Positions 1 to 64,000 of a stretch of DNA of 64,000 nt are shown in pieces. The stretch comes from Cladocopium goreaui (lineage: Eukaryota; Sar; Dinophyceae; Suessiales; Symbiodiniaceae), in NCBI GenBank assembly GCA_947184155.2, contig CAMXCT020006495.1, forward strand, positions 90,272-154,271. The letters run 5' to 3'. The notes under the pieces were generated by a model. It ran no database searches and had not been told where the DNA came from. It saw only the letters and a program-made list of their open reading frames with translations. A program made the translations under genes and the position numbers. How positions within the stretch are numbered: the first letter of the stretch is position 1; each line of letters opens with the position of its first letter.

Positions 1-1448
1 GCAATTGCGGATTCAGGTGTTGAGCCTGCCGGAGATTCAGTGATGTTACATGTTTATACATGTTTGTCATTGTTCGTCTACATGCAAATTCGGTTCGTGG
101 GCCGGGTGTCACGACTCTTGGATAGCTGCAATTTCACCAAACCTTCAAACCCTAAACTTTTTGACGGCTTGGACTGAGGCAACGATGCCTTCAACAGATG
201 CCGCAGAGCCCCCCGCAGAAGACCTGACGCGAACACTGGCGCGTGTCTTGGCATGCAATCCATCAGACTTCAGCCCCCGGACTGCAGACATTTTCAAGCA
301 TTCCTAGTATTCCAAACCCATGTGTTTCACATCGTGGAGAGAGATAACCCCGACACTGATACTAGCAAACGGGGCGTTTGAGATCATCATAGATTAGATT
401 GAAATGAAATGTTATGGCAATAGTTGCCTTGCTGTGCCCAACCAAATGGTCATAGTTTTTCAGGGCACGTGAACCATGCGGCGGTTGCACCTGAATGACG
501 ATTCAACTGATGCAGAAAATTGGAGCAGGATGCAGACACTGCGCATCACTCCACCACAAAGTGCCCCAAGAAATCTTGGCATACCGCTTGCTGCAGAGAA
601 GCCGAGCTTCATGTTTGTCGAACATGAGCTATCATGAACCCATGTATGGCGATTCACCAATGTGTTGCTCGTTGCACCCGCTAGCGCGGAACCATGCGGA
701 ACCCAATTTCTGTCGCTTGAAGAGGATCAGGAAAGGCTCATGCCCGTTTGCAACTTCTTTGTTCTTGCTTGTGCAACCCCAGGAAATCCCAAGGATTAAA
801 TCGATGCAATTCATTACAGGAAAAACACATTAAATCAACTTGGAATTAAGTGAAATGTGTTTCGTGGCTGTCACATTTTCAAATGAGTTATATATATATA
901 ATATATATATATGTATATGTATAATCATCCCCGTTGGGGGTCGCTGGTTTAAAACCTGAGGCTAGTGCCGCCCTTTTTAGCCACGGAGTGGTGGCTGAAA
1001 CATATTGGCAAAACCTTAGATTCAGCAATTCATCATCTGCAATGATGGTAGTCTGGTTTGATGTCGAAATCAAGGGCCCTAGGTTTTCAGACACCGGACC
1101 GTGTGAACAGAGAAATCTTTGAAGATGTTGGGCCACCAGCTTTTTAGCCCTGTGACAAAACAAACTTGAAAATACTGGGAATGTTACATCATAGGTTTTT
1201 AGCCTTATGACCCGTGTAGAGCAGAGAAAGTTGGTTTCAGCAAAAATAATAATAAATGTTTTTACGGGATGTCATTATATACTATCCTGTTCCTCCCTGT
1301 AAAGTGTGCCTTGTGGTTATTGTACATTTACTGGACTCATGGCTCAAGACAAAAACAGTGTGCGTATTTGGTGGCTGTTTGAGGCTGTTTAACCTCTAAG
1401 TATAGGTTATCAGCCGTATCGCCACGTACCTTCTTTTTTGTCACTAGT
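1..1448. other. 5' flank without a supported gene
   Basis: Short ORFs occur on both strands but none shows a domain, a repeated family signature or a coherent length. A TA-rich tract lies near 889-922. The stretch just before 1449 could contain the 5' LTR or leader of Copia-1, but I found no matching copy downstream of the element, so no LTR is called. Confidence 0.5.
889..922. repeat. TA microsatellite
   Basis: Nearly pure alternating T and A, interrupted only by a few G. Similar short TA tracts recur near 17573-17605, 34430, 34742, 39145, 40480, 41047, 46475, 48280, 48845 and 51405. In the exon-bearing regions they fall between exons. Confidence 0.9.
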
Positions 1449-3046
1449 ATGTCTGCCCCTTCTGGTAAACCATCACCAGAAGGCACTCGCCAATCCGGGA
1501 CCGGTCAAGCCATGGCAATCGAGGACGCGGACGATGACAAAACTGTGAGTGACACCCCAATTCACACAACATCCCAGACTCCCTTCGAAGCGACAAGCGT
1601 GAGGTTAAGATCCCGCTTCCACCAGGCGCTGTGATGCCCCAAAGTGGAGCGTCAAGGTTTTCACACCGAGGATACGACTTTCACGCATCCCGGGAGGGCA
1701 TGCCTGCCGGCTCACATCATGTACAATCGAAATCAATCGAACAAGCTTGAAGTTCATCACCATGAGACAACTGAAGTGAATAACACTATGAACCTTCAGC
1801 AAGTTCAAAACAATGAAGTGTACGTGAATTCGCATGACCCTGCAGTTACACAGATGGTAGAGCAGGTTGCTGAGGCACGCCATCGAGAGGCTTTAGCCAA
1901 CACTGAAAATATGGTTCAAATGATGGTGACAGAAATGAGTGGCAGGTTCCATGCCGAGGAAGAAGCTGCGAGCGCCCGGATGCATCAGATGATGATGCTC
2001 GCAGAGGTCGGGAGAGTCAATTTCGTGAAGAACTCGCACAACAAGGGGAAGTGTACAAAAGGGTTTTAGACGGAAACGCCAGACAGTCGAACGCCACAAA
2101 GGACCAGCAGATTCAAGCTCTGAGGGACCACTATGAACGCCAGGATGAGAGCCGGAGAATGCAGCTGTCCCAACTTGAATCCATCATCAAGCAACAAAGT
2201 GAGCAAATCAGAGCCCAACAGTTGCAGACCGAATCAATGAACATGAGAATGAGTAAACTCCTTGACACAATAGGCCCATTACCCGCACCGATTGTCCAAA
2301 CCACCACTGCCGTCATGCCGCCACCGACTGAGGTCAAGATCACGGCACCACTGAGTGCATTTGCATCCGCCAGTGCATCCAAACCTACTGTACCCAATCA
2401 AGATTTATGGGAAATGCTTGAAGGGGATGGCAATGCACCCATTGATGCATACGATCCAGTAACAGAGATCACAAGTCTTAGGTCTCCAACATATCCACCT
2501 ACTACTGTTGCACCATCGGATACAGGAGGCAAACCACCTGGACCTGACCCTCCTGACGGTGACAAAGACTCCAATGGGAGTGACGAGCAGAGGCGGGGAA
2601 AGGACAAGCGTGGGAAGAAGCACCCTTCGGGGAGCAGACGCCCACCGGGAGGTGGGCCTGGGGACGGTGATGATGATGGAGACGATGATGGGGATGGTTC
2701 TGACGACAGTGATCGCAAGTTTATCCGAGGAATGAGAGCCATGTTTGGCAATCCCAAGGACCAATCTAATGACAAAAATAGGGTCAAAGAAGCAGACAGT
2801 GTGAAAGTGCCAGCTTTTCCTCATGCCGAATCATACCGAAACTGGAGAATCCGCACGAGGGAGGCCGTCATGTCAGCTTCCACTGACCCAGACAAAGCAT
2901 TTGATTGGATTAGTGAAACATGGAAGGAAGGCCAAACCATGGAGTCTCTTCGAAATGTCGGCAAGTTCACGACGTTGGATGCAAAGTTGTTGTCAGCACT
3001 TACAAACATTCTCACCGATGATTTTGCCGGAAAGGTTAACGCTTAA
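1449..3046 (+). pseudogene. Copia-1 gag, N-terminal part
   Basis: The ATG at 1449 starts a hydrophilic leader. A TGA at 1632-1634 interrupts it and a frameshift near 2050 moves the frame. The middle is a glutamine, arginine and methionine rich stretch (about 1800-2270) with heptad spacing, a likely coiled coil. A proline and glycine rich linker with an Asp-Gly run follows (about 2540-2720). The last part (about 2790-3040), with the signature SYRNWRIRTREAV and then ILTDDFAGK, matches the Gag core I associate with dinoflagellate Copia polyproteins. Gag would form the particle that packages element RNA. The frame ends at TAA just before the satellite block, and the Gag core resumes after it near 7506. 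Confidence 0.75.
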
Positions 3047-3176
3047 CATAGACCCGGGCAAGCCGGCGGCGGAAGTTTCCCAAACATAAATGACCTATAG
3101 TTCAAAGACACCCTGTCCCGACCGTGTCCTTCCCTCGACAACCGTTTGATTTTTTCAGCGAGAGACGAAGCAAAGT

Positions 3177-3428
3177 CTTCACACTCCACACTCCACACTT
3201 CACACTGCACTCTTCGCACTCCAAACTTCAAACTTCACACTCCACACTTCACACTTCACACTTCACACTGCTTCCTTCACACTCCAAACCTCACACTTCA
3301 CACTTCACACTGCGCTCTTCACACTCCAAACTGACTTCACACTTCACACTTCACACTCCACACTTCACACTTCTCACTTCCCACTGATTCCTTCACACTT
3401 CACACTTCACACTTCACACTGCACTCTT
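3177..3428. repeat. TTCACAC-type minisatellite
   Basis: Degenerate units of 7 to 10 bases built on CACTTCACAC and CTCCACACTT run almost without interruption. Open frames here translate to low-complexity His, Ser and Thr repeats and are not genes. Confidence 0.9.
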
Positions 3429-3439
3429 TACGCCCCACA

Positions 3440-4560
3440 CTCTAAACCTCCAAAATAGAGAAAATCTGCTAACAAATTTATTTCGTAGCCTTCATGCAGC
3501 CACTCCAAGACGATTTCCGAGATCCAGCTGCAAAAGACAATAGTATTACAAATGCAGCCACAGCATGAAGCAACCTTGACACAGCCATTACAATGCGATC
3601 TGCGGAGACTGAGTTGCAAAACACAATAGAACTACGCGCAACGGCGTCGGAAATTGTAGCTCCAAAACCGGATCTCGACGCCAGAGCGAAAAAAAGACGA
3701 TTTTGAAGCACTTTTTAAAAGGATTTTTAGAAGGAAAATCACTAGCGCCAAAATGGAGAAAATCTGCTGACAAATCACTGTCGCAGCCTTCATGCAGCCA
3801 CTCCAATACGATTTACGAAGTCCAGCTGCAAAAGACAATAGTATTACGCATGCAGCCACAGCATGAAGCAACCTTGACGCAGCCATTACAATGCGATCTG
3901 CGGAGACTGAGTTGCAAAACACAAGAGAACTACGGGCAATGGCGTCGGAAATTGTAGCTCCAAAACCGGATCTCGACGCCAGAGAGCGAAAAAAAGACGA
4001 TTTTGAAGCACTTTTTAAAAGGATTTAAGAAGGAAAATCACTAGCGCCAAAAACGCATTTCGTGCGAGACTTCCTTCAAAACTCCTTGACGCAGCCATTC
4101 CAATGCGATCTGCGGAGACTGAGTTGCAAAGCACAAGGGAACTACGCGCAATGGCGTCGGAAATTGTAGCTCCAAAACCGGATCTCGACGCCAGAGCGAA
4201 AAAAAGACGATTTTGAAGCACTTTTTAAAAATATTTTTAGAAGGAAAATCACTAGCGCCAAAATGGAGAAAATCTGCTGACAAATCACTGTCGCAGCCTT
4301 CATGCAGCCACTCCAATACGATTTACGAAGTCCAGCTGCAAAAGACAATAGTATTACGCATGCAGCCACAGCATGAAGCAACCTTGACGCAGCCATTACA
4401 ATGCGATCTGCGCAGACTGAGTTGCAAAACACAAGAGAACTACGCGCAACGGCGTCGGAAATTGTAGCTCCAAAACCGGATCTCGACGCCAGAGAGCGAA
4501 AAAAAGACGATTTTGAAGCACTTTTTAAAAGGATTTTTAGAAGGAAAATCACTAGCGCCA
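3440..4560. repeat. Tandem repeat with a unit of about 300 bp
   Basis: The phrase AGAAAATCTGCT followed by GCAGCCTTCATGCAGCCACT recurs at about 3459, 3759 and 4266. The first two copies are 300 bp apart. A shortened copy between about 4050 and 4264 lacks part of the unit and instead carries CGCATTTCGTGCGAGAC, which also begins the next family. The two satellites therefore share a module. Confidence 0.85.
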
Positions 4561-5995
4561 AAAACGCATTTCGTGCGAGACTTCCTTCAAAACTCCATCG
4601 CCAACTCCTCCACCAGCACCACTTGCAATCCCATTTACATTGCGGGAACGATCCTACAGTTGCAAATCACAATGGAATTCTGTCGACCGCACATGCACGA
4701 AACACAGGTGACACCCCATTTACAATGCGGAACCGATCCGACCATGGTCCGAGAATGATCCGACCATGGTCCGAGAATGATCCGACCACACACGAGACCG
4801 TCTCGCACCCGTCGCACCGCAGAGGTAGATCATCGACGTTCGGGGACGCACTTTGTCTGGAAAAACAAAGGGTTTCGTGCATCTGCTATCTCTCAAAAAC
4901 GCATTTCGTGCGAGACTTCCTCCAAAACTCCATCGGCAACTCCTCCACCAGCACCACTTGCAATCCCATTTACATTGCGGGAACGATCCTACAGTTGCAA
5001 ATCACAATGGAATTCTGTCGACCGCGCATGCACGAAAAACACTTGAAACCCCATTTACAATGCAGAACCGATCCGACCATGGTCCGAGAATGATCCGACC
5101 ATGGTCCGAGAATGATCCGACCACACACGAGACCGCCTCGCACCCGTCGCACCGCAGAGGTAGATCATCGACGTTCGGGGACGCACTTTGTATGGAAAAA
5201 CACAGGGTTTCGTGCATCTGCTATCTCTCAAAAACGCATTTCGTGCGAGACTTCCTTCAAAACTCCATCGGCAACTCATCCACCAGCACCACTTGCAATC
5301 CCATTTACATTGCGGGAACGATCCTATACAGTTGCAAACCACAATGGAATTCTGTCGACCGCGCATGCACGAAAAACACTTGAAACCCCATTTACAATGC
5401 GGAACCGATCCGACCATGGTCCGAGACCGATCCGACCATGATCCCATGATCCGACCACACACGAGACCATCTCGCAACCGTCGCACCGCAGAGGTATATC
5501 ACCGAGGTTCGGGGACGGACTTTGTATGGAAAAACATAGGGTTTCGTGCATCTGCTATCTCTCAAAAACGCATTTCGTGCGAGACTTCCTCCAAAACCCG
5601 ATCGGCAACTCCTCCACCAGCACCACTTGCAATCCCATTTACATTGCGGGAACGATCCTATACAGTTGCAAACCACAATGGAATTCTGTCGACCGCGCAT
5701 GCACGAAAAACACTTGAAACCCCATTTACAATGCGGAACCGATCCGACCATGGTCCGAGACCGATCCGACCATGGTCCGCCCATGATCCGACCACACACG
5801 AGACCGTCTCGCAACCGTCGCACCGCAGAGGTAGATCAGCGAGGTCCGGGGACGGACTTTGTATGGAAAAACATATAGGGTTTCGTGCATCTGCTATCTC
5901 TCAAAAACGCATTTCGTGCGAGACTTCCTCCAAAACTCCATCGGCAACTCCTCCACCAGCACCACTTGCAATCCCATTTACATTGCGGGAACAAT
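4559..5995. repeat. Tandem repeat with a unit of about 335 bp
   Basis: The phrase AAAAACGCATTTCGTGCGAG recurs at about 4559, 4895, 5230, 5564 and 5903, giving units of 334 to 339 bp. Each unit has an inner CCGACCATGGTCCGAGA motif in one to three copies. Long frames here are open only because the repeat lacks stops. Confidence 0.9.
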
Positions 5996-7410
5996 TTCTT
6001 TGCTAACTCTTTCTGTGACTAACTCGTTCCCTCACTAACTCTTTCTTTGACTAACTCTTTCCCTGACTAACTGTTTCTTTGCTAACTCTGTCTTTGACTA
6101 CCTCATATATCCTGACTAACTCTTTCTTTGACTAACTCTTTCCCTCACTAACTCTTTCTTTGACTGACTCTTTCCCTCACTAACTCTTTCTTTGACTAAC
6201 TCTTTCCCTCACTAACTCTTTCTTTGACTAACTCTTTCCCTGACTAACTGTTTCTTTGACTAACTCGTTCTTTGACTAACTCTTTCCCTGACGAACTCTT
6301 TCTTTGCTAGCTCTTTCTGTGACCAACTCTTTCCCTCACTAACTCTTTCTTTGACTAACTCTTTCCCTGACTAACTGTTTCTTTGCTAACTCTTTCTTTG
6401 ACTAACTCTTTCCCTCACTAACTCTTTCTTTGACTAACTTGTTTCTTTGCTAACTCTTTCTTTGACTACCTCATATATCCTGACTAACTCTTTCTTTGAC
6501 TACCTTTTTCCCTGACTAACTGTTTCTTTGACTAACTCTTTCTTTGACGAACTCTTTCTTTGACTTACTCTTTCTTTGACTAACTCTTTCTTTGACCAAC
6601 TCTTTCCCTGACTAACGGTTTCTTTGACTAACTCTTTCCCTGACTAACTGTTTCTTTGACTAACTCTTTCTTTGACTAACTCTTTCCCTGACTAACTGTT
6701 TCTTTGACTAACTCTTTCTTTGACTAACTCTTTCCCTCACTAACTGTTTCTTTGCTAACTCTTTCTTTGACTAACTCTTTCCCTCACTATCTCTTTCTTT
6801 GACTAACTCTTTCCCTCACTAACTCTTTCTTTGACTAACTTGTTTCTTTGCTAACTCTTTCTTTGACTACCTCATATATCCTGACTAACTCTTTCTTTGA
6901 CTAACTCTTTCCCTCACTAACTCTTTCTTTGACTGACCCTTTCCCTCACTAACTCTTTCTTTGACTAACTCTTTCCCTCACTAACTCTTTCTTTGACTAA
7001 CTCTTTCCCTGACTAACTGTTTCTTTGACTAACTTTTTCTTTGACTAACTCTTTCCCTGACGAACTCTTTCTTTGCTAACTCTTTCTGTGACTACCTCTT
7101 TCCCTCACTAACTCTTTCTTTGACTAACTCTTTCCCTGACTAACTGTTTCTTTGCTAACTCTTTCTTTGACTAACTCTTTCCCTCACTATACTCTTTCTT
7201 TGACTAACTCTTTCCCTGACTAACTCTTTCTTTGACTAACTCTTTCTTTGACTAACTCTTTCCTTGCTAACTCTTTCTTTGACTGACTCTTTCCCTCACT
7301 AACTCTTTCTTTGACTAACTCTTTCCCTCACTATACTCTTTCTTTGACTAACTCTTTCCCTGACGAACTCTTTCTTTGCTATAGCTCTTTCTGTGACCAA
7401 CTCTTTCCCT
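5996..7410. repeat. 16-bp minisatellite with higher-order structure
   Basis: Units alternate CTAACTCTTTCTTTGA and CTAACTCTTTCCCTGA. A rarer variant containing CTACCTCATATATCC occurs at 6098, 6467 and 6868. The 6115-6370 and 6890-7150 segments follow the same order of variants, so there is a higher-order period of about 770 bp, which points to segmental duplication within the array. Confidence 0.9.
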
Positions 7411-7505
7411 GACATTCTAAAAGTCCGTAACACGGAAGTTTCTCCCCCTAAACTTCCTTTGACAAAGAGACTGAAGCAACAAATCATCGATATGTAAGGG
7501 GTCGT

Positions 7506-8150
7506 CAGGTACTACTTATGATGCATGAACATTTCAGTACCAACATCAGGCATGGAGCGACGTCTCATTACAGGATTTGTTCACAGTGTCAAGCTCAAGG
7601 GCGATAACCTGCGTGGTTTCATCAGCAATTGGGATCAAGTAATGGCTGGAATTCCTAAGGTGCCTGAAGTCAGCATTCTGGAAACTCTGTTCTTTAACCA
7701 AGTTAAAAACAGCAAAGCCATCGCACACGATCTGCAGGAATATCATCGTGCTGAAGAAAGGTCCGACAAGAAGACTTATATGATTTCCTAGTGACAGCAG
7801 TTCGCCGCTACTTGGATAGGGTGCGACTCGAATCCAACCGTGAGCGGGTCGCCAGGACCCTCGGTGCCTCGTCGTCGAGCGCTGCTCCAGCAGTTGGCGA
7901 GAAGACAGGGTACATTCCAAAGGGGTACTGCGTCAAATGGAACAAGGGCACATGCACGAATGATTCCTGCACATACAAACACGAAAAGCCTCCACCAAAG
8001 AAAGATAGGAGTCAATCAAGACCATCCTCCGACCGTGGCAGATCACCATCAAGAGGTAGGAATGATAAGAGCAAGAAGAAGCAGCCATGCAAGTTCTGGA
8101 AACAGGGTAGATGCAATAGAGGTACTGAGTGTAGGTTCAGCCAGAGGGGA
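7506..8150 (+). pseudogene. Copia-1 gag, C-terminal part with two CCCH zinc fingers
   Basis: From 7506 the frame reads GRQVLL-like Gag core; indels then move it to KLKGDNLRGFISNWD near 7590 and again near 7790. Basic, serine-rich sequence follows, with a first finger at 7929-7982 spaced C-x7-C-x4-C-x3-H. A second finger at 8088-8144 is spaced C-x7-C-x5-C-x3, but its last ligand is Gln instead of His. These fingers take the place of the usual CCHC knuckle and presumably bind element RNA. Arg and Ser rich stretches (about 7990-8080) separate and follow them. The loss of the last ligand and the frameshifts mark decay. Confidence 0.75.
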
Positions 8151-8355
8151 AGCAATCTAAGTCCCCTCGAGCTCCCACTCCTGCCAGACCCTCGTCCAAT
8201 GACTCGAAAGGATCCAGACGAAAGAACAGCAGGAGCCCAGGGAAAGGCAGAGACCGCTCTCCAAAGCAGAAGGGATCAAGGAGTCCCAGGAATAGCCGTT
8301 CCCCTAAGGGGAATAAAGGTAAGCCTGAGACACCCAAAGCTTCCCCAGCGGCCGT

Positions 8356-8944
8356 TTGCCTATAATAGCCTCAATGCTAGCATCCGTATCCAATGCATGC
8401 CTGTTGCCACCGATTGATGTGATCAGTTGCCCTGCAGTGACATTCAACACAAATCACGATGTTTATCAAGTCATTGCCAAGGGGGACCTTGTGCCTGTCA
8501 ATCCAGCTTCAAGGAATTCAAGGAAGTACAGGAGAACATTCCCAATCGATCATCCGTTTGAGTTCGATGGAAGAGATAGAGAGGACGCGTGTTTGTCAGC
8601 AAATATGTTGGCGGGCGCAGTCAAGAATTCGTTAATGAACAAAGACTGCAAATGCAACTATGAATGTGACACCATGTTTGCCTGTGATCACTGTATCCCT
8701 AAGGGAATTGTTGCAATGCCTGCCAAAGCAGAAGAATATGTTGACGGAAGTTTTGAAGCCTCCATTGATTGGATTGTTGATACCTCGCAGTGCACAGGAC
8801 TTACTCACTGATCACCATGTGCCTGATCACTATGGATATTACTCAGACAACCCAATCCGTCTCATCACAGCTAACGGGGAAAGTTCGTCTATGAAGCAAG
8901 GCAAGGTAAAGGTCCCAGAGTTGAACGCCACTGTTTCAGCGTAC
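8356..8944 (+). pseudogene. Copia-1 protease region, first part
   Basis: The frame from 8356 ends in DWIVDT, the start of a retropepsin active-site motif. The expected D-T-G-S is broken by a frameshift at about 8785. The next frame continues with AQDLLTDHH and then RLITANGES, which resembles the flap region of Copia proteases. A Cys-rich stretch (about 8645-8700) precedes it. The protease would cut the polyprotein into Gag, integrase and reverse transcriptase. At 8944 the sequence is interrupted by an insert and continues at 9748. Confidence 0.7.
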
Positions 8945-9747
8945 ACCCATACGCCAAAGTCCTTGCAATGTTTGCGTTTGACAGCTGTCCCCAATCAAAA
9001 CGCTCGCCACGACCCCTGTCCCGGCACAGACCTTGCAAAACTCCTCTCCCCATTGGAAACGCTAGCTTGACCAAACTATCATGGTTCTATTCGTTTTTGA
9101 TCGAATCCCATCGGAACGCCGGTTTCCAACGGGCCTTTTTTCGTGGGCACTGTTGACGCCCACAAACAAAAACACGAAGCAGGCCCTTTTCCTAGTTTGT
9201 ATACTGCAGGATGGGTTCTGATAAAGGAAAAAAACGAGGTCCAAAACGAGGTCAAAGCGAGGTACGGAAAAAGCCCCGCATCTACACACATGGACTTTGG
9301 CCCGCAAGCCGCAAACCTGCCCTTCCTTGGATCACTGGTAGCGAAACAATGACAATTTGCAGAATCCCAGCACACCGCCATGGTGTAGAGATGATAATCC
9401 CAGTGTTGTGTAGAAGTACCCGGAAACAGCAACAGCAGCAGCCGTCGAACCAGCAGCCGCAGCAACAGCAAGACGCCAGTAGCTGCAGAACCCAACAGCA
9501 ACCATCCCAAACACAATGAGAACGCAACTAGCAAGATTAAAGCACTATGCTAATAGTAAAACAACGCCCTACCCCAAACACAACCTAAACGCCGCTTCGC
9601 CACTTTGGGTCTACATGAGATAGTAAAACAGCAACCTACCCTAAACACAAGCTAAACGCCGCATCGCCACGACTTCCACAAAAGCCTTCCCCCAAGCTAA
9701 TTTCAAGATTTTTGGGATTTCGCCACGACTTGGGTAGTTGGGAGTAC
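8945..9747. mobile_element. 803-bp insert in the Copia-1 protease
   Basis: GTAC at 8941-8944 recurs at 9744-9747. Deleting 8945-9747 joins the upstream codons for S-A-Y in frame to L-V-Q-S-S-P-P, the expected Copia sequence. The insert has no terminal inverted repeats that I can see. It contains a CAG/CAA-rich stretch (9427-9505) and two diverged copies of a segment of about 65 bp (about 9556 and 9621). The decamer TCGCCACGAC occurs three times, at 9004, 9664 and 9720. Its class is unknown. Confidence 0.55.
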
Positions 9748-9903
9748 CTGGTGCAAAGTTCACCTCCTGTTTTGTCAGTTGGTCTCAGGTGCGTGGAGGA
9801 CGGATTTGACTTCGTGTGGAGGGGCTCCAAGAATGAGAAGCCAAAGTTAGTTTCACCCGATGGGAAAGTCATAGAACTTGAAGTCAGAGACTATGTCCCA
9901 TAT
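9748..9903 (+). pseudogene. Copia-1 protease to integrase linker
   Basis: The frame reads SSPPVLSVGLRCVEDGF and then a Lys-Pro stretch ending VRDYVPY. In dinoflagellate Copia polyproteins I associate this segment with the end of the protease domain and the start of the linker to integrase. It is in frame with neither neighbour as it stands, because inserts flank it on both sides. The VPY codons sit on the target duplication of the next insert. Confidence 0.65.
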
Positions 9904-10639
9904 CATCTTAGCATGTCTCTCTACCATGTTTTTGGGCTATCCCTTTAGGCACTGTTTTACAAGGTTTGTCCCTAACTTTTGGTAATTTTTGTCACTAACT
10001 GTTGGGATTTTTTGTCCCTAACTTTTCGGAATTTTGGAATTTTTGTCCCCAACTTTTGGCAATGTTTGTCCCCAACTTTTGGTGATTTGGGAATTTTTGT
10101 CCCCAACTTTTGGGAATTTTTGTCCCCAACTTTTGGGAATTTGTGCCCCCAACTTTTGGGAATTTTTGCCCCCAACTTTTGGGGAATTGGGAATTTTTGT
10201 CCCCAACTTTCGGGGATTTTTGCCCCCAACTTTTATGGATTTGGGATTTTTTGTCCCCAAAAGTTGGGGACAAAAATTCCCAAACAGTTGGGGACAATAA
10301 TTCAATTCCTATGGGAATAATTATTGTCCCCAACTTTTCCCAAAGGAATTTATTTATTGTCCCCAACTTTTTCGGTTGGGAAAAGTTGGGGACAAAAATT
10401 CCCCAAAGGTTGGGGACAAAAATTCCCAAATCCCCAAAAGTTGGGGCCAAAAATTCCCAAATTCCCAAAAGTTGGGGACAAAAAATCCCAAAAGTTGGGG
10501 GCAAAAAATCCCAAATCCCCAAAAGTTGGGGACAAAAATTCCCAAAAGTTGGGGACAATAATTACCAAACTTAGGGTCAATAATTACCCAAACTTGGACA
10601 AAATAGTTCTAAAGAAAACGTGGTAGAGCGCCATGCTAA
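9904..10639. mobile_element. 736-bp fold-back element in Copia-1
   Basis: CCCATAT occurs at 9897-9903 and 10640-10646 as a 7-bp target duplication. The ends carry imperfect inverted repeats: TTAGCATG then CTCTACCA on the left, and the complement of both on the right. The inside is a large palindrome. Units like TTGTCCCCAACTTTTGGGAA are tandem from about 9960 to 10250, then the complement from 10255 to 10600. Deletion rejoins V-P-Y to L-C-S-K-S-N in frame. It has no coding capacity of its own and is probably mobilised by another element's transposase, Mutator-like or hAT-like judging from the duplication length. Confidence 0.75.
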
Positions 10640-10646
10640 CCCATAT

Positions 10647-12496
10647 CTGTGTTCCAAATCCAACCAACCAAATTTGTCCGCCGTTGCCAAAAACAGTCAA
10701 CATGAATCCTCAATGCAGAGAGTGAAAGTGTTGGCTAGTTCATCTTGGCCCGAACCAGACGATGATGGAGAAGAGTCACCCCCATCTCCCGACTATGACG
10801 ACGAAGAGTACGAAGATGATGAACTTGCTGTCGTAGGCGGTAATTCATCCAAACTAGATGATGACCTTGTACCCGACATATCAGGCGATTTTTGGAGCTG
10901 ATGCACCCTCCGATGAGGAAGGCATACCATCTGCTGACCGGGAGGTCCAGCCTGATGAGGATGAAATACAAGATGAAGTTGTTCGTCGTGACCCAGAAAG
11001 GGATAGACGTAGGGAAAGGGGAAACGCCGCATTGAAAGCTGAAGCCAAAAGTAAGCGGCATATGTTGACTCATGTTCCCAAGAATCCATATTGTGACGTC
11101 TGTACGAAGGCCAAGATGTACAAACCACCCGGATATTCTAAAGGAGGTTCATCCATGGTTGAGGCAAAGAAGTTTGGGGACCATATCACTGATGACTATC
11201 TTATTGCCAAATCAGATCCTGAAGCCGGAATTGACGGCGACAGGGTCGCACTGGTAATTAAGGACGTTGCCACTGATTTCCGGTATGTTTATCCAGCTGG
11301 TCGCCGAGATACTTCCAATACTACCCTCGCAATGAAGCACTTCGTCCATGACTTGGAGAAAGTTGGAATCTTCTACAGTGATAATGCCCCCGAGATTGTA
11401 GCAGCTATGAGAGCTATGAAGATCAGGCATCAAATAAGTAGAGATTATATTTCCACGTCCAATGCCATTGCTGAACGCGCCGTACGATCCACGTTGGAAG
11501 GAAACCGAGCTAATTTGCTTCAAGCAGGACTGCACCACGGATACTGGCCCTATGCTGCCAGACACTGGTGCATAATGCATGACTCTGCACCGGACGGAAC
11601 TGGAAGGGACACACCATGGAAATTGAGATTTGGGACTGACTTCGAGGGGCCTCTTATCCCATTTGGATGTAAGGTGGACTACCGGACCGGACCTAGGAAG
11701 AAACCCAAGAAGCAGATGAAGTTTGAACCAACTACTGAACCGGGCGTCTTCCTAGGATACGTAATCCATCCTGGCTTCCATTGGAGGAAGGATGAGGAAG
11801 GAATTTGCAGTAGCTTCGTTAAAACAAATCAATGATGCAGATTTTGACCAATCCGTGACAGTACTGAGGGTGTTGAAGGTATCGGTCCCTGAAAACATTG
11901 AGTTTCCCTGTCGAAAACGTGCCGATGCAATCAAAGAGGGTCGTTTGAAGCCTTGCCAACTGTGTGATGACGAGGATGCGCTACCGCCGTTGGAAGAGCA
12001 AGATGCTCAGCCTGTGCGGGAGCCAGGCCCAGTCAAGAGAACCATAATGGATATCGAAGCTGGACACGCTGCACAACAATCAAGTGCTTCCGCCGTTTAT
12101 CACCAGGGATGGTTGGAGTTCTTCAAACATGTCGACCACAAAGAAGCATGGTACGAATTTGCCAATTGCAAAGTCAATGTACGGATCATCGATAACCGAT
12201 GCATCGGTTCTTCTCCTGACTTTAATGCCACTGATTTCCCATTTCGAGCAACTTGCATTAAAGATAATGACTCCTGGCATGTCCATGAAGAGAACTTAAA
12301 AATAGATCCCCCAGTCGAAGATCTTGAAAAGGACATCGAGGTTCATGAGGTGATTGTCACAATATTCTCAAAGGAACCCATCGACCTGAGGAATCGAATG
12401 GACGAGCCGATCGAAGGAGAGGTACCGGGAGATGAGGTTGAAGTAATTAATCCGATAACAGGGGAACTTGAAAGGATCCGAACAAATGACCCCTCA
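10647..12496 (+). pseudogene. Copia-1 integrase
   Basis: An acidic linker (about 10740-10870) leads to an N-terminal zinc-binding region with H-x-L-T-H and C-D-V-C near 11060-11105. The catalytic core shows the first Asp in GDHITDD (about 11180), the second in FYSDNAPE (about 11375) and the Glu in AIAERAVR (about 11470), the D,D-35-E pattern of retroviral-type integrases. The C-terminal region has PGVFLGYVIHPG, typical of Copia. Frameshifts occur near 10890 and 11800. It would insert element cDNA into the genome. The frame continues to about 12496, where the 12.2-kb transposon interrupts it. Confidence 0.85.
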
Positions 12497-12528
12497 CCCT
12501 GAGTCTCGGAAATTAGTAAAAATTACAT
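12497..12528 (+). repeat. Left terminal inverted repeat of the 12.2-kb transposon
   Basis: All 32 bases are complementary to 24690-24721 with no mismatch. Identity this complete argues that insertion was recent relative to decay of the host Copia. Three ACCTAAA-type subterminal motifs follow by 12620. Confidence 0.95.
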
Positions 12529-12899
12529 TTTTAGTGATTTACTTTTTTCGAGCAATTTACTGTAATTTTTTTTCGCGGAAAATTTACCTAAAAATGCACC
12601 TAAAAATGGACCTAAATTTTATGCATTTTTTGGTTTCGATTTGTTTTTTTTCGGTTTATTTTTAACATTTTTTTTGTTGAATAATAGTTGGATTTTAAGT
12701 TATTTTATTAGTGTATTGAAAAAAGTTTGTTTTGTTTTTTTTCGTAGAAGATGAATTAGCATAAAGAATTGGATTTGTTTATGTGTAGAGAAAAGTTTTC
12801 CTTGGTTTGTAGAAAAAAGTTACGATGATGGTATAGAAGTAAGACAGAATAGTGACACAAGTAACAAGAATGAGGACACAAGTAACATTGTTTTCATCG

Positions 12900-15476
12900 C
12901 TAGCGTTTGCAGCGAATGGCTTGCAAGTGTCTATGTTTGAGAGCAGCCACATTTCCGACTGCATAGTGTTTGTTGCCTGAAAGGCATGACTTCCACAATT
13001 GTTGAACCACTCGCATATTGCTTTCATTTTTGAAGCACCACGTTAAGTATGGGTGACAATGTTTAGCCAGCTTCAGTGTGCGCAGCACGAAGTGCAATTT
13101 GCTGGTGCAGTTGAACAATTGCAGCTCGGAAGCAGCAAAATGTTCCATCAGCATGACGTGTAGTTGAGCCATTTGACATCCTTTTTCAACTGTTTGTTCA
13201 GCAAAGGGACTTGGCATGCCAAAGTGGCCTTGTCGAGGACCATGTTCATTCAACAGAGTACCGACTTCGACATTGAGGCGAAGAAACATTTCGATTGATT
13301 GATGTTGCAACGATTCCACATTCATGAAATGTTTCCAGCACTTCCACAAAGAGAGATCGAGTCCGCGGATGTCGGATGCCCTACCCTTGAGTTTCGGGTA
13401 GCCTTTTTTTTCACAAACATGCTCAGTTTCGATAAACGTTGCCTGTACCTTTGCCGCGTTCGATCGCGTGATTGCGCACTTTTGATGAAGTCCTCGATGA
13501 CGGACAGGTTATGCAAGGGTGTATCTGTCAAGCACTCGTGCGTCAACAAATAGAAAACAGAACCATAAAAGTGTTGCAGCCAACCAAGATATAAATTGTG
13601 CATGAGATCATACGCAATGGACCAACAAGACATGCCAGGTAATTGAAATAGATCGCAGTTGCTGCGCCAGTGACTGGTCCAAGTGGATACAGTTAAGAGA
13701 GCTAGCTGCCATCCAGAATTTTCCCTGTTATCGAGCCAAGAAAGATTGCCGTGATAAGAAGCACGGCACTGCGCACAAGGTCGTGTGCGATTCGTTGAGA
13801 CTGGCAGGTCGATCCACTCACTGAAGTAATCCAGATCACCACAGAGTTGCAGGAGAACGGCTCGATAACCGCGTGCCAGGGGTTTCCCTGCTTTTTTGCC
13901 TTGCTGGCTATCTCTGTCATAGGGAAGACCGCGCCAGTCCAGTGCCGGCCAGCAGCCGTCATACATTGCCAAGCCCGTGTTTGGCTTAAGACTGGTGGGG
14001 GGGGGGGTCCGGAGGGGGGGGGGGGGGTGGTGCACGGCAAGGTGCTAAAATTTCAAAAATAGGTGCTCAAATTTAAGGAAATAGGTGTTTTTTTGAAGAA
14101 ACCGGGTCGGGATCCAGTCGGGACCCAGTCGGGACCCAGTCGGGACCCAATCGGGCACCAATTTTTGCATTTTTGGGCACCGCTTTTGGCCAGTCGGGAT
14201 CCAGTCGGGATCCAGTCGGGCACCAATTTTCGAATTTTTGGCACCACGTTTGGACCTGTCGGGAAGCAGCCAAAATCACCGAAAAACATGCAAAAACACT
14301 GCAAAAATGCTATTTTTTATGAATTTGGCTGCCTCCCGACATTGGTGCCCGACTGGATCCCGACTGGATCCCGACTGGATCCCGACTGGATCCCGACTGG
14401 ATCCCGACTGGATCCCGACTGGCCAAAAGCGGTGCCCAAAAATGCAAAAATTGGTGCCCGACTGGGTCCCGACGGGATCCTGACTGGATCCATAGATTGG
14501 CAAGAACCCACTCCCGCACCTATTTTTCCCTTCCCAGACCCACCCTTGCCCCTATTTTCCTTTTCCGCGCACCAGCCGTGCACCAATACCCCCCCCCTCC
14601 TGCACCAAAACGGTAAAAGCAGTCTTAAGCCAAACGGGGGTTCTACAAGTCATACATGCATTGGAAAGACCAGCGGAGCACACGCCAGAGCGTTTGCATC
14701 GTGCCTACAGTGCCTGTCGATGACGGAAGTGAATTTTTTTCGAAGATGGCCCAAATGTAAAAAACTATATCAGCCATTTTGGCGCCAAGCCCATTCGCCA
14801 GCATGCTCATCCAAGTGATGGATAAAACGGAGCGGCTCCAGATTTTCCCAACTCCCATCACAGGGACTTCGTCCCCATGAAGGGAAATGGGTATAAACTT
14901 TCTCTGCCAACTGTCGAAACGTTTCATGGGATGATGCATCATCCCTGGATGTGATTCCCAAGCTTGCCAAAAATCCGGTAAGCGATCAGCATTGGGGCAA
15001 ATGGTTCTTTCCCAATTAAAGTCATCCTCAGACATAGCTGCAAACCATTCATGCGGAAGTAAAATGTCAGCCTCGTGTAAACCGTCTGTGTATGGCATTG
15101 CTACCTTCACAGGCTCGGGCAAAGTGGACTGTCTTCGTAATCTGTCGTGCACAGATCGAAGGAGATTTCTTCCTTGTTCAAGACTTGCCAGTTTCTCCAG
15201 ATCCGGAAATCTTTTGCCATCTCGTGCTCCTTGAACATCTCGTTGTGCTGCCTGCGCAATTTCATGCGCCGACACTCCAGACATGATGCCTTTGGCAATC
15301 AAAAGCATGAGCACAGCATGCACAGCACTCTCCGCGGTTGCTGCTTCGTCTGCGCGGGCTAAGCGTTGCTGAAGTCCACCTACTTTTCTTTTCTTTCCAG
15401 ACTTATGAGGCTCCGCGTTCATGCGGACAGTTTCACAGACACTGTCTTGCCATGGAAATGCTTTCACGTCGCACAA
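12900..15476 (-). pseudogene. Transposase of the 12.2-kb element, split by a fold-back insert
   Basis: The frame opens at the ATG at 15476 with a basic leader and runs through FIPISLHGDEVPVMGVGK (about 14865) and LWRVLRWSFQCMYD. It is then interrupted by the 682-bp element at 13967-14648. It resumes in frame with GCWPALDWRG, a Cys-pair region ending RPCAQCRA (about 13770), and IAYDLMHNLYLGWLQH (about 13590). The D-x-M-H pattern resembles the tnp2-type EnSpm transposase core. A frameshift or intron near 13340 leads to a last part (13349-12900) with FNCTSKLHFVLR and CFKNESN. I infer it cuts and pastes the element. Three of its blocks match exons of the gene at 45.5-53.5 kb. Confidence 0.75.
13967..14648. 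mobile_element. 682-bp fold-back element inside the transposase gene
   Basis: GTCATACAT occurs at 13958-13966 and 14649-14657, an exact 9-bp target duplication. The inner ends share the inverted repeat GTTTGGCTTAAGACT at about 13979 and its complement at about 14623. Inside, GGATCCAGTCGGGACCCAGT-type units (14105-14230) face their complements (14340-14500), and long G runs (13997-14027) face C runs (14589-14600). Deleting element plus one duplication (691 bp) exactly rejoins the transposase frame. A 9-bp duplication is typical of Mutator-like elements. It encodes nothing recognisable. Confidence 0.9.
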
Positions 15477-15920
15477 GACGGTACATGCAAGTTTTTTTTA
15501 CTATTATACCTATTACTCTTGCTGTCATTTTGTGATGTGTCAGAATAACATTTATTATGAATGAACCGTCTACTCATATTCTGCTCTGGATGATTCACAT
15601 CTATTGTTTGTTGCAACGTTGACATTGCCAGCAAGATGAGCCATAAGAGCTCAATCAACAGACAAGGTAGGGCGTGCTGATCAATCTCAAATAAAAGAAT
15701 TGAACGAAAGTAAGGCCGACACAAGGAAAGCATTGCAATCTCAAACATGAGAAGTGGTGTTTCGATCCTTCCATATTATTATGAAACTCAAGTAAGGCAG
15801 ACACAAGGAATGAAATAGAAACATCGCAAGTACAACTTTCTTTCCAGCCCGCATCAGCATTGCCGCCAAAATCTTGCGAAATGTACCATCGCAAAAGATG
15901 CGCAGGGACTCATAACCTGT

Positions 15921-17392
15921 CTAGGTTCTTTTGGCACGCTTTGCGCGCTGATCAAGCTGACCCTTGATGCCAGCGATCACATCTTCCTGACTTTCACAGA
16001 TCTGTCCCTGGGTGTGCAAGAAATCATTGTATGTCTTCAAAGTCAATTTCATCCCGGAGGGCAACTCCTTGAAGGACTGCACATGAGAGATCTCCGCCTT
16101 GACCCGTCGAACCTCTTGGATGGCTGCTTTCCTGGCAGGATAACTTGCACTAAAAAAGTGATCACACGTAACGATACAAAATCAGCAAATGCAATGAAGA
16201 ACAATAGCTGTCCATCAATGCAGACGAGATTCAGCAGAGGGTACAATGGCTCGTCTTCGTTCTGCTCGATGACACCCATGTGTCTCATCGCATTCTTCTC
16301 CTGCTGATCTAAGGCCGCAAAGGCCGACTGCAATTGTTTCTGTGCGACAACCCATTCTTCCTGGGACAACGGGGACTCCACATCACAAATGGCGAGCTGG
16401 TTGGATCCACTAGCAATGCTCTGTGGACGCTTGATGCCACTTTTCCAGCATTGGGTCATCTCCGTGTACTTCTGCATCGTATCCTGGTCGCCTTCCTCTG
16501 ACATCTTGTAGCCAGTCGCAGTTTTGACGCCCTTGATCTCCGAGAAGGTGCTCTGTCTCCAACCATACTCTGTGCCATTCGGTGTCTCCACTTCCATGAA
16601 TTGCCCCTCTCGAAGACCTTGCTGGACCTGTTCTGGAGTCAAGCGGAATTTTCCGCAAAAGAGAAGCAGGGGGAGAGTCTTCAGTTGCTTCTTGCTCTTC
16701 GTATCTTGGTAGTCAGAGCGCATACTTTCGAAGATGGCCTTGTCCGTGTTGAGGATCAATCGTCCTGCGGCGGAATGATCATAGATGGCATTGATGATCG
16801 CAGTCTGACACTCTCTTTTCCCGGATCTCAACTTCGAAACACGCTCCCATTCCTTCTGAATGAAGGGAGGCAGCTCTCCATTGGCTAACATTGTCTGGAA
16901 CTTCTGGTTCTTGGTGCGGTCACGGATCTCATGGACCTCACCATCTTCAAGAACTGGATCCTCTTCGAAGTTGCCATGCTCTTCTTCGGGTTGCTCAGCA
17001 TCTTGGTCAGTGGCGTTGCTTGTCTCCCGGACAATGCCTTCTTTCCAAGAAGAAGAAGAACCTATTCCAGCAGCACCACTTTTGCCTGGGGCCGCCGCTG
17101 GCTTCTTCATGAGACCTTTGTTTCCCTTGGAAGATTTGGGCTTTGTCTCAACCTCATGACGAGCCGCAGCAGGCTTTTTCTTGATGGTTTTCATCACAGA
17201 CTTGGATTTCGCGGAAGCTTTTTTCTTACTCTCTCCTTTGCTCGATGCCTTTGCCTTTGCCTTCGGAACTTCTTTTGAACTTGGCTTTTTCAAGGGCTTT
17301 GCAGGAGAAGGTTTCTCAGACCTCCGACCGGGACTATCTGCCTGCGTACCTCGTTGTGGCGACTCCTCTACCTCCACTGCTTCCGACGCCAT
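15921..17392 (-). CDS. Lys/Ala-rich accessory protein of the transposon, two exons
   Basis: The ATG at 17392 starts about 150 residues of low-complexity Lys, Ala, Pro and Ser sequence with repeated KKPAAA, a likely nucleic-acid-binding or nuclear tail. A folded region follows with AIINAIYDHSAAGRLILNTD and LPLLLFCGKFRLTPEQVQQG. The frame then loses sense near 16235. A better continuation lies at 16149-15921 (ARKAAIQEVRRVKAEI to a TAG at 15921), after a T-rich tract and AG at 16150-16151. An intron of roughly 90 bases is likely, with an uncertain donor. The fold resembles repeated dinoflagellate proteins of unknown function. A TTACTTG motif lies about 100 bases upstream. Confidence 0.65.
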
Positions 17393-18329
17393 ATGCTCGG
17401 AAAAACAGCAACCTGCTTATTTTTTTCACTTTGATTCGAATTGGCTGGCAGGTACTTGAACAAATGCTCATCTTTGACGCAAGGAATTTGCTCAAGTAAG
17501 ACATGCGATTGCCTCCGCTATATTTCGGATATGGGAGCTACATGTAAAAATTAGTAACATAATCAATATTAACATATATATATATACACATATGTATATA
17601 TATATATAATTTGATCTATATAAGAGATATAAGATGCCATTAATTATATACATGTATATAAACTACGCCTAAATGTAAGCACTAAAATGTTTCAAAAGTA
17701 TTCCTTATCATGGAATGATATACCCATGTTCGTCACAAAAAAAAACACACAAAACCAAAAACAAAACAAAATCTGTCAAGACTTAACCTTCGAAAATTCA
17801 CTTCGAACAGAAGACTGGTTTGACGCATGTTCTTTTATTTTTTATTTTTGATGAATCCAAGAGTTGTCTACAGCTTTTGATAGGTATGACGTTTTTTTTT
17901 TACATCCAACATTTCCATTACTTGAATTGTAGATATAATAATATTATTATTTTTTTAAATAAGGCTAAGGTAATTACGTGTAATTTCCTATTTTTTTACT
18001 TGTGATCATTTTCTTTTTACAAATTTTAATATATAATAATATATTGAATATTACCTGAGGCAGTTACATGTGATTTTTTTTGTACACTTATGGTACCTTT
18101 ATTTTTTTGAATTTTGCACTGAATGGTTAAAACATAAATGATGTGATACCAGAGAATTAAAGATGCAAACATCTCTTTGCATATCAAAAATGGCAAAGTG
18201 ATACAAATTGAACTGGGTTGATTTCCTAATTTGATATATTGCCATAGAATTAAGTCAATTTGAAATTGCATCAGTTGTCAGCTTCTATCAGGGAAAATTG
18301 TACTTTTGAAAAATTAAAAAAAATATATA

Positions 18330-18815
18330 GAGTTTTTTTTCATAACAACTGGGTTGAAACAATTTAAAACCACGCATTTTTTTTTTCCAGGACAGTTTTT
18401 TTGTCTTAACCTTAAAACAAACGTTCTTAAATTACTTGTGAGATTTCAGGTTTATGTGTTTTACTTCTGTGTGCCACTTATTATTTAGTAGAAGACGTTA
18501 CTGTGACTGCCCTTGCAGTGTTAGTTCTGATGTGTGATGATTTTACTGTTTCAGAAAATATTGAAAATAGTTTCTCTTGTGAAAATATAGTGACCAAGAT
18601 TAGAATAAAAAATATACTGCAGAGAAAAAAATTGAGTAACACTGCAAGGGCAGTCATAGTAACTAATAAATGGCACAGAGAAATAAGACACAGAAATCTA
18701 AAGTCTCACAAGTAAAGTTAAAACTGCACCTTTTTTTTCAGCTTAAAAAAAAAACTGTTCTGAAAAAATAAACAGGGTTTTATATTGTTTCAATCCAGTT
18801 GTCATGAAAATAGAC
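18330..18815. repeat. Long inverted repeat, arms of about 240 bp
   Basis: TGACTGCCCTTGCAGTGTTA at about 18503 is answered by its near complement at about 18636. AACTGGGTTGAAACAAT at about 18347 is answered at about 18787. Matching continues in order across both arms, including a TTACTTG at 18432 and its complement CAAGTAA at 18709. The structure could be a nested MITE or part of the element. No target duplication was identified. Confidence 0.8.
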
Positions 18816-19044
18816 TATATAAAAAAAGTGGTTGATTCATTTTGTTTTTGTTTTTCAATGTATTTGAATTAAAAAAATATAATCTATATATATAATCTAT
18901 ATTATTTGGTTTTTTTGTTTGCATGGTATTCATCTGATTATCATTATCGTATAGTTTTATACACATTACAGAGAAAATGTTTTGAGTGCACATGTAGTTT
19001 ATATGTAATTTATATATATTTTTATGTAGTTTTTTTTAAAAAAA

Positions 19045-19180
19045 ATATATATTTCATATGTAGTTCATATGTAGTTTATATGTAGTTTATATGTAGTTTA
19101 TATGCACTTTTCAAAAGTGCATATAAACTACATATAAACTACATATAAACTGCGTATGAACTATATATAGAATTTATACA
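19045..19180. repeat. Near-perfect palindrome of ATGTAGTTTAT units
   Basis: Tandem GTAGTTTATAT units run into GCACTTTTCAAAAGTGC, centred on about 19112, and then appear as the complement ATATAAACTAC. The arms are about 50 to 65 bases, so the transcript or single strand could form a long hairpin. Confidence 0.9.
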
Positions 19181-19287
19181 ATTTTTCTTAAAAATATTAT
19201 ATTTTTTTCATTATTTATGTCAATTTTCTAATGAGGTATACCTACTTGTTGTTGGTTTTGTAATTCAATATTGTTGAGATATCAAAA

Positions 19288-19433
19288 ATGCAACTGCAAT
19301 TGTTTCCATGACAAATCTTGAGCACAAGTAAAATGATCTCAAGTAATTGAAGACTTAAAGATGCAACTGCAATTGTTTCCATGACAAATCTTGAGCACAA
19401 GTAAAATGATCTCAAGTAATTGAAGACTTCAAG
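19288..19433. repeat. 73-bp tandem duplication
   Basis: The segment beginning ATGCAACTGCAATTG at 19288 is repeated almost identically from 19361. Each copy carries two CAAGTAA motifs, so the duplication doubled the number of these sites. Confidence 0.9.
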
Positions 19434-19524
19434 ATAAAATTGATAAGGTCAAGGAATGCTGATACTCAAGTAAATTGACAAATCTCAAGTAACTTGAACT
19501 CAAGTAATTGAATATCACAAGTAA
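19325..19524 (-). promoter_or_regulatory. Cluster of eight TTACTTG motifs
   Basis: CAAGTAA on the plus strand starts at 19325, 19340, 19398, 19413, 19467, 19486, 19501 and 19518. The cluster lies just beyond the 3' end of the ORF at 19612-20598. It may serve the next gene, or act as a transposase-binding or replication site. The function is inferred from enrichment only. Confidence 0.5.
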
Positions 19525-19611
19525 AGTGATCCAACAAAAGTAAAACATGTAAGAATAACAATACGCAGCATTTCTTTTTTTCCACACTCTTGGCTCTGTA
19601 AGGTTTGACTG

Positions 19612-20598
19612 TCACATGATCTTGCGCTTCTTCTTGCATCTGTCAATCTTCTTTTTCAACTTGTCAAGGTCGTTCATCAAGTCATCTAAATCAAATTCTT
19701 CATCCTCCGAGGAGGCGTGGCTATCTCCATAATCATCTTGATGGAGATGCGACTCATCGTCCATGGACTCCTGCTTCAATTGATCAACAGCTACGTCTGA
19801 CATCTCTGCCTTCACACAAGAGGTTTCCTCCTTGAAGTTATTGTGCAACTGTTCTGCCAAATAATCATCGCCAAGGTCGTCGAAATGTGCAGGAGAGACA
19901 TAATCTTCCTCTGTGCTGCCTTCCTCTATCTCTTTCTGAGATTCAACAGCTGCAACAATTTCTGGATCACCATATGCTTCTTCTGGAATCCATTCATATT
20001 CTGCAGAGGTCTCCTGAGCATGTAACTGAGCTTCCTCAGGTGGAGGGGCTGAGGCCTTTGAGGAAGGACGTGCTTTGTTCTGTGCATCAGCCTTAGCTTT
20101 TTCACAAGCTTCTGCCAAAGCGCACTGCTCCTCCAATTGCCTTTGCGCTAAAGCAGCAAGTAAGGCTTGATTCAACATAGCATCGTTTTGCACGGGTACT
20201 TGTGGGATAGCTTGCTGAGGAACAATCTGATTCCAAGGAGAAGCTTGCTGCCACTGATGGATAGGCAAAGGGTTCATCTGCATTGAACCGAAGGACGTTC
20301 CCATGTTCTGGCTCATGCAGGCCATATCTCCTTGACCCATTGCAGGTGCTTGAGGTTGAACCCATTGAGAGTTGCCTTGAGGATGAGATTCATGCCATTG
20401 ATGCATGCTATTCGGACGATAGCCATTGGAAGGCCCTATGCCATACTGCTGCCTTCCGTCTTGTTGAGTTGGTGGCATGGTCCATTCGCTCACCTGCTGC
20501 GGCAATGAAGCCATGGGCCCCTGAGGAAGACCTTGTCCTGGACGAGGCTGTGGCGACACAGGTCGCTTCTGTGAGCAGGATGCGGTGGATCCTCCCAT
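19612..20598 (-). CDS. Gln/Pro-rich acidic protein, possible C-terminal part of an RRM gene
   Basis: The frame of 328 residues starts with a Pro, Gln, Met and Trp-rich half (about residues 1-130). An Ala-rich helix, LLAALAQRQLEEQCALAEA, follows. Then comes a strongly acidic region rich in Asp and Glu, ending in a short basic tail with KKKIDRCKKKRKIM, which looks like a nuclear localisation signal. No enzyme domain is visible. The ORF directly upstream on the same strand (20943-21212) encodes an RRM-like domain, and the intervening 340 bases may be intron, so the two may form one gene. Similar Gln-rich tails occur in RNA-processing proteins. Confidence 0.6.
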   Translation of the reverse strand: MGGSTASCSQKRPVSPQPRPGQGLPQGPMASLPQQVSEWTMPPTQQDGRQQYGIGPSNGYRPNSMHQWHESHPQGNSQWVQPQAPAMGQGDMACMSQNMGTSFGSMQMNPLPIHQWQQASPWNQIVPQQAIPQVPVQNDAMLNQALLAALAQRQLEEQCALAEACEKAKADAQNKARPSSKASAPPPEEAQLHAQETSAEYEWIPEEAYGDPEIVAAVESQKEIEEGSTEEDYVSPAHFDDLGDDYLAEQLHNNFKEETSCVKAEMSDVAVDQLKQESMDDESHLHQDDYGDSHASSEDEEFDLDDLMNDLDKLKKKIDRCKKKRKIM

Positions 20599-20942
20599 CT
20601 GCTTCTCCGATACAAATCTTCGTGTTCTACTTTGAGTGGCTTCTCACGCCTCAGCAATGAGAAGACGCAAACGGAAAGAATAAACATAGCATGGGGGGAA
20701 ACTGTCAGAATACCAGCATTGGAAAGCTAAGACATAGCAAGGCACACGAAAAGGTAACACATAATACAAACTCAGATCTAGTCACCGTGTGCACAGAGTT
20801 GGATCGTAACGCTGGTTGAGTTGCTCGACCACCCAATCCGCATCTGGAGCCTCAAGTGTGACATGTTGCAATCAGCTCAAGTAAAGCTGCGTATAAGCTA
20901 TGCGCATAATGACTCCCCAAAAGTTATCCCCAGAGAAAGCGA

Positions 20943-21212
20943 CTATCGCATCCTGGAAACATTGTCTATCTTCAGGAAGCAGCTGCAATGCTCTGGTTTC
21001 CAGTTTTGTTCATCCATTCGAACTAACTGAATCTCCTTCAATGACCTATGCACGCCAGCATAATCATACACAGCGGTCCGGATCTCATTTTTCGTCACAT
21101 CGAAGCGCAAGTTTGACACGTGCACACGAGGTAGCAAACGACCAGAGGGCCGCATGGCACAGGTAGCACGGCGCGATCGGCGATTGCCGAAGAGAAATAT
21201 GAATGCTTGCAA
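20943..21212 (-). CDS. RRM-like domain ORF of the transposon
   Basis: The frame contains LLPRVHVSNLRFDVTKNEIR, where VHVSNL fits the RNP2 strand of an RNA-recognition motif. A helix and SLKEIQLVRMD follow, then CSCFLKID in the place of RNP1 but without its aromatic residues. After a probable splice near 20960 the sequence continues with QDAIVAFSG, the expected last helix. Likely role: binding RNA or single-stranded nucleic acid. Four TTACTTG motifs (21353-21444) lie upstream. It may be the first exon of the gene ending at 19612. RRM assignment is by pattern and moderately sure. Confidence 0.6.
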   Translation of the reverse strand: MQAFIFLFGNRRSRRATCAMRPSGRLLPRVHVSNLRFDVTKNEIRTAVYDYAGVHRSLKEIQLVRMDEQNWKPEHCSCFLKIDNVSRMR

Positions 21213-21352
21213 CAGTCGAAAGTCTCTGACAATAGAAACATATTTCTATATTAATTTCTATGCTTATTTTGTCTTTGATAGTACTTGCGCCACCTTTTCT
21301 TTCACGATTCCTGGTAAAGAAAACCACAGGCATGGAATGTTGGCAATGGACA

Positions 21353-21444
21353 CAAGTAATGAAAAGTAATGCCAAGAACGGAGAGCTACAACACAAGTAA
21401 TAGGTAAAGCTCGCAAGTAACCGTTATTTCCGTATCTCAAGTAA
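21353..21444 (-). promoter_or_regulatory. Cluster of four TTACTTG motifs
   Basis: CAAGTAA on the plus strand starts at 21353, 21394, 21414 and 21438, in the 300-base gap between the ORF ending at 21518 and the RRM-like ORF starting at 21212. This position suits a promoter or trans-splicing region for the RRM-like gene. Confidence 0.5.
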
Positions 21445-21517
21445 CTAAAGGCTGCGATCCGCAAGGAATCTTTCTTTGCTTGGTTTATATCCTGCGGAAA
21501 GTGCCACAATGTTTCAG

Positions 21518-22381
21518 TCAGCTAGAATCATCTGCAAGAAGATGACGCAAAGAGGCTCGCAAAGCATCATCTGACTGCACATCAGAGATGGAGGAGGCCG
21601 AAGGAAAGGCATCAGTCTTCTCAAGGGGCACACGTCGTACAGGTGATCGACTTCTTCGTGCGACTGATGTAGAATGAGATGCTGGAGCATAGGGAATCCC
21701 AGTTGTACTATCTCCAGGCGCATCATTCGTGCGAAATGTCGCAGATAATGAAGGACGTCGTGGAACCGACGCTAAGCCCATGGCATTTGGTGCAGAAACA
21801 GCATGTGGAGTTTCCCCAGCACATAGATGCAGGACAGGTTGGCGGATAGTTGCTGCAGCTGGCAACATAGGACGCAAAGCACTTTGGTCAACAGAGACAA
21901 AGTCTGGATAGATAGGTAAATGTGAACGACAACCTCCAGATTGAGCGGAAGGAATGTTGCACCCGGATACACCTTGAGGACCGTCAGGATCTCCAAAGGT
22001 CAGTGCGGATAAACCTGGTGTTTCAGCGAATATAAGTTTTGGTGGCAGTGACACAAAGAAATAACATAAAATATGAGAATAAAATCTCTCCAAGGAGCAA
22101 GTCTTATTTCCAGGCTTACTGAGACCTGCAATCCACCGTCCGTGAAGAACACGAGCACACAGCTTTGCCTGTTCCTCGGTGTTGAACATCAAGACCAGCT
22201 GACAGAGAAAGTCCGGACCCCATTTGCGAATGAGATTCTCGAACTGCTCCTTCCACCCTTCAGCTCTATCTAGGCGAATCGATTGCAAGCCATCTGCCAC
22301 CTGCAAGGCCTGCAAAGTGTTTCTCACTTCATCTGGCATCACTTGGTAGTTGACATTTCGAACTTCCAGCTTATACACCAT
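21518..22381 (-). CDS. Second RRM-like protein with an SR-type tail
   Basis: The ATG at 22381 is preferred because MVYKLEVRNVNYQVMPDEVR starts the domain directly; the frame is open further upstream. The first 100 residues fit an RNA-recognition motif: KLEVRNVNY as RNP2, a helix, QSIRLDR, then FLCQLVLMFNTEEQAKLCARVLHG as the RNP1 strand and last helix. A low-complexity Pro and Ser region follows, containing RRSRSPVRR, an Arg-Ser motif of splicing factors, and the protein ends in an acidic tail. A short intron near 22050 is possible. It is probably a distant paralogue of the RRM-like ORF at 20943. Three TTACTTG motifs lie just upstream. Confidence 0.65.
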   Translation of the reverse strand: MVYKLEVRNVNYQVMPDEVRNTLQALQVADGLQSIRLDRAEGWKEQFENLIRKWGPDFLCQLVLMFNTEEQAKLCARVLHGRWIAGLSKPGNKTCSLERFYSHILCYFFVSLPPKLIFAETPGLSALTFGDPDGPQGVSGCNIPSAQSGGCRSHLPIYPDFVSVDQSALRPMLPAAATIRQPVLHLCAGETPHAVSAPNAMGLASVPRRPSLSATFRTNDAPGDSTTGIPYAPASHSTSVARRSRSPVRRVPLEKTDAFPSASSISDVQSDDALRASLRHLLADDSS

Positions 22382-22553
22382 TGCACGGAAGTAAGAAAAA
22401 AAAGGCACAGAGTTGAAGCATTTTCCTAGTCTCATGAGGTGACTATATGCAAAACAAGAGGTTGCTGCTTGCATTTTTTTGATGTGTAGCATCATGTTCC
22501 CGCTTGATCCAGTGATACATATGTGGATGGCACAACGTCAATCCAAGGAATCA

Positions 22554-22624
22554 CAAGTAAGATGTTGAAGGAGCACAAGTAACTATACCAAAGTAAAGAA
22601 GACGCAAAGGCAGTGAGCAAGTAA
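22554..22624 (-). promoter_or_regulatory. Cluster of three TTACTTG motifs
   Basis: CAAGTAA on the plus strand starts at 22554, 22576 and 22618, in the gap between the ORF ending at 22830 and the second RRM-like ORF starting at 22381. Two related AAAGTAA sequences lie nearby. Confidence 0.5.
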
Positions 22625-22829
22625 GCGAAGCAGCTAAGTGAATACTTTTACTTCTCAAGGTCGTGATCAACACGAAATCCTCAATGAATGTAAATGCGGA
22701 TGTTCAAGCTAGAAACATCCAACGCCCCGAAGCAAACACATGTCGAGCTCATTACGCTCCTCGCTACCTTGAAACAGAGATATGATAATTAAATTATGAA
22801 CAGTACAATTGTATAAAGTAAACAGTACA

Positions 22830-24158
22830 TCAATCGACATTAGGAGCTTCCAAGGAGAGCCGGACCTGCTCAGCAAAAGGGTTGGTCTTCGACCCACTAG
22901 GAATGAATCGCCGCTTTATCAGCTCGGACAAGGATAAATCCTTCAGAAGCTGCGCCCGGCGCAGCGATGTCCCCCATGCCTTCATTGCGGCTCGCTTGCT
23001 TAACCCACCATGGTTGACTTGCTCCTGCACGAACCGATCTCTTTGAGCGTTCATCTCTCCGGGCTTGTACTGAAGAGACTCCAAAGGAACAATCTCAGCA
23101 TTCTCCTTCTTGGTCGACTTGGCAATGCAACCCTTGACAGGCTTCTTCTTTGGAGAACCTTTGGCTACCTTGCCTTTCTTTGGATTCTTTTTTGATGTCT
23201 TCTTGTCACCCTTGGATGACTTCTTGCTCTGTTTTGGTTTCTGCTCTTTCAAGGCTGCCTTTGGAGTATGCTGCATCGCTAATGCAAGCACATTGGTGGC
23301 AGACTTCATAGGCTCAAAGCCAGCAGCTCCTGCAGGAATGACATTGTCTTGACCGAGAAGCTTGCCAAAAATGGCAGGCAAGGGATTCATGAGCCTTGAT
23401 CCACCTGACGGTGTCGCAGACACCTTGTTGAGCTTGGATCGAGCAACCTTTTGCTCCTGCTTCTCCACAGGAACCAACGCTGTCACCCCACAGCTAGCAG
23501 GCATGTAAGTTTTTGGTTCACAACCTTCGAATGCCGACATACAGATGTCAGCACCTGACTTCTCGTCGTCCTCGTCAAAGGACTCACCAGCAAGCAACTG
23601 TGGAGGGAGAATGACACGATCCAACAAGGCAGACAACTTACACTGCTCAACCTTACTCAGCATCTTGTACGTTCTCTTGGACGCGATGTGAGAACACTTC
23701 AACTGACGCAGCATGGACAAAAGCACTCGCAAAGTCACATCGACCTTGTCCATCATATCCAAGGCCGTCGCATGCTTTGTCTCGGGGAAGAAAACATCGT
23801 GGTTCTGCTGCATGGCTTTCAACGCGGCCACCACCTTCTTGCTATGGAGTTTCGTATTTGGGCAAATCTCAAGTAAATCATAAAGTAAAGATGCCACCTT
23901 CATGAGCCACTCTGGTTCTGGTTTGCTATGCCAGCCGTAAGACAAAGGTCCTGACGGCGGAGGGCAAATCAGAGCCCAAATCTGCTTCTCCTGTTTCAAG
24001 TGCACATGCCCTGTCAAAACCTCTTGGATGGCTGCAACAGAAATCGTTGCATCGGCCACCAGCCTGAAACGACCACTTTGCTTGGAAGACTTCTCCTCCG
24101 CTGCTGCTGCCAACTTGGATTTCACCACATCATCCAACTTCGACATTGGATACGCCAC
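22830..24158 (-). CDS. Lys-rich protein of unknown function with a conserved C-terminus
   Basis: An uninterrupted frame of 442 residues. The N-terminal half is globular and helical, with LLYDLLEICPNTKLHSKKVV and VDVTLRVLLSMLRQLK. A long Lys, Ser and Gly-rich linker follows (about residues 300-345, with repeated KKxxKG). The last 75 residues read WGTSLRRAQLLKDLSLSELI and then RRFIPSG, a block I associate with highly repeated dinoflagellate proteins. No catalytic motif is seen. It is the first gene of the minus-strand series and the most intact one. Four TTACTTG motifs lie 80 to 200 bases upstream and one lies inside the frame at 23870. Confidence 0.65.
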   Translation of the reverse strand: MAYPMSKLDDVVKSKLAAAAEEKSSKQSGRFRLVADATISVAAIQEVLTGHVHLKQEKQIWALICPPPSGPLSYGWHSKPEPEWLMKVASLLYDLLEICPNTKLHSKKVVAALKAMQQNHDVFFPETKHATALDMMDKVDVTLRVLLSMLRQLKCSHIASKRTYKMLSKVEQCKLSALLDRVILPPQLLAGESFDEDDEKSGADICMSAFEGCEPKTYMPASCGVTALVPVEKQEQKVARSKLNKVSATPSGGSRLMNPLPAIFGKLLGQDNVIPAGAAGFEPMKSATNVLALAMQHTPKAALKEQKPKQSKKSSKGDKKTSKKNPKKGKVAKGSPKKKPVKGCIAKSTKKENAEIVPLESLQYKPGEMNAQRDRFVQEQVNHGGLSKRAAMKAWGTSLRRAQLLKDLSLSELIKRRFIPSGSKTNPFAEQVRLSLEAPNVD

Positions 24159-24235
24159 AAAAGCCTCACTCTAGACCAACCTTTCCACTAACTACAGCCA
24201 AATGCTCGATGAGAATAACCACATTCACTGGGACG

Positions 24236-24359
24236 CAAGTAAGAGGCGGCATCCTAACAAAGGGTCTCGCACAAGTAATTAATATTCCTTCGACACAAGT
24301 AAGAGCCAAACAAAGAAAGATCAAACATTCACACAGAATTTCATTCCACCCTCAAGTAA
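24236..24359 (-). promoter_or_regulatory. Cluster of four TTACTTG motifs
   Basis: CAAGTAA on the plus strand starts at 24236, 24272, 24296 and 24353, directly upstream of the 442-residue ORF and about 330 to 450 bases from the right end of the transposon. Confidence 0.5.
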
Positions 24360-24689
24360 CAACAACCAAAAATAACCAAAGTAAGCTCTTCTTTAATCTG
24401 ATTTCCTAAATCTACAACAATAACATTGACACAAATCTCAACACATCCCATCAAATTTCATCATCAAAAGAATCCCCTAGCGTTACAAAATATATAGTCA
24501 AATAACATTTTTTAACAAAATAAAACAAAAAACATAAATCCCAAAAAAGTACTTGCAACCTAAATGTGCACCTAAATTTCAACCTAAAATTGCACCTAAA
24601 TTTAGGTGCAAATTTAGGTGACCAAAATTTAGGTGAAAATTTACGTAAATTTTTCGACCTAAATCGAAAAAAATACCTAAATTTTTGCG

Positions 24690-24721
24690 ATGTAATTTTT
24701 ACTAATTTCCGAGACTCAGGG
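24690..24721 (-). repeat. Right terminal inverted repeat of the 12.2-kb transposon
   Basis: Perfect complement of 12497-12528. Upstream, ACCTAAA or its complement recurs about every 12 bp at 24558, 24570, 24582, 24594, 24601, 24613 and 24629, and once more at 24657. Regular subterminal arrays of this kind are transposase-binding sites in EnSpm elements. Confidence 0.95.
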
Positions 24722-24723
24722 CA

Positions 24724-26155
24724 CACTATGACGCAGGTGGTTTCAAAGCAAGAAAATACAAGAATTCGAGCAAACCAAAGGATATCCCTCCATTTGTGTG
24801 GCAAGCCATGTCTCAGAAAGAGAGAAGAGCAGCAATCGCCGAAGAACGACGAAAGCTTGCTCCGGAGGAAAAGGAAAAGAAACGCGCCAAAAGGGTGAAA
24901 GCTGTGCCAATGATCGGAACTCTCGAAAGCTCGCCAAATGAATTGGGAGAGTGCCTATCCTATGAATTCATTCCAGCTATGCCTGTATGCCAGATGAACC
25001 CTCAAAAACATCGAAATAAGTGTATTAGGCTTGGAATCCAATCTGGGGAGAAAGCTGTCAACACTCTTGTTGCAAGGCCAGTGGGGAAAAAGGAAATTAG
25101 AGCCAATCTCAAAGCCCAACAAGCACTTGATGTAGAATGGGAGAAACTGGTAAAGAAGAAGGCCTGGCAATATGAAACCGTATCCGAATGGAAAGTAATT
25201 GCCGACAGGGCCAAAAAGACTGGAAAGAAAGTTCACATAGGAAAGGTCTTTGAGATCTGCGTTGAAAAGGGTAGTGAATTACCGGAAGGGGATAAACTCC
25301 GAAAGTTCAAAGGGAGAACGGTTTTTCAGGGCAACAATGTAAAGGATGAAAGTTCCGGCGCTGTTCTCCGAACTAGGGCCATCTCCTTCCACTATGGAAG
25401 CTGGCAGCTGGCAAAGCCGTAGATGCCTATGGAGCCCAACCCGGATTCATCACTCAGCAGAATGGTGGAGTGCAAGCTTACACCCAAGCACTTTGGAAAG
25501 GCGTGGGGACGTGGGTGGAACTGCCACCCGATCGATGGCCTAAGGAGTGGCATGGTAGGTTCATTAGACCTGTTGTATTGCTTCGCATTGCTCTTTACGG
25601 TCACCCCGATTCGGGGGGCCTCTGGGAACAGTATTGTGAAGCCATGTTGATGCTAGTGGGCTTTATCATGCCAGACCCGGAAGGGTGGCCATCAGTGTTT
25701 TTCCATCCAGAGTTGAGGCTGTTGCTAGTCGTATATGTTGATGACTTTAAGATGTCGGGACCCAAAGAGAACATGTCGAAGGGATGGAGCTTGATAGCAT
25801 CTAAGATTGACATGGACACACCCGGGGAAGTCAATAGATATCTTGAATGCGACCATGTGGTTCAGCACAATGTGAAACTCAAGGTCGGGGATCACCCTTA
25901 TGCTCATGTCTTTGACAAGTCATTGGCCGACCCGGCCGCGCCTGCCGCCGCCGCGTGCCACAGGACTCAGGACTTTTGGGAACTTGGCAGCATCAACGAC
26001 GTCTACATGAGACACCACATGCAGCCCAGAAAGAACTTGTTTTTGCCTGATGAAGATGTTGTGAAATCGTGTCATTTATCTCCATTTAGGTTCACAAGTG
26101 CAATCCCTTGCAACAATCATGAACGTGAAGGGAAACAATTGGAATCGGATCCAAC
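24724..26155 (+). pseudogene. Copia-1 reverse transcriptase
   Basis: The first frame holds the Copia entry to the polymerase, with EWKVI, VFEICVEKGSELPEGD and then KFKGRTVFQGN. A frameshift near 25400 separates it from the palm, where QNGGVQAYTQALWKG stands for motif A. In relatives I expect Asp at the second Gly, so the first catalytic residue appears lost. Motif C is YVDD at 25734-25745, intact. GHPDSGGLWEQY precedes it as the usual Copia Y-G-x-x-x-S-x-x-W motif. It would copy element RNA into cDNA. Confidence 0.85.
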
Positions 26156-27640
26156 GTGAACAAAGGGAGTAGCCTAGGTGAATCTTGGGTTGGCACAACT
26201 TATTTCTCTCCAGCATCATGCAAAGACCCAAAGGCTGCAACGGCCACAGTGAAGAGGGACAAATCCGGAGCCAAAAAGAAAGCTCGAGCGGAAGGTTTTT
26301 CGTACATGGACCAACTTTTCGAAGATCAACCCTGCATGCAAAAGCCAGTGACTACTTTCACATATGATATGGAGCCTTTCCTGAAGTCATGTGTTGATAG
26401 GTACATATCACTTGCTGGCAGGGATGCCAAGCCTTTGAAACAAGTTTCCACACCATTCTATGAAGAACGGATTGCACGGCCCATCGCCGATGAAAAGGAA
26501 ACCAAAGGTGTTTTGGCCCCCATAGCCGCAAGGGCAAGGGTCCTTATGAAAGTGCTATTTGCCGCCAGGATGGCAAGATTCGACTTGCTGCGGGCCGTTC
26601 AAGGCCTTGCAGCTCGTGTGACAAAGTGGAGTGCAGAATGCGACAAAGCACTGCACAGACTCATTTGTTACATTAATTCCACCCTGGACCATAAGCAAAG
26701 AGCATTTATTGGGGACAAGGTCAGTGAATGTAGGCTTTGGCTATTTGCAGACGCAGATCACGCAGGGGAATACGACAATCGATCCACCAGTGGTTGTTTG
26801 TTAGTCTCGGTTGGTCTCAACACGTACTTCCCGCTCACAGCATTCAGTAAAAAACAAACTGCCGTTGCAATGTCAAGCACTGAAAGTGAAGTAGTTAGCG
26901 CAAACGTCTCCCTTAGAGCTGTCGGTCTTTCTTCCTCCGTTCTTTGGGCATACCTCCAGAACGCGGGGGGGGAGAGAGAGAGAATAGACAGCAATCCGGG
27001 AGGTTTGCCAACGCATGACATTGAAACCCAAAAAGAATCCAATGTGGAATACTGGCAATTCATGAGAAGTAGAAGATGGTTGATTAGAGTCCACACAAAA
27101 CCAAGGAGCCGTTTGTTCACACCTGTTGACATGTCCAAGTCACCCATTAACCTGAAGGGACTCGGGTGCTCTCGAACTACCGTGATGCTAAAGGACGGCA
27201 TGGTTGACTTTATGCAGGACAACTGGAAAGTCAAGGTTGGCTATACCCGATCAATGGGGAGTGGACGGGCAAAACTTTCTTCAGGGTCTATGGTCCCTAT
27301 ATGAGTCCGACTACAACATCGAATCCGTCGAAATCCGTGAAGCAATCGCTGACTATGAGTTCGTAGGACGTGAGAAGGAGGGAGAGTGCATGATATCCAT
27401 GTTTTCCCCACGGTCAATCAAAGGAGTGTTTGTAGAGGACAATCAGGCTACCATTAGAATTCTTGAAAATGGAAAATCACCCACTTTCCGTCATACAGAC
27501 AAAACTCAGCGTGTCAATCTTTCTTGGTTGGAGGAACAATTCAAAAGGAGATGGTGCAAGCTAGTCCATGGTCCAAGCATGCTCCAAGCAGCAGACATTC
27601 TCACAAAACCTTTTGTGAGTGCCGAAAAATGGAAGCTGGC
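26156..27640 (+). pseudogene. Copia-1 RNase H
   Basis: FADADHAGEYDNRSTSGCLL near 26750 supplies the first Asp. SSTESEVV near 26878 supplies the Glu. The frame then shifts before VEDNQATIRI (about 27435), the next Asp, and AADILTK (about 27590), the last Asp. HTDKTQRVNLSWLEEQF lies between and is the standard Copia HT-x-H-I-type motif. The frames overlap at 27204-27304, where the shift lies. It would remove the RNA strand after cDNA synthesis. Confidence 0.8.
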
Positions 27641-27764
27641 TGTGAAACTTCTTGCAATAACCCCGACCAAGACCGTAACCCCTCAGAAAGCATTGGCATC
27701 CGCAACGGAGGCTGTTTTGCCTCCTAGCACTGCTGCGCCAAGCACGGGGGGACCCGCTGCCAAG

Positions 27765-28142
27765 TCTGACACCAAGAGACTGATCGTTGAAGTGTGTTGT
27801 CACCCCGAATCAAAACTTAGTCAAACCAATCGAAAATGGTCCGATGGTTGTGAAGTACTGCAATTCACAAAAGAATTTGATCTGAACGAAGTGGAAAACC
27901 AAACGAGGATTGCAAGTTATGTCAACCCTTTCAAAGGTGATGTGAAACCATTGATATGGATCAGCCTTCCGTGCACGGGGGGTACGCCTTGGACGTACAT
28001 CAACATGCAAAACCCCAATGCACGTGAAAAGGTTTTAAAACATGTCAGAGAGTTTGACAGACTTTGGATTTCCTTGAAATCTTTCCTTCGAATGTTGACC
28101 TGTAAAGTATACTATCTCATCCAATCGCTCCAAACACAGTGA
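27765..28142 (+). pseudogene. Methyltransferase-like tail of Copia-1
   Basis: After RNase H and an Ala-Pro linker the frame reads RLIVEVCCHPESKLS and then PLIWISLPCTGGTPW. This order, a hydrophobic strand with a Cys pair followed by a strand ending in P-C, resembles motif I and the Pro-Cys motif of SAM-dependent methyltransferases in strongly altered form. I associate similar tails with other dinoflagellate Copia polyproteins. Cytosine methyltransferases are known in some dinoflagellate Copia elements, but this domain is not clearly one of them. The frame stops at 28140, probably before the fold is complete. Confidence 0.5.
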
Positions 28143-29257
28143 TTTCCCTTCCTACATGTTTTCACATCACCATGAGGGATCGATTGAAGAGCATTTGGAA
28201 AGAGGGATTGATCCCTGGTGGCTTGGACGGGAATGCAAGGATTTTCACATTCTTCAACCCATACGTTCCTTGGGACCAACGGTCCTGGAACATCACGAAG
28301 AGTGTGGATACCCGCTTGGGGGACTACGTGTGCCTCTACATCCCGACTGAGACCCTCATGAAGGACCATGGCGGTCGTTTGACCGACTCAGGCCAGGTCG
28401 TCACGGATCAGGTCATTCCGTTTTCCAAGTTCCGTGGAGGGTGGGTTCAAGACGCCAAGTGCAGATGGCAAAGATTTATCGTTCCTTCGGGAGAAGAGCA
28501 GGTGGTCCGTACCGGATCACTGAGGTCCAAAACTGTTGCGACAAAAGAATCAGTGATTCGAATCGCGCAGCAATGCGTCAACGCCTCCAACCAACCGTAC
28601 GATGAAGATACGATGGAAGTCATGACGATCATCGCACGTTTTGAGAACAAGCAGATCGTCGACGAACCTAGAGAACAATACGAAGCAAGATTGAAGTTGG
28701 TGGACTACATCTTGGAGCGAAAAGCCGTCACAGAGGCAGGGTGCCGGTATTGCCCCCACTGCCTCACTGAGACGCCGATGAAGTTCTGGGTTTGCGTGGG
28801 ATGTTGGACCCAGCTTGAAAGCCATGGCCTCAGGCCATATCGACTTGATGACCAGGCCAACGACGAGGACGAAGCCACCAAGAGACAGATCGACCAAGAG
28901 ATTCGCAAGTCGAATGAGTCTATGTTCAAGGACACGGTCCACGAAGCACAAGAAAACGCCGAGACTCAGAGCCAGTTCGGCTTTGATGCTTCTGAAGTTG
29001 ATTACGGCGAGGGCGATGAAGAAATGAAAGAAGAAGATGAAGAAGTGGACGTTGAGATCGACATTGACGAACAAGACGAAGACGATGAAGTCGACGCCCA
29101 ACAAGAAGCTGCAGACCGAGAGACCGAGGAAAAGACCAAATCACTTCCAGCTTGGTCAATGAACCTGGAGATTGGCACCAAAAAGATGCCGATCAAAGGT
29201 CTACAGAACATCGATGTGTCCGAAAACGCAGCGCAGATCTTTGACAACGCGGTGTGA
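28139..29257 (+). CDS. Tpt1/KptA-like ADP-ribosyltransferase-fold protein with zinc ribbon
   Basis: The frame of 372 residues begins shortly after the pol stop. CFHITMRDRLKSIWKEGLIP (residues 7-26) matches the H-x-T...I...GL start of the RNA 2'-phosphotransferase family. RIFTFFNPYVPWD fits the second strand, and DYVCLYIPTETLMKDHGGRL then DQVIPFSKF the later core. The family transfers a splicing 2'-phosphate to NAD; some relatives ADP-ribosylate RNA or DNA. A zinc ribbon, C-R-Y-C-P-H-C...C-V-G-C (about residues 202-221), follows, then a long acidic region rich in Glu and Asp. It could be part of Copia-1 or a gene next to it; no linking evidence beyond position. Confidence 0.6.
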   Translation: MISLPTCFHITMRDRLKSIWKEGLIPGGLDGNARIFTFFNPYVPWDQRSWNITKSVDTRLGDYVCLYIPTETLMKDHGGRLTDSGQVVTDQVIPFSKFRGGWVQDAKCRWQRFIVPSGEEQVVRTGSLRSKTVATKESVIRIAQQCVNASNQPYDEDTMEVMTIIARFENKQIVDEPREQYEARLKLVDYILERKAVTEAGCRYCPHCLTETPMKFWVCVGCWTQLESHGLRPYRLDDQANDEDEATKRQIDQEIRKSNESMFKDTVHEAQENAETQSQFGFDASEVDYGEGDEEMKEEDEEVDVEIDIDEQDEDDEVDAQQEAADRETEEKTKSLPAWSMNLEIGTKKMPIKGLQNIDVSENAAQIFDNAV

Positions 29258-30289
29258 TCTCTAAGATCCTGCTGATGTACAAGCTCTACTACAACCAACG
29301 CGTTCTGCTGAAGCCAAGCGAGTATCATGAAAGGATGACTGGCAACAAATTCGGTAGGATGGACATTGACTTTGTCCTTATACACGTGAGGACGAAAATG
29401 GAGTCTTGAAGGAACCAACCCAGCAACAGCCTCGGAATGGTTCGAGCAGAAGGCTTCGGAAACTTCTTGGTCACAAGGTCAAAAGCTATACGGCGGCAGA
29501 CCAAGGAACATGATGGAGCACGTGATCTAGGTCCTCCATACGTACGAGAAAATGATGGAATTCCTCGTGCAGGCTGGATATACCCCGGAAAGAATCCAAT
29601 TCCTCACCCCGATGAGCAAAATGAAAGGAAACAACGAGGAGAAAGGGGAGATGAGGAAGGTGATCAGCGACGACACGAATGATGAAGGGAGCATTTCCAG
29701 AATCGGAGAACTACACGTACTTCAGGTCAGGAAACCATGGCTTTCCAAAATGCCAAGATCTTCCAGCATTCTCGATATATCTTGCATTTCGCGAGAATCA
29801 ACGTACCGAGGAGTTGCTTATTGCTGCTCAACAATGCGGAGTTGTTCTTCCCGATCTGTATGTGTCGAAGATCGCATACTCCTTGGTCCTTGGCATATGC
29901 ATCCCAAGAAGCACAACGTGGAAAGATTGGCTTGGCAAGAGAAAATGGCGCCAAATCTTGAGCCCAACGTGAAGGACGATGTCTTCAAGCGACTCGGAGA
30001 TACAGAAGGAGCACGTCGCGCAACTGAGGCATCACGCGCAGCCGCTTCGGGACATGGACATGAACCAAAGGCAATGAAGCCAAAACCACCACCTCCGAAG
30101 AGTGTTCCTGCTGAGCCAGCATCATCATCATCATCATCTTCGTACACTACTCCGACGTCGGCACCTTCACAGAAGGCAAAATTCCCACAGAAGGCAATGC
30201 CTGCCAAAGCAGCGCCGAAACCATCGCGACCTCCGCCAAGTGAGAAACCACAACAAGCACCTCAAAAGAAGAAGAAGACCAATCAGTGA
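29258..30289 (+). pseudogene. Frameshifted continuation after the KptA-like ORF
   Basis: Reading sense moves through all three frames: KILLMYKLYYNQRVLLK (29270), a middle part near 29530-29650, and HGFPKCQDLPAFSIYLAF with TEELLIAAQQCGVVLPDL (29720-29870). The last frame (to 30289) has KHNVERLAWQEKMAPNLEP and ends in a Pro, Ala, Ser and Lys-rich tail. The pieces look like one protein with several indels. I do not recognise the domain. It may be the C-terminal half of the preceding protein. Confidence 0.45.
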
Positions 30290-30504
30290 TCAACTTGGTG
30301 CTATGTGATGTTCATCGTCTATACTGGCTATGGATGATGACGAGACAAAATTGATCTTTTGAGAGGACTCTGAGCGTGGCTAGTGTACAGTCGCCTTAGA
30401 ACATCCTTTCACGTGTTCCCGATCAATGAATTAACGTTCTTTCTTTTATTTGTACAGTGTAGTTCTGCTGACAACTGCAGTAGGTTATGTACAGATGCGG
30501 TGGG

Positions 30505-30676
30505 TTGATAACGTCCGCCGGACGACCAACTCCACTAATTCGATCTAATTCGATCATATCGCCAGCGTAGTTAGAAGCGGACATGACACTTGTACAGCAT
30601 AATGCAGCTATCAACAAATTCGTCACGAAGATGACGGCATTGGGAATCTGTTGGTAACGTCCGTCGGACGACCAAC
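30505..30676. repeat. Two copies of a CGTCCG-CGGACG palindrome
   Basis: AACGTCCGCCGGACGACCAAC at 30510-30530 and its one-mismatch copy at 30656-30676. The second copy, with the preceding GTTGGT, makes an imperfect hairpin that pairs with ACCAAC. They are 146 bp apart in the region after the last retroelement ORF. Confidence 0.8.
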
Positions 30677-30840
30677 AGTGAACCAATGGATACAGCGTTG
30701 ATAGTTGCAATGTGCATCAATTCTTCTGTTCCCTCTCCCGTGTCCGCAATTTCAAATAAACCGCGGACATGGGGGGTGCGAAAGGGAACCATGCGGTAGT
30801 GCATGTGTAATCTAGTGCACTTAACATCAAAGACTGTCTG

Positions 30841-30861
30841 CCACAACCATTGTGGCTCAAG
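30841..30861 (+). other. Probable relic of the dinoflagellate spliced leader
   Basis: CCACAACCATTGTGGCTCAA plus G matches 17 of 21 positions of the conserved dinoflagellate spliced leader, which ends TTTTGGCTCAAG. Mismatches are at positions 3, 4, 6 and 12. Such relics mark genes that were reverse-transcribed from trans-spliced mRNA and reinserted. No gene body is recognisable just downstream. Confidence 0.45.
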
Positions 30862-32529
30862 ACATATGATCAGCAGAAAAGTAAGCTGCGCTCTCACTCT
30901 TGCATGCCGTCACGGCCGTGCTAACAATACAACACATAGGTACTTCCTTCATATTGACGTATCCGGAACAGGGATCACTCTGTTCACATATAATTTATCA
31001 TGTGTTTTTGCAAAAGAAAACAATGTAGAACCAAGGGTATGAGCCTTATCTCCACCCCTACTTCGCTATTCCATATGAACTTTCCAGAACCAAATGAAAT
31101 ATACAACAGATAACAATGCAACAGAAACAAAACAATATAAACAACATAGAAAAATCAAAAACAAACACTATGAGTAGAAATAAACGCAAATTATCAAAAA
31201 AGTCACAAAACACTGTCAAAATGGGGCCCTGGTGGCGTCCCTCCCTCTTTATTTAAAACAACTTTTTAAGACTTCTTGCAGCAACCGTTACTGAAGCTGA
31301 AACATACCAATTATTCTGGACTACAGGGACATCTCCCTCATGGAGAGTTTGCCTCTACTGTGGCATCTTCAGCCAGTGCTGAACAAAAGGGGCGCAGCAT
31401 TTGACGCTACTCCTCTCCCACTACACGTATACCTTTCGTGCGCCTTTGCTTGCTCTCAAGTTCTTTCTACACAATGTTCCCCTGACATTTTTGATCATTT
31501 TTGCGCATTGACACGTGCAAGACATGGGAGCTAGATGTATTTATCAGTCAATGGCATGTCTCAGATCGGTGGCGACCCTGTTCGAAGCTAGGAGCAGAGC
31601 CCATCCTTTTGTTGAGTGTGCAAACTCCATGTTTCTGTTGATTCACGCGGTTCGGGGCCACTGTGTGTGGTTCCGGTGTGTATTTGATGGAACTTGTATG
31701 TAGCCATGAAGTAATTTTGCTTGCATCACTCTGTAATGCGTAGTAGGTTGGTTGAAACAGTGTTAGGAATTCAAAAGCCACTAGCTTATATACAAATTCA
31801 ATATGGGGCTCCATTCACCTACCCCAAATTGTAGGCTCTATTCACCCACCCTAAATTGTATGAGTTACATGATGACAAAGAGCAGATTCTGAAATGTAAT
31901 AAGTGAACTTGTGGAACAACATTGAGGCACCCATCGTTGCAAGTTTCAAACTCTCCACCGTTCATCAGAACAAACAGTGCTTAGCCCGTTTTGCTACAGA
32001 TCTTTATATTGGGAGTAGGACCAGCCAGATACATTTGACGCAAAGAAATGGCCAAGGACATCAGCTGGAAGCTCCCAACAGAGGTCCTATCGATTTGCTG
32101 ATTTCTGCGGTACATTTGCCCAGCAGCGGAGGCCTGGGTATTGTAGCGCATGTCAGTTTCCGTGGCTTAGACACTCTTTCTTTGGAACCCGTTTTCAGCC
32201 ATCTGAACTGCGTCACAAACCCTCACGACATGATTTCGCTAAAACCGGGGCACATTTTGCCTTGTGAAAGTGACCGTTTAGGCCGGGAATGCCAGGAGAA
32301 AGCCCATGAAAGATCGCATTTAACGTAATCCGAAAGACGCAAGATGTTCGCCGCGAAAGCCCAAAATATGCGTCATCAGGGCTCTTTAAGGGGCAAGCAG
32401 CGGGAACATGATGGGCATGAGTACAGTAGTTTACATTTCATTTTAGAAGGATCAAGAAGCTAACACTGAAACGAAATTGCATAGCGAAAGTGCCGAGAAA
32501 GTGATTGACGTATAGGATCATATAATGTT
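30862..32529. other. No supported gene
   Basis: The longest frame, 31903-32328 on the plus strand (141 residues), has no recognised domain and no repeated-family motif. The rest is AT-rich, with a short A-rich tract at 31080-31210. Confidence 0.5.
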
Positions 32530-33440
32530 GACCTACGATTTAACAATGCCCCCTTAATAAAGCTAAATTTTCCAAAATTAATAATAAATGACCCCTAAAT
32601 AAAGCTATTTTTTTTGTCCCTAAACCCAGATTTGCCCAGATGGGGCTGAAACAAAAATTGTCCATGCTTTATTTGAAGTCGCTTTCATGTACTAATTCAT
32701 ATTGCCAGCTCATTAGATCTTACCTTGATAACTTCAAATTTTCAAAAATAATGGTTGTTCTTTCCTATTCAAAACCTTTATTCAAAATTATCCAAAATCA
32801 ATCCCAAATCAACTCGTCAAGGGTACTCCCCATGAGGTGCCTTGGCACTAATTAGAGTTTGACCCTGAATAAACCTAAATGTTTTTGGCCCTAAACCCAG
32901 ATTTGTCCAGATGGGGCTGAAACAAAAATTGTCCATGCTTTATTTGAAGTGGCTTTCATGTACTAATTCATATTGCCAGCTCATTAGATCTTACCTTGAT
33001 AACTTCAAAATTTCAAAAATAATGGTTGTTCTTTCCTATTCAAAACCTTTATTCAAAATTATCCAAAATCAATCCCAAATCAACTCGTCAAGGGTACCCC
33101 CCATGAGGTGCCTTGGCACTAATTAGAGTTTGACCCTGAATAAACCTAAATGTTTTTGGCCCTAAACCCAGATTTGTCCAGATGGGGCTGAAACAAATTG
33201 TCTATGCTTTATTTGAAGTGGCTTTCATGTACTAATTCATATTGCCAGCTCATTAGATCTTACCTTGATAACTTCAAATTTTTAAAAATACTGGTTGTTC
33301 GTTTCTATTCAGAACCTTTATTCAAAATTATCCAAAATCAATCCCAAATCAACTCGTCAAGGGTACCCCCCATGAGGTGCCTTGGCACTTATTAGAGTTT
33401 GACCCTGAATAAAGCTAAATGTTTTTGGCCCTAAACCCAG
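32530..33440. repeat. Tandem repeat with a 271-bp unit, about 3.3 copies
   Basis: The phrase CCTAAACCCAGATTTG followed by GATGGGGCTGAAACAAA starts at about 32620, 32890 and 33160. Copies differ by a few substitutions. Each gives the same short open frame beginning near GATGGGGC, which is a by-product. Confidence 0.9.
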
Positions 33441-33795
33441 ATACTAAATCAATACTAAATCAATACTAAAGCAATACTAAATCAATACTAAATCCATGAA
33501 ATGAATACTAAATCAATACTAAATCCATGACATGAATACTAAATCAATACTAAATCCATGACATGAATACTAAATCAATACTAAATCAATACTAAATCAA
33601 TACTAAATCCATGAAATGAATACTAAATCAATACTAAATCCATGACATGAATACTAAATCAATACTAAATCCATGACATGAATATTAAATCAATACTGAA
33701 TCCATGACATGAGTACTAAATCAATACTAAATCCATGACATGAGTACTAAATCAATACTAAATCCACGACATGAGTACTAGATCAATACTAAAAC
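33441..33795. repeat. AATACTAAATC minisatellite
   Basis: Eleven-base AATACTAAATC units combine with CCATGACATG into a higher unit of about 33 bases, repeated about ten times. It follows directly on the 271-bp array. Confidence 0.9.
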
Positions 33796-34870
33796 AATGG
33801 TTGGATTCCTTTTTTTTTGAAGTTGCATTTTATGTATTCGTTTTAAATTGTGGTAATTGAAAACATTTACATACAAACAAGTTTGATGGTGGCTTTAAGT
33901 TTATTTAGGGGAAAGAGGAAGGGGGGGGGCCCTATTTATAAATCAGAGGTGGACATTAGATACATAGCCGGGCCGACATGGCCTCATATAGCTGCTAGCT
34001 TCAGGGGCAGAGCTCCACGACCTTTGCAAGTAGGTGTTTTAAAGGAACAGGATGGAACAGGTAGATCAACGGCTCTTTTTGAGTGTTCCTACGCGTTGTC
34101 CATCTTAGGCCTGAAATCTAGCCTTAATGACCACTATGTTCCTTTTATGTTCGATGTTAATATTTGAACGGGAACACAGTCATGAAAGGGTGACATGTTT
34201 GATTTAAGTGAGTCAGAACGTTTCAGCCAATTCAATTGCAAGGAACAAGCGCCGGCAAAGCCCCCTGCTCCAGTTCTGGATAGAGGGCCATACATGTAAG
34301 TTTGCGAGGGCCCAGGGGACTTGACAAGCTTACAGAAACATGCAGCAAAATACCTTGCAATCTCTCTGAGGAAATCAGAGACCCTTTTTTCTAGAGACCC
34401 TAGGGGCTTTGATTTTCGGGTGCTTTTGAATATATATATATATATATATTCCAGCTTGATTTTGGACGCCTTGGGCATTTCAATTTTCTGGCGCAGTATA
34501 CGGTATTACATAGTCACCTTGGGGGTTAGAGGTTCTCGAGATTCAACTGCGCCCAATCTGGCTCGCTGTGGTTCAGTGGGCCGGGAGGATGCCTTTTTGA
34601 GCCAGAGTCCAGAGTTATACAGTTTATGTCTACCGATCGTTTGAGAATTAGATTTACAGTCAAAGTTACTATAGTTATTGGAGTCAGAAATAGACCTATT
34701 GTATCCTATTGTATGTTTAGAATCTTGGAGCCCCTGACTGGATATATATATTATATATATATATTAATATTTAATGTGCGGCTTTAGGGTTGCACTGAGA
34801 TAACAAAGTGGATGCCTGGTGATTTGATGTTCTAGGGGGATCATACATTTTCAGCAGCACAGCTGGTCTA
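33796..34870. other. No supported gene
   Basis: Short frames only. Contains TA microsatellites near 34430 and 34742. Confidence 0.5.
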
Positions 34871-34879
34871 TTCGTTTGT

Positions 34880-35028
34880 CCACCATCATCTACCTATCTA
34901 CCTATCTTCTCACCTACCTATCCACCTATCTACCTATGTATCTACCTGGTTACCTGTTTGCCAATCTACCTACCTACCTACTTAACTATCTATGTATCTA
35001 TCTATCCATCCATCCATCCATCCATTTT
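34880..35028. repeat. CTAC/CTAT/CATC tetranucleotide repeat
   Basis: Runs of CTAC, CTAT and finally CATC. The complementary type, GGAT/GATA/GGTA, occurs at 44670-44760. Confidence 0.9.
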
Positions 35029-35194
35029 TTTCTACTCATTAGGAAACTTACCAGTAGTACCGCACAAGATGGGAGCGGAAGTTTCAAAAATAGAAACCTA
35101 TAGGAGAGGTTGGTCGTTGTGAATTACGGATGCCAGAGCGAATCCACTGTTGGACCCGGAGGTGGTTGCAGTTGTGCTTTTTGAAATGTTTGCA

Positions 35195-35425
35195 GTGGTC
35201 ACCTCACCACAACTGCTGGATGTAATGTGGTGTAATGCAGTTGTAGTTGTAGTTGTGGTGTAGTTCAGTGGAGTTGTAGTTGTAATGTAGTGTAATTATA
35301 TAGTATAGTATAGTGTAGTTGCAGTTGTAGTTGTGGTGCGGTGTAATTAGTGTAGTGTAGTGCAGTGTACTGATGTGTTGTGTACTGATGTGTACTGTAG
35401 GCTGATATAGTGTAGCGTAGTCTAC
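35195..35425. repeat. GTAGTTGTAGT-type minisatellite
   Basis: Degenerate GTAGTT, GTGTAGT and GTACTG units. A similar array at 54495-54620 lies next to the complement of the 35425-35460 sequence, so the two loci are inverted copies of the same composite. Confidence 0.8.
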
Positions 35426-35439
35426 TTGGAGGGCCGGGG

Positions 35440-36125
35440 GCGGTTATAAGTACATAGCAAGGTTAGAGCACTTATATAACCTACTTACTAAGTGCTGTAA
35501 CCTACCTTATAAGTGGTGCTAAGTTACCTTATAAGTGGTGCTAAGCGGGGTGCTGTCTCTAAGTCACTTACGTAAGTAGTTACAGTTTTGGGCTAACTAT
35601 ATATTATGTTGCATAAATGATTACGCGACTTATGGCACCTGGCTAACCACTTAGCCTATGTGGGCTAAGTGAGATAGGCAGCTTAAGCCCTAAGTGGCCT
35701 GAGTCCTGTAAAGGATTTACGCTACTTACGTATCTAGGCTAAGTGCACTTACAAAAATTTGTGGAAACACAAAATCCCGTTTCACATTTGGTGGAAACAC
35801 AAAAATTCTGAATGGGGTTTTGGTGGAAACACAAAATTCCGTTGCAAGTTTTCGTGGAAACACAAAAATCCAAATCGAGTTTTGCGGAAACACAAAAGCG
35901 CTCGCGGACTTAGGTAAGTGCTGTAAGCCACTTACGTAAGTGCGCTAAGTGCTGTCCCAGTAAGTCCGCTAAGTGACATACCCCTTAGACTCTCTGTAAG
36001 CAATAGTTGCCTACATTTGAATGTCGATTCTGAGGATGCACGGAGCCCATGTCGGCTCTGAGGAGCCACATTCATATATGAGTTTTGTATGTTGGTTCTG
36101 AGGATATACATTCACGAAATCCCTA
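35440..36125. repeat. TAAGTG-rich and GGAAACACAAAA repeats
   Basis: ACTTA, TAAGTG and GCTAAGT motifs recur in both orientations from 35460 to 35990. Within them GTGGAAACACAAAA occurs four times between 35760 and 35900. The end (36020-36120) carries a dispersed GTCGATTCTGAGGA-type sequence that recurs near 45230 and 54300. Confidence 0.7.
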
Positions 36126-36154
36126 TATATATTCTAAAATTAGTTGTTATAAAA

Positions 36155-36265
36155 CTAGATCTTCGTGCAAATTCACCACATTTGCAAAGTTTTCCAACCC
36201 TCATGCCATGAATCTTAGTGCAAATTCACCACATTAGCAACGTTTTCCCTTCCCTCATGCCATGA
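36155..36265. repeat. Tandem duplication of about 57 bp
   Basis: TGCAAATTCACCACATT followed by GCAA and ending CTCATGCCATGAA occurs twice in a row. A protein-like frame begins right after it. Confidence 0.85.
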
Positions 36266-36479
36266 AGTGGATGATGTGGTTGCGTCGCTTGGGGCATGAA
36301 GAGAGCTGTTGCGCTTTGCCAGGCTCCCAGATATGTATTTTATGTGCATCTATGCATCTTTTGCAATTTGATCCATGTGATACATGCAGTGAGTTCCCCC
36401 AAGGCCAACATCAATTGATTCCTGCTCCTGGCGTTCCCAGTGTGGCCAAACAATTTGAAGGTGCGCCCCAGCCGCCCTG

Positions 36480-36720
36480 CACACCCTCCATGTTTTGCAA
36501 GCCCCACATGCCATGCATCATGCATCCCATTGCATCCCATTGCATGCCCAACATATCACGAAGCTCCCACATGCCATGCGCCCCCAACATATCACGAAGC
36601 TCCCACATGCCATGCGCCCCCAACATGTCATGCAGCTCCCACATGCAATGCACACCCAGCATGTTATCCCATGCGCCCGAACATGTCACTGTGCTCCCAC
36701 ATGCCATACATGCCCAGCAG
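36480..36720. repeat. Minisatellite built on CTCCCACATGCCATGCGCCC
   Basis: Units of about 36 to 39 bases with CCCACATGCCATG and CCCAACAT. The frame across it (36262-36759) translates to Met, Pro, Cys and His repeats and is probably not a gene. Confidence 0.8.
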
Positions 36721-36915
36721 CCTTTGGTCATGCCCATAAAGCCTGATGTTGTTCTTTAACCTGTAGCCATTTGTTTTTCGTGAAAGCTGTGGGGCTAGCA
36801 GCAATGGCACCTTTGCACCATGAGTCACCTTTGGATTGCGCTGAAGTTGCCACTAGTCAGAATTGGTTTGTTCAATATACAAAACTATATCAACTAGTCC
36901 AGACCACATTTTATT

Positions 36916-39900
36916 TTCCCTTAGCTTGTTGGAATTGAGGCCAAGCCAGTGGATGTGAAGAAATCCCAGGCCCACCTCTTGGAGGATCTTGTAATTGCTT
37001 GGCTGAACGCAGAACCCCATCGAATTCCCAGCATCAGAGATTCTCAGGAGCACATGGTTTTCAGCATTTGCTTTGAGTTGATTAAACAATTTAAGATATA
37101 TATCAGCAAGTTCAAATGATCAGGAGACCAAACTGTTTCAGCTCGACAGCAATGGCATAGAATCCGCAGAGGCCGTTCTCTTCTTAGATTCCATTAAGTA
37201 CCTTTGAGTTCTATGTAATATAGAGTTCCCCATAAACCACAGCTTTGCTAAGTTGGAGTACAACTGGCGCTTCCTGGTCGAGTACTACGCTACTTTTGCA
37301 CCACTGGGAGTGACGCCGCACCAAGGAGTCTTCAAGGCATGACTAGTAATGATCATGTTAACAAGTATTGCAACTTCAATACCATTAGCTTGATAGAAAT
37401 TAGATAGATTGGATCCTAGGCGGTGTTCTACGCCTGTGCCCAACGGTATGGCTTCTTTCCACCGTCCACAAAGAAGAAGCAGATCAAGGCTGAATAGATA
37501 TGATTTTTGTTTGCAATGATCACCACATTTGACTTGAAAAAAGGTGTTATGTGTTTTGTCTGTGTGATGTGAAACTTGGGGGCAGGCATGGGCTGGATTG
37601 ACCGCTGGCATCTGCCGTGCCATGATCGTTCATGGATATACCCTTGCTGCCCGAGCTGGAGGGTCAAGGCTGGATATTTATACATGGTGATACCTTGCAA
37701 CATTGATTTCTCAAATAAAACAACTGATCTTATAATCTCATTGGGCAGGAAGAAGGCTGTATCACTCATCAAGAAGGTCATCAGCATGTCCCTGGCTGAA
37801 GATGGACAAGGCACTATATGTGCTAGATTTGCTAGATTTGCACAACCCTATATATATATTTTGCAATTATATCCAGCCACATGTGTCTTGTTCCCCAGAT
37901 ACGGATGCAGCACAGCAAGCAGCTCTACAGAATGCATGCGATGATGCCGAGGCAATTTGTCTTAAACACAAATAAATTTAGATCTGGTGTTAACACAATG
38001 TTGTTGTGCTCAGCATCACCTGGAGCCCTATCAATTGTCCATCGGTTCAGGAGATGATCAGCCCGCAGAGTTCTGAGCCTGAGATCGATGTGAAGAAGGC
38101 TCACTGTTTTCTGTCTGGGACTGGTTCTTGGAGTTTATGACAACAATCTTGGACAGGCTTTGTTTCAGCATCCAGACCAAATGGAGACTCTACCGCTTGA
38201 ACTCCCTGAACCTGTGGATTTGGTGGAGGTGTGCATCCATGTGACAAGAATAGGATTTGTTTTTTAAATTATATTATTTTTTTACATGGTGGTTTAGTGC
38301 ATTCCAGGAGATACCTGAAGTTCGAGAACCTGAACCAACCAAGACGGAGCAACTGAGACAGGCGTATCAGGAGTGGTGTTAGCAACCAAAACAGCTTATG
38401 CTTACAGCTGAACACCTGAAGACAATGTTAAAGCCTATTGCAGGAGTCCAAGCCCCTTCTGTGTGGAGTCGCGACCATTGACAAGTCTTTAGAGGCACAT
38501 TATTGATTATCATTAAATTGTTTGGATGGGTTCTCCGGTCTCTATTCTGCAAAATGTTTTTGTTTCAGAACTGTTATTAATTTAACAAAATTCCTACACT
38601 GCTGCCAGGACCAAGTGCAAAGCTTGTGCCCCGACGAAGCTGATGATGATGCTGATGTGGACCTGGTCAGGGCGCAGGCTAAAGTGTCTGCACTGCACTT
38701 GGCTACTGTCTGCTCGTTTAGTATATGTGGATGTGGGCTATACTGTGGGTTCTAGCACTACCTAAGGTGAAAGATGCCATTCGAAAAAGGACCCGAGGGA
38801 AGCAGCCAGACCCCGAGAATGAAGACATGATCCCCAAGCCAAAAGGGAAGGGACGAGGAAAAGGATCTAGGAAGCCCAAGGTGGTTGCAGAGCCAGCACC
38901 AGCGGCAAGTGCAACACAACCTGAGCCCAAGAACAAGGATGTGCCATCAGCTGATGGCCAAAATGCTGCTGATGAAAACCCTTCGCCCAACAAAAGGCCA
39001 GCCAAGAGCAGGAAGCAAGCAAAGGAACCGGAAGACAAGGAAGCCTTGAAAAAGGCTTGGTCCCAGAAGGACCGACATTAACGTCCCTAACATCATCTAT
39101 ATATTTTTTAAGGTTTGCACCTCAATTTACAAAATTGTTGTTGTATATATATATATTATATATATATCAGGAGCTGGACCTGAAAGCTGCTGGAGTACCT
39201 GTGCCTCCTGACTATGCTGGTGACCGGAAATCCTATACTTTGCCGGCTGACCGTGAGCAGTCGCGGTGTGCGATTGGCGTACTGTGTCTTTTTTGAACTT
39301 GTTTGCTCGCATAGTGAAAATGCAAACATCAGGTTCCTTTAACTATGACATGATGACCGGCACCCGTGATTTCCAAGGTGGACGGCGGGAAGCTTTTACA
39401 TCTACGGTGTGCCATCGGATACAGACCTCCCTGAAGGTTTGCAGCTCAATGGTTCCAATGGCTGCACAGTGTCTTTCAAGAAGCGTGGCGGCTTGGTGGC
39501 TGCATGGCAGCTTGCTAAATCCATTGCCAACTGGCCCTAGAATGGTAACCGATGTCATTTAAATGTTTTTCCCAACTTATTCAAATGCATTACACTGTTT
39601 GATTTGTGTGGGGCGCAGCTGGCAAGGATAAATGAATGAAATTTGCAGCTCAAAAAACATGAGCTTTTGTGTATGATTACATACGCAACTGGGGTCTCAT
39701 GGAGGTAATCCCATGTGTGACCACACCCCATCCTGCAAAGTCGTTTAGGTTTGCAAAGCAACTTGCGAGGGAAAGCAAAAGATCTCATCACAATCAGCAT
39801 TTCAGGGCTTCATCGGTTTGAGATGTATGCATCATTACATGCTCATGAACTTCCCAAAACTTGACATGTCATTTATCGAACACCCCTCAGTCCCATTAGC

Positions 39901-42900
39901 TTCAGCCCTGGGCCCCGTTCCCCGCTAGCCTCCAGCTTCACTGGCATGGAGGGCAGATGTGTTGGCGGGCGTCCTGCCATCTTGTCAGCACGGTCAGCGG
40001 CAATTGTGCTACTTCTAGGTGCTCCAGCACTTCTGCCCTTGGATTGCAAATAATTGTTTGTGCCAGTTTAACACTTGAATTATATCCCTATATATGAACA
40101 TGCAACTTGGATGAGTGGTTGGGTTGTGAGGATTCACGCTGCTGACTGGATAAGTCAAACAGCTGCATCAGAAGGAATTGCCTGGAGACGTGTCACACGG
40201 CTGCATAATTTTCATTTGCCTGCATCATGTCCACATTCCCATGCATGGAAATTAAGCCGTATTGTAATCTTAACAGCACCCTTGAGGACACCGATGTCTA
40301 TGAGATGTTCTCTGGATGTGGCTCACTGCATCAAGAGTTCCGCTGGGTCCTTATCATCTAGCCACTAATATCCAGAGCATGACATGGAACCATCCCCCCA
40401 CATGCATCTTATTCTTTGAGGTCGAAGAGGATTTCGAACGCTAGAAGCTTAATTATATGTAACCAAAATGAAATCATTTATATATATATATAAATTCTCA
40501 ACTCTGAGGCAATGGTTTGATTGCGCTGGGAGAAGTGGCGCTATCAACGACTTGACGACACTGGAAGGCCTGTTGGTGGCTATCAAAGATGTCCTCCGAG
40601 TTCGACGGGGCGGCTTGGTCCACGCAGGACACCCATGTAATGGGTTGCTAGGTTGCATTATATCTAATATTCACCCAAATATGACAGACTTATAGGGGAT
40701 GGCATTGTTTTCCACCATGCATTCGTAGACCAGACAAAACATAACGAACTGAGATTCGTATTCATGTCTATGGGAACGCACTGGAGACACCTATGTGCTA
40801 TGGGTCACCCGGGTACCTTGGTGCTGGGAAAGGGTTGGGGGGCGTGATAGAATCGAAGAATTCCATATATAGCAACATGCATGATGCTTCATCCAAACCC
40901 ACGTTTTGGCCATGATGCTTCACCCAAACCAACAAACAGTTCAGTCATGATGCCCCACCAAAACCAATATGGTTTTGGCCCTGATGCCCCATCAAACCCA
41001 TTGACCCATTGGATCATGATTCTTTCCCCACATGACACGGCCCATTACATATATATATATACATATATTTAAAAAAAATGTAAAATATAACCACTAGGTA
41101 CTTATCAATAGCTGTCACGCTGTGTCATCCATGCGGGCCTTGCACCATCATTTCACAACCGCCGCCGTTAACCCGATGCTGAGGCCAGCGACTGGTGCAG
41201 ATATCCAATTTGCTGATCGCCAGACTCAGCCTCATCATTATTTTATGTGTGGCGACTGACATATTTTGGACAGCAACCTGGCTGATAGTGACATAGGTGG
41301 GGGGTTGGATACAGGCATGTGTGTGGGATGGGCGTGACATGTGTTGTGGACGATGGGTGGTGAAATGATGACATATGCAGAACCCTTTGTGATGGGGTAT
41401 ATTGGGAACATCATGTGGTAATACCATAGCATGCCTGCCAGGATGCCATTCCGGTCCAGGGTCAGTGGCATAGTCTTCACACATGTGCACTAAATTCCAA
41501 TGGTTCGGATTGAGAACAATATATGACAACTGCGATGTAGTTATAAGCAGTTCATGCACTTCATTCCCTCATGTCATGCCACTCATTACATCGTAATGAC
41601 CCATCCCCACATCTAGACCCTACTGGAAACAATTTTTCAATCAGCCCGTTGAGCCTGTTACGAGCAATGGCCAGCACTAGTAGTGTTCCTGCCAATGGTG
41701 GTGATGCTGATCGCCAGTGGGCACATGATCAGTACCAATATGATGAGAACACTTGGCAAGAACAGGGACACGGTAACCAATATGGACAATGGAAACAACG
41801 AGGGCAAGCTGAAGGGCAACCGGAAGAACATAGATCTCAGTGGGAACAAGGTGGTTGGCAGCAAGCTTACGAAGTGCATGGGCAAAATGCGCAAAGTGGT
41901 TGGCAACAACAGCAGGGACAAGGAGACTGGGAATATAGAACATGGCAACAACAGGAACAAAGTGACTGGAGCACAGAACATGTGCACCATTGGAAAGAAC
42001 AACACGGTGGTCAGGATGTGGGGCAAGGCGGAGAGCAATGGGTTCCACAAAATCAGTGGGCCGAAGGTGCTTATGGCAGTCACAGTCACAACACCAAAAC
42101 ACAAGATGCACATGGAGGCGATGATGGTGACCAGAAACAACCCAGTCAGGATCAACGACATCTACATGCCCATGGAGAAGCCACCAGTGCCCATAGTGAT
42201 CACAATCCTCCCCATCTTGATGGTGATGCTAGTGATAAAGCAAAAGGGTGTGGGCCATTTGGCTTATCTGGACCTGGTGCTCAAGAATATGATTGGAACC
42301 CTTCGCCCGGACTGAGAACTTGCTGGACGGGACCGGTCACATCCATGCAGCCTTGGGAGAGGAAGTTCAGGTGTGCTGGGATTATTCCAAATGTGGGACG
42401 ACACTGGTTCAACAACAAAAGCAACCAGCCTGCATTTAGACACGAGTCCTACTACCAACCACCTGCTTTCGTGATGTCGACCATGGGACCCATACAGTAC
42501 AACCAGGTGCTCATCCCAGTGCCAGTGCCAAACCTCCCAATGACGGCAGCAGCAATGCATGTTCCTCCAACACCGCCCAAAGCTGCTGTGAAGAAAAATC
42601 CTGAAGATGACATGGAGTCTGTGCTGGAGGAGCCTTTGTATCCAGACCACTCAGAACAACATCAACAGCAAACATGGACCCCAGAGCAGGTGGCAGCTTG
42701 GCATGATGAACAGAAGTGGATGAAGTGGGTACAAGAGCAAGAGCAAGACACACAGACGAATGAAGATGCCAAAGGGGTTGCACCATCATCTCCGGCAAAA
42801 ATTCAGCCAAAGATGAGACCTCAGCCTTCACCTGGCAAGGGCCCACCACCACAGCCGCCACCACCTCCCCCTATGGACATGGAAAGCATGCACCGGCCAA

Positions 42901-44609
42901 CTCCTGCATCAGGACACAAAGTGCCAGAAACTCCAGAAATGACACCCACCAAGTTGACGACACCCGAAGAGACATCCACGTCGGAGACATCCAAGTCGGA
43001 TACATCGACATGCAAAAGGCCCAGAGATGTACAGAATACCAAGGCCCCAGAGGTGCCTGGTGTCCATGCAGAGGTGCAAGCTCGGCCCAAGCAACGAGCA
43101 GAAGGGTTCAATCCAGCACATGTCAAGGCGACAGCTTCTAAGGCAGTCACTGCAGTGCCACAGGATGCAAATGAAAAGGGCAGTGTCAAGCAAAAGGCTA
43201 AGGGCGCAGCCACCAGGAGCCCATCAACACAACCAGGCAAAAAGAAGGAGCAACGAAAAGCTTCCAAGCAGGAGAAGGCTAACAAGCAAAAGGGCAAAAC
43301 CAAGGATAAGAAACGAGAGAAGGATAGCAAGGACAAGGTGACCAAGAAACGTTGCAGAAGCAGCGTAAGCCCCTCACCGAGCCCAACATGTTCATGATGT
43401 CCGAACTACTCCATGGTCATGGTGAAAATTTTGAATTCCAGAACAGGTGGAATACGGCGCAATGAGACAAAACAGGTTATGGGTCGTGTGTGGTGATTGG
43501 TTGTGTTGCTAATATTTAACATGGTGGGTACCCATGAATATGAATGAAACATAATATTGACTAGCCAAAAAGACATGACATGCATGACATGCCCCCAACC
43601 CCCCATGGCATCTCAAAAATCATACAAACAATAATGTTATCATTCAATATGGTGTTTACAGCTTACCATCTCGATCATGAATCTCTTGGTGTTTTAGGTT
43701 AAAGCCATATCATGAAAAATAAAAATTAGTCATAGCCAAGTCCGCATGCCCAGGTAGAACAACCATCAAGCTCACGGCTGATTTTTATTCCTTATGTTCA
43801 ACATATCATTGCGGCACTGGGAGATTGCCACCCCAGCTTCCGCCGATTGTGGCTTGGTGGGTAAGGGTGGGCTGTGTGATTCCATTTGCGAAATCAATTC
43901 AACATGTGAAAACACATGTGTTAACACTGCATGGACTCAGTTGGATGGGGTTATATGGATCGGCAACACCGAAGCCGTCCTGGCTTCTTGGATCTCCGTG
44001 GGCGACTTATCTTGCAGCCTCGCATGCACATGCAATACGATCGATGAACAATATCTGGTGGTTCGGTGATCTATTTAAGATACATTTCCTACTAGTGCAT
44101 ATCCCCTATTAGGCAGTGGGTCAACTTCCTTGAGAACAAGATGTCAAAATCCCAGAAGGATGACCTCAAGTCTAAAGCCGGTGATGGTGTGAAGATGGTA
44201 AACCGCTATACCGATGGTGCTGGATGTGTCCGTGTGTCAGGGCCTTATCTTATTTTCTTTGTTGCATGGTAAGGACTGCAAAACCATTCAGAAAGCTGAA
44301 TGTATTTAAACAATGTTTTGTTCAGTTTCAGGAGTGGTGGTCCATCATTAAAGAGATCAGCCGAGTATCCAGCGGGATTTGCATCTTTTGTTGCAGACCA
44401 ACATGCAACAGTACTTGCCCCTCGGAAGTTTAGTTCACATTCATAACCCCCATCTGCAATATTGTGCTGAAACAACATGATGTAATATATTTATTCTTAT
44501 TTATAGTTCCTACAACTGCCAATGAGGCTCAAGGACAAATGCCGGAGCTCGATATGCCTGTATCTGCCGATGATCTTGGCACACTGACTCCCCTAGTGCT
44601 CTTGGCTTG
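36916..44609 (+). CDS. Exon cluster of a methyltransferase-like dinoflagellate gene family
   Basis: Short coding blocks of one style, separated by AT-rich gaps, lie in order on the plus strand. They include KPVDVKKSQAHLLEDLVIAW (about 36950), a basic block (38758-39081), a block ending GGLVAAWQLAKSIANWP (about 39490), DVYEMFSGCGSLHQEFR (about 40290), DLTTLEGLLVAIKDVL (about 40550), LSWMGLYGSATPKPSWLLGS (about 43940) and NKMSKSQKDDLKSKAGDGVK (about 44135). I associate the FSG...G, D-L-T...G-G-L and M-G-x-Y-G...T-P-K series with a repeated dinoflagellate family whose fold suggests a methyltransferase. Missing middle blocks and a large unrelated ORF in between suggest a disrupted gene or two copies. 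Confidence 0.5.
38758..39081 (+). CDS. Basic Lys/Pro-rich exon
   Basis: The coding sense begins LPKVKDAIRKRTRGKQPDPE and continues as an alternating Lys, Pro, Glu and Ala-rich stretch with KPKGKGRGKGSRKPK. It ends in a stop at 39079-39081 or a splice just before. It looks like a disordered, nucleic-acid-binding linker. An acidic block (QDQVQSLCPDEADDDADVD, about 38610) precedes it and ELDLKAAGVPVPPDYAGD (about 39170) follows. Confidence 0.45.
   Translation, partial: LPKVKDAIRKRTRGKQPDPENEDMIPKPKGKGRGKGSRKPKVVAEPAPAASATQPEPKNKDVPSADGQNAADENPSPNKRPAKSRKQAKEPEDKEALKKAWSQKDRH
40265..40645 (+). CDS. Two exons with FSG and D-L-T...G-G-L motifs
   Basis: The first exon reads TLEDTDVYEMFSGCGSLHQE, with the E-x-F-S-G-x-G pattern expected for the SAM-binding loop. 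The second (from about 40503) reads DLTTLEGLLVAIKDVLRV and then GGLVHAGHPCNG, which fits the later helix and the strand that in relatives ends P-P-C. Here the sequence is H-P-C. An intron with a TA tract lies between them. Confidence 0.5.
41667..43397 (+). CDS. Trp/Gln-rich protein with a basic SR-like tail, unknown function
   Basis: The frame is open from 41571; the ATG at 41667 (MASTSSVPANGG) is the better start because a repeat region begins there. Residues 15-150 are low-complexity Gln, Trp, His and Gly with loose W-Q-x-Q-G repeats. A more ordered part follows, with WTGPVTSMQPWERKFRCAGI and RHWFNNKSNQPAFRHESYY. Then come Pro-rich and acidic segments and a Lys-rich tail of about 90 residues ending RCRSSVSPSPSP. 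The composition suggests a nuclear or RNA-associated disordered protein. It is the longest open frame between the two retroelements. A second frame is also open over 41683-42315 because of the composition. Confidence 0.55.
   Translation: MASTSSVPANGGDADRQWAHDQYQYDENTWQEQGHGNQYGQWKQRGQAEGQPEEHRSQWEQGGWQQAYEVHGQNAQSGWQQQQGQGDWEYRTWQQQEQSDWSTEHVHHWKEQHGGQDVGQGGEQWVPQNQWAEGAYGSHSHNTKTQDAHGGDDGDQKQPSQDQRHLHAHGEATSAHSDHNPPHLDGDASDKAKGCGPFGLSGPGAQEYDWNPSPGLRTCWTGPVTSMQPWERKFRCAGIIPNVGRHWFNNKSNQPAFRHESYYQPPAFVMSTMGPIQYNQVLIPVPVPNLPMTAAAMHVPPTPPKAAVKKNPEDDMESVLEEPLYPDHSEQHQQQTWTPEQVAAWHDEQKWMKWVQEQEQDTQTNEDAKGVAPSSPAKIQPKMRPQPSPGKGPPPQPPPPPPMDMESMHRPTPASGHKVPETPEMTPTKLTTPEETSTSETSKSDTSTCKRPRDVQNTKAPEVPGVHAEVQARPKQRAEGFNPAHVKATASKAVTAVPQDANEKGSVKQKAKGAATRSPSTQPGKKKEQRKASKQEKANKQKGKTKDKKREKDSKDKVTKKRCRSSVSPSPSPTCS
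43890..44252 (+). CDS. Two exons with M-G-x-Y-G...T-P-K motif and Lys-rich segment
   Basis: The first block reads THVLTLHGLSWMGLYGSATP and continues to PWATYLA. The second, from about 44109, reads NKMSKSQKDDLKSKAGDGVK and MVNRYTDGAGC. In related dinoflagellate proteins I expect these to follow the FSG and G-G-L blocks in this order. A last block, MPELDMPVSADDLGTLTP, ends at a stop near 44607. Confidence 0.45.
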
Positions 44610-44664
44610 ATAAAAGGTTTGGTTGGGGACCAGAAGTGCATTTATAATAAATATATAGATAGAC

Positions 44665-44762
44665 AGATAAATAACTGGATGGATGGATGGATGGATAGAT
44701 AGACAGATAGATAGCTAGATAGATAGTTAGATAGGTAGGTAGGTAGGTAGGTAGATAGCTAG
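44665..44762. repeat. GGAT/GATA/GGTA tetranucleotide repeat
   Basis: Contiguous GGAT, then GATA, then GGTA runs, complementary in type to the repeat at 34880-35028. Confidence 0.9.
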
Positions 44763-45149
44763 AATATAGGTAGACATATAGATATGCAAGACATTCTGGG
44801 AGGTTACGGGGTTCAAAATTGAAAGCATGCTTGCTCAGGTACCACCATTCAAATGGGATCATGCTGAACTTGGTGCTCTACGGGAATTCCTTGTGAATGA
44901 AGCTCGTGAGGGGCGCTTCTCCCCCTGTCCAGGGCTCCCGTTGTAGTGCAACCCTTTCATGATTCTAAAACGGAACCATGAACTTTTCTAATTCAAGGTT
45001 TGCCGGACCTGGAACCGGACAGAAGCATCAATGTTTCTGCAAATTACCTAGCCAATCCATGCTTTGGGGAAGAGCATTGCTTACAGTTCTCTTAGTTTTA
45101 AACTAAGAAATATATATAGTTGTTGAAATGAAATGCTATCTCCAATGTG

Positions 45150-45325
45150 TGATGCCGCGTGATGCAGCGTGATTTTGCGTGATTTCTTGAAAAACCAATA
45201 TATGAATGTATGCTCTCAGAACCCACATTCATAGAAATGTCGATTCTCAGAACTGACATTCACGAACAAGAACTCATATATGAAAACCCCCCGCGTGATT
45301 TCGCGTGATTTCGCGTGATTTTGTT
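45150..45325. repeat. GCGTGATTT repeats around a dispersed element
   Basis: GCGTGAT recurs seven times on both sides of a segment (45200-45290) holding AAATGTCGATTCTCAGAAC and CATTCACGAA. The inner segment resembles 36020-36120 and 54290-54375. Confidence 0.75.
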
Positions 45326-45513
45326 GTCTTGGTTCAAGGGAACTTTAGGTGTTCGGAGTTGGTGAAGGGCCTTTTCACACTTGGCGCCATGAGTGGTGAT
45401 TCCCTGGGTGATGATATGAGTACTGTTGCATGGCATCACTATGTGTTTGTTTGACATCGTTGATCATTATAGTGGTTGTGAAATTTGTTCATACAATTTA
45501 TTTGGTTTTGTAG

Positions 45514-48500
45514 GTATATGCTATACAAAACCGTCTGTGGCTCAGGCTTTGTCTGCTGCTTTGGCAGCGGGTGCTCGGCGGCGGTCTTTGGCAACACTGG
45601 CAACTCCACCCCCATCGCATGGATCGAAGAGACCATTGAAGAAATCTCCAGATACTGTTGCTTCCACAGCGTCCCCGGCAACAGTCACCCCCGATCCTAA
45701 ACGTTTGATGACGTCTAGTGAGAAGAGTGATGGAGCATCTTCAGGGTCTAAAGATGCACCAATGGGTTCCAGCATTAAGCCAGTGCCGCCTGTGGAGCTG
45801 TTCCCCCATGCTAATGGTGCTGAACCTATGGATACTACAGGCCTGTGAGATATGTTGTGGTTCAATTCCCTTTATAGCTAATGTGGTTCTGCAAGAATGC
45901 ATCATGTTTGGGGCTGGGGGTCATGGGACAATGAATGGCCATATTGGGCTATGTGTTAGAGGCGGTGGGAATCATGTGAACATGTTCTTTCCGACAGGTG
46001 GTCATGGTGCTTCTCCTGTTACCATGGATGTGAAGGCAGCTGTATCTTGGCTTGCATAGTCGAAACCAGTTTTGAAATGCTCGCTATAACACATGACCAC
46101 TAGCAGCACTAGTATATCCAATCAAGCTAGTACTGAAATGGGTACACACATTCACATCCCTTTAAGATTGAACGATATATTTGCAATAATTTGTCAGACT
46201 TGTTGAAACCATAAAAAACAAAATATATTGTCCCCCTGTGCAAATCATGTTGAACTGGCAAAACATGCCTTCTGGCTTTTGGGCTCCCAGGTGTCCTTCC
46301 CAGTGGTGCCTCCGCTTCCAAATCCGGCGAAAGCTGCATCGTTGACCTTTCCGGCAGACGTTCTTTGTCTGAGAATCATTTGATGCATTGGGATGGTGGT
46401 ATGTCAGGGACAGCCAGTTAGATTCACCAACCCTACATTTGTTGAATTGTTTCTCAAACAGTGAATCAACACTACATATATATATATATAATTTAATATA
46501 TAAAGTAAACGACATTATGTAATATTATCATATAATATATATACTAATATACTTAAATATTATATATATAAATATAATAGCATAATTAATGATATACCAC
46601 ATATCCCAGACATGTTCCAAACATGTGCGATCCCCCATGTGCATGGAATCCATGTGCAGATCAATCCATTGTGCTGCTGCAGGTTCAATCAGCCTTGGAA
46701 AAACTGGCTTCAAATCCTATTTTCCAGGCGAACCCTGAGTGCCTGGGAGAATTGATGCTGCGTGTTGCTGAGAAGTCTTCGGAGGCTTCAATGAAAGAAG
46801 AGGTGGCACCAGTACCATTGGTGAAGGAACGTGATGAGCTGCCAAGTGTACCCACTGAGAAGCCTGTGGCGCCTCATGGTGCACCAGTGGCTGCTGATGC
46901 GCCTGCCGAACCAGTGGTCCCCATGGGATCGCCTTCAGGTGAGAACACCCAGGCCTACAAAATGTTTTGGTCGAAGTTCAAGCGTCCATCTGGTTCCATG
47001 GTGGAGACGCCACAGGGAGGAGAGGCAGCTTCACACAGTGGTGGAGGCGCATCTGTGCCACCTATGGCTTCTACAGAGCCACTGGACATGCATCGAGCCG
47101 ATGAAGCCACCCCAGCTGTTCCCCAAGAAGTACCTGCACCTGCGCCTGTGGATGTGGAATCCTCTCCAGGTGAAATCTTTGTGGAAAATCAGCTTGGGGA
47201 TCCCACCTTGTACCCATGGGGGCCTGACATGGCATTCCTTACAGGTGAAACAGCTACAGGACCTTCAGAGCCTGACACTGCTGAAGACAAGGGCACCAAG
47301 ATGTCTTTGGACGTGGAAGATACCTTGAAGGATTCTCCTGGAACTTCACCTCTTGAGGTTGTGGAAGAGCATCGAGTTGAAGAAGGAGCTGCACTACATG
47401 AACCCAGTGTGAAGGAGAAAGGCATGACCATGCAACATGGCACTCCCAGCGATGGAACAGCAAATCCACCTTCCACACCGGCAGCAAAGAAGCAGGAATT
47501 TGCTCCCACACATGATGATGTGAAGGCTGCCCTTATGAGGAAGACAACTTTGGACCTCATGGGGGCACCATCTCCTGCACCTACCACCCCAGCACCCAGT
47601 CCCGTTGCAGAGGTGTCAGAGGCCATGGGAGTTGTTCCGAATGAGCTGAAGGCCTACACTTCGGTTGTCATGACTTTGGCGGGCGTGCCGCAAGACGTCT
47701 GGGTGCCGCTCTCAAGAGCAGATGCTCTTGCAGCTGGGCTGGTTCCAAGTGATGTGTGGGAACCGCCTCAGGATGACATCAAGGTGGCTGAAAAAGCATC
47801 AGACACACCAACGACCCCAACGGCATCAGCACCGGCAACGGCGCCAACAACGGCAATGGTTCCGGCACCAGCAAAGGCAGATGCGGGTGCAGCAATGGGC
47901 GAAGACAAGGCTGATGATGGCAAGGCGTTGAAAGCAGCTTATATGCGTTTTCACAGGTCGGTTCACAGCTCTTTGGCTGCACTTAATGACGAGCTTCTTG
48001 TTGGCAGATATCTTTGCAACCCCTTAAATCCATGTCACAAGTAGGCCCATCACAGTGTTCCCTTCATCGCTCCAGCCATGATGCCCTATCAATGTTTCCC
48101 CTCGCTGGCAACATACACGCCCTTTCCCTCGACCAGGCCCTGCAATGGGCCAGTGAAAATCAAATCATTTGTTTTGCATGATGCCTCAATGTGCGCTAAT
48201 CACTAGTTCCCGAAGTTCCCAACATATAGTAAATAAATATGGTTAATACAAAGGTATATTAATAAGATATTTCTTTGAATATATATATATATATATGATA
48301 TATATTTAATCTTACTGAGGTGAACGTTGCCCAGAGGAGGTCTCAAAGCGGTTCAAGGAAATCAAAGCCAAAGGTAACCTGGAGAAAAACATAAGTGCAT
48401 ATAAAACGTGACTAAATTTGGAAATCTAGATATCAAAACATGACATCTGAAATACAATTTCAAAAACCAGCATTCTGTGTGTCATGCAAAAATACCAAGG

Positions 48501-51500
48501 TGGAAAGGCTAGCCATCAAGAACGATGGCAGCTGTTCGAGGAATTTCTGCAGTGTCATGAAGACTGGAGCTGCAGCACCTTTGTGGCATCGTGCAGGGCA
48601 AGCAGAGAACATCAGCGACAAGGGCAATATAAATTGCTTTCCAGGGAGGTGACTTGGATGAAAAAAATCATGTGGTGGGGAGGGAAACATGACATGCTGA
48701 TATCCGTGCATGGGCCATTTAATCCCAACCAAGGACCTCATGAAAAAATATCATGAAAACTCGCAGCTGGTCGACAGCATCGTGGCGGCGAAGGACATGA
48801 ACCCACACTATATATTATAATATGGTTCACAATCTTCAAAAAAATATCTATATATATATATGTACATGTGGTTCAAAACATTTGCAGCCGCAGGAAAAGG
48901 ACAACCAATATGAATTCAATCCGGACTGCCCTGCCTCTAGCTTGCACTATCATGCGGGTGGGGTTTGAAAGTTCCCCTAAGCACACTACACATCACCCCT
49001 GCATGATGCCGCATCACCTGAGGAGTTGAAGATGTATTGGTGCTGGGATTCCAGTCTTGAGCGTTCCTCGCAGCGTGTGGCCCAATCTGTGGAGATCAGC
49101 AAGGATGCCGAGATCAGCAATGCTCATGCTGCAGATATGATGTGCCACTCTTAGAAGTTGATGACTTTCACATGTCTCATGTATACCTACCCTATTTAAC
49201 CCTCATAACCCACTGCATTTGCATGCCCAAATCAAGGTCGAACCCGTTGAGCATGATGCCACATTCCTTCACGACCCCAACTTTGCTTGAACCACCGAAA
49301 CCGAATGTGCCTGGCCAACCTGATGCGAAAGCGGCACCTGGGGCACCAAAGCCCAAACCAAAACCGAAGCCCAAGACCGCCAACAACAAGCCCCCAAAGG
49401 CGAAGACACCAGTTCAAGAAGCCAAGGGAGTTTCTTTGATTCTATAAAGGTTTTCTTCTTCTTCATATTGTATTGAATTTGATTATAATAATCAAAGACC
49501 AATAATGGTATGCACCCTGGCTACTCATGAGGCTATGCAGTCAGCAGCCCATTGCATACTGGAAGCGAAAAGCTTCTCGCTTGCAGGACATGTTGAGCTA
49601 GGTCATTCCCAAATTCATTATTATGTCATTCCCTAATCCACCATCTCTAACCCAGTGAGGCTGGAGCCCTGTCTTGTTGAAGGCTGGTGTGTCCAGAACT
49701 GAGTGACCGAACATCTAGCCCCCTAGTTTGTCCATGACATCTCTGGTCCAACCTGAGGCCGGAGAGTATGCGCAAATGCGCTGTGCAAGATATGGAGAAG
49801 CATGTGGCCTCCCTTGAGAATGCAAGGGCAACACTGGAGGCCGGGCTACCAATTCAATTTATATATATAATGTGGAAATGGTTCAATACAATCTGGACAT
49901 GCATGTTGGGAATCCATAGATTTAATCAAAACGCACAAGAAATGCCTGATGTTCCGAGGGCTTTATTGCTGGTGGTGAAGAAGGGGAAGCTCTGGTGGCA
50001 CCTACCCAATCGGTGGTGCAAGCGGTGGCTTCTTACAAGTCGGCAGCGACGAGTGTGAAAAGCTTGGTTCCCAAGCCCAAGGCCAAGGCCAAGCCAATGG
50101 CGGAGAAATCCGACTAGCATTCCACCTGGGTTTGCGCTTTTTGGATGTATGTACATGACGTGCCCCTGACATGATGTCCCCATGGCACGATGTCTCCTGT
50201 GACAAAATCCCCATATTTATGGTGCTTAGGTCACGTGTTTGTGCTAGAACAAATCATGAACCTGGGGTGGATGCCTGCAGGGAGCTCTTGCAGATGGACA
50301 TGAACTAAGCAAAAACATGTTGCACTGCAGAATATTTCCGAGGAATTTCATTCGTCTGTTGACCCATTCAGAGCTGTCCCTGCCACAAAGTCCAAAACCC
50401 CCGGGACTGGTATGCAATCAATGATTGCGGGGTGATGACCTAGCACTTGACACCGGACATGCACCAGCAAGCAGGGAAAAGATATGCTTAGCTTACCCGT
50501 CTTTGATTGCATGCATGCAGGACATATGCATAATCACAGCATATGTTGTTTGCTTTTCACCCCCTGCGCAGATACAAGCTTTGCGGAGCATTTGCTCTCA
50601 ACACTTGGTCGTGGTGTACCTTGTTGAACAATATTGGGAGGTTGTACCATGCGGTTTACAATAAATAATTCATGGGATCATGCAATATCTATAAATATCA
50701 AAACACCAACATGAAAGAAACTTACAAGACCCACCCTTCTGAGAAGCCCAGGCAGCATCGGTGTTGGATCTGCAGAAAGCCGCGGAAGCCTGTGTGCGAG
50801 TGTCTTGGCTCCAAATTGGTATAAGCTGCCAGCTTTAGCGCATGATATATAGAATGATATCGTACTAATCGTTTCCCCAGAATGATAACCCTTTTGTTAA
50901 TATTGCAAACCATCGATATCTCCCAATCAATGCAATGTGAACCAGGAAAGCAATGGAGCATGCAGCCAGCTGACAACGAAAATCAGCCGGATTGGGTGCT
51001 CAGGCAAGTTCCCTGGCAATGTGGAAAGGGATCTGGTTGCCGCCCTTGACCTTCCATTAGTATCTTGCCAATTTGAATTCTATGTGTTTGTATACCCAAC
51101 AAGCATATCGAGTTGTGTGGTATCCGTATGTTGATGTTAATGATTTTCTGCTTGAACCACCCAAGACACTTGCATGCACCCCCACAGGTAGCTGGAAACC
51201 TAGCTAACATAGAAACAAATCTTCGGTACGTAAATGCTAGTGTGTTGCTTATCACTTGAGGCATTGCACTTTGTGGAGATTCCCATCAAAGATTTGGAGT
51301 CCAGTACAAAGGGTGCCACAACCACTATGAGGGTTCCGATGGTGATGCCACATGAATTGTTGTGCTACCTTGTCGCCCCTTGTCTTTGGTTTGTTTTTTT
51401 GCTGCATATATATATACATATAAAAATATCTATCTATATATCTAGGTGATATATATATTTAAAAAAAAAAATCTTTTCCCCTGGCACCTCTTTCCCCACA

Positions 51501-53470
51501 AAATTGCACATCACGCCTTGGCTGCATTCATAGCCGAGGAGAATCGGAAGATTTCCTGGAAAACTGCCGATGTAGCATCATTCTGGAAACACTGGAGGGA
51601 TCACATCCCTATTGACCATCCGGCTGCTGGGGAGGGTAGGCACATCCCAATAGGCATCTTTGGAGACGATGCAAAGTACACATTGGCTGGGGCAAAGGTG
51701 ATTGTCATGCTACTGAATATCGTGATTCAAACAACAATGCGTTTCTTGGCAATTTTTATTTGATTTGGTTGGTTTCCAAATAAGTATGTGCAGCTTGTGC
51801 GAAAGTTATGAGCACAACATCCTAGGACTTGATCTCTCGAGATTTCCATTCTTTGTGCTCCGCTATGAGTTGACACTTGGGGAGCGAACTTTAGATCCAA
51901 TTCTGCGGGTGATTGCTTGGAGCCTTAATGCTCCTGAGCTTGAACATTCGATTTGATTCTGTCCCACAAAAATAATGTTAACTAGTACTGCTAGATTCCC
52001 ACCAAAGTCCAGTCCTGTGAAGTGAAAAACCATGTGGCATATAGTTTGGACCGACCTGCACCAGGTTGGCTACATTGGCATGTGGCCAACAGTGGGGCCG
52101 AATGGCGAACCCTGGAACCGGCGCAGAGGAAAATTTCCTGAATCATTTGCATTAGTAGAGTGCCGAGGGGATTGGAAATGGCACCTTGAACTTTGGGGCT
52201 TGAAAAGGAATTACAAGGCCATTAACCTTTGTCATCGATGTGTGGCCTCCACACGAGCTGGCCCCAATCAGTAACATAGTTTTGTTCAGCATTGAACATG
52301 TTGCTATATGTTTTTATTTGGAGTTTTTTTTATGGGTTTCCACTAGTGCTGTTCGAAAGGTTTGAAAAAACCGAATGTGGAATGCAACAATAATTTCCTG
52401 AACATGAACAACTGCGCACAGGTACACCAACTTCGATGCAATGGAGCAATTTCATCGCTTCAACGTCCCTGAGTTCTACCTTCAATGCTTGGGCAACTAT
52501 GTAAATCCTCTTTGTGTCCCCTGGCCATGATGGAAATGTTTCCGAAACCCAATGCAAAGAGTGTTCTTAGTTTTTACCTCACCCCCACACAGACACACAC
52601 CCATACATGTCAGGCGATCACTGGATTTCATCCCTGGATGCTGAAAGCATGTAGCAGCCTTGCTTGATTTATGTCGAAATGAATGATTTGAAGTGTTTTC
52701 CATGAACAAACCTTTGGGATTAAACAGTCGTTGATGTTCAGAACACCCATTGAACTGCAGGTATGCATACATGCAATCTTGGAATCGTGCAATGGCTGAA
52801 CGGAAGCACAATTCACAAATTGCGCGAGAACAAATATGCATATTTTGGTGTTCTGGCTGCACTTGCTGCTGATGAGGTCAACATAGGTTGGTGAAATTTA
52901 GATCTTATCTACCTACCACCAGAAAACTTACAAAGAATGCCAACGCTGTTTGTCAATAATTGTGTTGCCGCATCCCCAGGTAGTAACTCACTTGCTGATG
53001 ACCTATCGGCCATGACCAGGGAGTTCAACAAATGGTGCAGTCAGCACAAGATCAGGTGCTGGATTTTGTTTTGCTTAGCAAGGTAATGCAGAAAGTAAAC
53101 GTATACCACAAAAGGGTACATTTATGTCATTGTTTCTCAAAACTGATTGGGTCCCTGGAGGCATTACCAACCTCCAATTTGTGCGGCCCTGCTGTTGGTC
53201 AAGCCCGGAGAGTATCCCGAATTGAGAATCAAAGCGTATGCAAGCAGAGTGCTTCTTAGCTACCTGCAATGCTTAATGGCCCAGATGATTACTGAACGGC
53301 ATGATGCTGGCATTGCTATTGATCGAGAACTGCTCTTGATCCATGGGGTGCTGACTTCAATGTGTGCTTGGTTTTCGAAGGTGGAACATGCAAATCGCTA
53401 TTTAACCCGGGAACAGGCTGACGACATCTGGGACACTTCACTGCTGTGCCTTGTCTCGCTTCAGCATTGA
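45514..53470 (+). CDS. Intron-rich gene with a transposase-like C-terminal half
   Basis: At least twelve coding blocks lie in order on the plus strand, separated by AT-rich introns, many with AG|GT at both borders. The N-terminal part is Pro, Ala and Ser-rich. The centre has LFEEFLQCHEDWSCS and basic Pro-Lys linkers. The C-terminal part has HIPIGIFGDDAKYTLAGAKV (51650), TLDPILRVIAWSLN (51890), ALVECRGDWKWHLELWGLKR (52150), LCHRC, MHTCNLGIVQWLNGSTIHKL (52763) and an all-helical end (53170-53465). The order of these blocks equals that in the transposase at 12900-15476. I associate the whole with a family repeated widely in dinoflagellate genomes. It may be a domesticated transposase or an old, intron-bearing transposon gene. 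Confidence 0.6.
46683..47956 (+). CDS. Large Pro/Ala-rich exon
   Basis: The exon begins after GCTGCAG at 46682 with VQSALEKLASNPIFQANPEC and ends at KAAYMRFHRSVH before an AG|GT donor at 47955-47958. It is mostly Pro, Ala, Glu and Thr-rich disorder. Short helical parts include AYKMFWSKFKRPSG and LKAYTSVVMTLAGVPQDVWV. The A-x-Y-M-R-F-x-R-S end is a recurring boundary in the family as I recall it. Confidence 0.55.
48500..49154 (+). CDS. Three middle exons
   Basis: The first (48500-48648) encodes GGKASHQERWQLFEEFLQCH and ends KLLSRE before AG|GT. The second (about 48734) encodes DLMKKYHENSQLVDSIVAAK. The third (about 49021) encodes EELKMYWCWDSSLERSSQRV followed by SVEISKDAEI. Together they form the W-L-x-S-E-x-W...E-L...V-L-D type block that precedes the basic linker in family members. 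Confidence 0.5.
49280..50120 (+). CDS. Basic Pro/Lys linker exons
   Basis: One exon (about 49285-49430) encodes EPPKPNVPGQPDAKAAPGAP followed by KPKPKPKPK. Another (49768-49850) encodes EKHVASLENARATLEAGLP, a short coiled segment. A third (about 49975-50120) encodes SVVQAVASYKSAATSVKSLV and ends in a Lys-Pro tail. They form a disordered link between the N-terminal and transposase-like parts. Exon borders are approximate. Confidence 0.4.
51475..52272 (+). CDS. Transposase-like exons, first group
   Basis: FPWHLFPHKIAHHALAAFIA leads into HIPIGIFGDDAKYTLAGAKV (about 51640-51700). The next exon has FPFFVLRYELTLGERTLDPI. The third (about 52040-52272) has GKFPESFALVECRGDWKWHL and NLCHRCVAS. The Cys pair LCHRC aligns with PCAQC of the 12.2-kb transposon's transposase, and GDWKWHLELWGL aligns with GDLDYFSEWIDL. 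Confidence 0.6.
52422..53470 (+). CDS. Transposase-like exons, second group
   Basis: Exons at about 52422-52498 (YTNFDAMEQFHRFNVPEFYL), 52761-52886 (MHTCNLGIVQWLNGSTIHKL), 52980-53055 (SLADDLSAMTREFNKWCSQH) and 53147-53470 (YPELRIKAYASRVLLSYLQC and following helices, stop at 53468). MHTCNLGIVQWL aligns with LMHNLYLGWLQH of the 12.2-kb transposase. The introns around 52761 and 52980 end in CAG followed by GTA. Confidence 0.6.
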
Positions 53471-53786
53471 AGCCATGGCTCTTGCATAAGGGCTGGCAGC
53501 TAACAAACCGATGTTCAAGATGTGTTCAAGCTATTTGGGTATGAAAATGTTCAAGCAAACGAACTGATGAAATTACTTGGAAATGAATGAGTTATCATTT
53601 TGTATGTTTCATTCTTTAACCTGCTGCAAGGTTCTTGAGGCGCTACCGCATGTTGATTCGACATGCCCAGAGGAAATCTGAATTGCATTGGCCGTCAAAG
53701 CCGAAGCACCATGCTCTTTGGTCATGGTTTAGCCATATGATTTGATTCCCTTCTTTGATGATCGTGTTTTGGTTTTGATTAGGGAT

Positions 53787-53902
53787 GATAATGGTGCTGA
53801 TGATGATGATGATGATGATGATGCAAATGATGATGATGGTGATGATGGCGGTGATGATGATGATGATGATGGTGATGGTGAGGATGATGATGATGATGCT
53901 AT
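53787..53902. repeat. GAT trinucleotide repeat
   Basis: About 38 GATGAT-type triplets with occasional GGT and GCA, in an apparently non-coding position after the last exon. Confidence 0.95.
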
Positions 53903-54274
53903 ATAAATAACTTCAGGGTTCAAGCAAACATCTTAGGCCTTTCAGGAGATCAACCTGGAGATGAAAACATCGTTGGTCAACTGCCGTTTCTGGCATACTT
54001 ATCAAGACGAAGATTGCGTGGGATCTGTGAAACAGATCGCACGCAAGGTGCATCGGCGTTTGTTGGAGTTGAGGCTCTTAGGTCGTTGGCTTCTGCGACT
54101 TGGCAGCTACAACCAAGGGCGCACCAACCAGCCACTGCGGTCAGCAGCAAGGTGAAAAAATGATGATGAATCCCGTTGTGGGCCGTGGGAACTGAGAAAT
54201 TGTAAATCTTCAGGATCAAAAACTAGCAAATTTCAAAGAAATCTTAACCCTCGAAAGACCAAAAGTCATATATG

Positions 54275-54620
54275 AAATAAGACCCAAAAAGTCATATATG
54301 AATGTCGGTTCTGAGGAGCTACGGAGGTCACCAGAGCCTACGGAAGGAAATATTTTGAACATTCGTGAATGTTAGACATAGTTACACACGCTCGATGCTA
54401 GGGGTACTGTAAGCTCTGTATCCCAATAGTAAGTGCCGTATGTACCTAGTATGTCCCCTATGTGCTTATAACCACCCCCGAGCCTCCAAGTAGTGTGGTG
54501 TAGTGTAAAGTAGTGTAGTTGTAGTTGTCGCGTAATGTGATGTATGTAATGTATTTGGTTCGTGTAGTGTAGTGTAGCGTAGTGCAATGTAGTGGTAGCT
54601 GTAGTTGCAGTTGCAGTTGT
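54275..54620. repeat. Inverted relative of the 35.2-36.1 kb repeat composite
   Basis: ATATGAATGTCGGTTCTGAG (54297) matches the dispersed element near 36020. GCTTATAACCACCCCCGAG followed by CCTCCAAGTAG (54462-54490) is the near complement of 35425-35460. A GTAGTTGTAGT-type minisatellite follows, as it does at the other locus. Confidence 0.75.
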
Positions 54621-54672
54621 AGTTGTAGCATGTTGCAGTCAATCATCGCAGCGTTTGCCGCATCCCTCGGAA

Positions 54673-55303
54673 ATGCCGGTGGCACCGCCGAAGGCCAAGG
54701 CTTCAGCGAGCCGGGCTGGGGATGGCTCCCGCCCGAAGTCTCAGCCGAAGAGGCGCACGAGGCGAGCTCCGGAACATTTCGATATGAACTCCCAAGAGCC
54801 GATGACATGGGAAGAAGTTCCGGACGAACAATTCCTACTGGTGGATGCCATCGCCGAGCACAACCAGCGACTCTGAAGGCCGGAGAAAGGAAGCTTCTGG
54901 CGAGCAAAGCTGCGAAGCCAGCACAGCTGCTAGAGATGGAACGCGACACCACGATACAGGAACTGAGCCGCGCTGATGAGAGTCGCAGCAAAACTGACAC
55001 TGGAACTGATTTTATCTGCATGCACTACGAATGGGCTAACCCAGGGCCGAAGAGTCCTACGTTGGCCACAACTATGACAAGGGAAGCCCCGCAGTATGGG
55101 CTCACCACCTCACACCGGACCAGGGAAGAACCACCGGTCCCCTGGAGCCAGGAACAGTGCGGAAAATGGAAGCATCGGGTCTGCAGAACAAAAGTCGTTC
55201 TGGAATGCGGCTATGTGGACCCTGCAAGAGCAAGCCAGACGAGGCAGATTCTGGATACTAGTGCATCCGCAGGGGAAACCATTCTTGGTCACATCCAAGG
55301 GTA
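54673..55303 (+). pseudogene. Copia-2 N-terminal region
   Basis: The ATG at 54673 begins MPVAPPKAKASASRAGDGSR, a basic leader, then EHFDMNSQEPMTWEEVPDEQ. Sense then passes to other frames (NAAMWTLQEQARRGRFWILV near 55200). No zinc knuckle or Gag core was recognised. The region is broken by two or three frameshifts before the long integrase frame begins. Confidence 0.5.
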
Positions 55304-57223
55304 ATGGAAGTGATCAACACTTCCCACGCAGCAGCGGGGATAGCCGAAGCCTCAGAAAAGAAGGCCGAAAGGATCCAATTGGCTGCAAATCATGAGTGGC
55401 TGGTTGAGGGTCTGACCAACCAAGCCGAGGAGCTTGCCCACACGATTCTTCAAGGAGTCCGAAGAATGGCAAGACATTTTCAGCCAACAAGGTTCCAAGA
55501 AAAGGTAACACGCCGAAGGACATCGGTGGCCTGTGGAGAGTGGGACAGAGCCCCCACAGTGTCCAACCACCGAGAAGTACTCTATCTTGACATCATCAGA
55601 GATAAGGAGGCGTGGAAAAGGGTGATGGAACAGGTGCAAGATATGTTCCGAGAAAGTTCGGTGCGACAGATCACCCTCACAGAAGGCAATGATCTCTACC
55701 ACAACATCTCTGACCTGATTCCATGGGAAATTGCAAGAATCCAACTGGCGAGAGCACCGGCCGCCAGACGACCCCCCACCAATTTTCCATTCACTCATCG
55801 GGCAGGAGTCTTCCTCCACAACGACAGCTCAATCACAGTGGAGAGTGAAGACATCCAGAATATAACCTTCCCGAGGCAGAAATTTGCCAAACCAGTTAAG
55901 CTGGGCATCATCGTATACGGGCAAGCCCGCGATGATGAACAACCCCAACAAAGTCCCCAGACAGAGATTCCCCAAGCAGAAGCGAGAGCAGCCGAGATCA
56001 GCTTTCCGGAATGTAGCGTTCCGAGAGACATCAAAAGGGCAGTGGCCCGACTGCACGTGAATTTGGGGCATCCAACATCAAATGATTTGGTCCGAATGCT
56101 GGCTCTTCACGGATCTATCACCCCGCAAGCTTTGTCCGCCGCCAAAAAGCTATGCTGCGCGAGCTGCGAGCAAATGCGGCAAGCACCAAGGAACAGACCA
56201 TCAAAGACGGTCAAATATCTGGGACAGCTGGGTGACAATGTGCTCATGGACATCTTCTATGCGAGAGATGTCAAAGGGGAAAACTACACTATGCTGGGAG
56301 TGATAGATGAGGCATCGAACCTGCATCAGGTCCGAATCCTCCCAGATAAAAACCCCACCACAGTCCTCGAAGCGTTCAAGGAAATGTGGGTACGACCCTA
56401 TGGGGCCCCGTACAAGGTGACTTTAGACCAAGATGGAAGCTTCGAAGGGGATATGTGGGAGTACCTTGTCAGAGCCGGAATCGAGACTGAGTACGTGCCA
56501 GCCGAGGCACATTACAAGCTTGGAAAGGCGGAACGAAACAACACAGTGTTCCGCGAGGCACTAAACAGGACAGCCGATTCCATGGCTGCAGCGGATCTTA
56601 CATCAATGGAGGAAACAGTGGAAGCCTGCATATACGCGTTGAACTCGGTACCCCGCACCCGAGGAATGTCCGCGTATTCCTGTGCGTTCGGGAAAATTCC
56701 CAGAATGCCAGGCGACCTGCTAACAGATGAAAACTCACTGGCCGTGGACGTAGACGAGCAACAACATCGTCTCCGGTCAATGATCTTCAGGGCCGAAGCA
56801 CAGAAGGCAGTTGCAGATGTCAACGTGGACATGCATCTGCGAAGAGCCCTGTTAAGAAAGACTGCTCACATGAGGGTCGACGACATAACCCCAGGAGCAA
56901 AGGTTGCAGTTTGGAGATCTCAACTGCATGGCCGCTCCACGAAGAAGCGAGGAGGGTATGTGATAGGCAAACTCATTGCCTGGGACGGCGCATCTGCTTG
57001 GATACAAATTGGTTGGCAAACCATAAAGGTCGACCGTGCCCAGATGCGACCCGCGTACGGGTTCGAGACATGGGTGCCCGATCAGTCCGATATCCAGGCA
57101 CTAAAGGATGCCGAACAAAATTTCATCCGCGGTGAAGTCCAAGAAGAAATCGGCGAAGGACCACCGGAGGAAGAACCTATATGGTTCCAGAGATTCAATA
57201 CGAGCCACTTGATCCGGGAATAG
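55304..57223 (+). CDS. Copia-2 integrase polyprotein segment
   Basis: An unbroken frame of 639 residues. The first 240 residues are the domain before integrase, with REVLYLDIIRDKEAWKRVME. The zinc-binding region has LHVNLGHPTSNDLVRML (His pair) and LCCASCEQM (Cys pair). The catalytic core has Asp in LMDIFYARD, Asp in VTLDQDGSFEGD and Glu in GKAERNNTVFREA, the D,D,E triad. A C-terminal SH3-like segment has GAKVAVWRSQLHGRSTKKRG. The frame stops at 57221-57223, while the coding sense continues in another frame from about 57190, so a single indel lies there. Confidence 0.85.
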   Translation: MEVINTSHAAAGIAEASEKKAERIQLAANHEWLVEGLTNQAEELAHTILQGVRRMARHFQPTRFQEKVTRRRTSVACGEWDRAPTVSNHREVLYLDIIRDKEAWKRVMEQVQDMFRESSVRQITLTEGNDLYHNISDLIPWEIARIQLARAPAARRPPTNFPFTHRAGVFLHNDSSITVESEDIQNITFPRQKFAKPVKLGIIVYGQARDDEQPQQSPQTEIPQAEARAAEISFPECSVPRDIKRAVARLHVNLGHPTSNDLVRMLALHGSITPQALSAAKKLCCASCEQMRQAPRNRPSKTVKYLGQLGDNVLMDIFYARDVKGENYTMLGVIDEASNLHQVRILPDKNPTTVLEAFKEMWVRPYGAPYKVTLDQDGSFEGDMWEYLVRAGIETEYVPAEAHYKLGKAERNNTVFREALNRTADSMAAADLTSMEETVEACIYALNSVPRTRGMSAYSCAFGKIPRMPGDLLTDENSLAVDVDEQQHRLRSMIFRAEAQKAVADVNVDMHLRRALLRKTAHMRVDDITPGAKVAVWRSQLHGRSTKKRGGYVIGKLIAWDGASAWIQIGWQTIKVDRAQMRPAYGFETWVPDQSDIQALKDAEQNFIRGEVQEEIGEGPPEEEPIWFQRFNTSHLIRE

Positions 57224-57570
57224 ACTTACTCAGACTTCCCGAAGCAGTGGCATCATACCAAAGGTCGGAACCACCAGAGTCCAGACTACCGAGCCTTGCG
57301 GCATCCAGAAGAGAAAGCATGCAACCAAGCATGGCATCAGCCTCCCAAGGAGACCCAGAAAGAGCAGCGCCCCAGGTGACAGGACAAGAAGCACCTGGCG
57401 AGGAAATGCAAGAAGACCGAGCAGAACCGGTCAAAAGATCAGCACCTCCAAGAGAGGACGAACAAGTAACCAAGAAAAGTGCGCTGGAAGGAGAGACGGC
57501 TCCAGTACCAGCACCAGCCGCGGCAGCACAAGGGATTCCAGCGGAAGCAACATACGTGCTCGAGCAAATA
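57190..57570 (+). pseudogene. Copia-2 linker between integrase and reverse transcriptase
   Basis: The frame reads a Pro, Glu, Ser and Ala-rich linker (for example REDEQVTKKSALEGETAPVP) and ends YVLEQI at the TA where the 2100-bp element begins. Without that element it runs on in frame into TPGVYGLIETGN at 59673. Confidence 0.75.
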
Positions 57571-59670
57571 CCTGTAAGATGAAAATAGTCTAAAAATACT
57601 CCCCGACTAATTTACTCCCGGGGGAGTAAATTACTACCCAAAAAATTACGTAAATCAAGGTTCAATTTCCGGGAGTAAATTTAGGCAAAGCAATGCAAAG
57701 TGCATTGCCCATAATGCAGTTTTCATTGCTCATAATGCAGTTTGCATTGCTCATAATGCAGTTTGCATTGCTCATAATGCAGTTTTCATTGCTCATAATG
57801 CAGTTTGCATTGCTCATAATGCAGTTTGCATTGCTCATAATGCAGTTTTCATTGTTCATAATGCAGTTTGCATTGCAAAAAGGAGTAAATATCGATTTAG
57901 CCCGGGGAGTAAATTTAGTCCTAGGAGTAAATTTAGTCTTTCAATTTACTCCTAAAAGGATCCCCGATGGTATTTCCACTACAAAAAGGGAGAACACGTG
58001 TACGGTATAAAATGGTCTGGGGAGAGATTTTTGTAGCTGAAATTGGTCTTGGGCACCCCTTTTTGTAATAAAGCTACCCTAAGCATTTTGTAGCCCCCCT
58101 GTTTGGCAAATACAACAAGCTTTTTGTAGGCCTCCAAAACGTCGAATCAAAAATGGAAGATGATGTGATATTAGTTCAGGTCATGAATTGCTGACTGCAT
58201 TTTGTAGTCTCATTGTGGCTGAATCATGTAATTTACAACGTAGCCCAAGAGAATCAGGGAATGCATTTTGTAGACAATGTATATCTATGTACCCTCCGCC
58301 GAATTTCCCTTACAAAATGATAGCAGACGGATGCAGATGGAACTTCACTTATTTTCTTGTGTTTGTCCTAATGCTGCCCCTACCTTTCGAGATCCCCAAA
58401 TGGCTAAAGAATTCACCACACAGCCAAGAAGTTCAGCATTTATCCAAATCTATCCATATCTATCCATTACATTTCATTACCATATTTCAGATGAAGTCGA
58501 ATGCATCTGTCGCACTTAAGTAAAATCATCACAGGCTGTGCCATGCCAAAGCGCGGTTCAAAAATTGTCTGGTTTACAAAACGGAGAGCACAAGAACTCT
58601 GGCTACAAAAAGCATATCTCAACGCTACTGCTTTTCTGCTCCCTCCCAATGCCACAGCTTCTCCGTGATGTCTCATTGTGGCAAATCTTGCATAGACACG
58701 CTATGCATTGCTACGCGATTGTCAAGGGCCAGGACTTGACCACATAAATCAAACTGCAAACAAAACTACGCAAAACTGTTGAACCAAACATGATTCAACA
58801 ATATAAGTAATAGGCACTATGCAAGTTTTGTCAAACCAGTCATTTGAATTCATTTGATGCATGCAGCTGTTCAACCAGGAACATTAATCAAGCACTCTGG
58901 CCTTCAGAAATGGATTGGACTGGAAGATCGTTCCGGCATTGATCGACCTACCGCATCGGATTCAAAATTAATTATTAGTGGAGCAGCACTGATGATTGGC
59001 TGAGGTCTGCAAGATTAAAGTCACCTCCACCAGGCCTATCCACCTGCTACAAAATGCGGGCCCCACCTCATGGCCCTACAAAATGACCAGTTTGGTCAAA
59101 CTCAAAAGCATCACGTGGACAGTGTTACCACCTTAGCCCAGACTGTCTTCGCAAACAAAAGAATGTGAAGACAATGAAGTTTTGTCAGCATTGCTCAAGA
59201 CAGAAATCTGCTCCAAAGCACGTAGATTAGGATAGACTAGCATCCATTAGGCCACTGATGCTTGCCTACAAAATGGCTCTTGGGGAACAAAAAAGTTCAG
59301 CAGAGTGATTGAGCAGAGATGATCAGAAACCAAACTGGTTGAGACTACAAAAAGCCTCGGGCTTATCTTAGTCGTACATGCATCTGGTTTCAGCGTTAAG
59401 AACAAAAATGCGAGTGGCTTTTTGTAGGCTCCACCTGGGTATGTGTGGGGCACCTGCAGCATCATTTTGTAGAGCTGCTTTTTGGGTTGGGCATAGCTAG
59501 GGGACCTGTGACCCCATATTTCATACCCACAAAACCGGTGCACAGCTGCTCACCCTATATTTCATCGAGGATCTAAAAGGAGTAAATTTACTCCAGCGAC
59601 TAAAGACTAAATCCTTATTTTTGACTAAATTGCTCCTAGGACTATTTTTAAACTATTTTGATCTTAGAGG
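57571..59670. mobile_element. 2100-bp TIR element on a TA target, nonautonomous
   Basis: TA at 57569-57570 and 59671-59672 flanks the element. The ends share inverted repeats of about 31 bases with four mismatches: CCTGTAAGATGAAAATAGTC at the left and the complement of CCTCTAAGATCAAAATAGTT at the right. Deleting the element and one TA restores the Copia-2 reading frame exactly. Inside, TTTTGTAG or its complement recurs at least twelve times, GGAGTAAATT recurs near both ends, and a 21-bp minisatellite lies at 57700-57875. No transposase frame is visible. TA duplication suggests mobilisation by a Tc1/mariner or related enzyme. Confidence 0.9.
57700..57875. repeat. 21-bp minisatellite, about eight copies
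   Basis: Unit ATAATGCAGTTTGCATTGCT plus C, with TTTGC or TTTTC variants. The unit is seven codons long, so several frames stay open and translate to a heptad repeat. This is not evidence for a gene. Confidence 0.95.
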
Positions 59671-59672
59671 TA

Positions 59673-61565
59673 ACCCCGGGCGTATATGGCCTGATCGAGA
59701 CAGGAAACGATGGATCACCGCCCATCGTCCGAGCAAAAGAGCGCCTGGTGAACCTCCCAGAAGTGTTTCAATCTGAGCACGAAGCACCAGACATTGGGTC
59801 CGATGATGACCTCCAGGTGGAGAGGTGCAACCCCAATTGGAGAGCGTGCTACACAGGCGACCAAGAGGTCTTGGTAAACACCATTCAGCTCACTCGAAAG
59901 GAGCAAAAGGCGCTGGACAGAGAAATCCCGTGGAGAGAAATCACCGCCAAAGGAGGAGAGTACCTCCAAGCCTTCAAGGAAGCTGCCGAAAAGGAATTTA
60001 AGTCTTGGGCAGAATGGGGACCCGTGATTCCTTTGACAGAAACAGAATAACGCGAGGTCTTCGCAGACAAAGCAAAGAGGAAGCGGATCTTGCGATCCCG
60101 AAGCTGCTACCGGGACAAGAATGTGGGAAACCCACCCCTACGAGCTAAAGCTCGAGTAGTGGTGTTGGGACACACAGATCCCGATCTCGGGCGGTTAACA
60201 AGAGACAGCCCGACACCAAGCCGAACATCGGAGATGATACTGCTCACAGTGTTCGTGTCAGGTGCCAACAAGCGGCTGCTTCGCTCAGGCAAAATTTGGA
60301 TTCTGAAGGCTGCAGACGCTAGCACAGCATTCCTGCTGCAGGGGTCTCAGCCAGAAGCTGAACGACCCCGCAAATTGTATATGACTCCGCCGTCAGATCC
60401 AATAGCCCAAGCTGTGAAAGGAGGTTGGAAAGCACCTCTGTACCGGATCGTAGGAAATGTGTATGGGCTCCAAGAGGTGATCAAGAAGCTCACAGAAGCC
60501 AACTTCGTGAGTTCTACTCTCGACAAGATGCTGTTCGAGCACCCGGACACATCAGGAGAGCTAGATTTAGCACTAGTGTACGTGGATCACTTTCTCATCA
60601 CCCACCGTGAAGATTTTGACTTCACTGTGTTGGAAAGTATGTTCACATGGGGTGGATGGACCACCGCTGAACAAGGATTCAAGTTCAAAGGCAAGGAACT
60701 GAAAGCCGTTCAGCAGGAAGGCGAACTGGTCCTCACCGTTAGTCAGCGCGAGTTTATCAAGGGAATGCAACGGGGAAAGGTCACGAGATCAAGATCCCAG
60801 CAAGACCCGAAGCTGACACCGGAAGAACTCACCGAGTTCAGATCATGTTGCGGATCGCTGCAGTGGCTGGTAAGCCAGACGCGACCTGACGGTGCAGCCT
60901 GCGTCTCATTGGCCAATCGAGGTACTGAAACCACGGTTGATGACCTTAAGACGCTGTACAAGCTAATGACGTACTTCCAAGCAACGGAAGAGGTTTGCAT
61001 CGTGATCAAGCCAATCGATCTGAACATGAGCACCCACGTGGTCTCATATGGTGACTGTAGTTGGGCGAACGCCCAGGGGATGCGATCACAAGAAGGGATC
61101 GTAGTGGTACTCGCACCTCCGGAGTGTTTTGAAGGCCGATCCCGGTGTACCATGATTGATTGGAAGACATGCCGTACACCAAGAGTAGTCAGATCCACCA
61201 TCGCAGGAGAGGCCTACGCGGCAGACGATGCGATTGACAGAGCCGCCTTGGTGAACTCTATCTTGACAGAATTGTTCACGGGCGAGAGCATTCTGAAGAC
61301 TGGACCCAAGCTTCCGCACGTCCATGCCACAGACTGCCGAAGCTTGTTTGACTCAGTGATAGCATCCAACCCATCGACGGAAGAAAAACTTGTCTTGCTC
61401 ACTATCAGAGCGATACAGGAAGCAATTGACACGAAGCTATTCCGATGGGTACCGACAACACAAATGGTGGCAGACGTCCTCACCAAAGATTCTGACCAAC
61501 TCAGATGGTCATTTCTACAATGGTTGAGAGACCCAATCTGCCAGCTTAAGGAAGTCTTGCAGTGA
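59673..61565 (+). pseudogene. Copia-2 reverse transcriptase and RNase H
   Basis: TPGVYGLIETGN starts the part after the insert. A TAA at 60048-60050 is in frame between LTETE and REVFADKAKRKR. The polymerase has RAKARVVVLGH, AADASTAFLLQG as motif A, and VYVDHFLIT (60576-60602) as motif C. YVDH replaces the usual YVDD, so the last catalytic Asp is His. RNase H shows Asp in SYGDCSWA, Glu in IAGEAYA, Asp in ATDCRSLFD and Asp in VADVLTKD, all in place. The frame ends at the TGA at 61563-61565. Apart from the stop and the motif C change the frame is intact. Confidence 0.85.
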
Positions 61566-61635
61566 GGTCAGAAACCCTGCAAATGACAACTTGACGCCTA
61601 CCAAGTAGTGGCCTCAGTTTAAAAACTGTGGGAGT

Positions 61636-62074
61636 GTGAAAACCGCACATGTATACATGTCTCACTTTTTGCATGACACGTCCGTACAGACTTTCACCCG
61701 ACGTGACTTTCGGCTCACTACTTGCGTAGGGCCCTTGAGTACTTGGCTGTGCAAGCCTGGGAAAAAGCGACCCACACCCGTCGCTTTCACAGAAATACCA
61801 GACAGTGGCGGCATTTGCACACTATGGCAATGAACGTGCAGGCCACTACCAGGCCTTGCTGCGCACTGAACCTACAAATCGTGGCCCCAATGCAAGCACC
61901 TTCTGGTTGTACTGTGATGATTGCCGTCAGCCGCAGCCATGTACCCATATCCCATTCGGCTTTCCTGAAGGAGTGACCTGCATATGGCTCAATCGCACTG
62001 AGGTGATGGAACTGCATGACTGGCAGCCGCCAGTTACCACTCCCCAGCCTAGTTGGTGGATAGTTTTGGGATAG
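61636..62074 (+). pseudogene. Fragment resembling the C-terminal part of a ubiquitin-specific peptidase
   Basis: The frame from 61805 reads AAFAHYGNERAGHYQALLRT, where A-G-H-Y fits the catalytic His of USP-type deubiquitinases. FWLYCDDCRQP follows in the place of the W...DD segment. An upstream frame gives PTPVAFTEIP, joined by an indel near 61800. TCIWLNRTEV ends the fragment. Divergent peptidases of this kind occur in dinoflagellates. No Cys box is present, so only the second half of the domain is here. The assignment is by pattern and tentative. Confidence 0.45.
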
Positions 62075-62079
62075 AATAC

Positions 62080-62490
62080 ATGTAAATTACTTATGGCACT
62101 TGACCTACTTACACAACTTACCAGTTAACTTAGGAAACTTAACTTTTTAAGAATTTTAAATTGTAGCTCTAAGTAACATAAGTTAAATATAAGTAACTTG
62201 CAATTTTTTGAACATGAAAAGAAATGTATTTTTGCAGTTTTTTCTTCATCATTGCGTTTTGCATTTTGATTTTTTGTGTTAAAGAAACCTTTGTTTCGTA
62301 AGTTTTCTTCGAATTTCTCTGCCGCACTTGAAAATTTGATGATGTTTTTGTGCTTTGGGTTGGACAATCTTAATTTGGAAAAAATACAAAATGAGAGAGT
62401 TGCTGCCCAAAGGGCCGCAGGATAGAACATCCACGGATGACCAAAGGCGTGCGACGTGGCATTCTAATTCGGTTTGGTTTCATGCCTGTG
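62080..62490. other. No supported gene
   Basis: AT-rich with many AACTTA and TAAGT motifs in both orientations, like the 35.5-36.0 kb region. Similar motifs return at 63000-63190. Confidence 0.5.
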
Positions 62491-62494
62491 TAAA

Positions 62495-62662
62495 AATGGA
62501 TGTGTAAGAATGTGTAAACCAAAAAATATCCACTTACACATGTGTAAACTGTGTAAACCAAAAAATCCACATACACATTTGTAAACCCCAAAAAAATCAA
62601 CTTACACATGTGTAAACCCAAAGAAATCCACTTACACATGTGTAAAATAATGTGTAAAAATG
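62495..62662. repeat. Tandem repeat with TTACACATGTGTAA palindrome
   Basis: Units of about 30 bases, CACTTACACATGTGTAAACC followed by CAAAAAAAT, repeated five times. Each core TTACACATGTGTAA is self-complementary. Confidence 0.9.
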
Positions 62663-64000
62663 TGTTTTGTATTTTGTGTTTTATTATTTTTTAATATGAT
62701 ATGCTTTTGCAGTCATATACGCATTTTCTCTCAGGCTGTGGCCTCATGGTCTTTCCAAGAGCCCAAACGCTTTTTACTTCGTATCCACCCTGTTGTCCAA
62801 ACGAGAAGAGGATAACAGATCAACAAAAAGACTCAGCATCACAAAACTTTTCCTGATAGGCTTCTCATAGAGCCGCCTTCCGACAAAAATATCAAAAATA
62901 AAAAATATTGTTTTAATCCGTTTCCAACCCAAACCTTGTTTTTTAGATGTTTTTATTCCAAGAAAAATAAAAGCTTTTTAAAAACCGAAAAAAATGTTTC
63001 CTAAGTTACTTAATGTTACTTATAAGTTATTTTAGTTTGATTTTGTTAACTCAAAAAAACTTCAAACAACTTACTATCTAGTTTATCTTTGGTAAATACT
63101 TACAACTACCGTAAAATAAGATAAACACTTAGCTTACTTAGCTTATATACACTAGGGTTGTAACTACTTTGCAACTAGGTTACATGTTACTTGCAAGTGC
63201 TTTAGACCAAAACCATCCACCAAGTAGCTGCTCGGGGGAATTGCTTCAGATGTTTGTACCACCTCCAACAAGGACCTGAATTCAAAAAAAAACAAAAAAA
63301 GTTTTCGCACCCTCTGCATTGCCACCGGTTTTTGGTATTGTGGCCTTGCATGCTGCCGATTTCATGCGGTCCTGATGCATGAGTTCAGTTTCATTGCAGA
63401 TCTCCACTCCCCTTAAGCCCTCACGTCCGGTGAGTGATCCCAGTAAAAGGACCACCAAAAGAAGCCCCCCCAAAAAAAGGGGCCACCAAAAGAAGCCCCA
63501 CAAAAAAAGGGGTGGTTCCGGGGATGTTTCACCATGCATCCTAAAGTGATGAACTCCCTGCGTGGGTAAGTCCAGTGGCTTGCACCAATTGTGAATGGCC
63601 TTTGCGCAGAGGAGGTATTAGATCAGGACTTCCAGTCCGCACAACATGGCATTTTGCCACCAGCCTAGTAAGCGACTTCGAAATAGATATCACCGCATGA
63701 AGCCTTTTGCGTACCCTGATAGCATCCAAAAGCAGACGATCCTGACACCATTGTATCACTCTCATTGCCGTCCAATTGCAAGCAGACCCGAGCTGCCCAG
63801 TTTTGACCGGCTCATGGCCGCTCCAATGCCGTCAAGACAACGCCATTGTGCCCCCAACGCTCCAGTTGGGTGACCCTCCCCCCTGCCCCCCAGAAACCCT
63901 GGAGTGTTACCCGTCCCCATGGCCACGAAAAGAAGCACAAAAAAAAAATCATGGCCACCAGAATCTCTTCGTCTCTTCTCTTCTCGGTCTCTTCCCACCT
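62663..64000. other. Right end, no supported gene
   Basis: Short frames without recognisable domains. A duplicated GGACCACCAAAAGAAGCCCC unit of about 30 bases with A and G runs lies at 63450-63525. TAAGTT-type motifs occur at 63000-63190. Confidence 0.5.

Follow-up and report, generated by a model that had tools for sequence, protein, structure and literature searches.

A five-gene CMCT-clade DNA transposon in Cladocopium goreaui with candidate RNA-handling genes

Because DNA transposons move as DNA, a protein that binds RNA has no obvious part in the transposition reaction itself, and RNA-handling proteins are not expected in such elements. An initial annotation of a 64,000-nucleotide stretch of Cladocopium goreaui (the window; contig CAMXCT020006495.1, positions 90,272–154,271) proposed that a transposon there carries several additional proteins, two of them RRM-like, that act on its RNA. 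We asked whether these genes belong to the element and what they might do. The region is a large cut-and-paste DNA transposon (Table 1), and the perfect terminal inverted repeats (TIRs), the ACCTAAA arrays at both ends, and the frame-restoring insertion into a Copia element were all confirmed. The first 24 nt of the TIR had no other match in the window at three or fewer mismatches and none in 100 shuffles, ruling out a chance pair. ACCTAAA occurs 12 times in the element (shuffle mean 1.15, maximum 5, 60 shuffles). Excision of the element and one CA joins the flanks into a single open, Copia-like frame of 467 aa. The termini read CCCTGAG..CTCAGGG, and those of a duplicated insertion at C5164/C1949 read CCTTGAG. 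The target site duplication (TSD) is 2 bp in all 15 inspected copies (13 independent sites) and also in the diverged relative C3363.

Table 1. Positions of the transposon and its features in the window
Feature	Position	Strand	Description
Complete DNA transposon	12497..24721	-	12,225 bp; genes on minus strand
Left TIR	12497..12528	+	32 nt, 100% complementary to right TIR
Right TIR	24690..24721	-	32 nt, 100% complementary to left TIR
Left TSD copy, CA	12495..12496
Right TSD copy, CA	24722..24723
Left subterminal ACCTAAA array	12586..12616
Right subterminal ACCTAAA array	24558..24681		both orientations
27 sense TTACTTG copies	12858..24359	-	consensus TTACTTGNG; 25/27 outside coding exons; 3 antisense copies besides
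Internal palindrome	19046..19178		core GTTTATATGCACTTTT / AAAAGTGCATATAAAC; kept in 17/17 copies examined
ORF1	22830..24146	-	438 aa, Lys-rich C-terminus, fold without assignment; 57% in C3363
RRM1/SR-like gene	21518..22381	-	RRM-like N-terminal layout, RSRSP motif, conserved C-terminal motif
RRM2-Gln gene	19612..21155	-	exons by homology 21155-20961, 20850-20786, 20649-19612
LYS447 gene	15921..17392	-	Lys-rich N-terminus; homology gives two exons, near 17392-16220 and 16133-15921
CMCT transposase	12900..15422	-	RAG1/Transib-type fold; frame broken twice, by the nested insertion and by a -1 shift at A8G
Nested foldback/MITE-like insertion in transposase	13967..14649		0.68 kb, 9-bp direct repeat ATGTATGAC

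Five genes are predicted on the same strand: ORF1, RRM1/SR-like, RRM2-Gln, LYS447, and the transposase. Six ORFs (237–447 aa) had been named, and all six do lie on the minus strand, but the gene count is five because the RRM-like piece at 21155-20786 and the Gln-rich ORF are exons of one gene in C3363. By this homology, the Gln-rich acidic ORF forms the end of the second RRM-like gene and is not a gene of its own. The RRM2-Gln product would thus have an RRM-like domain followed by a Gln-rich and acidic tail, with a 1-nt frame discrepancy near 20570. An in-frame insert in the window's RRM1 gene is missing from relatives and is probably an intron. LYS447 is the upstream neighbor of the transposase. 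The sole plus-strand frame of comparable size (251 aa, 14063-14818) lies largely within the nested insertion, which is not present in the independent copy C2519. ORF1, LYS447, and RRM1 could not be credibly named from Pfam, PDB, or Rfam, and scans of viral contigs gave no match for ORF1 or the TIR.

The five genes move together, their order is kept across deep divergence, and they are under purifying selection. C2519 has all five, with ORF1 damaged, and C3363 is a complete, deeply diverged element with the same genes in the same order. Values of pN/pS against C3363 range from 0.17 to 0.60, where codon pairing by protein alignment is biased toward low pN, and pieces read out of frame, usable only as an accidental control (RRM1_ex2, LYS_ex2, TPA, and TPC vs C2129, C5164, and C3363), gave 0.60–1.98. 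Compared with C2129, ORF1 has a pN/pS of 0.20 (0.10–0.36) by nucleotide alignment and 0.55 (0.42–0.67) by protein-alignment codon pairing with frame breaks crossed; RRM1 exon 2 gave no constraint signal (0.91, 0.50–1.72). The proposal that the extra proteins belong to the element is therefore upheld by the whole set in the window and C2519, by C3363, and by the conserved order and selection. The expectation that other copies with the same ends would keep the full set held for only part of the sample. C2519 has the set; 12 of 21 sites with these ends are 1.8–1.95-kb derivatives in which no gene is intact (a contig end truncates one of them), the long coding copy at C2129 has only the first half of the gene set, and the C5164/C1949 insertion has only LYS447 and transposase pieces, with ORF1 and RRM1 looked for there and not detected. 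Three further sites, C2050, C2903, and C11 (one duplicated insertion), have these ends and no match to the element's proteins.

Nor do the extra ORFs behave as unlinked host genes. The RRM1 gene was found at six loci, and ORF1 is adjacent at every one; three (the window, C2519, and C3363) are inside elements with both ends, the one at C2129 adjoins a matching end, and at C956 and C298 RRM1 sits next to ORF1, with the transposase farther along. ORF1 is upstream of the transposase at 34 of 71 transposase loci, where 0.06 would be expected. The two Lys-rich proteins listed among the extra ORFs are present in the element, and their genes, ORF1 and LYS447, are core genes of a wider family and not cargo.

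The transposase had been called EnSpm-like. In an alignment of 54 homologs, C(2)C and H(3-4)H motifs lie between the second D and the E of a DDE triad, and the fold is of the RAG1/Transib type, although Foldseek TM-scores to RAG1 are only 0.32–0.40 by query length, a point against our preferred explanation. The enzyme is a member of the CMCT clade (EnSpm-Mirage-Chapaev-Transib/RAG1), and this name with the RAG1/Transib fold replaces the EnSpm-like one; the CACTA label is ruled out by ends without a CACTA or CAC terminal core. Among 21 members scanned, Pfam gave seven weak matches, none to a transposase family and none credible, and a PDB profile search with the transposase gave no match. Transib and RAG1-RAG2 share the transposase fold, but Transib has a 5-bp TSD and this element 2 bp. 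Maize En/Spm, which encodes TnpA and TnpD, is likewise large, with subterminal repeats, at least one partner protein beside the transposase, and deletion derivatives; the element here differs in having five separate genes, a TSD of 2 bp, a palindrome in its interior, and a motif around the genes. The CMCT clade, as set out in PMC12730594, comprises EnSpm/CACTA, Mirage, Chapaev, Transib, Plavaka, ESTA, and Lanisha and is defined by the same DDE signature. The element shares this signature, the fold, and a short TSD (2–5 bp in the clade), whereas most members in that text end in CA..TG and Plavaka in TGT..ACA or CATCA..TGATG. It also adds four genes beyond the transposase, two of them RRM/SR-like, and the gene set is, as had been supposed, unusual for this class. 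PMC12730594 also offers a precedent for CMCT elements with conserved extra genes in TET/JBP-carrying fungal transposons, whose extra genes are argued to aid silencing escape; those encode a DNA demethylation enzyme, whereas those of this element are RRM/SR-like or without assignment.

The case for two RRM-like proteins differs between them. RRM2 is weakly supported as RRM-like: the window protein matches Pfam RRM_1 at positions 2–62 of 70 with an E value of 0.014 (15.7 bits, under the cut-off of 20.7), and its hhalign alignment to typed RRMs covers the whole domain (80 columns, score 17.6, P 0.0022, probability only 5.2%) and beats column-shuffled controls. The C3363 protein had no RRM_1 match, and no RRM was among the matches of the RRM2 PDB profile search. 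For RRM1 the assignment is unproven, as Pfam, PDB, and hhalign gave no credible match and no RRM support, the sole PDB match is LINE-1-like and not significant (E 0.54), and the AF2 model from a four-sequence alignment is poor (pLDDT 53.5). The window protein has only a short RSRSP motif; its distant relatives have RS-rich tails, with 14 RS/SR dipeptides in 147 aa at C298 and nine in 165 aa at C956. An RRM protein encoded by a mobile element recalls LINE ORF1 proteins, which carry RRM domains, but LINE retrotransposons need an RNA intermediate and this element is a DNA transposon.

Along with the ends and the 2-bp TSD, two internal features are conserved: the palindrome and the TTACTTGNG motif, which lies around the genes and mostly on the sense strand. 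The 27 sense copies of TTACTTG (shuffle mean 1.55, maximum 4, 60 shuffles) sit before, between, and after the genes. The motif also surrounds transposase genes of several lineages, and at C316 (four sense, nine antisense) the strand bias fails.

We lean slightly toward reading the whole as a five-gene CMCT transposon whose RRM-like proteins would help to process its own RNA. The transposase and a DNA-binding ORF1 or LYS447 protein would pair and cut the ends, judging by the transposase fold and by analogy with RAG1 and En/Spm, and might use the palindrome. For RRM1 and RRM2-Gln the best inference is a role in RNA processing. They would bind the element's own transcript, which contains introns and may be polycistronic, possibly at UUACUUGNG. 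By promoting its export and its splicing, trans-splicing, or 3' processing, they would allow all five proteins to be produced. Several results count against it: the lack of profile or structural support for RRM1, the sub-threshold RRM2 match with no RRM in PDB, the unconstrained RRM1 exon 2, and the C5164/C1949 insertion with LYS447 and transposase but neither ORF1 nor RRM1 detected. The motif need not be an RNA signal or RRM target, because it also surrounds transposases without demonstrated RRM genes and loses its bias at C316.

The strongest alternative, which we consider unlikely but take seriously, has the extra proteins working on DNA or chromatin, with ORF1 and LYS447 (perhaps the RRM-like proteins too) binding TTACTTGNG, the arrays, and the palindrome as DNA. 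They would switch on transcription, protect the element from silencing, or build the transpososome, like TnpA, which plays such a role for En/Spm. Motif clusters 96–213 bp upstream of ORF1, where there is no earlier gene, and after the transposase agree with this, as do the antisense copies, the two widespread Lys-rich proteins, and the palindrome kept in gene-less derivatives, for which DNA sites in cis suffice. Against it stand the strand bias of most elements, the placement of the motif around genes and not near the ends, and the RS-rich tails and RRM-like domain, which are features of RNA proteins. Less probable again is that TTACTTGNG is a host transcript-processing signal of many genes, uninformative on the element's RNA proteins; its presence in several transposase lineages would fit, but its background is only 1.25 per 10 kb, from 14 copies across 112 kb of other DNA. 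That DNA consists largely of repeats, along with some flanking or internal sequence of element copies that lack genes, and host genes were not in the sample. It is improbable that RRM1 and RRM2-Gln do not bind RNA and that their beta-alpha folds are protein-protein scaffolds of the transposition complex, as the missing and sub-threshold profile matches would allow, given the whole-domain RRM2 alignment and the RS-rich tails of RRM1 relatives. Passive cargo captured from the host by one copy, although large plant transposons do capture genes, is rejected for the gene set as a whole by its order and constraint in independent, deeply diverged copies and by the ORF1-RRM1 adjacency.

Literature titles and abstract openings, a scope that excludes most subscription journals and makes for weak novelty evidence, yielded neither this element nor any DNA transposon joined with RRM/SR proteins. 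The relatives of the V(D)J recombinase gain a large RAG1/Transib-fold transposase lineage, for which the 21 members scanned gave no credible Pfam match. A long-kept RRM/SR-like pair in mobile DNA raises the question of whether some transposons supply their own gene-expression factors, and it suggests that an RNA-handling kit of their own may travel with some DNA transposons. Dinoflagellate gene expression involves spliced-leader trans-splicing and poorly defined promoters and poly(A) signals. A bolder proposal, tentative and in our view rather doubtful, is that a dinoflagellate transposon superfamily encodes its own RNA kit, in which SR/RRM proteins would recognize a UUACUUGNG tag on either side of the element's genes and drive splicing, trans-splicing, or 3'-end formation of a polycistronic transcript. 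If true, this would make a DNA transposon independent in expressing its genes, within a host that expresses most of its own by spliced-leader trans-splicing. The conserved motif around the genes and the element-encoded RNA-binding candidates together make a small, testable system for dinoflagellate gene expression.

The initial annotation described perfect 32-bp terminal inverted repeats (TIRs), subterminal ACCTAAA arrays, and a frame-restoring insertion into a Copia element, and all three were recovered. ACCTAAA occurs 12 times in the element, compared to a shuffle mean of 1.15, and removing the element with one copy of its target duplication (CA) yields a Copia-like open frame of 467 aa. The genes, in order, are ORF1, RRM1, RRM2-Gln, LYS447, and the transposase. 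The transposase contains a nested insertion, a foldback with 11-bp GTCGGGATCCA-type repeats and arms that are 93% complementary; organisms named among its homologs are dinoflagellates (Polarella, Symbiodinium, and Effrenium), which points to a dinoflagellate host.

Coordinates of features in the window element and in two related loci fetched from the assembly (L045, C3363; L011, C2519)
Feature	Location	Strand	Detail
Element	window 12497–24721	minus (genes)	perfect 32-bp TIRs
Transposase −1 frame break	window 13399–13412	minus	A8G run (A AAA AAG)
Foldback in transposase	window 14106–14491		105-nt arms
Antisense TTACTTG, Gln–LYS447 spacer	window 17900–18450	antisense	3 of 3 antisense copies
Hairpin scan of window	window 18901–19300		range covered
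Antisense TTACTTG, Gln–LYS447 spacer	L045 7984–8635	antisense	6 of 6 antisense copies
Left end of C2519	L011 201–5166		~4.9-kb insert inside left TIR

The window belongs to contig C5854 of a 1.166-Gb assembly. A search of this assembly with the 32-mer end (≤3 mismatches) returned 35 occurrences and none in a reversed control. These represent 21 sites, window included, all of which were fetched wholly or partly. Target site duplications are 2 bp and vary in sequence in all 15 copies with both ends readable, which represent 13 independent sites because flanks are common to two pairs. Insertions in duplicated DNA share flanks (C3331/C5602, C2050/C2903/C11, and C5164/C1949), so copy counts exceed the true number of transposition events. 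Derivatives of 1.8–1.95 kb, one ended by a contig edge, account for 12 of the 21 sites and retain mainly the two ends plus a central stretch. Element proteins were sought without a match in C2050, C2903, and C11, one long insertion in duplicated DNA.

A proposed check was whether full copies keep the same six ORFs in order, and the long copies do so only in part. C2519 is an independent copy (16,268 bp, target duplication AG) with 97.6%–99.4% DNA identity to the window element across five large blocks. It carries all ORFs, with protein pieces mostly 96%–99.5% identical, and is without the nested insertion; its ORF1 is damaged, with ~160 bp gone and a final part only 81% identical. A short repeat of TIR bases occurs at the junction of the insert in its left TIR. 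At C2129 the right end is present together with a diverged first half (identities of 76% for ORF1, 76% for RRM1, and 93% for RRM2), and the 30 kb of sequence covered there yielded no second half. The C5164 insertion, of which C1949 holds a duplicate, retains parts of LYS447 and the transposase; neither ORF1 nor RRM1 was detected there, indicating that the gene set is incomplete in some long copies.

Genome-wide, RRM1 produced seven matches at six loci, including C3363, a complete, ~11.6-kb relative with the gene order and strand of the window element. Its ends start with CCCTGAGTCTCG and its duplication is CA; the remainder of its TIR differs, which explains its absence from the end search. 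Identity to the window is 57% for ORF1, 66% and 40% for the two RRM1 exons, 58% for RRM2, 27% for the Gln part, 46% for LYS447, and 61%–71% for the transposase. Values of pS (0.70–0.90) are near saturation, with pN of 0.13–0.43. The resulting pN/pS is 0.17–0.25 for transposase pieces, 0.31–0.40 for LYS447, 0.42 for ORF1, 0.27 and 0.52 for RRM1 exons, 0.32 for RRM2, and 0.60 for the Gln part, and 10 of 10 bootstrap intervals are below 1. In the younger comparison with C2129, RRM1 exon 2 has a pN/pS of 0.91 (0.50–1.72), with no constraint visible. At two other loci, C956 and C298, ORF1 is followed by RRM1 and then the transposase, all on one strand. As judged from conserved order and pN/pS across copies, including C3363, the gene set is old, mobile, and selected.

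The Gln-rich protein, annotated initially as a separate ORF, instead joins the RRM2 exons: in C3363 they form one reading frame across GT-AG and GC-AG introns, and the window has matching GT-AG borders, these introns being predicted by homology. Both copies of the Gln part are flawed, by one stop in C3363 and a 1-nt frame discrepancy in the window. RRM1 contains an insert, a probable intron, which the window ORF and protein P0001 read across and which the relatives P0002 and P0003 lack. The transposase frame break at the A8G run recurs in C2519 and the diverged C3363, possibly by programmed frameshifting or repeated homopolymer decay; C5164 and C1949 stay in frame there.

Searches for the transposase (at least 93 matches; 88 of 723 candidates scored) and ORF1 (at least 95; 96 of 198 scored) were merged into 71 and 81 loci. 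At 34 of the 71 transposase loci (0.06 expected by chance), ORF1 shares the transposase strand and lies no more than 25 kb upstream; the distance is 5.6–8.6 kb in 29 of these pairs. One further pair has another arrangement, and 37 transposase and 47 ORF1 loci are unpaired at the sensitivity used. LYS447-like sequence was identified by tblastn directly upstream of the transposase at seven of eight loci, one being the query's own and four having weak E-values (8e-5 to 3e-4); at C956, tblastn gave no LYS447 match, and an ORF of similar look is present. A single protein prediction from Effrenium voratum (P0059) contains both domains. Together, these patterns make ORF1, LYS447, and the transposase look like the core genes of a wider family.

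Of two ORFs described as RRM-like, RRM2 has the RRM layout and weak profile support: Pfam gave an E value of 0.014, below the cut-off, for the window protein and no match for the C3363 protein, and hhalign scored 17.6 across 80 columns, with a P of 0.0022 and a probability of 5.2% (0.0%–0.2% in 15 column-shuffled controls). PDB matches to RRM2 include no RRM. RRM1 has the layout by eye, with a poor structure model and no RRM support from profile comparisons. RS-rich tails end RRM1 relatives in C298 (14 RS/SR dipeptides), C956 (9), and database proteins P0108 and P0109, making an SR comparison reasonable for the family and tentative for the window protein.

The TTACTTG motif and an internal palindrome are two new cis features. 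The element contains 30 copies of TTACTTG (consensus TTACTTGNG), 27 of them in the gene-sense orientation, where 60 shuffles averaged 1.55; C3363 contains 32, of which 26 are sense. Other fetched DNA, mostly repeats and including part of a gene-less copy (C11), has 14 copies over 112 kb, or 1.25 per 10 kb. Only two of the 27 sense copies fall within coding exons; the rest precede, separate, or closely follow the genes. The first sense copy after the transposase stop is 11–84 nt beyond it in six of six loci with a placeable stop, two being near-identical and a seventh masked there. C956 and C298 have 14 and 10 sense copies, with runs spaced 26 bp or multiples around ORF1 and RRM1. Sense bias is not universal, since C316 has four sense and nine antisense copies, the latter upstream of the transposase. 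The palindrome, around TGCACTTTT/AAAAGTGCA with a TGCAG core in C2050 and C2903, sits between the Gln and LYS447 genes; in all 17 copies examined, gene-less ones included, it ranks as the best hairpin. Antisense TTACTTG in the window element and C3363 is confined to this spacer, after the palindrome, and the spacer could conceivably yield an antisense transcript or hold a sixth gene.

The predicted transposase fold and end structure suggest cut-and-paste movement, with the palindrome and ends probably serving as cis sites because gene-less derivatives retain both. The RRM/SR pair would most likely act on the element's own transcript, with TTACTTG around the genes as its natural candidate target; the main rival is that the motif acts at the DNA level. 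An SR/RRM RNA-processing kit encoded across a dinoflagellate transposon superfamily and recognizing a TTACTTG-type tag seems unlikely on balance, slightly more so given C316 and C5164.
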